A stretch of 51,233 nt of DNA from Bacteroidales bacterium (GTDB lineage Bacteria > Bacteroidota > Bacteroidia > Bacteroidales > UBA7960). Made by a program: the position numbers and the translations under genes. Shown piece by piece: positions 1 to 51,233 of the stretch. Every line of letters begins with the position of its first letter. Position 1 is the first letter of the stretch. The notes under the pieces are model-generated. The model did not search any database, was not told where the DNA came from, and saw only the letters and a program-made list of their open reading frames with translations. Where the stretch lies: NCBI GenBank assembly GCA_007134525.1, contig SLKR01000113.1, positions 1-51,233 on the forward strand, in the 5' to 3' direction.

Positions 1-27
1 ATTTTTAATTATTTATTAACAACATCC

Positions 28-77
28 TTTTCCGGACATATTTTCAGTTTAAATGCCCGGAAAACTCCTCTTTTTTT
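28..77 (+). terminator. Terminator-like hairpin upstream of the first gene
   Basis: TTTTCCGG (28-35) pairs with CCGGAAAA (57-64). The stem extends inward by CAT/ATG (37-39 with 53-55) across one A-C mismatch. A run of seven T follows at 71-77, six bases after the stem. It probably ends a transcript entering from the left of the window, but the loop is long and the T-run is displaced, so a leader structure of the next gene is also possible. Confidence 0.35.
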
Positions 78-118
78 AAATTAGCACCTGTATATAAACC
101 TTTTTTATGCTTTTAATT

Positions 119-1054
119 ATGAAAAAAATACTAGTATTGTTTGCTTTTGCCCTACTATTTGGCTGCCAGGGCCCTGAAGATGAGGTTTACATGTACTCCT
201 ACTTCAGGGGCAATGGTGAGGACGGCCTGCACCTGGCATGGAGTGAGGATGGTTACAACTTCCATGCTGTCAATGACAACAGTTCAGTACTTCGTCCTGA
301 AGCAGGTAACGACAAACTTATGCGCGACCCCTGTATCATAAAGGGCCCCGACGGTCTGTTCCATATGGTATGGACGGTGAGCTGGAATGAAAGGGGGATA
401 GGTTATGCCTCCTCCCCTGACCTTATAGAGTGGTCGGAGCAAAAGTACATACCACTTATGGAACATGAGCCCGATGCCAGAAACTGCTGGGCCCCGGAAG
501 TGTTTTATGACAGCGAAAATGAGCAATACCTGATCATATGGTCAACCACAATCACCGGCCTTTTCCCTGAAACAGAGGCCATGGCCGACCCGGGCTGGGA
601 CCACCGAATGTACTATGTAACCACTGCCGACTTTGAGGAGTTCAGCCCGGTAATGGTGTTCCATGATCACGGCTTCAATGTAATAGACGGATCAATACTG
701 CAGCACGGAGATATTTACTACCTTTTCATCAAGGATGAAACACGCTTCCCTCCCGAGAAGAACATACGACTTGCAACATCAACATTTGCAGAAGGTCCCT
801 GGTCAGAAGCAAGCGGACCGATCACCGGCGACTACTGGGCCGAGGGGCCGACTGCGACATTTGTAAAGGGTGATTGTGTGGTATATTTCGACAAGTATAT
901 AGAGGGCACAATGGGTGCCGTGCGCTCATCAGACTTTGAAAACTGGGAAGACATCTCCGGGAAGCTGAGCTTCCCGGAGGGTGCCAACCACGGTTCTGTA
1001 TTCATGGTAAGCCGCAATGAGCTTGAGAGGGTACTGGAGTATTTCGGGGATTAG
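119..1054 (+). CDS. Family 43-like glycosyl hydrolase, lipoprotein
   Basis: Predicted secreted glycosidase of the five-bladed beta-propeller GH43/GH32-like type, 311 aa. The start at 119 is preferred over the ATG at 107 because it gives a clean lipoprotein signal: MKKILVLF, a hydrophobic stretch, then the lipobox FGC at about residue 18. Propeller features are visible: RDPCIIKGPDG (blade 1, containing the likely catalytic-base Asp), a RNCWAPEVFYD block (the WAPE motif of arabinan/xylan-active GH43 enzymes), and a later AEGPTATF block whose Glu could act as acid. Substrate cannot be told from sequence; arabinose- or xylose-containing side chains are usual for relatives. The gene is convergent with another GH43 protein only 7 bp away. 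No SusC/SusD pair or regulator is visible nearby. The lipidated N-terminus suggests membrane anchoring, possibly at the cell surface. Confidence 0.75.
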   Translation: MKKILVLFAFALLFGCQGPEDEVYMYSYFRGNGEDGLHLAWSEDGYNFHAVNDNSSVLRPEAGNDKLMRDPCIIKGPDGLFHMVWTVSWNERGIGYASSPDLIEWSEQKYIPLMEHEPDARNCWAPEVFYDSENEQYLIIWSTTITGLFPETEAMADPGWDHRMYYVTTADFEEFSPVMVFHDHGFNVIDGSILQHGDIYYLFIKDETRFPPEKNIRLATSTFAEGPWSEASGPITGDYWAEGPTATFVKGDCVVYFDKYIEGTMGAVRSSDFENWEDISGKLSFPEGANHGSVFMVSRNELERVLEYFGD

Positions 1055-1061
1055 CCTCAGG

Positions 1062-3206
1062 TTATCTTGCAGGCTTTATCCCGTCCATGTTCATCAGGTA
1101 GGGTATGCTTTCGTAAGGGAAGTATGTATCATACAGCCTCACTGAAGCTATCGACCCGTTGAACAGCTCAGCAGGAGAACCCGATGAACCTATCATTATG
1201 GTTCCGTTCTCATGCACAAAGAGGTTTCTCTGGCTCTTGTTGTCAAGTTTGCCGTTAACGTATATCTTCTCGACCATGCCATCGAAGGTAAGTACTATAT
1301 GATGCCACTTACCTGCTTCAGGCACCTCGTTGTAAGGCATGTCAAGCCATGCAGTCCAGTGTGCCGCTGCTCCGTGCGTTGGGTTTGTGCCATACATAAG
1401 GGCTGCAAACTCTCCCATAAGATTACCTCCTCGCCTTGACCAGGATATTATACACTCGGAATCACCCACCTCGGGGTTGTAAACCCAGGCAGATACCGTA
1501 AACGGGGAGTTCCAGCTAAGGCTAAGGGGGGCGGGCTCACTTAGGGTAAGAAATTCGCTGCCGCCAAGCGTTATGGCCTGTACGCCTTCTACTTCCTCTA
1601 CTACCGGATTGCCTGTTACTGTAAACTGTCCTCCCAGCCTTCCGGTATTGGGCAATCCGGCACCTACACTGCCCGGTGCCATATCAGCCGCAACAAACTC
1701 CACAAGCTTTGTATGGGTGCTTTCTGCCGCAGGTTCATTGTCTGACACATGCGGTATTATCTCAGGTACCTCAAACAGCTCATCATATACCTTAACCTCC
1801 CAGATGGCGGCAAACATGCCGGACTTCTCTGTACCGGTAATGGTAATGCGCAAGTATCGCGCCTGCACATCGCCGTCATCAATCATAGGGCTGCCCCATG
1901 TCCTGTTAGCAGTCCTGTCGGCATAAACCTGCCAGTCAATACCATCAGTTGAATACTCTATTAAATACTGGTAGAAATAGGTGGCATATTCAAAATTGGT
2001 CATTACACGCTTTACGTTCTGCACGCTTCCAAGGTCTACTGTGAGGTGATGCGGCAGATGGTTATCGGCCGAGCGCCACATCGTACCGTAGTTGTGGTCG
2101 GTGGCATAACGAGGGTAATATTTGTAGTCCTCGTCATAGGTAACAAGACGGTAGGATGAAGATGCCGTTGCATCCGCACCAAAAGCAAGGTTCGGTGGCA
2201 GCGGGTTCTCAGGCTCCTCAAGATGGCCAACACCCCTGTGCGTGGGGTTTACCTTCCTGATTGTGCTGTCATTCTCAAATACCAGGGTATCGATTGCTGT
2301 CTGGCGAAACATCCCGCCTGTCGAAAAGGGGTTGTCGTGCCTGTGATATACTATGAAGTGGGTGTCTTCGTGGGTAAATACCGAATGATGGCCGGGGCCG
2401 TGTACCGTGCCATCGGGGCGGGTTTCAAGTATGGGGTTATTCTCGCCGAAGGTAAAGGGCCCTGTCGGTGAATCCGAATATGAATACTGTACCCTGTATG
2501 TATGGTCGTGGCATGAGCCGGAGGAGTACATCATGATGTACTTGTCGTTCTTCTTGAACATAAAGGGAGCCTCAAATATCTCCGGAACCTCCTCCATTGG
2601 TATCTGGCCGGTATCAAGAATGGTCTTCATGTCTGTGGGGTCGATCTTTGCCCAGCCAAGGCCTCCGAACAGATGCATCCACGTGCCGAAATAGGAATAG
2701 AGCGAACCGTCGTCATCAAAGAAGTAGTGCTGGTCGAGCGAAGGCAGGTTGTCAGCCACAAGGCCGACGGGGATAACCGGTTCATTGTCGCCGGCTATGT
2801 TCTCCCAGGGTCCTACAGGTGTGTCTGAAACATACTTGTAAATGTTGCAGCCGGCCTCGCAGTTGCCGTGTGAATAATAATAGCGGCCGTCAGGTCCCTG
2901 CACAAGGTCGGGGGCCCATATATTGGTGAGTATGGAGTAGGGGATTTCAATTGCCTGGTTGTACCAGTTGACAAAATCCCAGCTTATCCATACCTGGGGG
3001 TCGCCCGATGCAAGCCTAACACCATCGGTGGTGGCATACAGGTAATAGGTGCCGTCAAACTCCACAAGGGTGGGGTCGGCAAAATAACCGGGCACCAGGG
3101 GGTTGCCCGTACCAGGTTCGTTATACTCCAGATCCTGGCCATAGGATAAAGTGCCCGTGACAATTAAGAGTGCACAGGCCAGAAAAAACATAATTAAATT
3201 CTTCAT
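1062..3206 (-). CDS. Multidomain secreted GH43 glycosidase with F5/8 and LamG-like domains
   Basis: A 714-aa secreted enzyme with an N-terminal signal peptide (MKNLIMFFLACALLIV, cleavage near residue 23). Domains in order: GH43 propeller at about 30-330, with FADPTLVEFDGTYYLY (catalytic-base Asp), NIWAPDLVQGPDGRYYY, PEIFEAPFMF (likely acid Glu) and HGPGHHSVF; a discoidin/F5-8 type C (CBM32-like) domain at about 340-480 (YYPRYATDHNYGTMWRS, LTVDLGSVQNV, ARYLRITITG); and a concanavalin/LamG-like jelly roll at about 545-705 (FTVSAWVYNP, WHHIVLTFDG, KIYVNGKLD). The family removes arabinose, xylose or galactose residues from plant polysaccharides, and the two accessory domains suggest carbohydrate binding. 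It has no visible lipobox, so it may be periplasmic or released. A type IX secretion C-terminal domain is not evident. Specificity is unknown. Confidence 0.85.
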   Translation of the reverse strand: MKNLIMFFLACALLIVTGTLSYGQDLEYNEPGTGNPLVPGYFADPTLVEFDGTYYLYATTDGVRLASGDPQVWISWDFVNWYNQAIEIPYSILTNIWAPDLVQGPDGRYYYSHGNCEAGCNIYKYVSDTPVGPWENIAGDNEPVIPVGLVADNLPSLDQHYFFDDDGSLYSYFGTWMHLFGGLGWAKIDPTDMKTILDTGQIPMEEVPEIFEAPFMFKKNDKYIMMYSSGSCHDHTYRVQYSYSDSPTGPFTFGENNPILETRPDGTVHGPGHHSVFTHEDTHFIVYHRHDNPFSTGGMFRQTAIDTLVFENDSTIRKVNPTHRGVGHLEEPENPLPPNLAFGADATASSSYRLVTYDEDYKYYPRYATDHNYGTMWRSADNHLPHHLTVDLGSVQNVKRVMTNFEYATYFYQYLIEYSTDGIDWQVYADRTANRTWGSPMIDDGDVQARYLRITITGTEKSGMFAAIWEVKVYDELFEVPEIIPHVSDNEPAAESTHTKLVEFVAADMAPGSVGAGLPNTGRLGGQFTVTGNPVVEEVEGVQAITLGGSEFLTLSEPAPLSLSWNSPFTVSAWVYNPEVGDSECIISWSRRGGNLMGEFAALMYGTNPTHGAAAHWTAWLDMPYNEVPEAGKWHHIVLTFDGMVEKIYVNGKLDNKSQRNLFVHENGTIMIGSSGSPAELFNGSIASVRLYDTYFPYESIPYLMNMDGIKPAR

Positions 3207-3253
3207 GGGAATTGATGTTGTTGGTTGTGATTTATTTTTAGTAATGAGCCATG

Positions 3254-3261
3254 CAAATATA
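3254..3261 (-). promoter_or_regulatory. Candidate -7 element for the multidomain GH43 gene
   Basis: On the minus strand this reads TATATTTG, matching the Bacteroidota -7 consensus TAnnTTTG about 48 bp upstream of the start codon at 3206. No good TTTG is found at the -33 spacing, so only the -7 half is supported. Confidence 0.4.
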
Positions 3262-3284
3262 TATGTTTTTTTTATTCAGGACTG

Positions 3285-3692
3285 TTACCAGCCACCCGGG
3301 TGGACAGAAAACAGGCCGCAGCGCTCATGCATATACCTGAAATAATAGAAAAGCCTGTAATTAAGTGGCTTGCCGTAATCAACGCTGCCGTCGTAGTTTA
3401 CGTAAACCCCGGGCATGCAGTCTGCACCCCCTTCGGTATGGTACAAATGGTTCCACTGCGAAACAAGCTGAATGTTCCAGTTCTCCAGGTAACCTTCACT
3501 GTAAAACCACTCCGGCCTGTTCACCCTGTTGAACCAGCTGTCAAAACCGGTGTCAAAAATAATTAATTCATACTCCTTCCCATCTCCGTCACCTGCAGGT
3601 GCAAGCTCCAGGGTATCGCCCGGCAGGACTGAGGCATATGAGGAAAAGGTAAACAGAAGACCTGCAACAAATAATAATGCTGAGAATTTCAT
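3285..3692 (-). CDS. DUF6146 family protein, exported
   Basis: A small protein of 135 aa with no known function. The start at 3692 is chosen because an excellent ribosome binding site (AGGAGG, about six bases ahead) precedes this ATG and it opens a signal peptide (MKFSALLFVAGLLFTFSSYA); an upstream in-frame ATG would bury that signal. The core reads YELIIFDTGFDSWF, then WFYSEGYLENWN, then DYGKPLNYRLFYYFRY. This pattern of aromatic residues around a W-N pair is what I recall for DUF6146, a Bacteroidota-restricted family. It ends 78 bp before the GH43 gene start, on the same strand, and could share its transcript. It is predicted to be periplasmic or envelope-attached; no catalytic motif is recognisable. 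Confidence 0.65.
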   Translation of the reverse strand: MKFSALLFVAGLLFTFSSYASVLPGDTLELAPAGDGDGKEYELIIFDTGFDSWFNRVNRPEWFYSEGYLENWNIQLVSQWNHLYHTEGGADCMPGVYVNYDGSVDYGKPLNYRLFYYFRYMHERCGLFSVHPGGW

Positions 3693-3783
3693 GAGGCACC
3701 TCCTTTTTACAGTAAATATACCAAGAATTATGCCGATGTACATGTATTATTCACAAATAAGCAGGTGAGTTTTAGCGGGGGCG

Positions 3784-3814
3784 GTTGAGATGAAAAAAAA
3801 ATCATGTAAATTTG
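3784..3814 (+). promoter_or_regulatory. Bacteroidota-type promoter of the M3 peptidase gene
   Basis: GTTG (3784-3787) and TAAATTTG (3807-3814) are separated by 19 nt, matching the -33/-7 consensus of the Bacteroidota primary sigma factor. Transcription would begin near 3820, so the ATG at 3812 would not be in the mRNA. This supports the start at 3857. Confidence 0.6.
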
Positions 3815-3856
3815 ATACTCGTAAAGCTTAAACAAAAAAAACAAAACTTAACAAAC

Positions 3857-5980
3857 ATGAAAAAGTACCTTCTTATTATGATCACGCCGCTTTTTTTTCT
3901 GGCATCATGCGCACCTGCTGAAGAGGAGAACCCCTTCTTCACAGACTACGACACCCCGTTTGGCGTTCCGCCCTTCGATATGATCGAGAACGCTCATTTT
4001 GAGCCTGCCATCCTTGAGGGGATAAGCCGGCATGAGGAGGAGATAAGGGAAATTGTTGATAATCCCACACCGCCAAATTTTGAGAACACTATTGTGGCAC
4101 TGGAGTATTCCGGTGAGATGCTTGACAGGGTGCTTAGTGTGTTCTACAACTTCAATTCCTCACTTACCTCATCAGAGATACAGGAGATAGCTCAGGAGAT
4201 GTCACCAAAACTGTCGGAACACTCTGACAATATCCGGTTAAACCTCGAGCTTTTCGACAGGGTAAAAACCGTCTATGAGCAGAGGCACCAGCTCGGCCTG
4301 AATGATGAACAGATGCGTCTTCTGGAAGAAACGCACAAGGGATTTGTCCGCAGCGGGGCAAACCTTCCGGCCGACAAGCAGGAGAGACTAAGAGAGATAA
4401 ACACCGAGATTTCAAGGCTGGTTTTGGATTTCGGGCAGAACGTTCTGGGAGAGACCAATACATTTAAAATGGTCGTTGAGAATGAGGCTGACCTTGCCGG
4501 GCTTCCGGAATCATCCATAGAGTCCGCAGCCGACAGGGCAGCCCAGGAGGACCTCGAAGGAAAATGGGTATTTACACTTCACAACCCTAGTGTGATGCCA
4601 TTTCTGTACAATGCCGACAACAGGGAACTGAGGCAGAAGATGCAGCAGGCATACATCAACCGCGGCAACAACGACAATGATTACAATAACAGGGAGATAC
4701 TGGCACGCATCGCAAACCTCCGCCTTGAAAGGGCACAGCTCATGGATTACAACAGCTTTGCGGAGTTCAGCCTGGAGGAGACCATGGCAGGAAGCATTGA
4801 AACGGTGATGAATTTCGTTGACCAGGTGTGGGAGCCGGCAATCGCCCTTGCAAAGGAGGAGGCGACCCAGCTTCAGGAGATGATATACGAGGACGGCTTT
4901 GACTTCGCACTCGAGCAGTGGGACTGGCGCTACTATTCCGAAAAGGTCCGCCGCGAGAAGTATGACCTTGACGAACAGGAGGTAAGGCAGTACTTTGAAC
5001 TTAACACGGTTCGCGACGGCATCTTTATGATAGTTGAAAAGTTGTGGGGGCTCGGCTTTGTTGAGCGCCCGGATGTACCACGATACCATGAGGATGTGCA
5101 GGTATTTGAGGTAGAGGAGGCTGACGGCTCTCACATAGGTATCCTCTATATGGATTTCCATCCGAGGGATTCAAAGAGGGGGGGCGCATGGATGAGCAGC
5201 TACCGCAGTCAGAAGGTTGACCGCGACGGCAACTTCATCCACCCGGTGATAACCATAGTGTGCAACTTCTCTCCTCCCAGCTCAACCAGGCCTTCACTGC
5301 TGACCTATGACGAGATGACAACCTTCTTCCATGAATTCGGACACGCACTGCACGGGCTGCTGTCAGATGTGCACTACCCGAGCCTTGCAGGCACATCCGT
5401 TACCAGGGATTTTGTGGAGCTTCCATCACAGATAATGGAGAACTGGGCCAACGAACCCGAGGTGATGAAGACCTTTGCCATCCATTATGAAACAGGTGAA
5501 CCAATGCCGGATGAGCTAATGGACAGGATAGTTGAAAGTGCCCACTTCAATCAGGGGTTTGAAACTGTGGAGTTTTTGATGTCAACATACCTTGATATGG
5601 AATACCACACAATAAGCGCCCCATTTGATGAAGAGATACTCTATGATGTGGCAGATATCATTGAAGGGCAAACGATACAGAAAAAGGGCATGATACCCGA
5701 GATCCACTTCCGCCATGCAAGCACCCACTTTAATCACATATTCTCCGGCGGATATGCTGCCGGCTATTACAGCTACCTTTGGTCTGGTCTGCTGGATGCC
5801 GATGCTTACGAGGCTTTCAGGGAAACCGGGGATGTATATGACAGTGCTACTGCTGCTTCATTCAGGGAAAACATCCTGGAAAGAGGCAATACAAAGGATG
5901 CAATGGATATGTATGTGAACTTCCGCGGGCGCGAACCGGTAATCGGACCACTGCTGCGCCAGCGTGGACTTGTTGAATAA
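3857..5980 (+). CDS. dcp: M3 family metallopeptidase (peptidyl-dipeptidase Dcp-like), lipoprotein
   Basis: A zinc peptidase of the thimet oligopeptidase/Dcp family, 707 aa, which trims dipeptides or cleaves short peptides. The start at 3857 gives a lipoprotein signal (MKKYLLIMITPLFFLASC, lipobox ASC) and lies downstream of the predicted promoter. The zinc site is HEFGH at residues 492-496, with the third ligand Glu521 in FVELPSQ, 25 residues later, as in the family. The DFHPRDSKRGGAW segment and C-terminal HASTHFNHIFSGGYAAGYYSYLW (split over the substrate-binding lobe) are typical of Dcp. E. coli Dcp is cytoplasmic/periplasmic; the lipobox here implies a membrane-anchored form, which is common in Bacteroidota. 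A terminator follows directly. Family assignment is firm; calling it Dcp rather than another M3 subfamily member is by resemblance. Confidence 0.92.
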   Translation: MKKYLLIMITPLFFLASCAPAEEENPFFTDYDTPFGVPPFDMIENAHFEPAILEGISRHEEEIREIVDNPTPPNFENTIVALEYSGEMLDRVLSVFYNFNSSLTSSEIQEIAQEMSPKLSEHSDNIRLNLELFDRVKTVYEQRHQLGLNDEQMRLLEETHKGFVRSGANLPADKQERLREINTEISRLVLDFGQNVLGETNTFKMVVENEADLAGLPESSIESAADRAAQEDLEGKWVFTLHNPSVMPFLYNADNRELRQKMQQAYINRGNNDNDYNNREILARIANLRLERAQLMDYNSFAEFSLEETMAGSIETVMNFVDQVWEPAIALAKEEATQLQEMIYEDGFDFALEQWDWRYYSEKVRREKYDLDEQEVRQYFELNTVRDGIFMIVEKLWGLGFVERPDVPRYHEDVQVFEVEEADGSHIGILYMDFHPRDSKRGGAWMSSYRSQKVDRDGNFIHPVITIVCNFSPPSSTRPSLLTYDEMTTFFHEFGHALHGLLSDVHYPSLAGTSVTRDFVELPSQIMENWANEPEVMKTFAIHYETGEPMPDELMDRIVESAHFNQGFETVEFLMSTYLDMEYHTISAPFDEEILYDVADIIEGQTIQKKGMIPEIHFRHASTHFNHIFSGGYAAGYYSYLWSGLLDADAYEAFRETGDVYDSATAASFRENILERGNTKDAMDMYVNFRGREPVIGPLLRQRGLVE

Positions 5981-6004
5981 TAAAACCCTTTTGGTTTTAT
6001 AAGG

Positions 6005-6032
6005 GGCCGGGTTTCACAACCCGGCCTTTTTT
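6005..6032 (+). terminator. Rho-independent terminator after the M3 peptidase
   Basis: GGCCGGGTT (6005-6013), loop TCAC, AACCCGGCC (6018-6026), then six T (6027-6032). The nine-base stem is perfect. It lies between convergent genes and overlaps the stop codon of the riboflavin synthase gene; the opposite strand lacks an equally good U-tract. Confidence 0.9.
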
Positions 6033-6639
6033 ATTTCCTGGCCTCGAAATGGAGTTCCAGGAGACGGGCTACATATTTGCCGATAATGTCAAACTCGAGG
6101 TTTACCAGCGAACCAGGCCTGAAGTTCCTGAAGTTGGTAACATCATAAGTGTAGGGAATAATGGCAACCGAGAACATATTGGGCTCTGAGTCCACAACGG
6201 TAAGGCTTACTCCATTTACAGAGATGGAGCCCTTGTCAACGGTAATGTTACGGGGGCCCGGATCGTACTCGAAATAGAACTTCCAGCTTCCATCAAGCTC
6301 CTCAACCCTGGTGCAGATCGCGGTCTGGTCAACATGACCCTGGACGATATGCCCGTCAAGACGGCCGTCGATCCTCATGCAGCGTTCGAGATTAACCTCA
6401 TAGCCCTCCTCCCAGCTGCGCATATTGGTCTTGTCGAGAGTTTCCTGGATGGCAGTAATGGTATACTCCTCCTTCTCCCTGTCAACTGCAACTGTGGTAA
6501 GGCATACCCCGTCGTGGGAAATGCTCTGGTCAACCTTCAGTTCCTTTGCAACAGGGGTTTTTATGGTAAAATGGATGTTTCCCCTGTCTTTTTCTATTTT
6601 GACAACCTTTCCGGTTGTTTCAATTATCCCTGTGAACAT
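6031..6639 (-). CDS. ribE: Riboflavin synthase, alpha subunit
   Basis: Converts two 6,7-dimethyl-8-ribityllumazine molecules into riboflavin plus 5-amino-6-ribitylamino-uracil, the last step of riboflavin synthesis in the cytoplasm. It has 202 aa, the usual family length, counting from the canonical start MFTGIIE at 6639; upstream in-frame Met codons at 6681 and 6651 only add a non-conserved tail. Two internally homologous lumazine-binding barrels are visible: MFTGIIETTGKV...DGVCLTTVAVD in the N-terminal half, and DGHIVQGHVDQT...ISVNGVSLTVVDSE in the C-terminal half. IIPYTYDVTNF near the end is typical. It is a stand-alone gene, divergent from the PLP enzyme, and no other rib gene is in the window. 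Its stop codon overlaps the T-run of the opposing gene's terminator. Confidence 0.95.
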   Translation of the reverse strand: MFTGIIETTGKVVKIEKDRGNIHFTIKTPVAKELKVDQSISHDGVCLTTVAVDREKEEYTITAIQETLDKTNMRSWEEGYEVNLERCMRIDGRLDGHIVQGHVDQTAICTRVEELDGSWKFYFEYDPGPRNITVDKGSISVNGVSLTVVDSEPNMFSVAIIPYTYDVTNFRNFRPGSLVNLEFDIIGKYVARLLELHFEARK

Positions 6640-6670
6640 AAGAAATAACATTTTGATTCCTGAATGGCTA

Positions 6671-6678
6671 CAAAAGTA
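6671..6678 (-). promoter_or_regulatory. Candidate -7 element for ribE
   Basis: Reads TACTTTTG on the minus strand, a TAnnTTTG match, 32 bp upstream of the ribE start at 6639. The -33 partner is not well matched at the normal distance. Confidence 0.4.
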
Positions 6679-6738
6679 CATTTTTTGCCAGACATATATT
6701 CATCAAACCAAACCCGGTTAACCTTGAGAAAATTCGTG

Positions 6739-6746
6739 TACATTTG
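6739..6746 (+). promoter_or_regulatory. Candidate -7 element for the PLP enzyme
   Basis: TACATTTG matches the Bacteroidota -7 consensus and lies 26 bp before the ATG at 6772. The sequence 19 nt further upstream (GGTT) is only a weak -33 element. Confidence 0.5.
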
Positions 6747-6771
6747 TTGCAAAACCATAAAAAGACCAATT

Positions 6772-7974
6772 ATGAAAAATCACGATCCCGCATCCAAGAT
6801 CCAGGATTTGCTGCAGTTCGGGGAGTTCGGCGACGTCAACCCCTCAATAACCGATTCGGCAACATACACCTTCATGGAGGCCAAGACCATGCTCGATACC
6901 TTCAAGGGTGAACATGAGGGGTGCTTTTTGTATTCACGGCACTGGAACCCTTCAAACAAATACCTTGCAGATGCCCTTGCGGCAATGGAAGGCACCGGGG
7001 GTGCCTGGGCAACCGCCTCTGGCATGGCAGCCATAACAACTACAATACTGCAGCTTTGTAACTCAGGCGATCACATTGTGTCAAGTATCACCACTTACGG
7101 AGGCACCTTTGCATTCCTTGCCAACTACCTGAAAAAGTTCAATATAGAGGTATCATTCGTGGATATAACTCGCACCTCAGAGGTGGAAAAGGCAATCAGG
7201 CCCGAAACTAAGCTTATATATACCGAATCCTTAACCAACCCCCTGCTGCAGGTTTCAGACCTGCCTGCACTTTCAGAAATCGCCGGTAAACACAATGTAA
7301 AACTGGTGGTTGACAATACATTCACCCCGATGATAATTGCACCTGCAAAACTGGGGGCAGATATAGTGGTTTACAGCCTTACGAAATTCATAAACGGTAA
7401 AAACGATTGCGTTGCCGGCGCAATATGCGCTGAAAAGGAGTTTATAGATGCACTTGCAGATGTCAATACGGGTTCTGCAATGCTGCTCGGGCCTATTCTG
7501 GAGCCTCTGCGCTCTTCAGGCATACAAAAAAACCTGCATACTCTGCACATAAGGATGCAGCAGCACAGCCGCAATGCTATGTACCTTGCAGAAAAGTTCA
7601 GCGAAACAGGCCTGCGTACAATTTATCCCGGCCTGCCCGGTCATCCCCAGCACGAACTGATGAAAAAACTCATGCATCCCGATTTCGGCTTTGGCGGTAT
7701 GATAGCAATTGACCTTGGCACTTCCGAAAAAGCGGCGACCCTGATGGAGAATATGCAGAAAGAGGGTGTGGGTTACCTGGCGGTAAGCCTCGGGTATTTC
7801 AAGACACTTTTCAGCAACTCAGGCAAGAGTACCTCCAGTGAGGTGCCCGAAGATGTTCAGAAAAAGATGGGGTTGTCTGAAGGCCTGATAAGGTTTTCAG
7901 TAGGCCTTGACCATGATATTGAAAGGAGTTGGGAAAAAATCAGTTACTGTATTGAAAAAACAGGGGTGATTTAA
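6772..7974 (+). CDS. Cys/Met-metabolism PLP-dependent enzyme (methionine gamma-lyase / transsulfuration family)
   Basis: A 400-aa fold-type I PLP enzyme of the Cys_Met_Meta_PP family, which includes methionine gamma-lyase, cystathionine synthase/lyase and O-acetylhomoserine sulfhydrylase. The start at 6772 lies just behind a promoter element; the upstream in-frame ATG at 6664 would precede it. Visible features are YSRHWNPSNKYLADALAAMEG (split over the substrate loop), ATASGMAAI around the phosphate-binding turn, VVDNTFTPM, and the PLP lysine Lys205 in YSLTKFINGKNDC. The C-terminal block contains GLIRFSVGLDHD, a family signature. The exact reaction cannot be fixed from sequence; the product annotation most often given to close relatives is an aminotransferase-class or methionine-gamma-lyase-like enzyme. 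Monocistronic, with an odd micro-ORF and a terminator downstream. Confidence 0.88.
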   Translation: MKNHDPASKIQDLLQFGEFGDVNPSITDSATYTFMEAKTMLDTFKGEHEGCFLYSRHWNPSNKYLADALAAMEGTGGAWATASGMAAITTTILQLCNSGDHIVSSITTYGGTFAFLANYLKKFNIEVSFVDITRTSEVEKAIRPETKLIYTESLTNPLLQVSDLPALSEIAGKHNVKLVVDNTFTPMIIAPAKLGADIVVYSLTKFINGKNDCVAGAICAEKEFIDALADVNTGSAMLLGPILEPLRSSGIQKNLHTLHIRMQQHSRNAMYLAEKFSETGLRTIYPGLPGHPQHELMKKLMHPDFGFGGMIAIDLGTSEKAATLMENMQKEGVGYLAVSLGYFKTLFSNSGKSTSSEVPEDVQKKMGLSEGLIRFSVGLDHDIERSWEKISYCIEKTGVI

Positions 7975-7996
7975 CATATTTTATTGAATTTTTTAT

Positions 7997-8004
7997 TATC
8001 TTTA
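7997..8004 (+). promoter_or_regulatory. Possible -7 element before a micro-ORF/terminator unit
   Basis: TATCTTTA resembles TAnnTTTG in an AT-rich gap just after the PLP-enzyme stop codon. There is no convincing -33 element at the right spacing, so it may be chance. Confidence 0.25.
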
Positions 8005-8066
8005 GAAACAATTTGGAGAATTTCGAGTTTCAATTATAAAGGAAAAAGAGAGAAAAACTATTCTTC

Positions 8067-8096
8067 ATGTTGTTGTTTTGGTTAGTTGATTGGTAG
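8067..8096 (+). CDS. Possible nine-codon Trp-containing micro-ORF
   Basis: ATG...TAG encodes MLLFWLVDW. Its stop codon ends at 8096, the base before the terminator stem begins at 8097. A purine-rich AAAGGAAAAAGAGAG sits about 15 to 30 bases upstream. The layout looks like a leader-peptide/attenuator, but the next gene beyond the terminator is on the other strand, so there is nothing obvious for it to control. It may simply be part of the 3' untranslated region of the PLP-enzyme mRNA. No function is assigned. Confidence 0.2.
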   Translation: MLLFWLVDW

Positions 8097-8129
8097 CCCC
8101 GGAGTCCTGAACGGCTCCGGGGTTTTTTT
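8097..8129 (+). terminator. Rho-independent terminator
   Basis: CCCCGGAG (8097-8104), a ten-base loop, CTCCGGGG (8115-8122), then seven T (8123-8129). It ends the transcript of the PLP enzyme, or a separate short RNA, before the convergent pepP gene. Confidence 0.9.
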
Positions 8130-8148
8130 ATTTCCTTTCAGCCAGCCC

Positions 8149-9543
8149 CTATCTGCCGGCTTCCATCATCTTCTCAACATCATCAGGGCTGTCGGGTATC
8201 GGACGTCCAAGAACCCTGAATCCATCATCGGTTACCAGTATATTATCCTCGAGCCTTGCACCGCCGAAATCAAGATATGTTCTTACCTTTTCGTAGTTTA
8301 TGAATTCCCTGAACCTGCCCTCCTGCTCCCACCGGTCAACAAGTTCCGGAATAAAATAGATGCCGGGTTCAACTGTCAATACAAAACCGGGTTCAAGCTT
8401 TCTGCCAAACCTGAGCGCCTTTGTACCGAAAATATCCGAGCGCTTTATCTCATCATCATATCCTACATAGTCCTCGCCAAGGTCCTCCATGTCGTGGACA
8501 TCAAGACCCATCATATGACCAAGTCCGTGCGGCATAAAGAGGGCGTGAGCACCCTGCTCCACCGCCTGCCGGGTATCACCCTTCATTATGCCCAGCGAGC
8601 TGAGCCCTTCGGCTATTACTCCAGCAGACAGCATATGTATATCCCTGAACGGGATACCGGGCTTAATGGCCCTGGTGGCTTCCTGTTTTGCCTTAAGCAC
8701 TATCTCGTAGATATCTCTCTGCCTTTGTGAAAACTTACCCCCTACCGGAAATGTGCGGGTTATGTCGGCTGCATAATGCATTTCAGATTCTGCTCCTCCG
8801 TCCATAATAACCATCCTGCCCTCTCTCAGCTTATTGTGGTGTGAGTGGTTGTGCAGTGTTTCACCGTGTATTGACAGAATAAGCGGGTATGCAAGCCTGC
8901 CGCCTCCAGAAAGTGCAATACCCTCTACGACCCCTGCGATCTCATACTCATAGACACCGGGATAGGCCATTTTCATCGCAGTGGTATGCATCAGTGCAGT
9001 GGTATCAACTGCCTTCTCAATCTCCCTTACCTCACCTTCATCCTTTACACAGCGAAGAGCCACAACAGCCCTGATCAGATCGGCGGAAGACTTTGCCTGC
9101 TGCTGATCAGGTTTGATACCCAGCAATTTTTCAAGCAGTATCATATTCTCGCCCCTGTAAGGTGGCAGAAAGTGGATCTTCCTCCCCGCTTTCATGACCT
9201 GTGCAAGTAAATCATGAAGTTTTCCAAACTCCTGGGTCCTCTCAACACCTGCCTTGCCGGCCCTTTCGGCCAGGGTAGGCTGGGGGCCCATCCAAACTAT
9301 ATCATCGAGCGTAAAGTCATCACCAAACAATATGTCTTCTCCGCTTTCAAGATCGATAACCCCGGCAAGGTTCTGCTGATCCAGTCCGAAGAAATACAGA
9401 AAATTGCTGTCCTGCCGGAAGCGGTAAGCATTGTCTGCATAATTCATCGGTACATCGGTGTTACCTAAAATAAGGGCCACACCACCTTTAAGTTTCCCGC
9501 GGAGCTTTTCCCTCCTTTGCTTATAGATCTGTTTGTCGAACAT
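8149..9543 (-). CDS. pepP: Xaa-Pro aminopeptidase (M24B)
   Basis: A dinuclear-metal aminopeptidase that removes the N-terminal residue from peptides with proline in position two; cytoplasmic. It has 464 aa from the start at 9543, chosen over the further upstream ORF start because a -33/-7 promoter lies between the two. An N-terminal AMP_N (creatinase-like) domain covers about 1-150 (RREKLRGKLKGGVALILGN, DSNFLYFFGLD). The pita-bread catalytic domain follows, with the metal ligands visible as MDGGAES and YAADITRTFPVGG (Asp pair), MPHGLGHMMGLDVHD (His), VLTVEPGIYF (Glu) and GARLEDNILV (Glu). Monocistronic; the gene is divergent from the sdh operon, and their promoters occupy the shared gap 9544-9753. 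Confidence 0.95.
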   Translation of the reverse strand: MFDKQIYKQRREKLRGKLKGGVALILGNTDVPMNYADNAYRFRQDSNFLYFFGLDQQNLAGVIDLESGEDILFGDDFTLDDIVWMGPQPTLAERAGKAGVERTQEFGKLHDLLAQVMKAGRKIHFLPPYRGENMILLEKLLGIKPDQQQAKSSADLIRAVVALRCVKDEGEVREIEKAVDTTALMHTTAMKMAYPGVYEYEIAGVVEGIALSGGGRLAYPLILSIHGETLHNHSHHNKLREGRMVIMDGGAESEMHYAADITRTFPVGGKFSQRQRDIYEIVLKAKQEATRAIKPGIPFRDIHMLSAGVIAEGLSSLGIMKGDTRQAVEQGAHALFMPHGLGHMMGLDVHDMEDLGEDYVGYDDEIKRSDIFGTKALRFGRKLEPGFVLTVEPGIYFIPELVDRWEQEGRFREFINYEKVRTYLDFGGARLEDNILVTDDGFRVLGRPIPDSPDDVEKMMEAGR

Positions 9544-9578
9544 GGTTTTCTTTTTATTTGGGTTTATACGAATGTAGC

Positions 9579-9609
9579 CAAAAGTACAATTTTTGCCAGC
9601 CTGCTCCAA
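9579..9609 (-). promoter_or_regulatory. Promoter of pepP
   Basis: On the minus strand, CTTG (at 9610-9607) is followed after about 20 nt by TACTTTTG (9586-9579). Both halves match the Bacteroidota -33/-7 pattern, and the -7 box is 36 bp from the ATG at 9543. Confidence 0.55.
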
Positions 9610-9678
9610 GCACTGCAGGTATAATTTGGGTTTTTTAAGACCTTCGCTATTTGTAAGCTTTCCAAATTACCAGGCTAC

Positions 9679-9709
9679 TTGGAAAATATAGACAGGTTAT
9701 ATACATTTG
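9679..9709 (+). promoter_or_regulatory. Promoter of the sdhCAB operon
   Basis: TTGG (9679-9682), 19 nt, TACATTTG (9702-9709). This is a good match to the Bacteroidota consensus. The predicted start point, near 9716, leaves about 38 nt of leader before the ATG at 9754. Confidence 0.65.
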
Positions 9710-9753
9710 TTTAGTATCGCCTATTGAAAGTTCTTTCAACAACAATCAAGCCC

Positions 9754-10422
9754 ATGAAGAAGAAAGCAACAACTCTCCCCTCGCTAAGTCAGAAATACAT
9801 TATGGCCGTGGCGGGCATATTCCTCATGCTCTTTCTGATATTCCACCTTGCGACCAACCTCCTTATGCTGGCAGGTGACGGAGGCAAACAATTCGGCAAT
9901 GTCGTGAACTTCCTGACGGAAAACCCGGCTGTAAAGATTATGGAGTATATTCTGTTTGCAGGCTTCCTTTTACACATAATTCTCGGGGTGATTCTGCAGG
10001 TTCACAACTACAGGGCCCGCCCTGTAAGGTACCACAGCAGGCTGCAGACCGAAACCTCACAGTTTTCCCGCTACATGATACATACGGGTGTGATAATCCT
10101 GGTTTTCCTTGTAATACACCTTATGAACTTTTTCTTTATACGGCTCGGCTGGGTTGCAGTTCCTGACCATGCAGAGTCAAGGCATGATTTCTTCTCCATG
10201 GCCGTTGTACTGTTTCAAAACCCATGGTATTCGCTTGTCTATATAGTTTCATTTGTTTTCCTGGGGTTTCATCTTAAGCACGCGTTCCAGTCGGCCTTTC
10301 AGTCGCTTGGGCTCAACCACACGAAGTACACCCCTGCAATAAAGGTGATAGGCACCATTTATGCCCTTGCAATCAGCATTGGCTTCTCGCTTATACCGCT
10401 TTACTTTCTCTTTATTTTTTAA
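9754..10422 (+). CDS. sdhC: Succinate dehydrogenase/fumarate reductase cytochrome b subunit
   Basis: The single-chain membrane anchor of complex II, 222 aa, of the b558-type family with about five transmembrane helices and histidines that should hold heme b and face quinone. The start at 9754 (MKKKATTLPS) is preferred; the codon at 9724 is TTG and follows the promoter too closely. Helices are visible around FLMLFLIFHLATNLLML, MEYILFAGFLLHIILGVIL, HTGVIILVFLVIHLMNFFF, YIVSFVFLGFHLKHAF and VIGTIYALAISIGFSLIPLY. Candidate heme ligands are the His residues in IFHLATN, FLLHIIL, LVIHLMN and GFHLKHAF. The one-subunit anchor with two hemes fits the Bacillus/Wolinella class, which works with menaquinone. 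First gene of sdhCAB, 32 bp before sdhA. Confidence 0.92.
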   Translation: MKKKATTLPSLSQKYIMAVAGIFLMLFLIFHLATNLLMLAGDGGKQFGNVVNFLTENPAVKIMEYILFAGFLLHIILGVILQVHNYRARPVRYHSRLQTETSQFSRYMIHTGVIILVFLVIHLMNFFFIRLGWVAVPDHAESRHDFFSMAVVLFQNPWYSLVYIVSFVFLGFHLKHAFQSAFQSLGLNHTKYTPAIKVIGTIYALAISIGFSLIPLYFLFIF

Positions 10423-10454
10423 CACTGACCGCTACCAGATAAAAACAAAAAGCT

Positions 10455-12374
10455 ATGCAAAAGCTTGATTCTAAAATACCTGACGGACCACTGGCCGAAA
10501 AGTGGAAAAACTATAAAGCCGGCCTGCGGCTGGTGAGCCCTGCGAACAAGAAAAAGATCGAGATAATAGTTGTAGGGACCGGCCTTGCCGGTTCAGCAGC
10601 TGCCAGCTCACTGGGCGAACTTGGATATAAGGTCAAGGTTTTCTGTTTCCAGGACTCCCCGCGAAGGGCACACTCGGTAGCCGCGCAGGGAGGCATAAAT
10701 GCAGCCAAGAACTACCGTAACGACAACGACTCTGTATACAGGCTTTTTCATGATATGATAAAAGGAGGAGACTACCGCGCAAGGGAGGCAAATGTTTACA
10801 GGGCCGCTGAAGTGAGTAATGATGTGATCGACCATTTTACCGCCCTGGGGGTTCCTTTTGCCCGTGACTATGGTGGTACACTTGACACCAGGTCATTCGG
10901 AGGAGTGCAGGTTTCCAGGACATTCTATGCAAGGGGCCAGACCGGACAGCAATGCCTTCTGGGCACATATTCGTCACTAAACAGGCAGATCGCCAAGGGT
11001 ACGGTAAAAATGTATCCCAGGCGTGACATGCTTGATATTGTTGTTATCAACGGCAAAGCCAGGGGTATAATTACCCGCAATCTGCTTACCGGGCAGCTGG
11101 AAAGGCATTCGGCGCATGCAGTTGTACTTGCAACAGGAGGCTACGGCACTGTTTTCTACCTATCCACCCTCGGTCTGGGAAGTAATGCCACAGCTGCATG
11201 GAGTGCCTTTAAAAAGGGGGCACTTTTTGCCAATCCGAGCTTTATCCAGATACACCCCACAAGCATACCTGTTCTCAACGATTATCAGTGCAAGCTTACG
11301 CTCATGTCGGAATCTCTCAGGAATGACGGGAGAGTATGGGTGCCGAAGAAAAAGGGTGACAAACGCCACCCGACTGAGATACCCGAGGAAGAGAGGGATT
11401 ACTACCTGGAAAGGAGATACCCGGCATTCGGTAACCTGGTTCCCAGGGACGTTGCCTCACGTGCGGCAAAGGAAAGGTGCGATGCCGGTTACGGTGCAGG
11501 GGATTCAGGCCTGTCGGTTTATCTCGACTTCAAGGATGCCATAGGAAAGCAGGGAGAAGACAAGATAAGGGACAAGTATGGGAATCTGTTTGAAATGTAT
11601 GAAAAGATCACCGGCATCAACCCCTACAGGCAACCCATGAGGATATACCCTGCCGGCCATTATACAATGGGCGGACTGTGGGTGGATTACAATCTTATGA
11701 CAACTATCCCGGGTCTGTTTGCCATCGGCGAGAGCAACTTTTCCGACCACGGGGCCAACAGGCTTGGCGCCAGCTCCCTGATGCAGTGCTGCGGTGACGG
11801 ATATTTTATACTGCCCAACACATTGAGCGATTACCTCGCCGATGACATACGAACCGGTAAAATACCGGTTGATGAAAAAGCCTTTGAAGAGGCTGAAGAG
11901 AATGTTTCCGAAAGAATTAAACAGATAATGTCAGTCGAGGGCAAGCAAACCATATCATCTTTCCATAAACGCCTGGGCAAGATAATGTGGGATCACTGCG
12001 GAATGAAACGTGATTCCGAAGGCCTCAAAAAGGGATTGGAGCTTCTTGACCAGCTGGAGGAGGAGTTTTGGGCCGATATACGCATACCAGGCAGCGAGGG
12101 TGAGCTTAACCAGGAATTGGAAAAGGCACTGAAGGTGGCTGACTTTTTCGAGGTCGGCAGGCTTATGTGCGAAGATGCACTGCAAAGGGAGGAGTCGTGC
12201 GGCGCACATTTTCGCGAGGAGCACCAGACAGAAACCGGCGAAGCCAAAAGGGACGATAAGAACTTCGCCTATGTGGGTGCATGGGAATACCGTGGAAAGG
12301 GTGAAAAGCCCGGGCTGCACAAGGAGGAACTGAAATTTGAATATGTGGAGCTGAAGGAAAGGAGTTATAAATAA
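10455..12374 (+). CDS. sdhA: Succinate dehydrogenase/fumarate reductase flavoprotein subunit
   Basis: The catalytic FAD subunit, 639 aa, which interconverts succinate and fumarate on the cytoplasmic face of the inner membrane. Visible: the dinucleotide-binding [20 protein letters not shown], the covalent-FAD histidine His73 in [12 protein letters not shown], the [10 protein letters not shown] flavin-contact block, the active-site [17 protein letters not shown] region with its arginines, and [23 protein letters not shown] near the C-terminal FAD site. The long C-terminal tail ([14 protein letters not shown]) is typical of this Bacteroidota/epsilonproteobacterial class. Direction of catalysis (fumarate reduction or succinate oxidation) cannot be read from sequence. 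Its neighbours are sdhC upstream and sdhB 20 bp downstream. Confidence 0.96.
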
Positions 12375-12394
12375 TCCTCTAACATTTTGATGAG

Positions 12395-13168
12395 ATGGAT
12401 TTCAAGCTAAAGATTTGGCGTCAGAAAAACGCCCGGGAAAAAGGGGGCTTCCGGACATACCCCATAAATGACGTATCTCCGGAAATGTCTTTTCTGGAAA
12501 TGCTTGACTACCTTAACAAGCAGATAATTGAATCGGGCGGCGAGCCGGTTACCTTTGAGCACGACTGCCGCGAGGGTATATGCGGCAGCTGCGGTTTATT
12601 TATTAACGGCAGGCCACACGGACCAATGCGCAGGACGACCACCTGCGAGCTTCATATGAGGGAATTCACAGATGGCGATACAATCGTAATAGAACCCTGG
12701 CGTTCAAAGGCATTCCCCATTATAAAAGATCTCGTGGTTGACAGGAGCTCCTTTGAGCGCATCATGCATGCAGGCGGGTTCATAAGCGTCGACACAGGAA
12801 GCGCTCCGGAGTCAAACAGCCTTCCCGTAAGCAAAAACAATTCGGACAAAGCATTCGATGCTGCAGCCTGTATAGGATGCGGGGCATGCGTTGCTGCATG
12901 CAAGAACTCCTCTGCCATGCTGTTTGCCGCTGCAAAAATCGCACAGTATGCTCTGGTAACCCAGGGCAAGGCAGAGGCAAAGGAGAGGGTTGACAAAATG
13001 GTAAGGCAGATGGATGCTGAAGGCTTCGGTTACTGCTCCAACACTTACGGCTGTGAGTTCGACTGCCCTAAAGGCATATCTATTGACTTCATAGCACTTA
13101 TGAACAGGGAGTTCTTCTCATCAAAAGTATGCAGGCAAATTCCCGGCAGGTACACCAGAAAGGTGTAA
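12395..13168 (+). CDS. sdhB: Succinate dehydrogenase/fumarate reductase iron-sulfur subunit
   Basis: Electron-transfer subunit linking the flavoprotein to heme and quinone, 257 aa. The N-terminal [2Fe-2S] ferredoxin domain has [10 protein letters not shown] plus a distal Cys in RTTTCEL. The C-terminal domain carries [11 protein letters not shown] and [15 protein letters not shown], the cysteines for the [4Fe-4S] and [3Fe-4S] clusters. Last gene of sdhCAB. No U-tract terminator is visible after it; the 167-bp gap to the ArsR genes holds a weak GCATGC-based inverted repeat and the next promoter. Confidence 0.95.
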
Positions 13169-13289
13169 GGTACTACTTTGTCTTTTCATCTTAAAGTAAA
13201 AAGCATGCCGCATCTCCGCGCATGATGATATGACTCACACCACAGTTTATCAGATTATAGCGCATGCTAAAATATATTTATATATTTCT

Positions 13290-13297
13290 TACATTTG
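13290..13297 (+). promoter_or_regulatory. -7 element of the tandem arsR operon
   Basis: TACATTTG fits the Bacteroidota -7 consensus, 38 bp upstream of the first ArsR start codon. There is no good -33 match. The operator-like inverted repeat begins 12 bp downstream, close to the expected transcription start. Confidence 0.5.
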
Positions 13298-13308
13298 TAA
13301 AAAAAGTT

Positions 13309-13326
13309 GTTTAAACGAATTTAAAC
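13309..13326 (+). promoter_or_regulatory. Inverted-repeat operator upstream of the ArsR pair
   Basis: GTTTAAA (13309-13315), spacer CGAA, TTTAAAC (13320-13326): a perfect seven-base inverted repeat with a four-base spacer. It lies between the -7 box and the ATG at 13336, where binding by an autoregulating ArsR dimer would block transcription. The size and symmetry suit winged-helix ArsR/SmtB dimers. Confidence 0.6.
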
Positions 13327-13335
13327 TATATAATT

Positions 13336-13629
13336 ATGGTAAATCCAAAACTTGATCCAAAAAAGCTCGAGGAAGCAGCAAGCAAATTAAGGGCGATAGC
13401 CCATCCAATGCGTATTGCCATTATCGGGCTTCTGGAAAGCCAGGAGCAGATGAATGTAACCCAGATCTATGAGGCACTTAATATAGAGCAGGCATCTGCA
13501 TCCCATCACCTGAATATTCTGAAGACAAAGGGAGTCCTGGATTCGCGCCGGAGCGGGAAGAACACATTTTATTTCCTGAAGCACGAGGCACTGAGCCAGA
13601 TGATAGAATGCCTAAACAGATGTCATTAG
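13336..13629 (+). CDS. ArsR/SmtB-family winged-helix regulator (first of two)
   Basis: A 97-aa DNA-binding protein with the ArsR fold: LRAIAHPMRIAIIGLLESQE (first helices), NVTQIYEALNIEQASASHHL (helix-turn-helix; recognition helix near residues 50-63) and KGVLDSRRSGKNTFYFL (beta-wing). It lacks the CxC metal site of arsenic or cadmium sensors in the recognition region; the only cysteines are near the end (ECLNRCH), which could form a different effector site. It starts a two-gene unit 10 bp ahead of a second ArsR protein and lies just behind an inverted-repeat operator, which suggests autorepression. The effector is unknown. Confidence 0.85.
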   Translation: MVNPKLDPKKLEEAASKLRAIAHPMRIAIIGLLESQEQMNVTQIYEALNIEQASASHHLNILKTKGVLDSRRSGKNTFYFLKHEALSQMIECLNRCH

Positions 13630-13639
13630 GACGAAACAG

Positions 13640-13936
13640 ATGACAAAAAAAGATCAATATCCTGGCGATAACGTTGAGGTCGCAAGATACTGCAAGGCCC
13701 TGGCCCATCCTGCAAGGATAACCATTATAAAGCTTTTGCTTTCCAAGGACTCCTGTGTTTGCGGGGATATAGTAAAAGAGTTGCCCCTGGCCCAGTCGAC
13801 GGTTTCACAGCACCTGAAGGAACTTAAAACCGCAGGGATAATACAGGGGAATATAACCCCGCCCCAGATCAAGTACTGCATCAACAGGGATAACTGGGAA
13901 AATCTGCGAAAAAGCCTGTTAATGTTCCTTGAATAA
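13640..13936 (+). CDS. ArsR-family winged-helix regulator with CxC motif (second of two)
   Basis: A 98-aa ArsR-family repressor: YCKALAHPARITIIKLLLSK, then DSCVCGDIVKELPLAQSTV (helix 3 to recognition helix) and the wing block GIIQGNITPPQIKYCINRD. Cys39 and Cys41 form the CVC pair at the position where ArsR/CadC proteins bind As(III) or soft metals; Cys18 might add a third ligand. This form is common in Bacteroidota beside arsenic or heavy-metal genes, but no arsenite pump, arsenate reductase or metal ATPase lies near. It follows the first ArsR gene by 10 bp and is probably co-transcribed. A metal-sensing role is inferred from the CxC motif only. Confidence 0.85.
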   Translation: MTKKDQYPGDNVEVARYCKALAHPARITIIKLLLSKDSCVCGDIVKELPLAQSTVSQHLKELKTAGIIQGNITPPQIKYCINRDNWENLRKSLLMFLE

Positions 13937-13963
13937 CAATTAAGCCTTTTTTAATATTTTTTC

Positions 13964-13990
13964 TGATTTAATCCCTTTACGGGTAAATCA
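13964..13990. other. Bulged hairpin / inverted repeat
   Basis: TGATTTA (13964-13970) pairs with TAAATCA (13984-13990); inside, CCC pairs with GGG beyond a two-base AT bulge. It lies in the 151-bp gap after the second ArsR gene. There is no T-run on the plus strand after it, so it is not a classic terminator. It may be a weak terminator structure or a protein site. Confidence 0.3.
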
Positions 13991-14015
13991 ATAATTAATT
14001 AAATTTACAGGTCTT

Positions 14016-14046
14016 TTTGACAAACAAGAAAAATATCGTACATTTA
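14016..14046 (+). promoter_or_regulatory. Promoter of the DUF1573/DoxX operon
   Basis: TTTG (14016-14019), 19 nt, TACATTTA (14039-14046). This is a near-perfect Bacteroidota promoter, 41 bp ahead of the ATG at 14088. Confidence 0.7.
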
Positions 14047-14087
14047 CGATGAATTAATTGAATCATACATTAAAAACTTAATGCCTT

Positions 14088-14495
14088 ATGATGCGTAAAG
14101 TCTTATCACTGGCAGTTTTGATAACACTGGTCGGCTTTATGGCCGTTGCCGGCGACGAAGAGAAAAACGGGCCAAAACTCACTTTCGAGCCCAACCGGTA
14201 CGATTACGGTACCGTTTATGTTGACGAAATGCCCGACACGAAACTGGACATTAGATTTTCCAACACAGGGAACGAACCACTCGTAATAACAAACGTAAGG
14301 GCTTGCTGCGGCACCAGGGTTACCGGCTGGCCCAGGGAACCAATTATGCCCGGCCAGGCAGATACCATTTCTGTGGAGTTCAGGTTGGCACAAAGACCAC
14401 AGCGAATAAGCAGGACGGTTACGGTAACATACAATAATCCTGAAGAGCCGACTGTAAGGTACAGGATCATGGGGCAAATTGTGGAACGCGAATAG
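14088..14495 (+). CDS. DUF1573 domain protein, exported
   Basis: A 135-aa protein with a signal peptide (MMRKVLSLAVLITLVGFMAVAG) followed by one Ig-like DUF1573 domain: LTFEPNRYDYGTVYVDE, LDIRFSNTGNEPLVITNVRACCG, then IMPGQADTISVEF and RISRTVTVTYNN. The CCG after NVRA is the usual conserved spot in this family. The function is unknown; such domains resemble the ASH/PapD-like beta sandwich and are abundant in Bacteroidota envelopes. It lies 6 bp ahead of the DoxX-type membrane protein, a pairing I recall from other Bacteroidota, so the two may act together in the envelope. Confidence 0.85.
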   Translation: MMRKVLSLAVLITLVGFMAVAGDEEKNGPKLTFEPNRYDYGTVYVDEMPDTKLDIRFSNTGNEPLVITNVRACCGTRVTGWPREPIMPGQADTISVEFRLAQRPQRISRTVTVTYNNPEEPTVRYRIMGQIVERE

Positions 14496-14501
14496 CACCC
14501 T

Positions 14502-15635
14502 ATGAAGTTATTACTCTGGCTGTCCAGGATAGTTCTCGGAGGCATTTTTATCTTTTCGGGTTTTGTCAAGGCAATAGATCCACTGGGTTCTGCCTATAAA
14601 TTCCAGGATTATTTCCTTGCATTCAACATGGAGGGACTGTTATTCTTAGCCCTTCCTGCTGCAATACTCCTTAGTACCCTAGAGTTTGTTGTTGGTATCG
14701 GCGTGCTGACAGGTATCAGGATGCGGCTCTCTGCAATGGGGGCACTGCTGTTCATGGCTTTTTTTACGCCCCTTACCCTTTATATAGCGATAACCGACCC
14801 TGTTCCCGACTGTGGCTGCTTCGGGGATGCCATTATTATTACTAACTGGGAAACCTTTTACAAGAACGTATTTATCCTTGCCGCTGCAATAATTGTATTT
14901 ATTTACAGAAAGCGTATCAGGGTGCCCTGGACCGGAAAGGTTGACAACCTGCTTGCCATTATAGTTACTGCAGGTGTTATCTTTCTTTCAGGCTACTGCC
15001 TTTTCTATATACCGGTAATTGATTTCAGGCCATGGAAGGTTGGCAATGATATTTCAGAGCTGGTAATGCCTACCGAGGAAATAGCCGACACCTACCTGAT
15101 CTTTGAAAACCAGGAAACAGGTGAAACAAGGGAGTATCCTGCGGACGATTACCCCTGGGACGATCCGGAGTGGGCCGAAGTGTGGGAGTTCCGGGATCAA
15201 AGAAGGGAAGTGGTACAGGAGTACCAGGAGGCAGAGATAGACGCCTTTTACATCGAAGATGAGTTCGGTGACGACCTTACTGATTTCTATATAACCAGGC
15301 CCGGCTACCTTTTCATTGTGGTGGCTCACGACCTTTACAGAACAAACACCAGGGCTTTTGAACAGAGGATAACGCCCCTCGCCAGGGAGGCAGAACAGGC
15401 AGGAATACCCCTGATAGTGCTTACGGGTTCATCCCATGATGCCATAGAGCAGTTCCGCCATTCATACCAGACACCTTATCCTTTCTACCTTTCAGACGAT
15501 ATCGAACTTAAGACCATAATCCGCTCCAATCCGGGCCTTGTGCTGCTGAAAGACGGCATAATAAATGCCAAATGGGCACACCGGAGAATACCGTCAATGG
15601 ACGAGATCATTGAAGAAGGTATTATCAGCAGGTAG
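14502..15635 (+). CDS. BT_3928-type DoxX/MauE-like membrane protein with thioredoxin-like C-terminus
   Basis: A 377-aa membrane protein. Residues about 1-140 form a DoxX/MauE-like four-helix bundle: LWLSRIVLGGIFIFSGFVKAIDP, FLALPAAILLSTLEFVVGIGVL, GALLFMAFFTPLTLYIAI, and the CGCFGDAI motif that is shared with methylamine-utilisation MauE proteins. A fifth helix lies at about 150-170. The rest (about 185-377) is a periplasmic region with a thioredoxin-like stretch (YLFIVVAHDLYRTNTRAFEQ, IPLIVLTGSS, NPGLVLLKDG) but no CxxC redox motif. The CGC pair could take part in disulfide or quinone chemistry; this is inference. Co-transcribed with the DUF1573 gene. It ends 24 bp before convergent tadA. 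Confidence 0.8.
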   Translation: MKLLLWLSRIVLGGIFIFSGFVKAIDPLGSAYKFQDYFLAFNMEGLLFLALPAAILLSTLEFVVGIGVLTGIRMRLSAMGALLFMAFFTPLTLYIAITDPVPDCGCFGDAIIITNWETFYKNVFILAAAIIVFIYRKRIRVPWTGKVDNLLAIIVTAGVIFLSGYCLFYIPVIDFRPWKVGNDISELVMPTEEIADTYLIFENQETGETREYPADDYPWDDPEWAEVWEFRDQRREVVQEYQEAEIDAFYIEDEFGDDLTDFYITRPGYLFIVVAHDLYRTNTRAFEQRITPLAREAEQAGIPLIVLTGSSHDAIEQFRHSYQTPYPFYLSDDIELKTIIRSNPGLVLLKDGIINAKWAHRRIPSMDEIIEEGIISR

Positions 15636-15659
15636 CTTACTGACTAAAACTGAACTGCC

Positions 15660-16118
15660 CTATTTTCTTCTTTCACTGAAGAACTCCTTTAAGAGGCGTG
15701 AAGATTCCGCGGACATCACTCCTTTTGTAACCCTGGTCTTTGGGTGAAGCAGTTTCCTGCCAACCAGGCTGTAACCCCTTTTCTCATCACCGGCTGCGTA
15801 AACCAATCTCCCGGCCTGTGACCAGAAAAGCGCCCCGGCACACATAACGCAAGGCTCAAGGCTGACATACAGGGTACACTGATCAAGGTATTTTCCGCCA
15901 AGGTAATTTGCAGCAGCTGTAATTGCCTGCATTTCAGCGTGAGCGGTAACATCTCCAAGGGTCTCGGTTAGATTGTGTGCCCTTGCAACAATATTGCCAC
16001 TGCATACCACAACAGCACCAACAGGTACCTCCCCGGCATCATAAGCCTTAAAGGCCTCCCTGATGGCCTCCTTCATATACTTTTCGTCTGTACTCCCGGT
16101 ATCCTCTCTCATATCCAT
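15660..16118 (-). CDS. tadA: tRNA-specific adenosine deaminase (TadA-like)
   Basis: A zinc cytidine/adenosine-deaminase-fold enzyme, 152 aa, the expected length for TadA, which converts A34 to inosine in the tRNA-Arg(ACG) wobble position. The catalytic site is clear: HAEM (His60, proton-shuttling Glu62) and PCVMC (Cys90, Cys93). GEVPVGAVVV and the C-terminal KGVMSAESSRLLKEFF are TadA-like. The start at 16118 overlaps the end of crtB by 10 bp; Met3 (16112) and Met15 (16076) are alternatives, and only the last would remove the overlap. So tadA seems to ride on the carotenoid transcript. A guanine- or other nucleoside-deaminase role cannot be excluded. Confidence 0.88.
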   Translation of the reverse strand: MDMREDTGSTDEKYMKEAIREAFKAYDAGEVPVGAVVVCSGNIVARAHNLTETLGDVTAHAEMQAITAAANYLGGKYLDQCTLYVSLEPCVMCAGALFWSQAGRLVYAAGDEKRGYSLVGRKLLHPKTRVTKGVMSAESSRLLKEFFSERRK

Positions 16119-16942
16119 CCTAACTTATTCCTCAGATAACATTTTACCAGCAGCAGCAGCTTGTGATGGTTTGATACCCTGAACCGCATTGTTTTTATAT
16201 TCTCCGGGTTCTCCCTCTCTATCTTCCTGAGCAACTCAAGATAATACCTGTATGCAAGGTAAACGCCAAGCCTGACTTTCCTGTCAAGAGATCTTATTCC
16301 GGGCAGTGCATCCCTGAAGTCAGCCCATATCTCTTTTTCAATGAACTGCTTGTCGCAGGCTGAGAATGTATCAATTGAAACATCCGGAAAATATACTCTC
16401 CCCCGTTCGCTGTGATCAGATCTTATGTCCCGCAGAAAATTTACTTTTTGAAAGGCCTCCCCCAACTTGCGGGCGGCAGGCAGCAACTGTCTGAACTCAT
16501 TATCCCGCCCCGAATAGAATACCTTCAGGCACATCAGACCGACCACTTCGGCCGAACCGTATATGTATCTCTTGTACTCTTCCTGAGAAAACTCCCTGTG
16601 ATCCAGGTCCATTTTCATGCTGTAAAAAAAGGCCTCTATGTGATCACTTTGAATACCATAACTGTTAACGGCCCACTGAAAAGCATGCAATATGGGGTTG
16701 GTGCTGAACCCCTCATCTATGGCCTTATATGTATTGTGCCTGAAGTCCTCCAGAAGCTTCTCCTTGTCCTGGTCATGGAAAGTATCGACTATTTCATCGG
16801 CGAACCGGACAAATCCGTAAATCGAATATATGGCCGGCCTCAACTTTTTGTCAATGGTTCTCACGCCCAGAGAAAAGGAAGTACTGTAGTTCCGGGTTGT
16901 GATCTCACTGCATTCAAGTGCATTACGTGTGTATAGGTCCAT
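16109..16942 (-). CDS. crtB: Phytoene/squalene synthase family protein (phytoene synthase)
   Basis: Condenses two geranylgeranyl diphosphates into phytoene, the first committed step of C40 carotenoid synthesis. It has 277 aa from the ATG at 16942 (MDLYTRNALECS); the codon at 16954 is TTG and is not needed. Family motifs are visible: TRNYSTSFSLGVR, the first Asp-rich motif FADEIVDTF, YIYGSAEVVGLMCLKVF, and the second Asp-rich motif VNFLRDIRSDHSERGRVYFP. The start overlaps the crtI stop by 20 bp, and the end overlaps tadA, so the order crtI-crtB-tadA is a single tight operon. No geranylgeranyl-diphosphate synthase is present in the window. Confidence 0.92.
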   Translation of the reverse strand: MDLYTRNALECSEITTRNYSTSFSLGVRTIDKKLRPAIYSIYGFVRFADEIVDTFHDQDKEKLLEDFRHNTYKAIDEGFSTNPILHAFQWAVNSYGIQSDHIEAFFYSMKMDLDHREFSQEEYKRYIYGSAEVVGLMCLKVFYSGRDNEFRQLLPAARKLGEAFQKVNFLRDIRSDHSERGRVYFPDVSIDTFSACDKQFIEKEIWADFRDALPGIRSLDRKVRLGVYLAYRYYLELLRKIERENPENIKTMRFRVSNHHKLLLLVKCYLRNKLGWI

Positions 16943-18410
16943 GATCTGAAACAATTCTTTCCGTTACCAGCTTCGAGCTTATAACGGCCATCGGCAGCCC
17001 TGTCCCCGGTACGGTTGAAGCACCGACGTAATATACATTATTAAACAGCTCATCAAAATTCTTGGGTCTGAATCCCCCTATCTGCCCGAGGTTATGCCCA
17101 AGACCAAGCCCGCTTCCTTTGTAAAGGTCAAAACTATCCTTCCACTCAATGGGGGTCATAATTGTTTTTGACAGGATGTGTTTCTCAAGGTCTATCCCGA
17201 TTCGACCCGAAAGATCAGCAATAATACCTCCGGCGACCTCTTCACGGTCGTTCCAGTCGGGTTTGAAACGAAGATCAGGAACAGGACAAAGAATAAATAC
17301 GCTCTCACAGCCTTCGGGTGCACTTGACGGGTCAGACTTCGACACCACGTTTACATAATAGTAAGGTTGGTCAAGCTTTATTGCATTCCGGAATATCTTA
17401 CCGGAATAATCCCTGAAGTTGTTCCCTAGAAAATAGTTGTGCAGCGGAACATTCTCCAGCTTTCTGCCGAGCCCAAGGTAAATGGTAAACGGAGCAAGCG
17501 TCCATTTAAGCCTGTCGAGTTTGTTTTCCGAGAACTTTTTCCTGCCGAACACCTTGTTCCTGAACCATGCTGCATCTGCATTTACCACGAAAAGATCCGC
17601 CTCCCACTCCCTTCCACTCTGGTCTGTAAATGACACTAGCCTTCCTTTGTCACTTTTAAAACCGGTGATCTCGGTATTAAAGTGCATCTCAACCCCCTTT
17701 TTTTCAAGTTCGCTCTTCAGCCCCTCCACTATCCTGTACATACCTCCCTCAACATTATGGTAACCATCATGCACCAGCTCGGTATAAGACAGGATGGTAT
17801 AAATAGCAGGGGTATCAAACGGGGTAGCCCCCAAAAAGAAGGCGACAAGGGAGAAGATCTCCCTTACCTCACGCGATTCAAAATGCCTCTCCATCTCTGA
17901 CCATACCGATCTCCAGAGCCTGGGGGCATATCTGGGCGGAACCCTCAGCAGTGTCAGCAGATAGCCAATAATCGAGTTGTAGTTCTTTTTGAGAACAAGG
18001 CCTTCTACATCATGGAAAAATTTTCCTGCACCTGACAAAAAGCCATCCATCTTTCTTCGAAAATCACTCTCAACCCCTTCAAATTCAAAAGCAAGCTTGT
18101 CAAGATCCTTATATATTAGAAAGTTCCTGTCAGACCCCCTGAAATTAACAGAATAGAGAATGTCAAGTTCGCGGAAAGAGAAAGGAAGCTTCTCCAGGCC
18201 CACATCCTTTCTGAACTCCTCAAACTCATAAGTCATACTGAAAAAGGTGGGTCCCATGTCGAATGTGAAACCATCCTTTTTTATCTGGTTTAGGCGACCG
18301 CCCGGTTGATGGTATTTTTCAACCATCTGTACTGAATATCCCCGGCTTGCAAGCCTCATAGCTGTAGTCATTGCACCGAGGCCGGTGCCCACTATCAATG
18401 CCTTTTGCAT
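16923..18410 (-). CDS. crtI: Phytoene desaturase
   Basis: An FAD enzyme of 495 aa that desaturates phytoene stepwise toward lycopene. The N-terminal nucleotide-binding motif is VGTGLGAMTTAMRLASRGY, followed by EKYHQPGGRLNQI and FTFDMGPTFFSM, all typical of CrtI. The C-terminal FAD motif is YYVGASTVPGTGLPMAVISSKL. It is the first gene of the minus-strand crtI-crtB-tadA operon. Its start codon is 47 bp from that of divergent crtD, so both promoters must lie in or around 18411-18457. No full Bacteroidota promoter could be matched there; the plus-strand TATCTTGC at 18449-18456 is a partial -7 match only. Confidence 0.9.
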   Translation of the reverse strand: MQKALIVGTGLGAMTTAMRLASRGYSVQMVEKYHQPGGRLNQIKKDGFTFDMGPTFFSMTYEFEEFRKDVGLEKLPFSFRELDILYSVNFRGSDRNFLIYKDLDKLAFEFEGVESDFRRKMDGFLSGAGKFFHDVEGLVLKKNYNSIIGYLLTLLRVPPRYAPRLWRSVWSEMERHFESREVREIFSLVAFFLGATPFDTPAIYTILSYTELVHDGYHNVEGGMYRIVEGLKSELEKKGVEMHFNTEITGFKSDKGRLVSFTDQSGREWEADLFVVNADAAWFRNKVFGRKKFSENKLDRLKWTLAPFTIYLGLGRKLENVPLHNYFLGNNFRDYSGKIFRNAIKLDQPYYYVNVVSKSDPSSAPEGCESVFILCPVPDLRFKPDWNDREEVAGGIIADLSGRIGIDLEKHILSKTIMTPIEWKDSFDLYKGSGLGLGHNLGQIGGFRPKNFDELFNNVYYVGASTVPGTGLPMAVISSKLVTERIVSDHGPIHT

Positions 18411-18457
18411 TTATCTGTTTTTGTAAGATTGTGTGAAAATAATGAATATCTTGCAGT

Positions 18458-19930
18458 ATGGAACAAAAATGTGCCGTCATTGGTTCAGGGGTAGCAGGTA
18501 TTGCATCTGCAATAAGGCTTAAGGAAAAGGGATATGATGTTGATGTTTTTGAAAAGGAGAAAGGCCCCGGCGGCAAAATATCGCAGCTTTCATGCGGGGG
18601 CTTCAGGTTCGATACCGGACCGTCTCTGTTTACAATGCCCGCCCTCGTAACGGAGTTGTTCACCCTGGCAGGCAGGGATGCGGAAAAAAGCTTCTCTTAC
18701 CGGGCCCTGGACAAAAGCTGCAGGTACTTCTGGGAAGATGGCACAGATATTACTGCCTGGCAGGACAAAAAAAGGTTTGCCGGAGAGGTCAGTGAAAAAA
18801 CTGCAAGCCCGGAGGAAAGGATAAGTGCATTCCTTGACAAGAGCAGAAGGCTGTATGATCTTACAAAGGATGTATTCCTGTTCAACTCACTGCATAAAAA
18901 GTCAAATTACCTGAGCGCCCCCTACCTGCGCACACTGCTGCACATTCATGAGCTGGATGCTTTCACCACCATGCACAGAAGAAACAGCAAATGGTTTGAC
19001 AGCGGGAAAATTGTTCAGATGTTCGACCGCTATGCAACATATAATGGCTCAAACCCATACCGCACTCCGGCAACCCTGAATATAATTCCCCATCTGGAAC
19101 ACAATATGGGAGTGTTTTTCCCCGAGAGGGGCATGTATCAGATAGTCAGCTCGCTTTATAGGCTGGCATTGGATATGGGTGTGCGCTTTCATTTCAGTTC
19201 TTCAGCCGAAAGGATAATCATTGAAGGTAAAAAAGCAGCAGCGCTAAGGGTAAATGGTGTAAATGAAAGTTTTGACATTATCGTAAGCGACATCGACATA
19301 GTAAACCTGTACGGGGAGCTTTTGCCGGGCACCAGGATCCCCGGCAGGCAACTGTCGATGGAGAGGTCAAGTTCGGCTATGATATTCTACTGGGGTGTAA
19401 AGGGAGATTACCCCTTACTTGAACTGCACAACATCCTGTTTTCAACAGATTATCGCAATGAGTTCGATATGCTCTTCAGAAAAAAGCTGATCAGCGAAGA
19501 CCCCACAGTATATGTCTTTATCAGTTCTAAAGAGGTAAAGGGTGACGCACCTGCAGGAGCAGAAAACTGGTATGTAATGGTCAATGCACCAGAAGATACA
19601 GGCCAGGACTGGGAAGCTATAAGGGCTGAATGCCGCCGGAACATATTGTCAAAGATTAAAAGGGTATTGGGGAAGGATATTGAGAAAAGCATTATTTCAG
19701 AGAACTATATGGGACCGCAGGAGATTGGGAAAAAGACGGGATCATTCAGGGGTTCGCTCTATGGACCCAGTTCAAACAGCAGGTTCTCGGCATTTTACCG
19801 CCACCCGAATTTCTCTGGATCAATAAAAAATCTTTACTTTACAGGCGGAAGTGTCCATCCCGGGGGAGGGATACCGCTTTGCCTGGCATCGGCAAAGATT
19901 ATCGACAAGGAGATTCCACGGATAAACTAG
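18458..19930 (+). CDS. crtD: Carotenoid 3,4-desaturase (CrtD-like), CrtI family
   Basis: A second CrtI-family FAD oxidoreductase, 490 aa. Motifs: VIGSGVAGIASAIRLKEKGY, FEKEKGPGGKISQL, FRFDTGPSLFTMPALV at the N-terminus and YFTGGSVHPGGGIPLCLASAK at the C-terminus. It is closer in pattern to 1-hydroxy-carotenoid 3,4-desaturases of Bacteroidota than to the crtI product next door, and it sits directly upstream of a CruF-type hydratase, the enzyme that makes the 1-hydroxy substrate. The proposed reaction is desaturation of the C3-C4 bond of a 1-hydroxylated psi end. Exact substrate order is inferred from context. First of a plus-strand string with 2-8 bp gaps. Confidence 0.78.
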   Translation: MEQKCAVIGSGVAGIASAIRLKEKGYDVDVFEKEKGPGGKISQLSCGGFRFDTGPSLFTMPALVTELFTLAGRDAEKSFSYRALDKSCRYFWEDGTDITAWQDKKRFAGEVSEKTASPEERISAFLDKSRRLYDLTKDVFLFNSLHKKSNYLSAPYLRTLLHIHELDAFTTMHRRNSKWFDSGKIVQMFDRYATYNGSNPYRTPATLNIIPHLEHNMGVFFPERGMYQIVSSLYRLALDMGVRFHFSSSAERIIIEGKKAAALRVNGVNESFDIIVSDIDIVNLYGELLPGTRIPGRQLSMERSSSAMIFYWGVKGDYPLLELHNILFSTDYRNEFDMLFRKKLISEDPTVYVFISSKEVKGDAPAGAENWYVMVNAPEDTGQDWEAIRAECRRNILSKIKRVLGKDIEKSIISENYMGPQEIGKKTGSFRGSLYGPSSNSRFSAFYRHPNFSGSIKNLYFTGGSVHPGGGIPLCLASAKIIDKEIPRIN

Positions 19931-19937
19931 TGCATAT

Positions 19938-20591
19938 ATGAGATTTCTCCAGACCCGCAGGGCAGAAAAGATCACAGCTTACCTTCTGATTATATATTAT
20001 ACCGTGGGGCTTGCAGGCCTGAGCCTTCCGTCAGCACGGGAGAGATTCACAGAGCTGATGCCCCTTACACTGATAATTAGCACTCTGATCCTGCTGTTTT
20101 TTCACCGCAAGTGGAAAAGATACGATGCCCCGGTATTGATCATAATAGCTGCAGGGGGCTTTCTGGTGGAAGCTGTCGGAGTGCTTTCCGGAAATATCTT
20201 CGGTGCATACTGGTACGGGGAGACCCTGGGTGTAAAGCTCTTCGATACTCCGCTTATAATTGGTGTAAACTGGATGATGCTTACCTACTGTACATACTCA
20301 ATTATGGAAAATACCAGGCTGTTCTGGCCACTTAAGGCAATTGCTGCAGCAATACTTATGCTTTCATACGACCTGGTACTGGAGCCCGTTGCAATACGAA
20401 CCGGTATGTGGTACTGGGAAAGCGGCAGTGTGCCTCTGCAGAATTACCAGGCATGGTTCATTATATCACTTATTTTCCTTACACTTATGCACATTGCAGG
20501 GGTTAGAACGGGTAACAGGATTGCACCATGGATCTTCGGTGTGCAGTTTGTTTTTCTTATTTGTCTGAACATAACCCTCCGACTGTTTTAA
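19938..20591 (+). CDS. cruF: Carotenoid biosynthesis protein, CruF-like 1,2-hydratase
   Basis: An integral membrane protein of 217 aa with about six or seven helices, of the PF04240 (DUF422) type that includes CruF, the gamma-carotene 1',2'-hydratase, and bisanhydrobacterioruberin hydratase. Visible blocks: AGGFLVEAVGVLSGNIFGAYWYG, WMMLTYCTYSIMENTRLFWP, SYDLVLEPVAIRTGMWYWESG and LQNYQAWFIISLIFL, where the Asp-Glu-Pro and tryptophan pattern is conserved in the family. It adds water to the terminal 1,2-double bond of an acyclic end, giving the tertiary hydroxyl that later enzymes glycosylate. It sits 7 bp after crtD and 2 bp before the acyltransferase gene. Identification by motif and context. 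Confidence 0.8.
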   Translation: MRFLQTRRAEKITAYLLIIYYTVGLAGLSLPSARERFTELMPLTLIISTLILLFFHRKWKRYDAPVLIIIAAGGFLVEAVGVLSGNIFGAYWYGETLGVKLFDTPLIIGVNWMMLTYCTYSIMENTRLFWPLKAIAAAILMLSYDLVLEPVAIRTGMWYWESGSVPLQNYQAWFIISLIFLTLMHIAGVRTGNRIAPWIFGVQFVFLICLNITLRLF

Positions 20592-20593
20592 CT

Positions 20594-21229
20594 ATGATAA
20601 TAAAGGACCGTCACAACAGATTATTCCTGTTTTTCTTTCAAAGTTTGTTCTGGGTATTATCCCGCTTCCATTTCAGGAAGGTCAACATTGTAAACGAGCT
20701 TAACCTGGGAAAGGGACCTGTTCTGCTGATAGCAAACCATTTCAGCTGGTGGGACGGTTTTTTTGCGCAGAAGGTGAACAGGAAAATACTAAAACGCAGG
20801 TTTCATGTAATGATGCTGGAAGAAGAGCTGAAAAAGAGGCGCTTTCTAAGCAAAACGGGGGCCTTCTCAATAAGGAAAGGCCACCGCAATGCACTCGAGT
20901 CAATTGAATATGCAGCCGGGATAATGAACCGGGACGAGAACATGCTTCTGCTTTTCCCCCAGGGAAGGTTCCAGTCGACACACCGTTACCCTTTAAGGTT
21001 CTATAATGGCTGGGGCAGGATACTTGAACAGACAAACAACACTCCCCAGGTAATATTCATGGCGTGCCTGTCAGATTATTTTGAAAACCGCAAGCCAACA
21101 GTAAACATTTATCTTGAAAAAGCATTTAAGCTGAATGGGGAAAGCAAAAAAACACCCGATGCTGCAAAGATAGAAGATGAATATAATGAATTCCTCAAGA
21201 GAGCCATTGACCTTCAGGATAAAAGATAA
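20594..21229 (+). CDS. Lysophospholipid-type acyltransferase, possible carotenoid-glycoside acyltransferase (CruD-like)
   Basis: A PlsC/LPLAT-superfamily acyltransferase, 211 aa. The start at 20594 (MIIKDRHNRLF) avoids overlap with cruF; the catalytic NHFSWWDGFF (HX4D) is near residue 42, and LLLFPQGRFQST matches the phosphate-binding block (FPEGT-like). There is one N-terminal hydrophobic stretch. By motif alone it could acylate lysophospholipids. Its place between a carotenoid hydratase and a glycosyltransferase matches the CruC/CruD pair of green sulfur bacteria that glycosylate and acylate the 1'-hydroxyl of carotenoids, so transfer of a fatty acyl chain to the sugar is the favoured role. 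Confidence 0.75.
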   Translation: MIIKDRHNRLFLFFFQSLFWVLSRFHFRKVNIVNELNLGKGPVLLIANHFSWWDGFFAQKVNRKILKRRFHVMMLEEELKKRRFLSKTGAFSIRKGHRNALESIEYAAGIMNRDENMLLLFPQGRFQSTHRYPLRFYNGWGRILEQTNNTPQVIFMACLSDYFENRKPTVNIYLEKAFKLNGESKKTPDAAKIEDEYNEFLKRAIDLQDKR

Positions 21230-21236
21230 GTAACAA

Positions 21237-22331
21237 ATGCCCTACATTGCAGCTGCAATACTGATATTCACTGCCATGCGATTCATGGTGGCTGCGGCAA
21301 ACCTTCTCCAGCGACAGTGGCTGAAGGCGGGCAGAGCATTTTATAATGAAAGGGTCTCAATACTGATACCGGCCAGAAATGAAGAAAATAATATAGGTAT
21401 GCTGCTTGAAGGCATAATCGGCCAGGAGTATAAAAACTGGGAGGCTATTGTATATGATGACCTGTCGTCTGACAAAACTGCGGAGATAGTAACCGGGTAC
21501 CAGAAAACTGACTACCGCATAAAGCTTGTACGCGGCAGCAAACTGCCGGAAGGCTGGGCCGGGAAGAACCATGCCTGTCACAACCTTGCAATGCAGGCCA
21601 CTGGTGATGTCCTGCTTTTTATTGATGCTGATGTAATTGCCGGTAAAACAATGCTGACTGATTCGCATTCCCACCTTAGAAATAACAGGCTGCATCTTTT
21701 GTCAGTTTTTCCGACTCAGGTGATGAAATCAGCGGGAGAGAAGTTAAGTGTGCCAATAATGAACTGGATACTGGTCAGTTTACTGCCGCTGAAAATGACA
21801 TTTAGCTCGTCCTATCCTTCGCTTTCGGCAGCCAACGGCCAGTTTATGATGTTTGATGCAAAAACATACAGGGCAAATCTGTTTCACAGCACCTTCAAAG
21901 ACAGTGTGGCCGAAGACATTGAAATTGCAAGGCAGATGAAGAGGCAGAAACTCAAAATACACACACTGCTCGATGGAGGGCAGGTGAGCTGCCGGATGTA
22001 TTCATCACTTCAGGAGGCCTTAAATGGATTTTCGCGTAATATCACGGCATATTTTGGTGGCAGCACAATGCTTACCTTTGCGTTTATGCTTGCCACCAGC
22101 TTTGGCGCAGTTCCGGTATATCTGGCCCTCGGCCCGTTATGGCTGGCTGTTTACCTGGCTGCGGCATTGCTTATCAGGGGGATGGTTTCAGTATCAGGCA
22201 GACAGGATGTAGCCTTTAACATACTGGCCTCTCCGGTTCAGCAATTTGTTCTGATAGTTCTAACAATCAGGGCAATTTTAAACAAGATATCAGGAAGGAT
22301 AACATGGAAGGGAAGAGTAATAAAATACTGA
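21237..22331 (+). CDS. GT2 glycosyltransferase, possible carotenoid glycosyltransferase (CruC-like)
   Basis: A membrane-associated family 2 glycosyltransferase of 364 aa. It opens with a hydrophobic segment, then VSILIPARNEENNIGMLLEG, WEAIVYDDLSSDKTAEIV, and the DXD-like LLFIDADVI. A later DSVAEDIEIARQMKRQ block holds the acceptor-site ED, and two or three C-terminal helices follow (LTFAFMLATSFGAVPVYLALG). It sits 8 bp after the acyltransferase and is overlapped by the next gene by 28 bp. By comparison with CruC it would add a hexose to the C1' hydroxyl made by CruF. The sugar and acceptor are not provable from sequence. Confidence 0.78.
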   Translation: MPYIAAAILIFTAMRFMVAAANLLQRQWLKAGRAFYNERVSILIPARNEENNIGMLLEGIIGQEYKNWEAIVYDDLSSDKTAEIVTGYQKTDYRIKLVRGSKLPEGWAGKNHACHNLAMQATGDVLLFIDADVIAGKTMLTDSHSHLRNNRLHLLSVFPTQVMKSAGEKLSVPIMNWILVSLLPLKMTFSSSYPSLSAANGQFMMFDAKTYRANLFHSTFKDSVAEDIEIARQMKRQKLKIHTLLDGGQVSCRMYSSLQEALNGFSRNITAYFGGSTMLTFAFMLATSFGAVPVYLALGPLWLAVYLAAALLIRGMVSVSGRQDVAFNILASPVQQFVLIVLTIRAILNKISGRITWKGRVIKY

Positions 22332-23095
22332 TTATAAAGCCTATGCTTTTGATATTGATTCTGTTTACACAGATATCAATAACCGTTGCCTCATCAAATC
22401 AGGCATCTGTACAGAAAAATTTTCAGGATCTGCTGTACAGGGCATATGTCGAAAACCGGATGCATCTCTGGGAAAGCACACTACAGGCAATGGAACAGGA
22501 ATACAGGATTAACCCCGGCAGTGAGCTGCTGTACGATGTAGTGCTGGCACAATACGGCCTGGCTGGCTATTATCTTGGGATAGAAGAAACATCAAAAGCA
22601 TCGGCACTTTTAAAAAGAAGCGATTCCTACATTAAGGAGCTGGAAATCACCCGGGGCTACGAGGCAGAGGCAAAACTTTTCAGGGCGGCTTACTACGCTT
22701 ACCGAATCGCAATTAATCCTTTGAGAAGCATACAGTTTGGCCGGGCGAGCGGCAGGCTAATTGACGAAGCCCTGGATATGCAGACTTCATATCCAAGGGG
22801 TTTTACTGAAAAGGGTAATATGCTTTTCTACGCACCCTCCATGCTGGGTGGTTCCAAAACAGGATCAATAGAATACTATAAAAAAGCCGTGGAGATGTTC
22901 GAAAAAGACCTGCAAAACAACCACAGGTGGTTATATCTGAGCACTCTGGTATTTCTTGCAAACGCCTACAGTCAAACCGGTAACGCTGCCGATGCGTTCA
23001 AAACCCTTGAAAAAGCACTTGATTACGAACCGGGCTTCCTGTGGATAAAAGAGGAGCTGCTGCCGGATCTGCAAAAAAGGGCAGACACACGGTAA
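22304..23095 (+). CDS. Exported TPR-repeat protein of unknown function
   Basis: A 263-aa protein with a signal-like N-terminus (KILIIKPMLLILILFTQI) and helical, TPR-like repeats: residues about 55-120 (LAQYGLAGYYLGIEETSKAS) and about 190-260 (YYKKAVEMFEKDLQNNH, TLVFLANAYSQTGNAADAFK). The start at 22304 follows a good ribosome binding site (AGGAAGGATAAC) and overlaps the glycosyltransferase end by 28 bp, which implies translational coupling. A later Met (22343) is an alternative. No enzymatic motif is seen. It lies inside the carotenoid/S9 peptidase string; a scaffold or assembly role is possible but unproven. Confidence 0.6.
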   Translation: MEGKSNKILIIKPMLLILILFTQISITVASSNQASVQKNFQDLLYRAYVENRMHLWESTLQAMEQEYRINPGSELLYDVVLAQYGLAGYYLGIEETSKASALLKRSDSYIKELEITRGYEAEAKLFRAAYYAYRIAINPLRSIQFGRASGRLIDEALDMQTSYPRGFTEKGNMLFYAPSMLGGSKTGSIEYYKKAVEMFEKDLQNNHRWLYLSTLVFLANAYSQTGNAADAFKTLEKALDYEPGFLWIKEELLPDLQKRADTR

Positions 23096-23110
23096 AAAAA
23101 CATCAGACAC

Positions 23111-25882
23111 ATGAACTACAGACTTGCTTTCTTTACAATTACACTGCTTTTCACAATATCACTGTCGGCAGGACCTGACAGGAAGCCTTTAAATCACGGA
23201 GTCTATGATCAGTGGAAGAATATCTCACGGCCACAATTATCAGGCGACGGCCGTTGGGCTTCATATGAAGTCAACCCGCAAAAGGGTGACGGGTTACTCT
23301 ATATCATCAACCTTCAGACAAACAGGCTTGACTCTGTTGAAAGGGGTACAAATGCAAGATTCTCTCATGGATCAGAATTCCTGGCCTGCCTGGTAAAACC
23401 GGGGGAGGCGGCATTGCGCAAGGCCAGGGCCGAAGAAAGGAGCCGGGAGGAAATGCCCGGGGACAATCTATATATACTGAGGCTGCATGATTACCGGGAA
23501 CAGATGGTTGAGAATGTCAAATCCTTCGATATTGCAGTTGAAGGTTCTTCCTGGATGGTATATCACCTGGAAGGGGAGCCGGGCGACAGCAAGGATGGCA
23601 GTGAACTGCTTGCATTAAATCCCGTAAGCGGTGAGGAGTTCAATTTCGGGAATGTAGTTGATTACAGCCTTTCAGACAACGGCAAGTTGCTGCTGATGGA
23701 CGTAAATAATGAAAGTGGCAAAAGCCTCATAGTTCTGGACACATCTAAAGGGGAGACTGCCGTTATATTCAGTGCAGAAGGCACTACAGGCAACATAGCT
23801 ACAGACAGGGAGGGAAACCAGGCTGCATTTCTCTTCTCCCCTGACGATAATGAACCCGGCCATTACTCACTTTTTCACTGGGAGACAGGAAGTGCGCTCT
23901 CTGCTGAGATCGCTGGGGCAGGCAGCCCGGGGATGCCAGAGGGCTGGAATGTGAACCGGCATACTTCCATCTCATTTGCAGATAACGGCCAGCGTCTCTT
24001 TTTCGGCACAGCACCCGTTGCAGAACCGGAGCCCACCGATACGCTGATGGAGGATGAAAAAGCAAGGCTTGACATCTGGCATTACAAAGACCCGCTGATA
24101 CAGCCCATGCAGCTGGTTCACAAAGAAAATGAACTCAAAAGGACATATTCGGCCGTTTATCACCTCGACCAGGAATTAATGGTCCAGCTTGCCGGAGAAA
24201 ATATGCCTGAGGTAACAACAGTGCAGAATGGTGATGGGCGCCTTGGTATGGGCTGGTCAAAACTCCCCTATCTTATTCCAAACTCATTCGAATCAGGCGA
24301 TTACCGTGATGTGTATCTGGTGGATCTTTATACAGGAGACAGGGAACTTCTGCTGGAAAGGCACAGGGGATCGGTTCACCTTTCCAGTGCAGGCGACCCC
24401 AGGATATCTCCCGGGGGCAACTACCTTGTTTATTACAGCCAGCAGGAACGTAACTGGTTTTCTGTCGCACTTGATGACGAAGACAGAAAAGCTGTGAATA
24501 TCAGCAAAGAGGTAACCCGGCCACTATATGATGAGCTCCATGACTCACCTGACGAACCCGACCCCTATGGAGTAGCCGGCTGGACTGAAAATGACGGATC
24601 CATTCTGGTTTACGACCGTTTCGACATCTGGAGGCTTGATCCGGCAGGCGAAGATCAGGCGGTATGCCTTACGGGAGGATACGGAAGGGATAACAATATC
24701 CGCTTAAGATATGTTGACCTTGACCCTGACAATGACCATATAGGCAGGCGGGAGAGGATAATGCTCTCGGCATTCAATACCCTCAACAAGCAGGCCGGAT
24801 TCTATAACATAAGGGTTCATATGCCCGGACAGCCGGAGATGATGGTAATGGAGGATGCAAGATATTTCAGGCCTCAAAAAGCTGCAGATGCACAGGTGCT
24901 GATGTGGCAAAGGAGTACATTCACCGACTTCCCTGACCTGCACATAAGTGATATGTTCTTCAACAACCCGCGAAGGATTTCCCATGCAAACCCTCAACAG
25001 GACAAATACCTGTGGGGAAGTGTGGAGCTGGTTGAGTGGGTATCATTTGCAAATGATACACTTCAGGGATTGCTATACCTGCCTGAAGATCATGACCCGG
25101 CAGGAAAGTACCCAATGATAGTCTACTTCTATGAGCGCTCATCCGACGGTCTGCACATGCACCAGGTACCATCGCCGAGCCGGTCAACAATCAACAGGAG
25201 CTATTGCACCAGCAATGGATACATAGTGTTTGTACCCGATATTGTATACAGGACCGGCTATCCCGGGCAGAGTGCATATGATGCTATAATCAGCGGAACA
25301 AAAGCAATGCTTAACAGATATGACTTCATCGACAGGGAGAATATGGGCCTGCAGGGACAGAGCTGGGCCGGCTACCAGATAGCATGGCTGATAACCCGCA
25401 GCGATATGTTCAGGGCCGCCATGGCTGGTGCACCTGTAAGCAATATGGTCAGTGCCTATGGCGGTATACGTTGGTCGACCGGAATGAGCCGTATATACCA
25501 GTATGAACAGACCCAGAGCCGGATAGGCGGCACACTGTGGGATAAGATGATGCTCTACCTGGAAAACTCCCCGGTATTCCATGCCGACAGGGTCAACACA
25601 CCCCTTCTGATGATGCACAATGATGCCGACGGGGCAGTACCATGGTACCAGGGCATCGAATACTTCATGGCGCTCAGGAGGCTGGGTAAACCCGTCTGGA
25701 TGCTGAATTACAACGATGAAGCACACAACCTGACCCGGCGTCCGAATATGATGGATCTAAGCATCAGAATGTACCAGTTCTTTGACCATTACCTTAAGGG
25801 TGAACCCGTCCCGGTTTGGATGAAGCAGGGGGTGCCGGCAACACATAAAGGCAAGGTCGATGGATACAGGCTGGTTGAATAG
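23111..25882 (+). CDS. S9 family serine peptidase (prolyl oligopeptidase-like), exported
   Basis: A 923-aa serine peptidase with a signal peptide (MNYRLAFFTITLLFTISLSA). An N-terminal beta-propeller covers roughly 40-620, with WDxD-like repeats. The C-terminal alpha/beta-hydrolase domain (about 640-915) has catalytic Ser751 in GQSWAGYQ, Asp840 in NDADGAVPW and His872 in DEAHNL, in the correct order. These enzymes cleave peptides, often after proline, or trim oligopeptides in the periplasm. It sits 15 bp after the TPR gene and 31 bp before the ICMT-like gene, apparently within the same transcript as the carotenoid genes. Substrate unknown. Confidence 0.9.
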   Translation: MNYRLAFFTITLLFTISLSAGPDRKPLNHGVYDQWKNISRPQLSGDGRWASYEVNPQKGDGLLYIINLQTNRLDSVERGTNARFSHGSEFLACLVKPGEAALRKARAEERSREEMPGDNLYILRLHDYREQMVENVKSFDIAVEGSSWMVYHLEGEPGDSKDGSELLALNPVSGEEFNFGNVVDYSLSDNGKLLLMDVNNESGKSLIVLDTSKGETAVIFSAEGTTGNIATDREGNQAAFLFSPDDNEPGHYSLFHWETGSALSAEIAGAGSPGMPEGWNVNRHTSISFADNGQRLFFGTAPVAEPEPTDTLMEDEKARLDIWHYKDPLIQPMQLVHKENELKRTYSAVYHLDQELMVQLAGENMPEVTTVQNGDGRLGMGWSKLPYLIPNSFESGDYRDVYLVDLYTGDRELLLERHRGSVHLSSAGDPRISPGGNYLVYYSQQERNWFSVALDDEDRKAVNISKEVTRPLYDELHDSPDEPDPYGVAGWTENDGSILVYDRFDIWRLDPAGEDQAVCLTGGYGRDNNIRLRYVDLDPDNDHIGRRERIMLSAFNTLNKQAGFYNIRVHMPGQPEMMVMEDARYFRPQKAADAQVLMWQRSTFTDFPDLHISDMFFNNPRRISHANPQQDKYLWGSVELVEWVSFANDTLQGLLYLPEDHDPAGKYPMIVYFYERSSDGLHMHQVPSPSRSTINRSYCTSNGYIVFVPDIVYRTGYPGQSAYDAIISGTKAMLNRYDFIDRENMGLQGQSWAGYQIAWLITRSDMFRAAMAGAPVSNMVSAYGGIRWSTGMSRIYQYEQTQSRIGGTLWDKMMLYLENSPVFHADRVNTPLLMMHNDADGAVPWYQGIEYFMALRRLGKPVWMLNYNDEAHNLTRRPNMMDLSIRMYQFFDHYLKGEPVPVWMKQGVPATHKGKVDGYRLVE

Positions 25883-25913
25883 GAAAGAATGAACTTTAAA
25901 CAATACAATTCTT

Positions 25914-26672
25914 ATGGCGCTTAAGGAAGAGTTTGAATCACAAGGCAACTTTCTTTTCAAATACCGCAGTAAGTTTCCATTATTGCTGATACCTATTGGT
26001 ATCGGCATTCATATATATCAGGTATATTTTAATATAGGCATACCAGAAGGGCTGCTGGATCGCCTTTACCCCTTCATTTGCCTTGTTGTGGCCCTGACGG
26101 GACTTGCAGTCAGGATATATACCGTGGGGCATACGCCGGAAGGTACATCTGGCCGCAACACAAAACAGGGGCAGGTAGCAGACCAGCTTAATACCACAGG
26201 CATATACTCTGTAGTACGCCATCCGTTATACCTTGGAAACTTTTTGATATGGATAGGGATAGCTATGCTTACGGAGAATATATGGTTTCTGTTGGTCTTC
26301 ATGCTGGCCTTTTGGCTGTATTATGAACGTATCATGTTTGCCGAAGAGCAATTTTTAAGGCACAAGTTCGGAGAAAGATTTCTTGAATGGTCATCCATAA
26401 CTCCGGCATTTATACCATCATACAGAGGTTTTCGGAGTCCATCAATTCAATTCAGCATTAATAAAGTAGTTAAGAAGGAGAAAAATGGACTGTTCGCGAT
26501 CTTCTTACTGGTGTTTCTGTTTCAATATGGAGAGGACATTGCAAATACAGGATCACCGGCCCCCGTCTGGGACTTCTGGACATATGCCGCAATATTTACC
26601 GGGACATTCTATTTTATTTTTAAATTGATTAAAAAACATACCACTATACTGGAGACCTCAACCCGGGATTAA
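25914..26672 (+). CDS. Isoprenylcysteine carboxyl methyltransferase (ICMT/PEMT)-like membrane protein
   Basis: A 252-aa protein with four or five predicted helices. The conserved core [20 protein letters not shown] followed by [22 protein letters not shown] is the ICMT/PEMT methyltransferase signature (the RHPxYxG block and the E-E pair for SAM). A further C-terminal helix pair ([16 protein letters not shown] and [12 protein letters not shown]) follows. The methyl acceptor is unknown; bacterial relatives methylate lipids or small isoprenoids. Being last in the carotenoid-containing string, a role on an isoprenoid is conceivable but only by context. The following gap holds a separate -7 box for aspS. 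Confidence 0.75.
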
Positions 26673-26685
26673 TAAACTTTCTTCA

Positions 26686-26693
26686 TACCTTTG
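26686..26693 (+). promoter_or_regulatory. Candidate -7 element for aspS
   Basis: TACCTTTG, 22 bp upstream of the aspS ATG at 26716, matches the Bacteroidota -7 consensus. No good -33 element 19 nt upstream was found. Confidence 0.45.
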
Positions 26694-26715
26694 CCCTTTA
26701 AAAAAATATACCAGC

Positions 26716-28482
26716 ATGCTCAGAACTCACAATTGCGGGGAGCTCCGCATAAACGACACAGGTAAGGAAGTTGTACTCTGCGGATGGCTTCAGCGATCGC
26801 GCGACCTGGGAGGAATGACCTTCATAGACCTGCGCGACCGCTTCGGCACCACACAGCTGGCGTTCAATATGGAGACAGATGCAGGCCTCTGCAAACAGGC
26901 CAGGGAGTTTGGCCGTGAATACGTATTGCAGGTCAGTGGTGTTGTTACCGAAAGAAGCAACAAGAACCCAAAGATGCCCACCGGCGACATTGAGATTATC
27001 GTATCCGGTATAACCGTGCTTAACAAGGCTCAGACACCGCCGTTTACAATAGAGGAAGATACCGACGGAGGCGATGAGCTGCGGATGAAATACCGCTACC
27101 TGGATATCCGCAGGGATACTGTAAGGCGCAACCTGGAACTTCGCCACAAGATGGCTTTGGAAACCAGGAAATACCTTCACGGCATGGATTTCATAGAAGT
27201 TGAAACACCGGTACTGATAAAATCCACACCGGAGGGAGCAAGGGATTTCGTTGTACCCTCACGTGTACACCCCGGTGAGTTCTATGCACTTCCGCAATCA
27301 CCCCAGACCTTCAAGCAGCTTTTGATGGTAGGGGGCATCGACCGGTATTTCCAGATCGTAAAATGCTTCCGCGACGAAGACCTGAGGGCTGACCGCCAGC
27401 CTGAATTCACCCAGATAGATTGTGAGATGTCTTTCGTTACCCGCGATGATGTGCTGGAGACCTTCGAAGGCCTTGCACGTCACCTTTTCAGGGAGGTAAA
27501 GGGAATAGAAGGAATAGAATTTGACCGCATGAGCTACCGGGATGCAATTCAATATTACGGTTCCGACAAACCCGACACCCGATTCGGGATGCGTTTTGTG
27601 GAGCTAAGCGACCTGGCAAGCGGGAAAGGTTTCAGGGTGTTTGACAGTGCGGAACTGGTTGCAGGTATTTGTGCCGGGGGATGCGCGGGTTACACCCGCA
27701 AACAGCTTGATTCCCTTACAGAATGGGTTCAGAGGCCGCAGATCGGGGCAAAGGGGCTGGTATATGTCAAATGCAATGAAGATGGCAGTTTTAAATCTTC
27801 AGTTGACAAGTTCTTCGACCAGCAGCAGCTTGGTGCATGGGCAGAGGCATTTGGAGCAGAGCCAGGTGACCTGTTGCTTATAATTGCAGGTGAGGCCTCA
27901 GCAACCAGGCGGGCCCTGGGAGAACTTCGCCTTGAAATGGGCAGGCTTCTGGGCCTGAGAGATCCTGAAAAGTTCTCCTGCCTTTGGGTTACCGATTTCC
28001 CATTGCTCGAATGGGATGAAGAGACAGGACGCTATTATGCAATGCACCATCCCTTCACTTCACCGGTAAAGGAGGATATTTCACTGCTCGAAACAAACCC
28101 CGGGAATGTGAGGGCGAATGCATATGATATGGTCATTAACGGGGTTGAGATCGGAGGTGGTTCCATCAGGATATTCGACAGGCCTCTGCAGGAAAAGATG
28201 TTTGAAGTACTGGGCTTTACCCCGGACGAGGCCCGGAAGCAGTTCGGCTTTCTGATGAACGCATTTCAATACGGGGCTCCGCCCCACGGAGGTGTCGCAT
28301 TCGGTTTTGACCGCTGGTGTGCCTTGTTCGGAGGATCCGAAACAATACGTGACTATATAGCATTCCCAAAGAATAATGCAGGGAGGGATGTAATGATTGA
28401 CACCCCCTCGTCAATAGACCATACCCAGCTAAACGAACTCCACCTGAGAATTACAGGGGGAAGCAAAGAACAGGCAGGATAA
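26716..28482 (+). CDS. aspS: Aspartyl-tRNA synthetase
   Basis: Class II aminoacyl-tRNA synthetase, 588 aa, the bacterial type with a GAD insertion. The N-terminal OB-fold anticodon-binding domain (about 1-105; [20 protein letters not shown]) is followed by the catalytic domain. Motif 2 with [18 protein letters not shown] and motif 3 with [15 protein letters not shown] are visible; GPPHGG-type text is present as GAPPHGG. The mid-region insertion (about 300-415, QKLDSLTEW to [11 protein letters not shown]) is the GAD domain. It charges tRNA-Asp; bacterial enzymes can be non-discriminating toward tRNA-Asn, which cannot be decided here. 16 bp upstream of the ABC-F gene. Confidence 0.97.
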
Positions 28483-28498
28483 AATCTGCAACAGCACT

Positions 28499-30430
28499 AT
28501 GTTCTCGGTAAACAACCTAAGCGTACAATTCACAGGCCAGATACTCTTTGATGATGTCTCATTTATCATCAATAAAAGGGATCGCATCGGGCTGGTGGGA
28601 AAGAACGGAGCCGGGAAAACAACCCTTATGCGGATCATTGCGGGCAGTTTTGCACCTGAAAAAGGCACTGTGTCAATGCCATCAGGCAACCATGTCGGCT
28701 ATTTGCCCCAGGAGATGCATTTTCACAGTAAGCAAAAGGTATTGCAGGAGTGTATGAACGCCTTTTCGGAGGTTAGAACTCTTGAAAAAATGATTGGCAG
28801 TCTCACAGAGGAGCTTACCATCCGCAGCGACTTCAGCAGTGGTTCTTACCGGGAGGCTACCCAGAAACTGGCAGAAGCAACCGAAAGGTATGAACTGCTG
28901 GGCGGCAGCACCCAGGAAGCAAGGGCAGAGAAAGTCCTGCTCGGACTGGGATTTGAAAGGAACGACCTGAAAAGGCCTCTGGCTGAATTTAGCGGGGGAT
29001 GGCAGATGAGGGTCGAGCTGGCCAAACTACTTTTGCAACTTCCAGAACTACTTCTGCTGGATGAGCCCACCAATCATCTCGACATAGAATCCATACAATG
29101 GCTTGAAAAGTTCCTTGCAGACTACCCGGGTGCCGTCATGATGGTCTCGCACGACAGGGCTTTCCTCGACAACATAACCAGCCGTACACTCGAACTCAGC
29201 CTCGGCAGGATATATGACTACAAGGCCTGCTATTCCGACTACGAGCTGATGAGGGAGGAACGCATGGAGAGGGAAATGTCTGCATTCAACAACCAGCAGA
29301 GGGAAATTGCCCAGATAGAAAGGTTCATAACTCGCTTCAGGGCGAAGGCAACAAAAGCGAGGCAGGTGCAGTCAAAAGTGAAGCTTCTTGAAAAAATGGA
29401 AAGGATAGAAGTTGATGAGGTTGACAAAAGTGCCATACATTTCCGTTTCCCGGAAGCACCGCCATCAGGCAAAATATGCCTTGAGGCAGAAAAGGTGGGA
29501 AAGAAATACGGTGAAAAAGAGGTACTCCGCGATATAAATTTTATAATAAGCAGGGGCGAAAGAATTGCTTTTGTTGGAAAAAACGGTGAAGGGAAGACCA
29601 CCCTGGCAAGGATCATAAGGGGTGAACTTGACCACTCCGGCATAATAAAGCCAGGGCATAATGTCAGAATAGGTTATTTTGCCCAGAACCAGTCAGACTA
29701 CCTTGACGGAGAAAAGACAGTGTTCCAGACTCTGGACGACGTTGCCACAGGTGAAGTCAGGAAACACACCAGGAACATTCTGGGCGGCTTCCTTTTCAGT
29801 GGCGAGGATACAGACAAAAAGGTAAAGGTTCTTTCAGGAGGAGAAAAGGCAAGGCTGGCAATTGCCAGGATGCTCCTGGAGCCGGTTAACCTCCTTGTAC
29901 TGGATGAGCCAACCAATCACCTTGACATGCGGTCGAAGGATATATTGAAAAATGCACTTTTGCAGTTTGGCGGTACAATGATAGTTGTATCACACGACCG
30001 CGACTTCCTTCAGGGTCTTACAGAAAAGGTTTATGAGTTTAAAAACCGCAAGATAAGGGAGTTCATCGGAGATATCTATGATTTCATCTCGGCCAGGAGC
30101 ATAGAATCGCTCAATGCACTTGAAAAAGCAGGAAGACCGGATAAAGGCAAACAGGTGCATACAGGATCCGGAGGCAGGAAATCTTACGAGGAAAAGAAAG
30201 AGTATGAGCGAGTGATACGGCGGCTTGAGAAAAAGATATCCGGGTATGAGGAAGAAATAGATAAGCTGGAAAAAGATGCTGCACGGCTTGAGAAAATTAT
30301 GGCAGAACCCGCAAACATAGATAGCAGCAGCCTGTTCGACGACTATAAATCCGTAAAAGACAGAATCGAGAGGCTGGAAAAAAAGTGGGAATCTGCAAAT
30401 TCTGAACTTGAGAATCTCACACCGGATTAA
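28499..30430 (+). CDS. ABC-F family ATPase
   Basis: A soluble, two-nucleotide-domain ATPase of 643 aa without membrane segments, of the ABC-F (Uup/EttA/YheS) class that acts on ribosomes. NBD1 has Walker A GKNGAGKTTLM, signature FSGGWQMRVELAKLL and Walker B LLLLDEPTNHLD. NBD2 has GKNGEGKTTLAR, LSGGEKARLAIARML and LLVLDEPTNHLDM. The inter-domain linker is charged and helical (about 230-310, MREERMEREMSAFNNQQ). A C-terminal coiled coil at about 570-640 (YERVIRRLEKKISGYEEEID) matches Uup/YheS-like members. A translation-factor or antibiotic-protection role is possible. It overlaps the convergent metallopeptidase gene by 4 bp at the stop codons. Confidence 0.92.
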   Translation: MFSVNNLSVQFTGQILFDDVSFIINKRDRIGLVGKNGAGKTTLMRIIAGSFAPEKGTVSMPSGNHVGYLPQEMHFHSKQKVLQECMNAFSEVRTLEKMIGSLTEELTIRSDFSSGSYREATQKLAEATERYELLGGSTQEARAEKVLLGLGFERNDLKRPLAEFSGGWQMRVELAKLLLQLPELLLLDEPTNHLDIESIQWLEKFLADYPGAVMMVSHDRAFLDNITSRTLELSLGRIYDYKACYSDYELMREERMEREMSAFNNQQREIAQIERFITRFRAKATKARQVQSKVKLLEKMERIEVDEVDKSAIHFRFPEAPPSGKICLEAEKVGKKYGEKEVLRDINFIISRGERIAFVGKNGEGKTTLARIIRGELDHSGIIKPGHNVRIGYFAQNQSDYLDGEKTVFQTLDDVATGEVRKHTRNILGGFLFSGEDTDKKVKVLSGGEKARLAIARMLLEPVNLLVLDEPTNHLDMRSKDILKNALLQFGGTMIVVSHDRDFLQGLTEKVYEFKNRKIREFIGDIYDFISARSIESLNALEKAGRPDKGKQVHTGSGGRKSYEEKKEYERVIRRLEKKISGYEEEIDKLEKDAARLEKIMAEPANIDSSSLFDDYKSVKDRIERLEKKWESANSELENLTPD

Positions 30431-32025
30431 CCACCTGCAAACTGGGCAGCGTAGTGTGCAGGGTCAAGTTCACTGCCGGTGGCTGACTTTACAAGGTCTT
30501 TCCAGGGAAGTACAGCCCCGTGGTAAAACACCTCATCCCTAAAATAGCGACCGATGAGCGGATCACCACAGAATGTATGACCATCGCCTGGCATCATCAT
30601 TTTCAGTTTTGCACCCAGCTGTGAAGCCAGCAATTCCCCGAGCAGGTAGTTATGATAGTAACAAGGCGCAGAGGCAACATGTATCTTTGAGGCCCAGTAA
30701 GCCGGACTCATATCGTCAGGTGGGGTAAGCTGCTGATACTTTTCGGCCAGGCCCCACCAGAGATCGTTAAGGTTATGTTCAGGATTTGCATAAAGGCTCT
30801 TTTCAAAATGGTACATCACTTGTGCCCAGCGCGAGAAGACAAGCTGCTCACCTGAAGCAGCCCTTTTTGACACATATGCAAGCCGCTGGGCCGCATCATG
30901 GTCAATAATGCCCATTTCCCTCATCCAAAGAGGGTCGGAGGCCAGCCTGCCGAAAAACATTGCCACCGCTTCTGTGACAAATATGTGCGCCGGCTCCCTT
31001 AAAATATACGGGAGGTTGTCAGAGTAATATTTTTCATATACGGCATGGCCAAATTCATGCAGCATGGTATTCATCCATTTCCTGTTTGGCTTTATATTGC
31101 AAAGCACTCTGACATCATCTTCACGGTCGATGTTGATACAAAAGGCATGCTGGTTCTTGCCGGCCCTTTCAAAAAGATCACTTCGGCCGGCAATATCTTC
31201 TGTAAGAAGGCCGATACCCCTGAAATATTCAACTGTTGCATACACAATGTCCTTGCTTCTGTAATACGGGTCAAGGTCGATACCAGGGTATGCAGGGGCT
31301 TCCTGGAAAAACCTGTCCTGATAGTGCCAGGGCATAAGTTCATCATCCTTTATACCAAACCTTTCAGACAGCTGCCGGTCTGTATCCTCCTTTATTTTTT
31401 TAAACCCTCCGGCAGTAACACTGTCTAAGTGATCAAAGAGGGCTTCCACCTCCAAAGGATACTGTTCACTAAGTTCAAGACTCATATGATGGTAGTCTGG
31501 ATAGCCCAGTATGGATGCCGTCCTGTTGCGAAGATCAACGAGCCTGCGCACATCCTCCTCCACCAGGTTGCCTGCGAGTTTTGATGCCTGCCACACCTGC
31601 TTCAGCTTCCGGCTGTCGGTAGATGACTCAAGAATACTGTCAACCTGGTTGTCGGTAAGCGATTTGCCATCAACCCCGGCCCTGAAAAGCGAAAATTTGT
31701 TTGCCACGCGTGTCTCTAGCCCGATAATTTCCTCCTGTATGTCTGAAGGAACCTGATGTGCCTTGAAAACAAAGTATAACAGGCGGGCCTGGCGTTTCAG
31801 CATCGGATTGCTGACCGAAACGGAATCCTGCACCGACGAGAGGAACTCAAAGTCTTTTCTGTTGCCCAGTATGGATGTATGCTCAAACTCAAGTCGTGAG
31901 TACAGGTCATAATATTTCTTCCTTCCGGTTACTGCAGCATTGAAATACGCCTTATGCTTGCGTTTTTCAAGACCCGCTGTCTTGCTTATGTAATCTTCAA
32001 TGAACTTTTTTAATTTTTCTTCCAT
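30427..32025 (-). CDS. M2/M3-like zinc metallopeptidase
   Basis: A 532-aa gluzincin peptidase of the angiotensin-converting-enzyme/thimet-like clan (MA). HEFGH at residues 323-327 binds zinc, with Glu352 in HIFVTEAVAM as third ligand. The stretch after the zinc motif resembles M2 family members, and Bacteroidota proteins of this size are often labelled M2. There is no signal peptide from the start at 32025 (MEEKLKKFIEDYI), so a cytoplasmic oligopeptidase is expected; the ATG at 32064 adds 13 residues that overlap the O-antigen-ligase gene end. Last gene of the seven-gene minus string. Its stop codon overlaps that of the ABC-F gene, so no terminator lies between them. Confidence 0.75.
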   Translation of the reverse strand: MEEKLKKFIEDYISKTAGLEKRKHKAYFNAAVTGRKKYYDLYSRLEFEHTSILGNRKDFEFLSSVQDSVSVSNPMLKRQARLLYFVFKAHQVPSDIQEEIIGLETRVANKFSLFRAGVDGKSLTDNQVDSILESSTDSRKLKQVWQASKLAGNLVEEDVRRLVDLRNRTASILGYPDYHHMSLELSEQYPLEVEALFDHLDSVTAGGFKKIKEDTDRQLSERFGIKDDELMPWHYQDRFFQEAPAYPGIDLDPYYRSKDIVYATVEYFRGIGLLTEDIAGRSDLFERAGKNQHAFCINIDREDDVRVLCNIKPNRKWMNTMLHEFGHAVYEKYYSDNLPYILREPAHIFVTEAVAMFFGRLASDPLWMREMGIIDHDAAQRLAYVSKRAASGEQLVFSRWAQVMYHFEKSLYANPEHNLNDLWWGLAEKYQQLTPPDDMSPAYWASKIHVASAPCYYHNYLLGELLASQLGAKLKMMMPGDGHTFCGDPLIGRYFRDEVFYHGAVLPWKDLVKSATGSELDPAHYAAQFAGG

Positions 32026-32044
32026 ATAATAAGTCTTAACAACC

Positions 32045-33604
32045 TCAGGGGTGCAGATCTTCACTTTCCTCTCTCAAAAAGAGGAAATAATTGCTGAAAA
32101 ACACGAAAAAAGATAGTCCTGCCTGGGTATCTATCGTATCCTCATTAAGCATTGATACTGACAGGATGATAAAGAATGCCAGATAAGGTGCATTGCCGAA
32201 CTTTCTAAGCCTTGCACCAGGGTAAACCAATGCGAATAGTATCCAGAGCATCCCCGGGATACCAAACAGGACCGCAAATGACAAATACTGATTGTGTGGT
32301 TTCATCCACCTTTCAAACTCCAGGGCAGACCCTGTTTGCTGCAGCCCGAATAATGAGGCCTCCCTTATGTCGCCGGTACCCCAGCCAAACACAGGTTTTT
32401 CCCTTATCGCCTCAATGGCAGCTTTCCAGAACTCAAATCGCTGTGCCAGTGTATGGCCCAGGGGCTCTCCGGTAATACGGTAGTTGTTAAGCTCCCATAG
32501 GCTCTGGTGAACACGTGTTATTATCCAGGGCCATCTGGTATAGCGGTAGTTGGGCACCCCCTTTTCGACGGCCTCTATATCATTACCATCAAGACGGCCA
32601 AAAGAATGCGCATCTTTTCGCAGCCCCAATGAACTCATATACCTGTACAGCACAGGCCTGACCGGGTCACCATATCTGCCTGCGTCATCAAAGTCGTATT
32701 CGCTCCTGGAGTTCCATGCCTCCCTTAGCTCATTCTCAGCTATGTATGAGTATATAAGGTATCCATTCTCCCTGATGAGGGCTTCCCTTTCATGGTAATA
32801 TTCGCTGCCACCTGGAGAGTAAATCTTTGGGGCACCGTAACTCTCTATCTTAGTTACATTGCTCCAAAGGGCCAAAAGAATTATAACCCCGGAAAGCGTG
32901 AGCAGGCCTGCGGCAGCAAAACCGGTGCGCCGCCAAAAAAGGCCTGCACGCGATGCTTCCCTTAACATTAGAACCACGGTGGCCGCAGCGAAAACTACAA
33001 CGCCGGATAATGAGTGCAGCATCAGCAGGTACAGCAGGTGCCAGAAGGCCAGGCCCCAGAGCAGCAGCCTTAACGCCAGGTATTTACGAAATATATTTAT
33101 TGCCAGATATGATAATGTAATTACCGATAGTGCCACCATAAGGCTCATCCTTATGTGTGATATAAATGGCGACAGCTCACGGTATCCGGAATAGTCCCCG
33201 GAAACATATATGGCAAGGCTTATCAGGGATACAACAGTAATTGAAAGAGAGAATACCAGCAATATCCATTCCCTTATCCCACGGGGTAAAGGCGGTGAAG
33301 ACACCACTATTATAGTAAGTAAAAGTATGGGCAGGCGTGATTTAAGGGTACTAAGCCCGTACTCAAAGTTTGAGGAGTAGAAAAGTGCAATGATATGCAC
33401 AAGGTATATTGAAATGAACACAAGTGCCGGCCTGTTAACGGCAACCCTTCTGAACTTCAGCCTGAACCCGCCCTCGGCAAGCCAGTTAAGGAAAAGGATA
33501 ATCTGGGAGAGACTCATCAGAAAGACCGAAGAGGGCAAAGCTGCTGCCATAAGCCCGAGTCCTCCTGCATAAATCCATTGGTGTATCCCCTCCTTGCTTG
33601 TCAT
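32045..33604 (-). CDS. O-antigen ligase/polymerase-like membrane protein (Wzy_C family)
   Basis: A polytopic membrane protein of 519 aa, about ten or more helices, with a large periplasmic loop at about 270-430. The pattern WGTGDIREASLF ... MKPHNQYLSFAVLFGIPG is the usual Wzy_C/WaaL signature, in which the His of HNQYL is conserved. The family polymerises or ligates surface glycans onto lipid carriers in the outer leaflet of the inner membrane. No glycosyltransferase or flippase is adjacent, so it may be a stand-alone ligase. It is nested in a housekeeping string (23 bp after the S41 gene, about 20 bp before the metallopeptidase). Confidence 0.75.
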   Translation of the reverse strand: MTSKEGIHQWIYAGGLGLMAAALPSSVFLMSLSQIILFLNWLAEGGFRLKFRRVAVNRPALVFISIYLVHIIALFYSSNFEYGLSTLKSRLPILLLTIIVVSSPPLPRGIREWILLVFSLSITVVSLISLAIYVSGDYSGYRELSPFISHIRMSLMVALSVITLSYLAINIFRKYLALRLLLWGLAFWHLLYLLMLHSLSGVVVFAAATVVLMLREASRAGLFWRRTGFAAAGLLTLSGVIILLALWSNVTKIESYGAPKIYSPGGSEYYHEREALIRENGYLIYSYIAENELREAWNSRSEYDFDDAGRYGDPVRPVLYRYMSSLGLRKDAHSFGRLDGNDIEAVEKGVPNYRYTRWPWIITRVHQSLWELNNYRITGEPLGHTLAQRFEFWKAAIEAIREKPVFGWGTGDIREASLFGLQQTGSALEFERWMKPHNQYLSFAVLFGIPGMLWILFALVYPGARLRKFGNAPYLAFFIILSVSMLNEDTIDTQAGLSFFVFFSNYFLFLREESEDLHP

Positions 33605-33627
33605 ATATGCGGAAATTAACCCTCAGC

Positions 33628-35298
33628 TTAGTTTACACCCGCAAGAATACCGTCATAATGACCAGGGTCGTTAAGAACCCCCAGCGCCTTTTCAACATCA
33701 GGGTCAGAATCCAGAGAAACCACTACCCTGCCCTTGCGGTAATAATACCTTGAAACTATCTCCTCACGCAAAAGCTGCTCAATTTCATCCCTGAAGGTAA
33801 TAAAATCCTGCTCCTTCTCCCTTTTTATCCTTTGTTGCAGGCTCTGAAACTCCTGTTCAATGGCAGAAAAATACTTTTCGCCTGAAGCCGTCTCTTGAAG
33901 TTCCTCAAGCAGCTCTTCGGTACCTGTATAATAACTGAAATCCTTCCCGGCAACAAAATCCAAAAAATCACTGTATATCCCGTCAGTTATATAAAAACCT
34001 TCGGCAGGAGGAATTTCATCATTCTCCTTTCTGAAATGAGTCGCGAAGTCAAAAATCATAAACTGCCTTGCCAACGCCCGGGTAACATTGGCAGGCTCAG
34101 GCCTCTGGACATAAATATCAGGCTCTATTCCACCCCCGTCATATACTGTACGTCCGGCTCTGGTCGTGTGGGGTCTTTTGAGTGAATCGGGAATTTCAGC
34201 AACACTCCCATCCTCACGTCTTTCTGCATAATTTATGGCCTGAATACCCCGGCCACTCGGGATAAAATATTCAGCCACGGTCACCTTTAACTGAGTATTA
34301 TAGCTAAGGGGGACCACATTCTGCACCAGCCCCTTTCCAAACGACCTGTTCCCAATTATTATGCCGCGGTCAAGATCCTGAACTGCCCCTGCAACGATCT
34401 CGGATGCAGATGCACTGCTGCGGTTGATCAAAACAGCCAGTGGTAATTCCTTGTCAACGGGCTCATTGAGGGTGAGGTGGGTTGACGACCTGTCGGGGAG
34501 TCTTCCCTTTGTACTGACGATCAGTTCATCCTTCTCAACAAAAAGATTTGCAATATTTACAGCCTCATTCAGCAAACCTCCTCCATTGTCTCTCAGGTCA
34601 ATAATAACACTCTCAACATTATTATCATTCATCAGCGACTCCAGAGCTGCCTTTACTTCCCTTCCTGCCCGCTGAGTAAAGCTGGTTAGCTTTATATAGG
34701 CAGTTGTTTCATTGAGCATTCCAAAGTAGGGAATGTTATCAACCCTTACCACCTCCCTTTCAAGGCTTTTGGCAATTTGTTCACCATTCCTTTCTACCCT
34801 GATGTTCAAACTGGTGCCCGGCTGGCCCTGCAGAAGAGCCCTTACTTCATTCTCATCGCGACCTTCTGTTGACTGACCATTAACTTCGAGAATAATGTCT
34901 CCGGGAAGCAGGCCAGCCCTGTATGCAGGAAACCCTTCATAAGATTCGGCTATCATCATCTTTCCTTCTCTTGGTCTTACTAGCGCGCCAATGCCTCCAT
35001 ACTGACCGGTTGTCATAAACCTTACGTCCTCTATTTCAGATTCAGGAATGAAGGTGGTATAGGGGTCAAGGGATGAGAGCATACCATCAATTCCGGACTT
35101 CATCACTTCCGAAACATTAACCTCGTCAACGTAATTAACCACCACTTCCCTGAACAGATTGGAAAAAACATCCAGGTTCCTGGCTATTTCAAAATTTCTG
35201 CTTCCGGCGGAGGAGAGTGTTATTGTCAGAACCGAAAAAACAGTAATAATAAGTCCGGACCTGGCCTTGAGTGAAAGTTTTCTTAATTTTTTCATCAT
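33628..35298 (-). CDS. S41 family C-terminal processing peptidase
   Basis: A 556-aa secreted or membrane-anchored serine peptidase with a signal/anchor helix (RSGLIITVFSVLTITLSSAG). Domain order: N-terminal cap (about 35-95), PDZ domain (about 95-185: GQYGGIGALVRP, YRAGLLPGDIILEVNGQ), then the tail-specific protease core (about 185-370) with SASASE at 295-300 containing the catalytic Ser and RSFGKGLVQ containing the catalytic Lys. It degrades proteins from the C-terminus, often in envelope quality control. A further C-terminal part (about 400-556) is helical and charged. Position after yidD-rnpA-hemD is common in Bacteroidota. Confidence 0.92.
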   Translation of the reverse strand: MMKKLRKLSLKARSGLIITVFSVLTITLSSAGSRNFEIARNLDVFSNLFREVVVNYVDEVNVSEVMKSGIDGMLSSLDPYTTFIPESEIEDVRFMTTGQYGGIGALVRPREGKMMIAESYEGFPAYRAGLLPGDIILEVNGQSTEGRDENEVRALLQGQPGTSLNIRVERNGEQIAKSLEREVVRVDNIPYFGMLNETTAYIKLTSFTQRAGREVKAALESLMNDNNVESVIIDLRDNGGGLLNEAVNIANLFVEKDELIVSTKGRLPDRSSTHLTLNEPVDKELPLAVLINRSSASASEIVAGAVQDLDRGIIIGNRSFGKGLVQNVVPLSYNTQLKVTVAEYFIPSGRGIQAINYAERREDGSVAEIPDSLKRPHTTRAGRTVYDGGGIEPDIYVQRPEPANVTRALARQFMIFDFATHFRKENDEIPPAEGFYITDGIYSDFLDFVAGKDFSYYTGTEELLEELQETASGEKYFSAIEQEFQSLQQRIKREKEQDFITFRDEIEQLLREEIVSRYYYRKGRVVVSLDSDPDVEKALGVLNDPGHYDGILAGVN

Positions 35299-35317
35299 AT
35301 CTGGGTTTTTTTATTTT

Positions 35318-35560
35318 TTATGGTACAGGATCATAGCCGCTTCCACCCCAGGGATGACAGGATGAAATACGCCTAATACATAACCAGCCTCCCCTAAAGG
35401 GGCCATGCTTTCTTACCGCCTCAATACCGTATTGCGAGCAGGTCGGTGTGTAACGGCACGAAGCGGGAAGATACGGGGAAATGGCACCCTGATAAAAGCG
35501 TATTAGTCCGATTATCAGCATGGCCACAAACCTGCTTATTGTTCCTGTTATTGATTTCAT
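35318..35560 (-). CDS. yidD: Membrane protein insertion efficiency factor
   Basis: An 80-aa YidD-family protein that helps YidC/Sec insert membrane proteins. The start at 35560 ([11 protein letters not shown]) is chosen; it overlaps the rnpA stop by 4 bp (ATGA), and the longer ORF upstream would lie wholly inside rnpA. The signature is complete: [57 protein letters not shown]. Three cysteines in fixed positions (SCRYTPTC and SSCHPWG) are typical. rnpA-yidD adjacency is the classical context of the gene, here without rpmH. Confidence 0.95.
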
Positions 35561-36009
35561 ATACTCTGTTCCGGACCCCTGCCCCGGTCGATCAGCAACA
35601 TTACCCTTTTGAGGCATTCCCCCAGGCGGTTCTCTATCTCTGAATAATCCAGTTCCTCTTTTGCAACATAAATAAGGGCTATTGTACACCGGAGTTCCCT
35701 TTGTTTTAAAAACGCGTAAAAAGCTTTTTTGTTTTTCCGGTAGGCTTCCCTTGTAAGTCGCTTTATGCGGTTTCTTCCGCTTGCCTTCCGGAAATTATGC
35801 CTTGAAACAGAAATAAGGCATTTTGCCGGATAGTGAAAATGGTCAGACCCTTTTCCTTTTGCAGAGTCAGAAAATATCATGTATTTAATCCTGAACGGAT
35901 AGCAAAAATCCTGTTTGCCACGGGTAAAGAGCAGGTCTCGCAAGTATAAGCCGGACAGTTTCTCGTTCTTCCTAAAGGTACACATACAGCCTGAAAATCG
36001 GTGTGACAT
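35557..36009 (-). CDS. rnpA: Ribonuclease P protein component
   Basis: The protein cofactor of RNase P, which removes 5' leaders of pre-tRNAs. The ORF of 150 aa is longer than the usual ~110-130. The core motifs are [20 protein letters not shown] (the family's FxKxxRL...LF..G), [20 protein letters not shown] (the RNR signature as [16 protein letters not shown]), and the helix [13 protein letters not shown]. An ATG at 35985 ([11 protein letters not shown]) is the more likely start from family alignment; the first ATG at 36009 is kept as an outer limit. No strong ribosome binding site distinguishes them. It ends in a 4-bp overlap with yidD and starts 22 bp after hemD. Confidence 0.9.
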
Positions 36010-36031
36010 CCGTTAACAGATACAAGACCTG

Positions 36032-36775
36032 TCACTTGCCCTTACCATCAAAAAACTCCTGCATGGCCATAACCATTGAAGGTGCTGTTTGTGTCGGAGC
36101 CTTTATCTGTACCTTCAGCCCTTCGTTTTCTGCGGCTTTAAGTGTCCCTTTTCCGAAAGCTGCAATTACAGTGTCGCCCTGGGTGAAGTCCGGGAAGTTG
36201 ATCTTAAGAGACTGTATGCCGAACGGACTGAAGAAAACCAGCATATGATATTTGCTAATGTCAAGATCCGATACATCCTCAGGCACAGATCTGTAAATTG
36301 GTGCCACCGAGAACTGTATCTTGTTTTGCCTTAACAACTGGGGTATCTCTTTTTTATGGTTCTCGGCACACGGAAAGAGGAACCTCTCATCTTTGTTCTT
36401 CCTGATAACATCAATCAGATCGGAAAAATGATTCTTTCCGAAAAATATCTTCCTCTTCCTGAACTGTACATACTTTTGCAGATAAAGGGCAATGGCCTCC
36501 GATGTACAGAAGTACTTCATCTGCTCGGATATCTGAACCCTCAGTTCCTCGCAAAGACTGAAGAAGTGATCAATTGCATTTTTTGAGGTAAATATAATTG
36601 CAGTAAAATCAGGGATCTGGATACGGTGCTTCCTGAATTCCCTTGTGCCTATACTCTCGATTTTAATAAATTTCCTGAAGCATATGTTCAGGTTGTAATC
36701 ATCCACAAGGTCGGCATAGGGGGATTTATCATTTTCAGGCGGTGGTTGTGATATAAGAACATGTTTAATTTTCAA
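36032..36775 (-). CDS. hemD: Uroporphyrinogen-III synthase
   Basis: Cyclises hydroxymethylbilane into uroporphyrinogen III in heme and corrinoid synthesis; cytoplasmic, 247 aa. Visible: KHVLISQPPPENDKSPYADL (N-terminal strand and loop), AIIFTSKNAIDHFF (the conserved FTS-N-V/I-like segment), ERFLFPCAENHKKEIPQLL and LVFFSPFGIQSLK (second lobe), DTVIAAFGKGTLKAAENEG. The start is a TTG codon at 36775; this is supported by a strong ribosome binding site AGGAGGAGCAGGG immediately upstream and by alignment of the KIKHVL start with relatives. Lies 20 bp after DUF4271. No other heme gene is in the window. Confidence 0.88.
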   Translation of the reverse strand: MKIKHVLISQPPPENDKSPYADLVDDYNLNICFRKFIKIESIGTREFRKHRIQIPDFTAIIFTSKNAIDHFFSLCEELRVQISEQMKYFCTSEAIALYLQKYVQFRKRKIFFGKNHFSDLIDVIRKNKDERFLFPCAENHKKEIPQLLRQNKIQFSVAPIYRSVPEDVSDLDISKYHMLVFFSPFGIQSLKINFPDFTQGDTVIAAFGKGTLKAAENEGLKVQIKAPTQTAPSMVMAMQEFFDGKGK

Positions 36776-36782
36776 GACCCTG

Positions 36783-36794
36783 CTCCTCCTCTTC
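36783..36794 (-). promoter_or_regulatory. Strong ribosome binding site deciding a TTG start for hemD
   Basis: On the minus strand this reads AGAGGAGGAGCA, an unusually purine-rich Shine-Dalgarno for this window, placed about 7 nt before the TTG codon at 36775. It makes TTG the most likely initiator. Confidence 0.55.
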
Positions 36795-36795
36795 T

Positions 36796-37557
36796 TTAGT
36801 GATTAAACAAATATGCAGACGCTGCTTTTATGATTAACAGCAAAGGTGCTAATTCCACGCCACAAAGGTACAAAAATAAGTAATATACCGAAAAACCGGC
36901 CGCATCAAAACTCAGCAGGGAACCCCTGAACACCTTGTACAGGTTAAGCAGTGCCAGAACGGCCCAGGCTGAATACAGAAGGTAGTCGAAAGGGTTATAT
37001 GCATGTATGAAAACCAGAGGCATCAATACAAGGCCGGCAAACTGGTTAAATACAAAAATATTGCTGAAATATGCCGAACTGGCCCGGCCAGTCTGGAAGA
37101 CCCATGCCAGGATCCCCATAATCATGCTTTTTACAGGATAGAACACCATCAGTAAAAACAGTACGAGCAGGAAAATCCTGAACGATCCAATGATATTCCC
37201 TTCAGGAATTAATCCCGTATGTTCAAGGCTCTGATATATCAGAAGCGATAGTACAAGCAGAAAATTGACCTTAAACAGGTAGCCCGGAGTATACAGCACC
37301 ACTCCCTCTTTATGCAATATGTGAAAATGCCTGATGCTCCATACAGCAGTAGATATCTGCCTAATATGTCCGGGAAAGAAAAAGCGCACCACACTCACCA
37401 GGGAAAGGCTAACGACAAGAACCCATATGGCCCAGTCTCCGGCAGGGCCTGTTTCTCTCGGAATAGCGTTGATCAAAGATATGAAAGGGATATGCCCCGG
37501 ATCCATATATTTTTTCGCAAATTTAAATGATTTTTTTATCATACCGACCTGTTTCAT
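36796..37557 (-). CDS. DUF4271 domain membrane protein
   Basis: A 253-aa membrane protein of the DUF4271 family, with about seven or eight helices (WAIWVLVVSLSLVSVVRFF, FLLVLSLLIYQSLEHTG, IFLLVLFLLMVFYPVKS, FAGLVLMPLVFIHAY and a C-terminal SVYYLFLYLCGVELAPLLLI). The family is restricted to Bacteroidota and is frequently the neighbour of hemD, as here. The function is unknown. It is the first gene of a seven-gene minus string. No clear Bacteroidota promoter could be matched in the 160-bp gap to pta, which it shares with that gene. Confidence 0.85.
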   Translation of the reverse strand: MKQVGMIKKSFKFAKKYMDPGHIPFISLINAIPRETGPAGDWAIWVLVVSLSLVSVVRFFFPGHIRQISTAVWSIRHFHILHKEGVVLYTPGYLFKVNFLLVLSLLIYQSLEHTGLIPEGNIIGSFRIFLLVLFLLMVFYPVKSMIMGILAWVFQTGRASSAYFSNIFVFNQFAGLVLMPLVFIHAYNPFDYLLYSAWAVLALLNLYKVFRGSLLSFDAAGFSVYYLFLYLCGVELAPLLLIIKAASAYLFNH

Positions 37558-37637
37558 TAAACTTGCACAATTGTTATTTACTTAACAAATCCGGGCTTAA
37601 TGGGTTATGGTGATATCAAAAAAATAACACAAATCAT

Positions 37638-37668
37638 TTTGAGGAGACTCAAATTAATCCTATTTTTG
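37638..37668 (+). promoter_or_regulatory. Promoter of pta-ackA
   Basis: TTTG (37638-37641), 19 nt, TATTTTTG (37661-37668). Both boxes match the Bacteroidota consensus perfectly and the transcript would start about 40 bp before the pta ATG at 37718. Confidence 0.75.
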
Positions 37669-37717
37669 TTCCCCTTTGAAATTCAATAATATCCATTAAT
37701 ACAAACAGATACACTCA

Positions 37718-38719
37718 ATGCAGTTACTCGATTCAATAAAACAAAAGGCCAGGAAACATAAAAAGACCATCGTGCTGCCGGAAGGGGTTGAAGAACGGAC
37801 CCTGAAAGCAGCCGACAGGATCATTTCTGAGAAGATTGCCCGTATAATATTACTTGGCAACAGGGATACAATTATGAAGGCAGCTGAAGCTGGTGGCCTT
37901 GAACATATAAGTGATGCCAGGATAATTGATCCGGTAAGCTTTGAGGAAAAGAATGAATATGCAGAACTGCTGTTTGATATTCGCAAACACAAAGGCCTGA
38001 CAAAAGAAGAAGCCCTGAAGCTTGTTGAAGATCCCTTATACCTTGCAACACTACTGATAAAGAACGGTGCTGCCGACGGAGAGGTCGCAGGCGCCATGAA
38101 TGCAACCGGCAATGTGCTCCGTCCGGCATTTCAGATAGTAAAGACACTTCCGGGTATCAGTGTTGTTTCCGGAGCCTTCATTATGATAATGAAGGACAGC
38201 CGGTGGGGAGAAAACGGCATTCTGGTATTTGCCGACTGCGCTGTACATCCTGACCCTGACGCAAGAGAACTTGCCGAAATCGCTGTAATGACAGGACATA
38301 CAACCAGGGCTATAGTGGGAATTGAACCAAGGATTGCAATGCTCAGTTTCTCAACCAAGGGTAGCGCATCCCATCCAATGGTCGACAAGGTAATTGAATC
38401 CACCAGACTGGCAAGGGAAATGGAACCGGATATGCAGATTGACGGAGAGTTGCAGGCAGATGCAGCAATAGTTGAATCTGTAGCGAAATCAAAGGCACCG
38501 GGCAGCAAAATAGCCGGGAAGGCCAATGTGCTGGTTTTCCCCAGCCTTGAAACAGGCAACATTGCATACAAACTTGTGCAAAGGCTTGCAGGAGCAGAAG
38601 CCGTTGGCCCCGTACTCCAGGGAATGGCCGCACCTATTAACGACCTTTCAAGAGGTTGCTCGGTTGACGACATAGTTAATCTTGTGGCAATAACGGTAAA
38701 TCAGGCTGCAGGCAAATAA
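37718..38719 (+). CDS. pta: Phosphate acetyltransferase
   Basis: Converts acetyl-CoA and phosphate to acetyl-phosphate and CoA. It has 333 aa, the short single-domain form (PTA_PTB). Motifs: TIVLPEGVEERTLKAADRI at the N-terminus, DGEVAGAMNATGNVLRPAFQ, a GHTTRAIVGIEPRIAMLSFSTKGSASHP-like block split across about residues 190-220, and the terminal NIAYKLVQRLAGAEAVGP. It pairs with ackA 39 bp downstream to turn acetyl-CoA into acetate with ATP gain. Cytoplasmic. A strong promoter precedes the pair. Confidence 0.95.
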   Translation: MQLLDSIKQKARKHKKTIVLPEGVEERTLKAADRIISEKIARIILLGNRDTIMKAAEAGGLEHISDARIIDPVSFEEKNEYAELLFDIRKHKGLTKEEALKLVEDPLYLATLLIKNGAADGEVAGAMNATGNVLRPAFQIVKTLPGISVVSGAFIMIMKDSRWGENGILVFADCAVHPDPDARELAEIAVMTGHTTRAIVGIEPRIAMLSFSTKGSASHPMVDKVIESTRLAREMEPDMQIDGELQADAAIVESVAKSKAPGSKIAGKANVLVFPSLETGNIAYKLVQRLAGAEAVGPVLQGMAAPINDLSRGCSVDDIVNLVAITVNQAAGK

Positions 38720-38758
38720 ATTAATCCATCATCAATAAATATCAAATTCACATCAAAA

Positions 38759-39988
38759 ATGAAAATATTAGTTCTGAACTGCGGCAGTTCCTCTATTAAG
38801 TATCAGCTCATAGATATGGCAAACAATGCCGAGCTCCTTGCCAAAGGCCTCCTAGAAAGGGTTGGCCTTAAAGACAGCGAGTTCAAGCATCAGCCAAAAG
38901 GGAAGGATCCCTACATGCTTATTCAGGATGTAAAGGATCATGAAACAGGTATCAACCTCATCCTTAAGGCCCTTCTTGACCGCAACCACGGGGTCATAAG
39001 AAGCGTAAACGATATAATTGCCGTTGGCCACAGGGTTGCGCACGGCGGAGAGAACTTCAGCGACAGTGCCCTGATCACAGATGAAGTAAAAAAGAACATC
39101 GAAGAGGTGATCGAACTGGCCCCACTGCATAACCCTGCCAACCTAAAAGGTATAGTGTCAATGGAAAAGCTGTTGCCGACGGTGCCTCAGGTAGCCGTCT
39201 TCGACACAGCCTTCCATCAGACTATACCACCGCATGCATACATGTACGCCCTCCCTTATGAACTTTATGAGAAGGACAAGATCCGCCGTTACGGTTTTCA
39301 TGGCACCAGCCACAAGTATGTATTCGAAAAAGCATGTGATGCACTCTTTTTGCGTAAAGACCATGTTAAGGCCATAACATGCCACCTGGGCAACGGTGCC
39401 TCAATAACCGCCATTGAGAATGGCAAATCGGTTGACACATCAATGGGCCTGACACCTGTTGAGGGACTCATAATGGGTACCCGTACCGGCGACCTGGATC
39501 TGGGAGCATTGCTCTATATAATGAACAAGAAGGAGTTAAGCGTAGATGAGGCCAACAACCTGATCAACAAAAAGAGCGGGGTACTTGGGATAAGCGGTAT
39601 CTCTTACGACATGAGGGATATTGAGAATGCTGCCTGGCATGAGGGCAACAAAAAAGCCCAGCTGGCTCTGGACATGTACATTTACAGGATCACAAAATAT
39701 ATAGGATCCTATGCAGCAGCAATGGGAGGAGTGGACCTTATCATCTTTACCGGCGGTGTTGGCGAGAACGGCCCGGAAACCAGGGAAGAGGTGTGCAGGA
39801 AACTTGAGTTCCTGGGGGTTTCTTTCGACAGCGACAAAAACACAGGGCTCAGGGGCAAGCTGGAGATGATATCCAGACATGATTCCCGGGTCAAGGTAAT
39901 GGTGGTACCGACCAATGAAGAGCTGGTAATTGCCCACGATACACTTAAGATCGTAACAAAGTACGAAAAAAGCAATAACGAGTTTTAG
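38759..39988 (+). CDS. ackA: Acetate kinase
   Basis: A sugar-kinase-fold enzyme of 409 aa that interconverts acetyl-phosphate plus ADP and acetate plus ATP. Motifs: ILVLNCGSSSIKYQLID (N-terminal ATP/phosphate strand), GHRVAHGGENF, PLHNPANLKGI, FDTAFHQTIPPHAYMYALPY, RRYGFHGTSHKYV, CHLGNGASITAI, MGTRTGDLD and FTGGVGENGPETRE. All active-site segments of the family are intact. Second gene of the pta-ackA operon; it ends 8 bp before a convergent gene with no terminator visible. Confidence 0.97.
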   Translation: MKILVLNCGSSSIKYQLIDMANNAELLAKGLLERVGLKDSEFKHQPKGKDPYMLIQDVKDHETGINLILKALLDRNHGVIRSVNDIIAVGHRVAHGGENFSDSALITDEVKKNIEEVIELAPLHNPANLKGIVSMEKLLPTVPQVAVFDTAFHQTIPPHAYMYALPYELYEKDKIRRYGFHGTSHKYVFEKACDALFLRKDHVKAITCHLGNGASITAIENGKSVDTSMGLTPVEGLIMGTRTGDLDLGALLYIMNKKELSVDEANNLINKKSGVLGISGISYDMRDIENAAWHEGNKKAQLALDMYIYRITKYIGSYAAAMGGVDLIIFTGGVGENGPETREEVCRKLEFLGVSFDSDKNTGLRGKLEMISRHDSRVKVMVVPTNEELVIAHDTLKIVTKYEKSNNEF

Positions 39989-39996
39989 GCCTGATA

Positions 39997-41010
39997 CTAC
40001 ACCTGCGGATACTTCTTAAGTATCTCGAAGGGTTTCATTAGAAGGTCAACATATTGGGCACGCTGGTAAGCGTATGGGTCACTGGCATTTGCCCGGGAAA
40101 GCTTACCACGGAAATCATCAAGGCTGCTGTAGGAGTTCTTTCCCATCCAGTCTGAGAGTTCGCCAAGCATTTTTCCTATATGTCCGGCCTTATGCCTGTA
40201 AACCGCACTGACTACCTGCACTGAATCTGCACCTGCAAGCAGCATCCTGGCAATATCATGACCGCTGAATATTCCGGTATTGCTGCATATGCTGCCCTTT
40301 ACCTCTTTGTAAAGTAACCCGGCAAACCTCAGCGGCAGCCTGTAATCAGATGGCTGACTAAGGTTAAAAGGATAGCTGTGCTCCTGCTTCTCAATATCTA
40401 TATCGGGTTGGAACAACCTGTTGAACAACACAAATCCATCTGCCCCTTCAGCGTCCATTTTCCTGATCAGGCTCAATGGGTTTGAGTAAAACGGGCTTAT
40501 CTTCACACTGACCGGAACACTGGTTTTTCCCTTTACCTCCTTCAGCACGGATAACTGCTGCTTTTCGAGTTCGGCCGATGAATTTTTAAAATCTCCCGGT
40601 ATAGAGTAGAAGTTAAGCTCCAGTGCGTCGACACCGGTCTTTTCCATTTCGATTGCATACTCAGCCCAGGTTGAAGGGTTCACACAGTTTAGGCTACCTA
40701 TAACCGGGATGTCAAGCGCTTTTTTCAGAGCGGAAAGTTTGTCGAGATGCTCCTCGGGGCCGGCATGCTTCACATTCGGGAAAAGACTTATCATTTCAGC
40801 ATTCCTTTCCGCATATTCATTGAGCTCCTCATCCATCTGAAAGCTTTCAAGGTTTATCTGCTCCTCGAACAAGGATTTGAAGACAATTGCAGATGCGCCC
40901 GCATCCTCGAGCTTTTTTGCCATATCAGTATCAAGGCTAAGGTTTGAGGCACCTACGATCAATGGATTTTTCAGGGCAAGACCCATGTAATTAGTTGATA
41001 ATTTAGCCAT
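39997..41010 (-). CDS. Dihydroorotate dehydrogenase-like protein
   Basis: A 337-aa TIM-barrel flavoprotein of the DHODH-like group (LSTNYMGLALKNPLIVGASN; VPVIGSLNCVNPSTWAEYA; VPVSVKISPFYSN; GADGFVLFNRLF; GIFSGHDIARMLLAGADSVQVVS). The family label is common in Bacteroidota for proteins of unknown substrate. In class 1 DHODH the active-site loop reads N-x-S-C-P-N; here it reads LNFYSIPGDF, so the Cys base is replaced, Ser being the nearest residue, and the following Asn is lost. A different reaction is therefore likely. A good ribosome binding site (GGGAGG) precedes the ATG at 41010. The gene is not near any other pyrimidine gene and stands alone. Confidence 0.8.
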   Translation of the reverse strand: MAKLSTNYMGLALKNPLIVGASNLSLDTDMAKKLEDAGASAIVFKSLFEEQINLESFQMDEELNEYAERNAEMISLFPNVKHAGPEEHLDKLSALKKALDIPVIGSLNCVNPSTWAEYAIEMEKTGVDALELNFYSIPGDFKNSSAELEKQQLSVLKEVKGKTSVPVSVKISPFYSNPLSLIRKMDAEGADGFVLFNRLFQPDIDIEKQEHSYPFNLSQPSDYRLPLRFAGLLYKEVKGSICSNTGIFSGHDIARMLLAGADSVQVVSAVYRHKAGHIGKMLGELSDWMGKNSYSSLDDFRGKLSRANASDPYAYQRAQYVDLLMKPFEILKKYPQV

Positions 41011-41099
41011 TATATTCCTCCCTTTTAAATTTTTTATATAACATCCATACTAAATTAAGTTATTATAATATGAAATTGTTTGATAATTCCTGAATATTT

Positions 41100-41128
41100 T
41101 TTGAAATACCGGCTTTTTTGTATCTTTA
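41100..41128 (+). promoter_or_regulatory. Candidate promoter of the radical SAM gene
   Basis: TTTG (41100-41103), 17 nt, TATCTTTA (41121-41128): a fair match to the Bacteroidota consensus with a slightly short spacer, 53 bp upstream of the ATG at 41182. Confidence 0.4.
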
Positions 41129-41181
41129 TAAGTGTTTATTCATTGATTCTCAATGCCTTAATTTAGACAAAATAAACAAAA

Positions 41182-42222
41182 ATGATAAAGCACAACAGAA
41201 GACATTTTTTGAGATCTCTTGCAGTACTTCCCGCAGCAGCTGCAACACCGGGTATTCTTCTTTCCGGGTCAAAAAACAAAGACATGAAGACAAAAAGATC
41301 ACCCTATACCCCTCCTTACGCAGATTTGCAAAAAAGCGGAGAGCTGAAGGCAAGGGGCAAGAAATTGCATGAGCGCATGCGGCACTGCGATCTATGCCCC
41401 AGGGATTGCGGTACTGACCGGATTGCAGGGAGAAGGGGTAGCTGCAGGGCACACTCCCGGCTGGAGATATCTTCGGCAAGCGCTCATTTTGGGGAGGAGC
41501 AGGAGCTTGTGGGAAGGAATGGTTCGGGCACTGTATTCTTCACCAACTGCTCAATGCACTGTGTATTCTGCATCAACTATGAGGTAAGTCAGCTTGGGCA
41601 AGGGAGGGAGTACACTTCAGACCAGCTTGCTGAAATAATGATATTGATGCAGCGAAGGGGGTGTCATAATATTAATCTGGTAAGTCCGACACATTATATT
41701 CCGCAGATCCTGCTTGCCCTGGATAAGGCTGTTCCCAAAGGACTGAACATTCCACTGGTCTACAATACAAGTGGATGGGAGAAAAAGGAGATTCTGGGGT
41801 ATCTCGACGGTATAGTTGATATATACCTTGCCGATTTCAAATATGCAGATCCCGATGCAGCAGACACATATTCACCCGGAGCGGCATGTTATCCGGAAAC
41901 AGCAAGAACCGCGCTTCTGGAGATGAACAGGCAGGTGGGCAGGGCTGCAGCAGATCCTGACACTGGCCTTATGAGCAGGGGGCTGATGATCAGGCACCTA
42001 GTAATGCCCGAAAATGTAGCAAGGAGCGACAAGGTTGTAAGATGGATAGCAAATAATCTGCCAAAGGATACCTATGTGAATATAATGTCGCAGTACACAC
42101 CTATTTACAAGGCATTTGACTATCCTGAAATATCAAGGCGATTATACAGGTCGGAATACAATGATGTGGTAACGGTTGCACGCGATGCCGGCCTTTCCAA
42201 CCTGAGGTTGCAGATGCAGTGA
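41182..42222 (+). CDS. Radical SAM protein (PflX/COG1313-like) with twin-arginine leader
   Basis: A 346-aa radical SAM enzyme. The SAM-cluster cysteines are Cys123, Cys127 and Cys130 in NCSMHCVFCINY. Upstream lies a second cysteine motif: Cys69, Cys72, Cys76 and Cys88 in HCDLCPRDCG...RGSC, the signature of the PflX-type group of pyruvate formate-lyase-activase homologs. The N-terminus, however, reads NRRHFLRSLAVLPAAAATPG, a twin-arginine leader followed by a hydrophobic and cleavable-looking stretch, as in exported proteins. A periplasmic radical SAM enzyme would lack its cosubstrate, so the leader may be a degenerate tail, or the protein may be membrane-tethered facing inside. No glycyl-radical enzyme or target gene is adjacent. 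Confidence 0.82.
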   Translation: MIKHNRRHFLRSLAVLPAAAATPGILLSGSKNKDMKTKRSPYTPPYADLQKSGELKARGKKLHERMRHCDLCPRDCGTDRIAGRRGSCRAHSRLEISSASAHFGEEQELVGRNGSGTVFFTNCSMHCVFCINYEVSQLGQGREYTSDQLAEIMILMQRRGCHNINLVSPTHYIPQILLALDKAVPKGLNIPLVYNTSGWEKKEILGYLDGIVDIYLADFKYADPDAADTYSPGAACYPETARTALLEMNRQVGRAAADPDTGLMSRGLMIRHLVMPENVARSDKVVRWIANNLPKDTYVNIMSQYTPIYKAFDYPEISRRLYRSEYNDVVTVARDAGLSNLRLQMQ

Positions 42223-42226
42223 AAGG

Positions 42227-42811
42227 TTACCAGATACCAGGGGCACCATACCTGAAGGGGCTGCCGTAACCTCCAAACGGGGAATGTTGCATATTGAAGG
42301 GTGAAAACGGGTCATAACCCCTGGAGTAATTAAATTGAGCCCCAAAGGAGAAGTTCTCTGATACCTTGTAATCAAAACCAAAGATCATACCAACAGGGTC
42401 CTGGCTGAATGCGTCAGGATTCAGGCGGGGATTACTGACTTCAAGGGTGTTCCTTTCCACATAAGTTCCGCCGGTTATACTCAGGCGCGGATTGAGCTGA
42501 TAACTCCCCAGGGCATATACGGTAGTTGAGAAAAACCTGCCCGCCGGATTCTCAGTGAACAGCCCGGACATATTGTTCACGCCAGAGGTGGAAAACAGGG
42601 TTCCTGCCGTTAGGCTTAAGTTTTCATTCATCTGCCAGCGAAAAGAAGGTGCGACAGTACTGGTAAAACCACTCCCGAAAAAAGGAGAAGAGGAAAAACT
42701 GCTGCCAAATCCTAGAGAAAAATCAGTTGAATTATTCTCCTGGGCACCCAGTTTTCCACCGAAGGTCAGAACAACAAGCGCAACCAAGAATATAAATACT
42801 CTGTACTTCAT
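42227..42811 (-). CDS. Putative outer-membrane protein, signal-bearing
   Basis: A 194-aa protein of unknown function, from the start at 42811 (MKYRVFIFLVALVVLTFGGK, signal peptide); the ORF upstream of it would precede the promoter. The mature part alternates aromatic and small polar residues and contains FGSSFSSSPFFGSGF, WQMNENLSLTAGTLF, YALGSYQLNPRLSITGGTY and FKVSENFSFGAQFNYSRGY-type strands. This suggests a small beta-barrel or adhesin-like outer-membrane protein. The end holds a G/P/F-rich stretch (SPFNMQHSPFGGYGSPF). No family recognised. It ends 4 bp from the convergent radical SAM gene. Confidence 0.6.
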   Translation of the reverse strand: MKYRVFIFLVALVVLTFGGKLGAQENNSTDFSLGFGSSFSSSPFFGSGFTSTVAPSFRWQMNENLSLTAGTLFSTSGVNNMSGLFTENPAGRFFSTTVYALGSYQLNPRLSITGGTYVERNTLEVSNPRLNPDAFSQDPVGMIFGFDYKVSENFSFGAQFNYSRGYDPFSPFNMQHSPFGGYGSPFRYGAPGIW

Positions 42812-42853
42812 ATCCAATATCCGTTTATACCCCGCTAATAAGGGCACTATCAT

Positions 42854-42885
42854 GCAAATATATCAAAATACCGCTTCCTTTCAAA
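42854..42885 (-). promoter_or_regulatory. Promoter of the small outer-membrane protein gene
   Basis: On the minus strand, TTTG (42885-42882), 20 nt, TATATTTG (42861-42854), a close match to the Bacteroidota consensus; the -7 box lies 42 bp before the ATG at 42811. Confidence 0.65.
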
Positions 42886-42987
42886 GCCAAAAAAACAAAA
42901 TACTTGCTTTAAACCTGTCCTTTACCTATTTTTACATGTGCGGCTATGCACCTACCTTTTTATCAAAACTCACAAAATTAACCGTCC

Positions 42988-43743
42988 ATGGGGGAAAAAT
43001 ACAAATACGGTCTTGTTCTCAGCGGAGGCGGGACACGGGGCTTTGCCCACCTGGGAGCAATAAAGGCACTTGAAGAGAATGGCATCAAACCCGGAATAAT
43101 ATCGGGGGTAAGTGCCGGAAGCATAGTCGGGGCACTTTATGCCGACGGCAATGAAGCAGAATCAGCGCTGAAGTCACTTATGACACAAAACCTCATGGGG
43201 TTCCTCAGGATTGTGTTCCCCAGCAAAGGTCTGCTGAAGATGACAGGCTTCGAGCGAACACTGACAAAGACCCTTAAAGCCAAGACCTTTGAAGAACTCA
43301 GCATTCCGCTTATTATCCAGGCAGTGAACATAAACACAACAGAATACACAAGATTTGAGAAGGGTGAGCTTGTACAGGCCATCAAGGCATCATCATCTAT
43401 CCCGATTGTATTTCCTCCCGTTGAAATAGACGGGAACCAATACCTCGACGGCGGCATTGTAAACAACTTCCCGGTTGAGTCCCTCGAAGGAAAGTGCGAA
43501 ACAATTATCGGCATTAATGTTAACCCCGTCGGTGAGGAACACAATATAAACAACCTTCGGACAATCGCCATAAGGTCATTCCACCTGTCAATGAGAAACC
43601 ACGCAGAAAGCCGCAAGGATAAATGCGACATATATATCGAGCCCGAAAAACTCGAAAAATTCGGCATTCTGGATCTGTCAAGCGCTGAAAAAGTCTTTGA
43701 AATAGGCTATAAAAAGACCCTTGAAGTGTTAAAAAATGCCTGA
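42988..43743 (+). CDS. Patatin-like phospholipase family protein
   Basis: A 251-aa hydrolase with the patatin Ser-Asp dyad: oxyanion-hole GGGTRGFAHLG, nucleophile Ser42 in GVSAGS, and Asp154 in YLDGGIVNNFPV. It belongs to the RssA/YlbK-like bacterial group and probably hydrolyses lipids or acyl chains; the substrate is unknown. There is no signal peptide, so a cytoplasmic location is likely. The 182-bp gap after it carries no terminator but does hold the cysS promoter region. Confidence 0.9.
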   Translation: MGEKYKYGLVLSGGGTRGFAHLGAIKALEENGIKPGIISGVSAGSIVGALYADGNEAESALKSLMTQNLMGFLRIVFPSKGLLKMTGFERTLTKTLKAKTFEELSIPLIIQAVNINTTEYTRFEKGELVQAIKASSSIPIVFPPVEIDGNQYLDGGIVNNFPVESLEGKCETIIGINVNPVGEEHNINNLRTIAIRSFHLSMRNHAESRKDKCDIYIEPEKLEKFGILDLSSAEKVFEIGYKKTLEVLKNA

Positions 43744-43864
43744 CTCTGTTCTTTTCCAAACTATATATCTGAATTTTTCGCTTTCCGGCCGGATTTATTC
43801 TCTTATGTGTTGGGGTAAGGTTATATCCAGGTCAGAATTTGCAATAATAATGCACCAAAGTTTT

Positions 43865-43872
43865 TACCTTTG
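43865..43872 (+). promoter_or_regulatory. Candidate -7 element for cysS
   Basis: TACCTTTG, 54 bp upstream of the cysS ATG, matches TAnnTTTG. The nearest TTTG (43838-43841) is 23 nt upstream, slightly too far. Confidence 0.45.
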
Positions 43873-43925
43873 TACGTTGTTTTGCCGGGCATTTTTGCCG
43901 GTTCACCAATAAAATTATCAGGATA

Positions 43926-45407
43926 ATGGCGAAAGAATCCCTGCAGGTTTACAACTCACTTACACGCCGAAAAGAAAAGTTTGTACCGGTTAGCCCGCCT
44001 TTTGCAGGTATGTACGTATGCGGACCTACTGTATATGGCGATGCACATCTTGGGCATGCACGACCGGCAGTAACATTTGATCTTTTATTCAGATATCTTA
44101 AATACCTTGGATATAAAGTAAGATACGTCCGGAACATTACTGATGTCGGTCACCTTGAAGGTGATGCAGACCAGGGTGAGGACAAGATCGCAAAGAAAGC
44201 AAGGCTTGAACAGCTTGAGCCCATGGAGGTAGTACAGTATTTTTCTGACCGCTACCATGAGGACATGGACAAAATGAATGTCCTGAGGCCAAGCATCGAA
44301 CCAAGGGCATCAGGCCATATAATTGAACAGATAGAAATGGCAAGGGAAATACTGGAAGCAGGTTTTGCCTACACGGTAAACGGTTCAGTATATTTTGACG
44401 TACAGGCATATAACAGAAAGTATAATTACGGCAGGCTCAGCGGCAGGAAGCTGGAAGAGATGATGGCAGGTTACAGGGAGCTTGAAGGGCAGGACGAAAA
44501 AAGGCACCCGGCTGATTTCGCACTCTGGAAAAAGGCCTCCCCGGGCCATCTGATGAAATGGCCGTCGCCATGGGGTGAAGGTTTTCCCGGGTGGCACCTT
44601 GAATGTTCGGCAATGAGCTCAAAATACCTGGGAGAGGAGTTTGATATTCACGGCGGAGGCATGGACCTTCTCTTCCCTCATCACGAGTGTGAGATAGCAC
44701 AGTCAAATGCAGCGAACGGCAAAGATTCTGCAAGGTACTGGATGCATAACAATATGGTTACCATCAACGGGCAGAAGATGGGGAAGTCACTTGGCAATTT
44801 CATAACCCTGAGGGAGTTTTTTACCGGTGGGCACAAGGCCCTTAACAAGGCATATTCTCCTCTGGTTATCAGGTTTTTTATATTGCAGGCACATTACAGA
44901 AGTACGCTCGATTTTGGTAATGAGGCACTTGAAGCAGCTGACAAAGGACTTAACAGGCTTCTTAATGCAATGGATAGTATACGAAAGATCACACCTTCGG
45001 ATATATCAACAGCAGATGTAAGCGACCTGCCTGAACGTTGCCATGCTGCGATGCTGGATGATCTCAACAGCCCTGTAGCACTGGCACATCTGTTTGAGGC
45101 GGCAAAAACAGTAAACTCAGCAATGGACGGAAGTATCAAGCTGACGGGCAAGGATCTTGAGCTGCTTGAACGGACATTCAGTTTATTTGTTTCGGAAATA
45201 TTTGGCCTGTCACCAAACAAAATAAATAACAACAGCGGGCGCAAGGATGAGATCATTCAGGGCCTAATGGAGATAGTCATTGAGCTGCGGCAAAATGCAA
45301 GGCAACAAAAAGACTGGAGTACTTCAGACAGAATACGGAAATCCCTTGGCAGTCTGAATATAAGCATCAAGGACAGTAAAGAAGGAAGCAGCTGGGAATT
45401 AAATTAA
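43926..45407 (+). CDS. cysS: Cysteinyl-tRNA synthetase
   Basis: Class I aminoacyl-tRNA synthetase, 493 aa. Motifs: [19 protein letters not shown] (HIGH as HLGH, with Cys zinc ligand), [24 protein letters not shown] (second zinc Cys and pocket), [13 protein letters not shown] (third and fourth zinc-site residues) and KMGKSLGNF (KMSKS). It charges tRNA-Cys in the cytoplasm. The C-terminal DALR-like anticodon domain runs from about 350. It lies 15 bp ahead of the sensor kinase gene, so the two may share a transcript, an odd pairing with no obvious functional link. Confidence 0.96.
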
Positions 45408-45422
45408 CCTGGAGCAATAAAA

Positions 45423-48401
45423 ATGGTTGAAGATAAATCATCCGGACTTACCCGTTTGAATAACGATAAAAATATCCTCAGGGAGAATCTGCATAAGGAG
45501 CAACACCTTAACAGAATACTCCAGGCAATCAGAAAGGTTAACCGCCTTATTGTAAGGGAACGTGACCCAAAGGTCCTGACCGGCAAGGTCTGCAGTATGA
45601 TGGTACAGGACATGGGCTACTATAATGCCTGGATTGTAATTATGGACGGGGAAACAAACGCAAGGATGACTTCATCGAGCGGACTCGGAGAGGAGTTCAG
45701 CGATTTTGAGAACCAACTTAAAAAAGGCAACTTTCCTCCTTGCATACCAAATGCTTTATCAAAGAAGACAACCCTTGTAATTGAAGATCCCACAGCAGAC
45801 TGTCCGACCTGCCCTCTTGCAAAACAATACAGTGACAGAGCGGGTATGTGCCAGCAGATATTTTTTGAAGACAGGGTCTTTGGTGTGGTAGTTGCCTCAG
45901 TACCGAAGGACTATGCAAAAATCTCAGAAGAAAAGGGGCTTTTCAGGGAGCTTGCACTGGATCTAGGTCTGGCCCTGTATAACATTGATCTTGAAAAAAC
46001 ACGGGTTGAGGCAGAGGAAAAGCTCCAGCAAAGCGAAAACAACCTGTATATAACTTTACAGTCAATAGGTGATGGTGTAATAGCCACCGACCTGGAGGGA
46101 AGGGTCACACGTATGAACCCTGTTGCCGAAGAACTTACTGGATGGCCACTTAGCGAAGCTCTCGGCAAACCCCTGCCCGGGGTGTTCAGGATTTACAATG
46201 CCCATACCTCAAGGGCAATAGAAAATCCTGCAAATATCGTCCTTAAAAGTGGCAAAACAGTTGGTATGACCAACGATACCATGCTGGTATCCAGAAAGGG
46301 CGAAAAGTATCAGATTGTAGATTCAGCTGCACCCATAACCGACAATGAGGGCAATATAACAGGAGTGGTACTGGTGTTTGCTGATGTTACAGGCAGTTAC
46401 AGGCAAAAGGAAGAGCTAAGGATACTGAAAGAGAGGTACAAGGCAATATTTGATCATGCCAGCGACGCAATAATGATAGTTGAAGAAGGAAGGTTCACCG
46501 ACTGCAACAAAAGGGCTGAGGAGCTATTCGAAGGGAGTAGGGAGGATATAATTAACCGGATGCCCCATGAGCTTTCACCAAAAAAGCAGCCCGGCGGTGA
46601 GGATTCTGAAAAGCTGGCAAACAGTTTTCTCGAAAGGGCTGCAAAGACAAAAACTGAGTTTTTTGAATGGCAGCACCTCACGGCTAAAGGTGAAACATTT
46701 GATGCGGAGGTCAGCCTGAACCAGTTTGAACTTGGAAACAAGAAATTAACCCTTTCTATAGTAAGGGATGTAACACAGAGAAAGAAGGAGGAGTCGCTGA
46801 GGCAGGTAATATACAGAATTGCCGGCTCAGTTGTTGCCAGCCAGAATGTTGAAGAGCTGATCTCGGATATAAGGTCACATATCTCATCCTACATTGATAC
46901 AACCAATTTTTACATAGCACTCTATGATGATAATAACGGGATGCTCAGTATCCCGTACGAAAAAGACGAAAAAGACAATATCGAAACCTGGCCTGCCAAA
47001 GGGTCGGCAACCGGTCTTGTGATAGAGGAGAAAAGACCTTTGTTGCTCAGAAAACCAGACATAATTAAGCTTATTGATGAAGGCAGGATCATGCAGGTAG
47101 GAAGCATGAGCGAGGTCTGGCTTGGCGTACCACTTATTAGCGGAGAAGATATTATTGGTGCGATTGTAGTCCAGAATTACAATGACCCGGAAATCTTTGA
47201 TGAAAGCAGCAAAGAGATACTGGGCTTTGTATCCAGCCAGATAAGTATGGCCATACAGAGGAAAAGGTCTTATGAAGACCTGATTAATGCCAAGAACAAG
47301 GCTGAGGAAAGCGACAGGTTGAAGACCGCATTCCTCAACAACCTCTCGCACGAGATCCGCACACCGCTAAATGCGATCCTGGGCTTCTCTGAACTTTTGC
47401 GCAACAGCAGGTTTGACGAGGAAAAGGTAGACCACCTCACAAATATTATTTGCCAGAGCGGAAGTCAGCTCCTTTCGGTCATTGATGACATAATTAATAT
47501 GTCAACTATCGAAACGGGCCTGGCAGAGGTACACCTTCATGAATGCAATGTAGCTGAGATCCTTAACAGCCTTTATTACCAGATGCAACCAATAGCTGAC
47601 GAAAAAGGCCTTAAGTTCAGGATAAACATAATGCTCAAGCCTGAGGAGGCCAGAGCCGTTACTGACCAGACAAAGCTGCTCCAGGTGCTATCCAACCTTA
47701 CACATAATGCAATTAAATTCACAGACCAGGGGCATGTCGAAGTAGGATGCAGAAAAAGGGATAACGAGTTTTTGTTTGTGGTGGCTGATACGGGTATAGG
47801 TATACCGGCCAGCAACAGGGAGATGATCTTTGAACGCTTCATGCAGCTGGAGAGTAATGCTGAAAACTCCGGTATGGGTCTCGGGCTGGCTATATGCAAG
47901 TCGTTCGTTGAAATGCTCGGTGGCAGGCTCTGGCTCGAGTCAGAGCCCGGTAAAGGCAGTATGTTCTTTTTTACCATACCCTCGGGGATTGAGGAAAAAA
48001 AGCTGTCTGACACCCCAAAGACAATGGGTTTCAAAGTGTATGACAGGGTAAGGGTATTGGTGGCGGAAGATGAGGAACACAACTATGAACTCACAAGGGT
48101 ATTGCTTGAAGAGCATGATATTGATGTGATTCATGCCTGGGACGGGGAGGAAGCAGTCAGGCTGTGTGAAGGGAACGGCGACATAAACATGGTTCTGATG
48201 GATATAAAAATGCCTGTAATGGACGGACTTGAAGCCACGAAGATTATAAAGGACAAAAAACCGGATATTCCGGTAATCGCACTAACGGCCTATGCACAGC
48301 CAGGCGACAGGGAAAAGGCACTTAAAACAGGTTGTGATGACTACCTTGCAAAACCCGTGAACCTCGACAGTTTCAGGAGTATAGTCAAGAAATACCTATA
48401 G
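45423..48401 (+). CDS. Hybrid sensor histidine kinase/response regulator with Cys-rich GAF, PAS-PAS, GAF
   Basis: A soluble 992-aa signal-transduction protein, no transmembrane segments seen. Domain order: a coiled N-terminus, a GAF-like domain (about 35-190) with four cysteines (Cys107, Cys127, Cys130, Cys143), PAS (about 205-330; SIGDGVIATDLEGRVTRMNP), PAS (about 340-450; SDAIMIVEEGRFTDCN), GAF (about 470-615), histidine kinase (H-box SHEIRTPLNAILGFSELL with phospho-acceptor His643; N-box LTHNAIKFTDQG; GMGLGLAICKSF), then a C-terminal receiver with Asp927 in MDIKMPVMDG. It lacks an output DNA-binding domain, so it must pass phosphate to an unlinked partner. The Cys spacing (C-x19-C-x2-C-x12-C) suggests redox or metal sensing, unproven. 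Follows cysS by 15 bp; ends 6 bp past the tolC stop. Confidence 0.9.
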   Translation: MVEDKSSGLTRLNNDKNILRENLHKEQHLNRILQAIRKVNRLIVRERDPKVLTGKVCSMMVQDMGYYNAWIVIMDGETNARMTSSSGLGEEFSDFENQLKKGNFPPCIPNALSKKTTLVIEDPTADCPTCPLAKQYSDRAGMCQQIFFEDRVFGVVVASVPKDYAKISEEKGLFRELALDLGLALYNIDLEKTRVEAEEKLQQSENNLYITLQSIGDGVIATDLEGRVTRMNPVAEELTGWPLSEALGKPLPGVFRIYNAHTSRAIENPANIVLKSGKTVGMTNDTMLVSRKGEKYQIVDSAAPITDNEGNITGVVLVFADVTGSYRQKEELRILKERYKAIFDHASDAIMIVEEGRFTDCNKRAEELFEGSREDIINRMPHELSPKKQPGGEDSEKLANSFLERAAKTKTEFFEWQHLTAKGETFDAEVSLNQFELGNKKLTLSIVRDVTQRKKEESLRQVIYRIAGSVVASQNVEELISDIRSHISSYIDTTNFYIALYDDNNGMLSIPYEKDEKDNIETWPAKGSATGLVIEEKRPLLLRKPDIIKLIDEGRIMQVGSMSEVWLGVPLISGEDIIGAIVVQNYNDPEIFDESSKEILGFVSSQISMAIQRKRSYEDLINAKNKAEESDRLKTAFLNNLSHEIRTPLNAILGFSELLRNSRFDEEKVDHLTNIICQSGSQLLSVIDDIINMSTIETGLAEVHLHECNVAEILNSLYYQMQPIADEKGLKFRINIMLKPEEARAVTDQTKLLQVLSNLTHNAIKFTDQGHVEVGCRKRDNEFLFVVADTGIGIPASNREMIFERFMQLESNAENSGMGLGLAICKSFVEMLGGRLWLESEPGKGSMFFFTIPSGIEEKKLSDTPKTMGFKVYDRVRVLVAEDEEHNYELTRVLLEEHDIDVIHAWDGEEAVRLCEGNGDINMVLMDIKMPVMDGLEATKIIKDKKPDIPVIALTAYAQPGDREKALKTGCDDYLAKPVNLDSFRSIVKKYL

Positions 48402-49712
48402 GTAATCGAGTATTCTGCCGGATAGCCTCTTTAGTGAAATTTCTGCTATCTTGGCCTGATACTGAACCGACACAAGCCTCTCCTCAGCCTCCAGAAGGTT
48501 CTTCTGTACCTCCCTTAGTTCAATCCCCGAGAGATCACCAAGGCGGTACCTTTCCATGGCTATTTCAAGTGTTTCGTATGCAACGTCAAGGTTTTGGGTT
48601 TCCATCTCAACGAGGCGGAGGTTGTTTAGATATACGTTATATGTGGTTATCAGGTCAGCCTTCAGGCTGTTTTCGGTATCCTCATATCGCAGGCGGCTGT
48701 TTTCCCTTTCGATAATTGCATTTGACATCCTTCTCCTCTGGTTAAAACCATCGAATATATTTATACCTACTGTTAACCCGTAATTCATGCCATAGGTCTG
48801 CTGATCACTGAAGCTTCCGCTCTGGTATGTGTTATGTGAAGCTGAATAAGCCGAGCTAAGTGTAACATAGGGATACACCATCGACCTGGCGATCTTTTTG
48901 TCATAGTCAGATATGAGCTGGTCTTTCTCAGCCATAAGTATCATACTGTTATTTTCAAAGGCAGATGCCTCAAGACTTTCATAAATAAGTATATCCTGAA
49001 GAGGGATGATGGTATCGGCAGTCTGGAGGTTAGTCCTCAGGTTTTCCATTGCCATCAGTTCGTTGAGCCTTACCCTCGAAGCCCTTACTACCTCCTCCTG
49101 TCTTGTCATTCTGGAGCTGTCGGCATTGAGGAACACCTCGGCCTGTAAAAGTTGCAGCTTTGAGCCTGACCCCAGTAAAAATCTCTCTTCATCAATGCGG
49201 ACCCTCTCCCTGGAAAGGTCTACGGCAAACTTCATGCTGTTCAGCAAGCGCTGCTGTTGTATCAGGTTGAAGTATTCCGAAGTAATATTCGCCACCAGGT
49301 TCTCTATTGCCAGCCTTGTATTCAGCTCTCCCATATCCTTTAGTACCCCGAGCCTCTCATAGTTTGTCTGCACCCTGAAGCCGTCGAACAGGGTCCAGCC
49401 CAGCCCGAGATTGGCGCTTGCCACCGTATTGTGTATGTTTCGCATCGAGGATTGTACACCATCAAAGTCGGTGCGGTCGGTGGTATTATATGTACCTGAG
49501 TACTGGGTGCGAAAGTCAAGAGACGGAAGAAATCCTGCATTCCCGGGGCTGAAGTTATTAGAACTTATCTCCTCCTGATTCCTGGCAATCCTCAGTGAGA
49601 AGTTATTCTCAACACCTATGGCAAGAGCCTCCTGCAGGCTCATCTGCTGCGGCTGCGCCTGAGTGACTGTTGCAAACAGCACCAATAAAACACTAAATAT
49701 CTGTCGCTTCAT
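48396..49712 (-). CDS. TolC family outer-membrane efflux protein
   Basis: An outer-membrane channel of the TolC/OprM family, 438 aa, with a signal peptide (MKRQIFSVLLVLFATVTQAQ) from the start at 49712; the longer ORF begins inside the RND gene. The mature part has the usual two repeated helical-barrel units: SLQEALAIGVENNFSLRIARN, GLGWTLFDGFRVQTNYERL, then a second unit with VGINIFDGFNQRRRMSNAI. The C-terminal VLN/LRL region with helices is typical. It overlaps the RND pump stop codon by 20 bp, so it forms part of a tripartite efflux operon with that pump; the membrane-fusion protein is presumably beyond the right edge. Confidence 0.92.
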   Translation of the reverse strand: MKRQIFSVLLVLFATVTQAQPQQMSLQEALAIGVENNFSLRIARNQEEISSNNFSPGNAGFLPSLDFRTQYSGTYNTTDRTDFDGVQSSMRNIHNTVASANLGLGWTLFDGFRVQTNYERLGVLKDMGELNTRLAIENLVANITSEYFNLIQQQRLLNSMKFAVDLSRERVRIDEERFLLGSGSKLQLLQAEVFLNADSSRMTRQEEVVRASRVRLNELMAMENLRTNLQTADTIIPLQDILIYESLEASAFENNSMILMAEKDQLISDYDKKIARSMVYPYVTLSSAYSASHNTYQSGSFSDQQTYGMNYGLTVGINIFDGFNQRRRMSNAIIERENSRLRYEDTENSLKADLITTYNVYLNNLRLVEMETQNLDVAYETLEIAMERYRLGDLSGIELREVQKNLLEAEERLVSVQYQAKIAEISLKRLSGRILDYL

Positions 49713-51233
49713 TCTCTTCCTTAATATTTTTTGAATCAGATGATATATATGTATATACTGCCGGAACCACAAATAAGGTGAGGAAGGTTGAGAGTATCAA
49801 TCCACCGATTACTGCAACACCCATGGCCATCCTGCCCTGCGCGCCTTCACCCAGCCCGAGTGTAAGGGGCATTACACCAAGTATTGTTGACAAACTCGTC
49901 ATCAGTATCGGCCTGAAACGGGCAGCAGCTGCAAATTTGATGGCCTCCAGCCTGCTCATGCCACCTTGTTTCCTTTGATTTGCAAACTCCACCATCAATA
50001 TACCGTTTTTCGACACCAGGCCGATAAGCATTATAATGCCTATCTGGCTGAAAATATTCATGGTGATACCAAAGTACCACATAAACACAAGTGCACCTGT
50101 CATGGCGAGCGGAACTGTCATCATAACTATGAAAGGGTCCTTGAAACTCTCGAACTGCGCTGAAAGCACCAGGAATATAAGTACTACAGCCAGTATAAAT
50201 GCAAATACAAGGCTTGATGAACTCTCCTCGTAATCCTTTGAGTCTCCGGCCAGGGCGGTCCTGAAAGTGTCATCAAGAACCTCATCCGCAATCTTATGCA
50301 TCTCTTCAATACCTTCACCCACTGTGCGCCCGGGAGCCAGGTTAGCTGATACAGTTGCCGATACAAAACGGTTATAGCGGTACAACTGTGGCGGTGCTGT
50401 TACCTCCATCAGTGTAACCATGTTATCAAGCTGCACCATATCCCCGTTATTACTCCTTACATAGAGTGATCTCAGGTCAAGGGGTGTATTCCTGTCTTCC
50501 CTTCTCAGCTCACCAAGCACCTGGTATTGCTTTCCGTGCATAAAGAAATACCCGAAACGCTGACCGCTCAGTGCAAGCTGCAGAGTCTGCCCTATGTTCT
50601 GTGTCGAGACACCGAGGGCATTGGCTTTGTCCCGGTCAACGTGTATCTGCATCTCCGGCAGGTTAAACCTTAAGTTTACATCTGCCATCTGAAGCACCGG
50701 GTTATCATTTGCCCTTTCCATAAACTCCGGCAGCACCTCTTTCAGCCTGTCGATGCTCTGGGCCTGCAATACGTATTGAACCGGCCTGCCTGACCTTCTT
50801 CCCCCAAATGTTGACTGCTGATTAACAAAAGCCATTGCCCTGGTCTTATCACGCAAAACTACCGAAAGGCGGTCGGCAATCTCCTGCTGGGAGGCATCCC
50901 TCTCTCCAGGTTTTTTAAGAACCACCCTTACATTCGACCAACCACCGAAAACCATAGAAGTTACCGACTCCCTCTCGGGGACAAGGTCTTCGGCAACTTC
51001 TGTTATCTCATCAATATAATCCCGGATAAACTCATAAGTCGTACCCTCAGGAGCACGGGCATTTATAGTCAGCTGCGATCTGTCTTCGAGCGGAGCCATC
51101 TCCCCGGGGATGTTTAAATAGAGCAACACAACAAGCCCCAATGCACCCAGAAGTATCACAAGGGCAAGCCACCTTTTTGACAGAAAGCGATCCAGAGCCC
51201 GCGCATAAGAGTTGTTAAGCGATTTGAAAAACC
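49693..51233 (-). CDS. RND-family multidrug efflux permease (AcrB-like), truncated at the window edge
   Basis: The C-terminal half of an inner-membrane RND exchanger; the reading frame runs off the right edge at 51233, so the N-terminal half is missing (514 residues are visible). It opens with YARALDRFLSKRWLALVILL, the start of the second transmembrane half, then the porter subdomains (ESVTSMVFGGWSNVRVV, RFNLPEMQIHVDRDKA, FFMHGKQYQVLGELR). Then come the C-terminal helices with LVFAFILAVVLIFLVLSAQF, FSQIGIIMLIGLVSKNGILM and RFRPILMTSLSTILGVMPL. The hydrophobe/amphiphile (HAE1) type is indicated by the FRPILMTS block. It works with a fusion protein and the TolC channel encoded next. Confidence 0.9.
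   Translation of the reverse strand, partial: FFKSLNNSYARALDRFLSKRWLALVILLGALGLVVLLYLNIPGEMAPLEDRSQLTINARAPEGTTYEFIRDYIDEITEVAEDLVPERESVTSMVFGGWSNVRVVLKKPGERDASQQEIADRLSVVLRDKTRAMAFVNQQSTFGGRRSGRPVQYVLQAQSIDRLKEVLPEFMERANDNPVLQMADVNLRFNLPEMQIHVDRDKANALGVSTQNIGQTLQLALSGQRFGYFFMHGKQYQVLGELRREDRNTPLDLRSLYVRSNNGDMVQLDNMVTLMEVTAPPQLYRYNRFVSATVSANLAPGRTVGEGIEEMHKIADEVLDDTFRTALAGDSKDYEESSSSLVFAFILAVVLIFLVLSAQFESFKDPFIVMMTVPLAMTGALVFMWYFGITMNIFSQIGIIMLIGLVSKNGILMVEFANQRKQGGMSRLEAIKFAAAARFRPILMTSLSTILGVMPLTLGLGEGAQGRMAMGVAVIGGLILSTFLTLFVVPAVYTYISSDSKNIKEENEATDI

Follow-up and report, generated by a model that had tools for sequence, protein, structure and literature searches.

A carotenoid locus with detached genes for a cyclase and a putative ketolase and a predicted salinixanthin-type product in a Bacteroidales genome

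The carotenoid locus described here, together with a crtW-crtYcd gene pair on another contig (C121) of the same Bacteroidales genome, probably provides the enzymes for making a monocyclic, salinixanthin-type carotenoid glycoside ester. The locus lies in the window, by which we mean the whole stretch of 51,233 nucleotides that was analyzed (contig SLKR01000113.1, assembly GCA_007134525.1).

Gene content and conservation of the locus

We confirmed six genes at positions 16109-22331, and all of them have profile matches above cut-off. Their order is that of the earlier sequence-only reading, with crtI-crtB divergent from crtD-cruF-acyltransferase-GT2 (Table 1). CrtI scored 323 bits with TIGR02734 and CrtD 584.8 bits with NF042421, whose cut-off is 500. 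CruF reached 84.6 bits with PF04240 and stayed below the cut-offs of the archaeal NCBIfam CruF models. CrtB, the sole SQS_PSY match of the genome, gave 167 bits with PF00494; its best NCBIfam match was HpnD, below cut-off, and the CrtB equivalog cut-offs were not reached. The acyltransferase (PF01553) carries the HX4D motif as NHFSWWD. In the GT2 (PF00535) the DAD and ED residues are invariant across 26 aligned members.

For crtB, an ATG is a more likely start than the listed TTG. Family alignment likewise makes an ATG 2 nt past the cruF stop the more likely start of the acyltransferase. The gap between crtI and crtD is presumed to be a common regulatory region. The operon continues beyond position 22331 into a gene that was overlooked in the earlier reading and that is conserved in many relatives.

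Table 1. Genes and intergenic region of the carotenoid locus, in window coordinates.
Feature	Position	Strand	Remarks
crtB, phytoene synthase	16109..16942	-	277 aa from ATG 16942; listed TTG start 16954
crtI, phytoene desaturase	16923..18410	-	495 aa; TIGR02734
divergent gap crtI/crtD	18411..18457	.	47 bp; presumed common regulatory region
crtD, 1-hydroxycarotenoid 3,4-desaturase	18458..19930	+	490 aa; NF042421
cruF, carotenoid 1',2'-hydratase	19938..20591	+	217 aa; PF04240
CruD-like acyltransferase	20594..21229	+	211 aa from ATG 20594; listed ORF start 20528; PF01553, family alignment, tree
CruC-like GT2 glycosyltransferase	21237..22331	+	364 aa; PF00535, family alignment, tree
HusA-related TPR-like protein, probably exported	22304..23095	+	263 aa; 28-nt overlap with GT2 stop

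To assess how often this arrangement recurs, we used 71 further CruF loci from the order; 64 of them had at least 3.2 kb of downstream sequence and were considered assessable. In 50 of these 64 loci both the acyltransferase and the GT2 follow CruF, and the arrangement is therefore not due to chance. The overlooked gene follows the GT2 in 73 of the 76 named loci that could be assessed and in 42 of 51 assessable loci of another set. These two counts are not independent, since the sets overlap and nine pairs of loci, found when pairs were compared for look-alike contigs, are the same DNA. Nine of the 50 CruF-acyltransferase-GT2 loci lack a downstream copy of this gene on the same strand. It occurs in two operon layouts, and in loci L062 and L077 it adjoins CruF alone.

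Partner genes elsewhere in the genome and the predicted product

Within the window, our searches gave no match to CrtYcd, CrtY, FA_desaturase, FA_hydroxylase or a prenyl synthase, in agreement with the earlier reading. That reading had also described the pathway as lacking a cyclase and its likely product as acyclic or single-ended; the lack of a cyclase and the acyclic product have to be revised at the level of the genome (a draft assembly of 156 contigs, 96% complete). On contig C121, unlinked to the window, a CrtYcd-type lycopene cyclase gene adjoins a gene for a CrtW-like ketolase. The cyclase has two PVE motifs and matches PF18916 (121 bits) and TIGR03462 (91.9 bits), both above cut-off. 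The putative ketolase scored 227 bits with NF045690, below the cut-off of 350, and carries the His motifs HDAMH, HKLHH and HREHH. The same detached pair was found in three genus mates (G032, G146 and G241; loci L128-L130) and thus in all four genomes of the genus examined. In seven relatives (L057, L068, L069, L097, L098, L116 and L118) both genes lie inside the locus; there crtYcd adjoins crtB, and crtW separates cruF from the acyltransferase gene. Three cultured species carry the locus, Draconibacterium sediminis (L154), Gaoshiqia sediminis (L200) and Aquimarina latercula (L161); in the stretches analyzed, crtW is visible in L200 alone.

Searches of the rest of the genome, as the earlier reading had suggested, returned, besides this pair, two prenyl synthases (contigs C80 and C13), both below the NCBIfam equivalog cut-offs. 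A CrtY was not among the results: the only PF05834 match in the genome is a geranylgeranyl-reductase family protein (GGR_cat, TIGR02032 above cut-off). For a CrtZ 3-hydroxylase, PF04116 gave no match in this 96% complete genome.

What we observed is the presence of the genes, their conservation and their family placement; the individual reactions in this organism, the nature of the sugar and of the acyl chain, and what the fifth downstream gene does are inferred. One of the two prenyl synthases would supply GGPP, which CrtB would convert to phytoene, CrtI to lycopene and CrtYcd to gamma-carotene, with ring closure assumed at a single end. CruF would hydrate the open end at C-1', CrtD would desaturate the 3',4' position and CrtW would place a 4-keto group on the ring. 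The CruC-like GT2 would then attach a sugar to the 1'-OH, and the CruD-like enzyme would acylate this sugar. The route would end in a monocyclic acyl-glycoside of 4-keto-1'-hydroxytorulene, which corresponds to salinixanthin without the 2'-hydroxyl group. Salinixanthin is a 3',4'-didehydro carotenoid with its sugar at the 1'-O position. CrtW requires oxygen, and two of the genus mates are MAGs labelled CSSed, which we take to stand for soda-lake sediment; the keto step may therefore often be idle, and the product would then be the keto-free form.

The predicted molecule is of a known type. Salinixanthin with and without the 2'-OH was reported from Rhodothermus marinus (PMC5822342). The fragments reported there lie at m/z 341/359 for the acyl glucoside and at 203 for the 4-keto ring; with another chain length, the acyl mass would shift. 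The pathway of R. marinus and Salinibacter ruber, as outlined there, likewise leads to a monocyclic 4-keto acyl-glucosyl carotenoid through CrtB, CrtI, a cyclase, a ketolase, CruC and CruD. For R. marinus, however, that paper lists CrtY and CrtO; it reports neither a CruF/CrtC homologue nor an unequivocal CrtD, and cruC is distant from the cluster. The genome studied here has CrtYcd, a CrtW-like ketolase, CruF and CrtD instead, and its cruF, acyltransferase and GT2 genes are adjacent and followed by a fifth gene. The Algoriphagus flexixanthin set comprises crtE, B, I, cruF, D, Ycd, W and Z (PMC10784355); our genome differs from it in the missing PF04116 match for a crtZ-type hydroxylase and in the added GT2 and acyltransferase.

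A C30 (staphyloxanthin-like) pathway was considered and rejected. CrtB taken alone is compatible with it, but the above-cut-off CrtD, the CrtYcd and the CrtW-like protein argue for C40. An acyl sugar on an acyclic, 1-hydroxylated and 3,4-desaturated lycopene derivative would fit a window without a cyclase and a PF05834 search that yields a geranylgeranyl-reductase-like protein only. We nevertheless regard it as improbable, because the CrtYcd on C121 exceeds both its Pfam and its NCBIfam cut-off, adjoins crtW throughout the genus genomes examined and lies within the locus in several relatives. Canthaxanthin can arise where a cyclase is combined with a ketolase. Should CrtYcd close both ends, some or most of the pigment would be beta-carotene or canthaxanthin and the CruF branch minor; the retention of CruF, CrtD, GT2 and acyltransferase as neighbors makes this unlikely, as does Algoriphagus, which has the same core set and is reported to make monocyclic flexixanthin (PMC10784355). 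Finally, the carotenoid might be the antenna of a rhodopsin, given that the xanthorhodopsin of Salinibacter contains salinixanthin (PMC5822342). We rejected this pairing for the present genome and consider an antenna role highly improbable, since neither this genome nor the three genus mates have a rhodopsin above the Pfam cut-off and the weak match in the genome itself overlaps a 74-aa ORF unlike a rhodopsin.

Family placement of the glycosyltransferase and acyltransferase

For the two enzymes that would build the glycoside ester, the earlier reading had invoked CruC/CruD-type proteins. The trees support this assignment. The GT2 shares its side of the tree with the CruC-like GT2 proteins found in FMO-bearing green sulfur bacteria, apart from three GT2 paralogues. 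A split at 97/95 sets the acyltransferase family apart from three PlsC rows, E. coli PlsC itself plus two PlsC-like ORFs, and the grouping with PlsC enzymes that would have spoken against the earlier reading was not found. These two ORFs resemble the E. coli enzyme weakly (E 2.8e-8 and 4.4e-5), and the green sulfur genomes in both trees were recognized by their FMO gene rather than by a characterized, named CruC or CruD. Of the comparison with cell-wall enzymes that the earlier reading had envisaged for the GT2, the tree covers a part, with three functionally unassigned paralogues in place of cell-wall GT2 enzymes of known function. Bacteroidales and sphingo/cyto rows are intermixed in the acyltransferase tree, and in the GT2 tree each of the two requires two label changes. 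As the inner branching of both trees is only partly resolved, our claim is confined to the separation from paralogues and PlsC.

Occurrence across genomes is consistent with this placement. Read from two tables, the GT2 profile has a match, mostly one strong match, in 84 of 86 FMO-bearing genomes, and in L260 this GT2 and bacteriochlorophyll c synthase have three ORFs between them. The acyltransferase profile matches 22/23, 17/18 and 16/19 genomes in three GT2-bearing groups, compared with 0/15 genomes that have weak GT2 matches only.

That the two enzymes serve a cell-envelope lipid or polysaccharide as mere neighbors of the carotenoid genes is a reading to which we give very little credence. 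Its support comes from the best NCBIfam models, AGP_acyltrn for the acyltransferase and HpnB for the GT2, both below cut-off; CruG was the other top model of the GT2, and no CruC model matched. The cruF linkage in 50 of 64 loci, the co-occurrence across genomes and the trees all speak against it. A hopanoid role for the HpnB-like GT2 is also disfavored, because the single SQS_PSY match of the genome is crtB, which leaves hopanoid synthesis without a squalene synthase from this family among the matches.

Green sulfur bacteria share the GT2 and acyltransferase families by profiles and trees, and the product class of CruC/CruD in C. tepidum is a glucoside ester (PMC6166724). In six single-contig, FMO-bearing green sulfur genomes (G299, G346, G357, G369, G400 and G467), however, the two genes are far apart, and the hydratase given for C. 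tepidum in that paper is CrtC, in contrast to CruF here. In the Thermomicrobium roseum cluster, cruC adjoins a CruF-acyltransferase gene (PMC2615216). There the CruF and acyltransferase are fused and the proposed product is acyclic, of the oscillol type, whereas here they are separate genes.

A HusA-related gene downstream of the GT2

The fifth downstream gene encodes a TPR-like protein of 12 helices. It is probably exported, and a hydrophobic N-terminus is present in 32 of 32 aligned members. HusA (PDB 6bqs, 6crl), the haemophore of Porphyromonas gingivalis, is the top PDB match of the window protein by single-sequence search and by fold. The sequence match has E 2.2e-8 with the whole-length profile (A3), 3e-8 with a profile lacking the C-terminal repeat (A4) and 6e-6 with the window protein alone. 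Among other members, that of L062 matches HusA at E 0.0064 and that of L106 has no HusA match at E 0.01. In both profile searches, designed consensus TPR chains rank above HusA once their repeats are added up, and the natural chains O-GlcNAc transferase and SPINDLY also rank above it with the untrimmed profile. With the trimmed profile HusA is the best natural chain, and its single stretch scores 37 bits against at most 17.9 per printed stretch for the top designed chain. HusA and the operon protein have in common their fold and a sequence similarity that includes a YxPxxxGGxK stretch. They differ in that HusA binds porphyrins, while the operon protein exceeds HusA in length, carries a TPR at its C-terminus and is encoded beside carotenoid genes. 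HusA homologues were reported from Bacteroidetes only (PMC6173696). Our literature search, which left out most subscription journals, listed no publication that mentions a TPR or HusA-like gene as part of a carotenoid cluster.

We tentatively propose that this protein may bind or carry the amphipathic acyl-glycosyl carotenoid outside the inner membrane. An equally speculative extension would make it a periplasmic or outer-membrane carotenoid carrier, a dedicated fifth operon part in Bacteroidales and some Flavobacteriaceae, with HusA as an offshoot of an ancient family of pigment carriers that switched its ligand from carotenoid to porphyrin. There is a substantial chance, somewhat short of even, that the gene has no link to pigment and is a bystander or encodes a TPR scaffold of the ordinary kind. 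TPR folds are common, and in the fold comparison (VIA-align) HusA at Z 19.3 ties with a Thermus TPR protein at 18.8; the row after HusA, 2pl2, lies within 1 Z. The ranking of natural TPR chains above HusA by the whole-length profile, the loci without a same-strand copy and a HusA groove position that is glutamate in the operon protein point the same way. Against a scaffold or bystander stand the presence of the gene after the GT2 in most assessable loci of the two overlapping sets, its retention in two operon layouts and beside CruF alone, and the fact that the HusA sequence match lies outside the canonical repeat.

These results outline, from genome data, how Bacteroidales could make a salinixanthin-type pigment; the cyclase-ketolase pair, being detached, must be sought outside the operon. 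To our knowledge, the route of large carotenoids out of the inner membrane is an open question. The TPR-like protein, a widespread and apparently unstudied operon member akin to a pigment-binding haemophore, is a testable candidate for this step.

Carotenoid operons and their detached ring enzymes

The genome holding the window is a 2.69-Mb draft in 156 contigs, 96% complete. The divergent arrangement proposed in the sequence-only reading, crtI-crtB against crtD-cruF-acyltransferase-GT2, was confirmed by family matches and coordinates. Curated cut-offs were surpassed by CrtD, the CrtI family, the CruF Pfam domain and the phytoene-synthase domain. The right-hand operon extends past 22331 into a fifth ORF related to HusA, here called the TPR gene. 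A tadA-like deaminase gene (15660-16118) shares 10 bp with the 3′ end of crtB, and tadA also lies near crtB in two other loci (L054 and L134).

Carotenoid genes of the window and of contig C121 from the same genome
Feature	Contig	Position	Remark
crtB	window	ends at 16109	leftward, after crtI
crtI	window	18410-16923	leftward from gap
gap between crtI and crtD	window		47 bp, divergent
crtD	window	18458-19930	rightward
cruF	window	19938-20591	rightward
acyltransferase	window	20594-21229	rightward
GT2	window	21237-22331	rightward
TPR gene (fifth gene)	window	22304-23095	starts within GT2, 28-nt overlap
CrtW-like ketolase	C121	3128-2433	divergent from crtYcd
CrtYcd lycopene cyclase	C121	3207-3911	two-domain

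The supposed lack of a cyclase proved to be a misreading: contig C121 encodes CrtYcd, together with a CrtW-like ketolase. The crtW-crtYcd pair was likewise found off the main-locus contig in all three genus mates examined (L128, L129, L130). In other relatives crtW lies between cruF and the acyltransferase gene, and crtYcd beside crtB (L057, L068, L069, L097, L098, L116, L118); thus, the pair probably left the operon in this genus. By eye, a V/A-type ATPase operon adjoins it on C121 (L093, 3985-11595). CrtZ was not found in this 96% complete draft. The genome encodes two polyprenyl synthases; for the one on contig C80 the best models were short-chain and GGPP synthases, with scores below their cut-offs. 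Contig C46 of this Bacteroidales genome (L002, 589-1995) encodes a digeranylgeranylglycerophospholipid-reductase-like protein, which reaches 388 bits versus a cut-off of 580 and exceeds the GG-reductase family cut-off.

Glycosyltransferase, acyltransferase and predicted product

The GT2 profile was searched in 355 genomes of the phylum, of which 86 carry the FMO protein that marks green sulfur bacteria. Strong matches occurred in the latter: comparison of the two tables gave a match at E<=1e-15 in 84 of the 86, mostly one of about 250-300 bits, with three to five in a few families. Weaker matches came from G530 and G564 (about 1e-44) and G591 (1.8e-16), and G544 and G634 were absent at this threshold. 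In one FMO-bearing genome (L260) three ORFs lie between this GT2 and bacteriochlorophyll c synthase, in agreement with what we take to be the location of cruC in Chlorobaculum tepidum.

The profile of its partner, the acyltransferase (ACYLTRANSFERASE), was run on 76 genomes chosen from the GT2 survey. Besides the own genome, matches came from 22 of 23 genomes outside the green sulfur bacteria with strong GT2 matches, 17 of 18 FMO-bearing genomes, 16 of 19 with medium GT2 matches and none of the 15 whose GT2 matches were weak only. A single protein of the own genome matched at E<=1e-6, and therefore its other acyltransferases do not answer this profile. Grouping of the acyltransferase with PlsC and of GT2 with cell-wall enzymes had been named as evidence against a glycoside ester; within the small outgroups used, neither was seen. 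In the maximum-likelihood tree of 44 GT2 rows a long branch (100/100) splits off three paralogues. The acyltransferase tree, of 35 rows, sets two PlsC-like ORFs and PlsC of E. coli apart at 97/95.

With GT2 and acyltransferase, the predicted product is a 4-keto-1′-hydroxytorulene 1′-O-(acyl)glycoside. Read from the genes, it would be the non-hydroxylated salinixanthin reported from Rhodothermus marinus, an organism that also produces a form lacking the 4-keto group (PMC5822342). The core gene set equals the flexixanthin genes of Algoriphagus, which include crtZ (PMC10784355), minus that gene. CruF, acyltransferase and CruC are also associated in Thermomicrobium roseum, where the first two are fused (PMC2615216), and CrtC, CruC and CruD yield OH-gamma-carotene glucoside laurate in C. 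tepidum (PMC6166724). For relatives lacking both crtD and crtW in the locus, the simplest forecast would be a plain 1′-hydroxy-gamma-carotene glycoside ester, if these two genes do not lie elsewhere.

Among the best 80 of 562 relatives, the nearest named GT2 loci belong to Bacteroidales MAGs, several labelled CSSed or B1Sed; by these labels they would come from the hypersaline soda-lake sediments described in PMC6146748. Two of these nearest loci, L141 and L135, are identical in DNA to the loci of G146 and G241, both genus mates. Neither the own genome nor the three genus mates yielded a rhodopsin over cut-off, so the pigment more probably protects membranes or acts as an antioxidant than serves as an antenna. 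Across the order, a rhodopsin exceeded the cut-off in just two genomes out of 295, in L049 (G051; best PDB chains labelled xanthorhodopsin, 8jh0, and sodium-pumping rhodopsin) and L050 (G031; best chains proteorhodopsins); both genomes carry crtW, crtYcd, cruF, acyltransferase, GT2 and TPR genes in one locus (L057, L084).

A HusA-related fifth gene

Profiles of the window proteins and related sequences were used to search 71 CruF loci, taken from 70 further genomes of the order. Of these loci 64 were assessable, the fetched piece extending 3.2 kb or more beyond CruF on its downstream side. Acyltransferase and GT2 both follow CruF on the same strand in 50 of the 64, and the TPR gene is also present in 41 of these 50; L121, where it is adjacent on the opposite strand, is not counted. 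Among the 14 loci without the pair, the TPR gene occurs in three: in L062 (8392-9141) and L077 (6667-7527) it alone follows CruF, in pieces without acyltransferase, GT2 or other crt genes, and in L076 it accompanies GT2 without an acyltransferase. G093, the source genome of L062, contains another CruF locus (L113), where acyltransferase and GT2 are present and the TPR gene is missing.

When the same survey was anchored on GT2 and confined to loci with 900 bp or more beyond it, 42 of 51 had the TPR gene. For named genomes, under the same 900-bp limit, the same-strand figure was 73 of 76, in a set (best 80 of 562 confirmed relatives) skewed to close relatives and overlapping the CruF loci. TPR-bearing loci span about 32 family labels by our tally, and the overlap with GT2 is most commonly 25 or 28 nt. 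The gene follows GT2 in two layouts, crtD-cruF-(crtW)-AT-GT2-TPR and crtB-(crtYcd)-cruF-AT-GT2-TPR-crtI, AT being the acyltransferase. It is contained in Aquimarina loci (L159-L161). It was not seen in the short flanks fetched around AT-GT2-CruF loci of presumed sphingobacterial or cytophagal genomes (e.g. L214-L220), nor in two Mucilaginibacter loci and one Pedobacter locus (L192, L209, L197). Records titled Patescibacteria, Fibrobacter and Ignavibacteriales (L202, L203, L204) contain the same locus, by mis-binning or transfer.

A hydrophobic N-terminus is common to all 32 aligned proteins, and none shows a later segment strong enough for a membrane span. The AlphaFold2 model is confident (mean pLDDT 92.2) and all-helical, with 12 helices. 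Its top PDB match in Foldseek was HusA (6bqs; E 4.7e-5, TM 0.58/0.73); in VIA-align HusA (Z 19.3, 192 residues, 2.4 A) tied with 2pl2 (Z 18.8), and lower matches included TatT-type proteins (8g52, 4di3) and a bacterial sterol transporter (7t1s, Z 16.4). HusA was also the first match of the window protein's sequence alone (E 6e-6), and it stayed the best natural chain (3e-8) when the C-terminal repeat was left out of the profile.

In HusA, porphyrins sit in a hydrophobic groove, and homologues of this protein are reported from Bacteroidetes only, free-living species included (PMC6173696). The groove residues named there were mapped by letter onto the sequence alignment. P126 and Y164 are retained as P139 and Y176; Q160 is N172, invariant in the family, and L122 is I135. 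M116, L123 and W130 are replaced by A129, A136 and I143, and L157 by E169; F80 lies beyond the alignment's extent. The groove is therefore partly kept and partly changed. Such changes would allow a different ligand and are no proof of one.

These results indicate that the carotenoid glycoside-ester operon is real and well conserved. The most specific idea on hand for the fifth protein is a pigment carrier, a tentative suggestion that we consider less likely than not; a shared fold alone is no proof of function. The pathway is of a known kind, and its unrecognised TPR gene is the part that deserves attention. The gene also occurs in the carotenoid locus of a Porphyromonadaceae isolate, COT-184 (L151, 9065-9790), a finding that could be informative about where HusA came from.
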